From positions 1-5,097 of the forward strand of contig QNDJ01000166.1 of the NCBI GenBank assembly GCA_003644825.1: a stretch of 5,097 nt of DNA, in the 5' to 3' direction. Origin of the DNA: B21-G16 sp003644825 [NCBI: Candidatus Zhuqueibacterota bacterium]. Its GTDB lineage: Bacteria > SM23-31 > B21-G16. Shown here in pieces: positions 1 to 5,097 of the stretch. The notes beneath the pieces are model-generated. The model saw only the letters and a list, made by a program, of their open reading frames with translations. It was not told where the DNA came from and did no database searches. Within the stretch, counting starts at the first letter, position 1, and every line of letters starts with the position of its first letter. A program made the position numbers and the translations under genes.

Positions 1-531
1 CTTCTTTATCTGTTTACCAATTAGATTTGAAATTGTTTCTGGTATGTCTATATTTAGATAAAGTTTTGCCAAATCCACCTTTACTTCATTATTTTCATAA
101 TCAATCTCCAATGCGGAAAGCATTTTTAAATCTCGCATAAAAACATACTGATTGTAAGTGTCCTGGTATGGATTATCAAACAAATCTGAATCTTCTATTT
201 TACTTTCCTTAAAGTATCCTCGTATTGTTCAAGTTCGTAGTATTTGAAAAATCCGCCTGTATTGTCTTTGTTATATTTCTCTTTTACATCCTTTTCTTTA
301 GAAATACCAGACTTATCATAATCCAGAACTTCCTTCATTCTTGGCAAAATTATTATATTAAATTGTCCCCCTAAATTCTATATTAATCCATTTCCGCCCC
401 ATTTTATGAGCAACTGCGGCAGTTACTCTTTTGCCCGAAAAGAAATCCATAACTAAATTATCCTTATTATAACCTGTATGAATTATCCGTTATAACAATT
501 TTTCAGGTAATTGCGTGGGGAACTGTATTCC
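1..531 (-). pseudogene. Decayed C-terminal fragment of a type III-like (beta-class) DNA adenine methyltransferase (Mod)
   Basis: Three consecutive minus-strand reading frames join into one recognisable methyltransferase C-terminus. Frame 1 (531-361) reads GIQFPTQLPEKLL, a stop TAA at 492-490, then RIIHTGYNKDNLVMDFFSG and AAVAHKMGRKWINIE. These are the conserved TQ-P-E-LL and SAM-binding motif I regions. Frame 2 (about 371-195) reads GGQFNIIILPRMKEVL, then FFKYYELEQYEDTLRK, and ends at TAG 197-195. Frame 3 (195-1) reads EDSDLFDNPY, then QYVFMRDLKMLSALEIDY and KVDLAKLY, and stays open to the window edge. Removing one T near 373-375 and adding one base at 196/195 (restoring K-Y-E-D) would rejoin the frames. 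Motif I, usually F-x-G-S-G-T-T-A, is here FSGKRVTA, so a SAM-loop glycine is also lost. In this family the DPPY motif lies upstream of motif I; that part is missing because the oxidoreductase gene occupies the space. The family call is from remembered motifs. The product is almost certainly inactive. Confidence 0.85.
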
Positions 532-1336
532 CAAGTTCTTTACAATTAAAAACAGGACCATCAATACAAACATACTTGTTGCCTATTGCACAGTGACCGC
601 ATTTTCCGATACCGCATTTCATATATCGTTCGAGAGTAAAAATAACTTTTTCTTCTTTCAAACCCATTCTCAGCAGTTCATTAACTGTGGATTTTATCAT
701 AACTGGTGGACCACATATAAAAGCCCAGGTTTTCCCGGGGTCTATTTTAACCCGGGATAATAATGTTGTAACAACACCAACATTGCCTTTCCAGCCGTTA
801 TCAGCTTTATCTACAGTTTCGAGGAATTCAACCGCCGGGTCTTCTCTCCAGGCTGATAACTGGCGTTTGTATAACCTATCTTCAGGAGTTTTCGCACCGT
901 AAAGTATAATACAACGACCCGATTTCTCCTTCCTATTCAGGAGATATAGAATTAACGACCTCAACGGGGCTAATCCAATACCACCACCAATTATTAGAAT
1001 ATTATCTTCCTTGATTTCTTCAAAAGGAAAATGGTTTCCAAAAGGTCCCCTTATTCCAATTTCATCTCCTTCCTTTTTTAAATACAGAGCATTCGATACA
1101 TAACCAACTGCCCTGACAGTAATATCAAAATTTTCTCTATTATCAGGATTTGATGAAATACTTACTGGAATTTCTCCATATCCAAAAACAGAAACTTCTA
1201 TGAACTGACCTGGATAGAATTTAAAACCGTTCCGTTCTTCTCTGGATTTTAATCGAAGGGTAAAAGTTTTTACATCCGGTGTTTCCTTTATTATATTCTC
1301 AATTACTACAGGTTCGGGGATGTAAATATTTTTCAA
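503..1336 (-). CDS. FAD/NAD(P)H-dependent oxidoreductase with [2Fe-2S] cluster, hydrogenase/sulfite-reductase gamma-subunit type (HydG/AsrB-like)
   Basis: A 277-residue cytoplasmic electron-transfer protein of the ferredoxin-NADP+ reductase superfamily. Such subunits pass electrons between NAD(P)H and a partner such as a NiFe (sulf)hydrogenase or anaerobic sulfite reductase. The N-terminal flavin-binding barrel has YPGQFIEVSV (41-50) and the FAD-contact loop GEIPVSISS. That loop lacks the Arg of classical RxYS reductases, as is usual for this subfamily. The nucleotide-binding domain follows, with GGGIGLAPLRS and later ICGPPVMIK. The C-terminal cluster ligands are C241, C246, C249 and C257 (Cx4Cx2Cx7C). 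All cofactor motifs are intact. The start is TTG: the frame closes at TAA 1348-1346, no other start fits, and AAGGT lies 6 bases upstream. It follows the UVR-motif gene by 17 bases. The last eight or nine residues derive from methyltransferase-remnant DNA read out of frame. No catalytic partner gene is in the window, so the exact physiological role is open. Confidence 0.9.
   Translation of the reverse strand: MKNIYIPEPVVIENIIKETPDVKTFTLRLKSREERNGFKFYPGQFIEVSVFGYGEIPVSISSNPDNRENFDITVRAVGYVSNALYLKKEGDEIGIRGPFGNHFPFEEIKEDNILIIGGGIGLAPLRSLILYLLNRKEKSGRCIILYGAKTPEDRLYKRQLSAWREDPAVEFLETVDKADNGWKGNVGVVTTLLSRVKIDPGKTWAFICGPPVMIKSTVNELLRMGLKEEKVIFTLERYMKCGIGKCGHCAIGNKYVCIDGPVFNCKELGNTVPHAIT
527..547 (-). 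other. Breakpoint between the oxidoreductase gene and the methyltransferase remnant
   Basis: Oxidoreductase similarity is clear to G-P-V-F (residues 260-263, ending at 548). Methyltransferase similarity is clear from G-I-Q-F-P-T-Q (starting at 531). The join must lie between these points. From about 531 down to 503 the same DNA is read in two frames. One gives the methyltransferase residues through P-E. The other gives the oxidoreductase tail NTVPHAIT and its TGA stop, which is made from the T of the CCT (Pro) codon plus GA of GAA (Glu). No insertion-sequence ends or target-site duplication are visible at the join. Confidence 0.7.
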
Positions 1337-1342
1337 GTTAGT

Positions 1343-1347
1343 ACCTT
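1343..1347 (-). promoter_or_regulatory. Ribosome binding site for the TTG start at 1336
   Basis: AAGGT on the minus strand lies 6 bases before TTG 1336-1334. It is a modest match, but an in-frame TAA only four codons upstream leaves no ATG alternative, so it supports the TTG as the true start. It lies in the 17-base gap after the upstream gene's TGA, so re-initiation by the same ribosomes is possible. Confidence 0.6.
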
Positions 1348-1353
1348 AATATT

Positions 1354-2112
1354 TCAGTTTTTATTACCTAAACTTTTCAATTTATCTCTGATTTCAGCAG
1401 CCCTTTCGAATTCCTGATTTTTTATTGCTTTTTTCAGTTCAATTTCGAGCCTTTGCTTTTTGGACATAGGAATCATTTCTTCCAGACTCTTTTTCCAGTT
1501 TCTTAGAAAAGTAAGTTCTGGGCTCAGTTCTTCCTCTTCTTCCTGGTCATATTCCCGGTAAAACCTTTTTATTTCTCTAATTCCCTCATCAACAATTCTC
1601 AGAGCCTGTTTATATTCCTTTTTTTCCATATATATGGTAGCTCTTGCCCTGGTATTCATCATCTTTATATAAGGGAAATACTGAGCAAATAACCATTTTT
1701 CCTCATCAGATATTGCATATCTATTTGTAAATTCAATTAATCGAAGGTTGCGTTCAGTATCCCTTCTTGCTAATTCATATTCTTCCAGCTGGAAAAAACT
1801 CAGGTATCTATAATAATATTGAATAGCTTCCCTCTGTAGTTTAAGGCAATCATCTATGTTAAGGTGAAAGTTCTCATCCGAACCATATTTTTCTATATGT
1901 TCTTTAACCAGATATTTGTAATGTTCCAGAAGGGACTCCCTGCCATAAGGTCTCTTACCATCTGGTCTGCCAGAAATTTCCATCTGCAATAACCCGAGGT
2001 CAAGACGCATTTGAATCTTTTCTTTTCCATCGCTACCAATAATCTTTCTGACCGTTACTTCTCCCGGAATAAATTCCCACCCTTCTATTATGTCTCTAAT
2101 ATCTTTGCTCAA
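1354..2112 (-). CDS. UvrB/UvrC-motif (UVR) protein of unknown function
   Basis: A 252-residue soluble protein with no signal peptide or membrane segment. Residues about 1-60 form a conserved-looking region: an R-D-I-I-E-G-W start, then a strand-rich part with MRLDLGLLQMEISGRPDGKRP. This resembles the N-terminus of UvrB/UvrC-motif proteins I recall from planctomycetes and candidate phyla. Residues about 85-205 are highly charged and helical, with repeated Y/E/R-rich helices that could be TPR-like, and an acidic run EEEEE near 192-196. The last 35 residues are a UVR motif: LKKAIKNQEFERAAEIRDKL, the helical hairpin by which UvrB and UvrC interact, also found in ClpC and McsA. None of the nuclease or helicase domains of UvrABC is present, so a repair role should not be assumed; a protein-protein adaptor is the safer inference. 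It starts at TTG behind a near-perfect Shine-Dalgarno sequence. Confidence 0.85.
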   Translation of the reverse strand: MSKDIRDIIEGWEFIPGEVTVRKIIGSDGKEKIQMRLDLGLLQMEISGRPDGKRPYGRESLLEHYKYLVKEHIEKYGSDENFHLNIDDCLKLQREAIQYYYRYLSFFQLEEYELARRDTERNLRLIEFTNRYAISDEEKWLFAQYFPYIKMMNTRARATIYMEKKEYKQALRIVDEGIREIKRFYREYDQEEEEELSPELTFLRNWKKSLEEMIPMSKKQRLEIELKKAIKNQEFERAAEIRDKLKSLGNKN

Positions 2113-2119
2113 ATTTAAC

Positions 2120-2126
2120 CCTCCTT
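2120..2126 (-). promoter_or_regulatory. Strong Shine-Dalgarno sequence deciding a TTG start
   Basis: AAGGAGG on the minus strand, 7 bases before TTG 2112-2110. The frame has a TGA at 2130-2128 and no ATG in between, so this near-perfect anti-16S match fixes TTG as the start of the UVR-motif protein. Confidence 0.85.
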
Positions 2127-2161
2127 TTCATTTTTCAGTATAATGTAATTTACAAATTTTT

Positions 2162-4117
2162 TTACTTTAAGTATAACATTTTTTTTGAAATAAAGAAATT
2201 ATTTCCTTTCAAACATACTATGTAAATTCCTGAAGATACCTTTACCCCTTTTTCATTGGTTCCAATCCATGTCAGCCGATAGTTACCTTTACTCATAAAA
2301 CCTGAAGATAAAGTCTTTACTAATTTCCCCGTTATATCATAAATTTTCAGTTCAAAATATCCATCATTACCAATTATGAATGAAATGTGTGTCTGCTCAT
2401 TAAAAGGATTAGGAAAATTCTGCATCAGACAATTTTCACAGGTAAAAGCAAGCTTTGTAACTTTTTTCAAAATATCTTCATTTTTATCAAGAATAACATC
2501 CCTTGTTAAAAAATTCAAATCGACTTCAAACTGAAACTCTTCAACAATATCATCTATATATATGTTTTCAGTAATTTCTTTATTTTCACCGATCAGAGTA
2601 ATATCAACAGGTATTTTAAAAATTGGCGCTTCAAATTGAACCTGTTTTATTATAACAGATACGATATTTTTTCTTTTTTCTATATTCTTTTTTACAGACC
2701 ATTCAACAGAGAGGATGGGGTATCCTTTTCCAAAAATCCACTGATTAAAAAACCAGTCTAAATCTTTGCCGTATACTTCCTCACAAACGTTAATAAAATC
2801 TCTGGTATCAGCATTCTTGTAAGCAAATCTGCTGGCATAGGTTTTTATTATTTTCCACCATTTTTCATCTCCTGTAATGCGTCTTAACATATGTAATACC
2901 AGAGCACCTTTCTGATATTCATTAGCCCCAAAAAGATACCCGGGTGGGGGATTAAAAATAGCATAACTTCTCTTTTTCTCTTCCTCAAAAACCCTGTATT
3001 TAAAATTTTTCAATCTCTTTTTAAACTGCTTTTCACCATACTTATACTCAGTATAAAGAGCATCAAAGTAGGTTGCAAAGCTTTCATTCAGCCATATATG
3101 TTCCCAGTCGAGCAGAGTAACCATATCTCCAAACCACATATGAGCAAGTTCGTGAGCAAAACCACTTTCTGCCCCTTTGTTTCCTCTAATCCATCCTCTA
3201 TTAATGGTGGTCATTGTCTGGTGTTCCATACCACCAAAAGAAAAAGGTTGTATTGCAGCCATACCATATTTCTCAAAAGGGTAAGGATGAATATGGGTCG
3301 AATAGAAATTCATCATATCAACTACATTCTCAAAATCTATCCTTGCCTTTTCAATATCTTCCGGGAAAACATAATATTTCACCTCTATACTATCATTTTC
3401 TGGAGTAATATAATAATCTGAAAAGGTTGTATATTTTCCCATTGTAACACAGAAAAGGTAAGTAGCCATCGGATAACTCTCAGACCAGTGATATGTAACA
3501 GTATTATCAATACTGTTATACGATGTTTCTACCAGAAGCCCATTTGAAGCAACTTTGTATTCATCAGGGACAGTAACAATAATATCGGCTGTAGCCTTAT
3601 CCCAGGGTTCATCATAGCAGGGAAACCAGAACCGGGCATTAGATGGCTCAGACATCGTATACGCACACCTATCATAGTAGAAAAATCCTATATTCTGGCG
3701 TCCTTCATAACTCTCATAATCGATTTCCACAGAAAAGGTGTCCCCTGTGTTGTAAGTTTCAGGTAAGATTATACTGATTCCATCGCCTTCGTCAATAAAA
3801 TTTACCTGGTTATTATTTACATTAACAGCTTTTATTATAAGGTCAACAGAATGAAAAAATAAAGAATCAATACCATTTTCTCTTGATTCACATTTAATTA
3901 TTACTTTACCCGAAAAATATGTTGACTCGAGAGGGAAGTTCAATTCAAGGTTATAATGGAGCACATCAAAGGAATGAAACCTTTCAGCCTGGTAGGTACT
4001 CTGCTTTAAAAATCCACCTTTGTTTTCAAATTGCTCAGGGGTATAAAATAATTCCTGAGGAAAAATGTAACCCACCCAAAGTAAAATCGCAATTAAAATG
4101 ATAAACTTTCTAATCAT
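2162..4117 (-). CDS. Secreted M1-family zinc aminopeptidase with C-terminal type IX secretion sorting domain
   Basis: A 651-residue exported metallopeptidase predicted to remove N-terminal residues from peptides outside the cytoplasm. Residues 1-20 are a signal peptide (MIRKF, a hydrophobic core, then FPQE). The M1 N-terminal beta domain covers about 45-235. The substrate-binding GGMEH (295-299) stands for the usual GxMEN. The zinc site is H322-E323-L-A-H326 plus E345 in NESF, with the exact 18-residue spacing. Y401 in YQKGALVLHML is the likely catalytic tyrosine. A beta-sandwich spans about 470-555. Residues 565-651 form a sorting domain: QNFPNPFN, then LKIYDITGKLVKTL, and VSSGIY near the end, typical of Por/T9SS cargo. 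A C-E-N-C pair (560-563) precedes it. All catalytic residues are present. The ATG is the only reasonable start, but it lacks a Shine-Dalgarno sequence (T-rich upstream). It lies 49 bases after the creatininase-like gene, suggesting joint peptide use. Confidence 0.93.
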   Translation of the reverse strand: MIRKFIILIAILLWVGYIFPQELFYTPEQFENKGGFLKQSTYQAERFHSFDVLHYNLELNFPLESTYFSGKVIIKCESRENGIDSLFFHSVDLIIKAVNVNNNQVNFIDEGDGISIILPETYNTGDTFSVEIDYESYEGRQNIGFFYYDRCAYTMSEPSNARFWFPCYDEPWDKATADIIVTVPDEYKVASNGLLVETSYNSIDNTVTYHWSESYPMATYLFCVTMGKYTTFSDYYITPENDSIEVKYYVFPEDIEKARIDFENVVDMMNFYSTHIHPYPFEKYGMAAIQPFSFGGMEHQTMTTINRGWIRGNKGAESGFAHELAHMWFGDMVTLLDWEHIWLNESFATYFDALYTEYKYGEKQFKKRLKNFKYRVFEEEKKRSYAIFNPPPGYLFGANEYQKGALVLHMLRRITGDEKWWKIIKTYASRFAYKNADTRDFINVCEEVYGKDLDWFFNQWIFGKGYPILSVEWSVKKNIEKRKNIVSVIIKQVQFEAPIFKIPVDITLIGENKEITENIYIDDIVEEFQFEVDLNFLTRDVILDKNEDILKKVTKLAFTCENCLMQNFPNPFNEQTHISFIIGNDGYFELKIYDITGKLVKTLSSGFMSKGNYRLTWIGTNEKGVKVSSGIYIVCLKGNNFFISKKMLYLK

Positions 4118-4166
4118 TGAAATAAAAACAAATCAGTTCACAGGTTCAAAACAGATGACATTTTTT

Positions 4167-5069
4167 TTACTCCAGCTTTTTCCACATTTCAATAAATTTA
4201 ACAGCAGATTCAACAAATCTTTCAACTCTTTTTCTTCCTCTCTCAACCGTAGCATCTTTTGGGTTTCCGGAAGTAACAATGCCAGTGTTAGATAATTCTC
4301 TTGTGCTTGCCTTTTTCCCTACTCGTTCTGGTAGAAAAAGTTTAGCAGAAGTTACTCTTTGAAGGTTTGGTTCTTCATCTATGTGCTTCATCATCCTTTC
4401 AACTTCTGGAGGAAAAGTTAATATCGGTTTCTCTGCTTTAGACATATCAACAAGGCTGTTTGTTAAATAGAGCATCAATGATGTTTCATTTACTCCACCG
4501 TGCCAGTCGTATGGTATAGGTTTTTCTTGAGTATTTTTTTCTTCCGGAACTACGATACCACTTAATTCCACTGCCGTTGCAGGAGTATTATGATTAATTT
4601 TATGTATTACATTCTGAACGGAAGTTTTATTCCCGCCGTGTCCGTTATAGATTAAGATTTTTCTGAACCCGTGTCTGATTAAACTCTGGGCAGTCTCAAA
4701 TACCACTGCTTCAAATGTTGAAGGAGAAAGGGTTATTGTACCCGGAAAACCCATATGATGCTCAGAAATTCCAGCAAAAACAGCAGGCGAAACAATAACA
4801 TCCGTCCTCTGGGCTATTAACTTGCAAATCTCAACCGATGCATACAGGTCTGTGCATAATGGAAGATGTTTTCCGTGCTGTTCGATACTCCCCACAGGAA
4901 TGATAACCATATCTGTTCTTTTAAGCGCTTCTTCAACATCTTCCCAGGTCATATGTGGTAAATAGTTTTTTACTTTTACTTCCTTGAATAAATAATTTAT
5001 CTTTTCCTGTGAAAAAACTACCGAACTTAATAAAATTATTGCAAATGTTGTTCTTAATAAAGTCTTCAT
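4167..5069 (-). CDS. Exported creatininase-family amidohydrolase/peptidase
   Basis: A 300-residue metal-dependent hydrolase. The family cleaves amide or related C-N bonds; known members include creatininase, riboflavin-pathway FAPy deformylase and the mycofactocin peptidase MftE. Residues 1-20 form a signal peptide ending VVFS-QE, so it is probably periplasmic or secreted. Metal and active-site motifs are complete: GSIEQHGKHLPLCTD (60-74, ligands E63, H65, D74), NGHGGN (142-147, H144) and DWHGG-VNETS (188-197, H190, E195). The mature part, about 280 residues, is somewhat longer than the roughly 240-260 usual for cytoplasmic members. The extra length is an N-terminal linker and a C-terminal charged helix (276-300). 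GAGGAG lies 5 bases before the ATG. The neighbouring secreted M1 aminopeptidase suggests an extracytoplasmic peptide or amide substrate. Substrate cannot be read from sequence; creatinine itself is not implied. Confidence 0.9.
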   Translation of the reverse strand: MKTLLRTTFAIILLSSVVFSQEKINYLFKEVKVKNYLPHMTWEDVEEALKRTDMVIIPVGSIEQHGKHLPLCTDLYASVEICKLIAQRTDVIVSPAVFAGISEHHMGFPGTITLSPSTFEAVVFETAQSLIRHGFRKILIYNGHGGNKTSVQNVIHKINHNTPATAVELSGIVVPEEKNTQEKPIPYDWHGGVNETSLMLYLTNSLVDMSKAEKPILTFPPEVERMMKHIDEEPNLQRVTSAKLFLPERVGKKASTRELSNTGIVTSGNPKDATVERGRKRVERFVESAVKFIEMWKKLE

Positions 5070-5074
5070 ATTAA

Positions 5075-5080
5075 CTCCTC
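5075..5080 (-). promoter_or_regulatory. Ribosome binding site of the creatininase-like gene
   Basis: GAGGAG on the minus strand, 5 bases before ATG 5069-5067. It supports this ATG, which also places the signal peptide exactly at the N-terminus. Only 17 bases remain upstream before the window edge, and no promoter is recognisable there. Confidence 0.8.
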
Positions 5081-5097
5081 ATTAGTTTATTTTTATC

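What the first reader, a model, noticed from the sequence alone, without database searches (positions are those of the whole stretch)
503..547. Oxidoreductase C-terminus and stop codon supplied by out-of-frame methyltransferase DNA
The codons giving NTVPHAIT and the TGA of the oxidoreductase also encode, one frame away, I-Q-F-P-T-Q-L-P-E of the methyltransferase remnant. An illegitimate junction therefore replaced the native 3' end and a new stop was captured by chance. All four cluster cysteines lie upstream of the join, so the enzyme may still fold. This is a small, clean example of a gene tail made from foreign sequence.
Basis: partly seen in the sequence, partly recalled or inferred. Interest (0 to 1): 0.6.

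Follow-up and report, generated by a model that had tools for sequence, protein, structure and literature searches.

The report
Enzyme gene tail made from methyltransferase
In this draft bacterial genome an electron-transfer enzyme gene seems to have lost its own last few codons and now ends in a short out-of-frame piece of a broken DNA-methyltransferase gene, a neat but small example of a kind of gene fusion that is already described.

Summary
On the minus strand a HydG/AsrB-like FAD/NAD(P) oxidoreductase (277 aa, 1336-503) fits its relatives through residue 268 (base 533), where the Pfam iron-sulfur domain also ends. [quoted passage not shown] So VPHAIT and the TGA are Mod-type DNA; the codons for G269-T271 cannot be assigned. 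The overlapping Mod word alone (QFPTQLPE) is equalled by 1 of 200,000 random 24-mers and 2 of 1,023,126 words in loci L008-L081; the best 3' end among 56 oxidoreductase relatives scores 3.3 against 21.5 bits. The four cluster cysteines are intact. The Mod piece is dead. Catching a stop this early is ordinary: 10 of 28 Mods would give one. Best explanation: a deletion joined two genes lying on one strand. No sister genome is held and the window is a 5,097-base contig of a 493-contig draft, so a misassembly is not excluded. Out-of-frame deletion-born fusions are already in print (PMC12803068, abstract and passages seen): a new member of a known kind.

The parts
503..1336 (-). ORF of the HydG/AsrB-like FAD/NAD(P) oxidoreductase, 277 aa, TTG start as listed, stop TGA 505-503
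533..1336 (-). native part of the oxidoreductase, residues 1-268, with the three Pfam domains and the four cysteines
526..532 (-). join zone of unassigned origin
   Evidence: between the native-like end at 533 and the Mod homology from 525
503..525 (-). Mod-type DNA that encodes VPHAIT and the stop of the oxidoreductase, and QFPTQLPE in the Mod frame
1..525 (-). remnant of a type III Mod gene, about residues 607-775 of the 806-aa Mod of G266, running off the contig; stop at 492-490, another frame in 374-198, SAM motif broken (FSGKRV)
1354..2112 (-). preceding gene with a UVR motif (context only)

Best explanation
A gene for the NAD(P)/FAD electron-transfer subunit of a hydrogenase- or formate-dehydrogenase-type complex was joined, after its 268th codon, to the 3' part of a type III mod gene on the same strand. 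The simplest event is one deletion that removed the last six or so native codons, whatever lay between the genes, and about the first 600 codons of mod (inferred). Translation now runs for six to nine codons in a wrong frame of mod and stops at a TGA that lies across a Pro-Glu codon pair of Mod (read from the sequence). The FAD, NAD(P) and iron-sulfur parts are untouched, so the enzyme probably still folds with a changed and probably non-essential tail (inferred). The Mod piece has lost its 5' part and SAM motif and has decayed (read from the sequence).
For: Mod homology starts at base 525 in one frame only and exceeds chance for the overlapping word alone. Among the 3' ends of 56 oxidoreductase relatives, three frames plus 60 bases of flank, the best Mod-motif score is 3.3 against 21.5 bits. 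Tail positions 8-12 score as low in 1 of 56 relatives, positions 1-7 are normal. The Pfam Fe-S domain ends at residue 268, at the join. The Mod piece is on the same strand, 5' truncated, with stops and frame changes, as a deletion followed by decay would leave it. In G002 and G004 the gene lies in an operon with a 4Fe-4S subunit, a hydrogenase maturation protease and hydrogenase-4-like subunits; G000 has no match to the 4Fe-4S subunit, which the same search finds in G002 and G004, so the locus looks rearranged. The same genome holds another rearranged type III piece (contig C74).
Against: No relative shows the state before the join and no second contig spans it, so the deletion is inferred. 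If one residue may be skipped, the tail fits the native pattern somewhat: 1,419 of 20,000 random tails do as well, and 54 of 56 native tails do at least as well. The Mod word has Leu and, at its first column, Gln, both with the score of residues not seen in the 28 Mods (-2.7 each), while many native oxidoreductase tails read LPE. The draft is 83.6% complete, so absences may be gaps.
Confidence: 0.77

Rival explanations
1. Misassembly: reads of two places, or of two organisms, were joined in this metagenomic contig, and the oxidoreductase has a normal tail in the cell.
For: Short contig (5,097 bases) of a 493-contig draft; the join has no second witness: 0 exact matches in viral contigs, and the plasmid search matched only the Mod side. 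PMC4494051 reports a putative gene fusion that proved to be replicated assembly errors (abstract).
Against: The window searched against its own genome gave no second match around the join, so no repeat there is seen to mislead the assembler. GC does not break sharply at the join. Both sides lie on the same strand and the same genome holds type III system pieces elsewhere.
Confidence: 0.13
2. Frameshift in a native tail: the oxidoreductase's own end read ...KEL...LPEKLL-stop, a small insertion or base error shifted it, and the Mod remnant begins only after that stop.
For: The other frame reads LPEKLL and a stop at 492-490, like relatives ending LPEK or LPEKVV. Joined to KEL with one gap it beats all but 617 of 20,000 random tails.
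Against: It leaves FPTQ, the exact spacing LLxRII and the 11-column score of 21.5 bits to chance; the best of 56 relatives' 3' ends reaches 3.3. It also needs a tail of 20 residues after DGP against 13-18 in 56 relatives.
Confidence: 0.06
3. Insertion instead of deletion: a mod fragment was inserted into, or next to, the oxidoreductase 3' end, and the native end was lost or lies beyond the contig.
For: The type III genes of this family are met on a plasmid and in viral contigs, so they move.
Against: No transposon end, inverted repeat or convincing direct repeat at the join; one 18-base repeat at 83% (137-154, 564-581) looks like chance. The remnant runs off the contig, so its far side cannot be seen.
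Confidence: 0.04

Closest known systems
Deletion-born fusion genes (Kaul et al. 2026 preprint, PMC12803068; abstract and passages seen)
   Same: Start of one gene joined by a deletion to a fragment of another; [quoted passage not shown]
   Different: There both fusions of that section lost their ancestors' catalytic motifs; here the N-terminal partner keeps its whole domain set and only its tail is exchanged. The deletion is inferred here, not seen between sister genomes.
[quoted passage not shown] coli pangenome (Watson et al. 2022; title seen in the reference list of PMC12803068; the paper is not held)
   Same: Gene sequence reused in another reading frame (from the title).
   Different: One case of six to nine codons, not a gene family.
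Recent de novo protein C-termini (Andreatta et al. 2015, PMC4494051; abstract seen)
   Same: A known protein gains a short new C-terminus from DNA that did not encode it in that frame.
   Different: There a stop codon is lost and non-coding flank is read; here the 3' end was replaced by another gene's DNA.
Type III restriction-modification Mod (PADLOC PDLC03638 type)
   Same: The remnant is the C-terminal part of such a Mod, 59-64% identical to those of G266 and G117.
   Different: The first 600 or so residues are missing, the SAM motif is broken, and there are stops and frame changes.

Membership tests
Hydrogenase-gamma/AsrB-like FAD/NAD(P) oxidoreductase | FAD-binding, NAD-binding and C-terminal DHODB_Fe-S_bind domains in this order | tested here: met
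   Pfam, all three over cut-off
Hydrogenase-gamma/AsrB-like FAD/NAD(P) oxidoreductase | four cluster cysteines | tested here: met
   C241, C246, C249, C257, invariant in the 40-sequence alignment
AsrB, HydG or ShyC proper | score over the NCBIfam equivalog cut-off | tested here: not met
   225.3, 187.4 and 198.3 bits; cut-offs 288.6, 650 and 600
Subunit of a hydrogenase/formate-dehydrogenase-type complex | 4Fe-4S partner subunit encoded in the same genome | tested here: not met
   no match in the 83.6% complete draft G000, matches in G002 and G004 in the same search
Type III R-M Mod methyltransferase | FxGxG SAM motif | tested here: not met
   reads FSGKRV where the best relatives have FLGSGT
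Type III R-M Mod methyltransferase | one open frame that includes the N-terminal catalytic part | tested here: not met
   only residues 607-775 of 806, with stops and two frame changes: a remnant
Deletion-born out-of-frame fusion gene | 5' part of one gene, fragment of another read in a non-native frame to a new stop | tested here: met
Deletion-born out-of-frame fusion gene | undeleted arrangement seen in a relative | tested here: inconclusive
   five same-class genomes held; two (G002, G004) carry a 62% relative, in another operon

The most novel reading that the evidence does not exclude
The borrowed tail was kept because it does something: the oxidoreductase, orphaned from its hydrogenase or formate-dehydrogenase partners, uses its new C-terminus to work alone or with other partners.
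Probability: 0.04. Interest if true: 0.45.

Novelty: new member of a known kind. Interest (0 to 1): 0.24.

Why it matters
It is a readable case of how one break can exchange a gene's end: the last catalytic domain stops at the join, and the new stop codon comes free from another gene's wrong frame. Routine annotation would hide it, since the ORF is intact and of ordinary length. It changes no general view: such fusions are already described, and AT-rich DNA supplies a stop soon in most frames.

Tried and rejected
A solved relative exists (9nez_C, sulfhydrogenase 1 gamma); its tail was not compared in three dimensions.

Repeats at the join: only one imperfect 18-base direct repeat (137-154 and 564-581, 83%) brackets it, taken as chance. 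Composition: GC is 30% in 1-400 and 37% in 401-800, inside the 28.5-40.3% seen over the window, so no sharp break. Donor in the same genome: the Mod-like frame on contig C25 is only 31% identical over 45 residues, so not the source; C55, C343 and C62 gave nothing convincing; C167 was fetched but not examined, nor was the G050 stretch.

Contig C74 as the continuation of this window: the window ends at Mod residue 775 and C74 holds a Mod end from residue 773, but there is no exact overlap, so the link is not claimed. Paper searches gave the precedents cited; I saw listings except where said, and did not search for this locus by name.

Limits of the counts: the 56 relatives are L008-L027 and L043-L078; the more distant matches L028-L042 were left out beforehand. 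The 28 Mods of the profile were found with a query that held the remnant itself and were kept if their match began at query residue 8 or earlier, which favours the motif. The hydrogenase-4 D-like subunit search of G000 had no positive control. The 25 invariant columns include the window and so are circular; one search repeats the count on the other 39.

Full report
What was claimed.

The two parents. The window is the whole of contig C166 of a draft genome (G000, 493 contigs, 83.6% complete). On the minus strand, ORF 1336-503 encodes a 277-aa oxidoreductase with FAD, NAD and DHODB-type Fe-S domains. In NCBIfam it is nearest to cytochrome-c3 hydrogenase gamma and AsrB, but under the cut-offs of all the families shown (25 of 31). 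Its best relatives among 60 held genomes are 62% identical (G002, G004). Downstream on the same strand, 525-1, lies the 3' part of a type III mod gene: PADLOC type III methyltransferase profile 615-792 of 816 at 183 bits, 59-64% identical to Mods of G266 and G117. Those are open frames of 806 and 823 aa, each with a frame of about 980 aa nearby on the same strand; that of G266 is a Res by Pfam.

The overlap. The frames were written out and the codon positions. A profile from 28 Mods matches the remnant from Q at 525-523, 69.8 bits, in that frame only. The overlapping word QFPTQLPE has a score equalled by 1 of 200,000 random 24-mers of the window's composition and by 2 of 1,023,126 words in six frames of loci L008-L081. 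To test whether oxidoreductase ends resemble the motif anyway, the 3' ends of 56 relatives with 60 bases of flank were scored in three frames: best 3.3 bits against 21.5 here.

Where the join lies. After DGP the first seven residues (VFNCKEL) fit the family (17 of 56 relatives score lower); the next five (GNTVP) score as low in 1 of 56. The Pfam Fe-S domain ends at residue 268, base 533. So oxidoreductase DNA runs to 533, Mod homology starts at 525, and the seven bases between are of unknown origin.

Results that fit less well. The Mod frame has Leu and Gln at two columns where they are not seen in the 28 Mods (-2.7 bits each), and it reads LPEKLL-stop, like some native oxidoreductase tails. 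With one residue skipped, 1,419 of 20,000 random tails fit the native pattern as well as the actual tail, and 617 of 20,000 as well as the other frame. A frameshifted native tail is therefore kept as a rival, at low odds, because it leaves FPTQ and the exact register to chance.

State of the two genes. The oxidoreductase keeps 25 of 26 columns that are invariant in 39 relatives, and 46 of 47 columns conserved at 90% or more; the exception in both is T81 to S. Its four cluster cysteines are 241, 246, 249 and 257. The Mod remnant lacks its first 600 or so residues, has a stop at 492-490, lies in another frame over 374-198, and has a broken SAM motif. In the same relative frame a stop as early as this one occurs in 10 of 28 Mods (read from the list; two of the 28 have none in 100 codons), and base composition alone gives 45% within eight codons. 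Its capture needs no special cause.

Context. In G004 the gene follows a molybdopterin oxidoreductase gene and a 4Fe-4S subunit gene and precedes a HycI-type protease and hydrogenase-4-like membrane subunits. G002 looks the same where its contig reaches, with a small extra frame before the protease. G000 has no match to the 4Fe-4S subunit, while G002 and G004 do in the same search, and none to the hydrogenase-4 D-like subunit (no control). Here the gene follows a UVR-motif gene whose relative in G004 has other neighbours. So the gene looks orphaned from its complex, with the reservation that the draft is incomplete.

Mechanism and standing. One deletion between two genes on one strand explains what is seen; a misassembly, a frameshifted tail or an inserted fragment are less likely. 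Deletion-born fusions, one with an out-of-frame partner, are described in PMC12803068 (abstract and passages), and new C-termini from non-coding DNA in PMC4494051 (abstract). This case belongs to that known kind. The boldest reading left open, a tail kept for a function, has no evidence for it here.

Noticed in passing
L144 (G000:C74) 326-634: In the same genome an N-terminal piece of a type III Res gene, with one TAG inside, runs in the same frame into the last 30 or so residues of a Mod: a second chimeric remnant. Its Mod part starts at residue 773, close to residue 775 where this window's contig ends.
   Followed up: partly
L144 619-4500: A nucleotidyltransferase and a HEPN gene (PF18765/PF01909 and PF05168) lie between that Mod end and a 994-aa frame with the ResIII domain.
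   Followed up: partly
L131 3130-4455: In G266 an AlbA_2/HATPase_c_4 protein sits between Mod and Res; a piece of a relative opens contig C74 of G000 and another lies at the end of contig C264.
   Followed up: partly
window 1354-2112 (-): A 252-aa protein in which Pfam sees only a C-terminal UVR motif. Of 20 relatives searched, G004 has a 55% identical full-length relative, three have short matches near the motif, 16 none.
   Followed up: partly
window 2162-4117 (-): M1 peptidase with a C-terminal tail that matches FlgD_ig and Por_Secre_tail.
   Followed up: no
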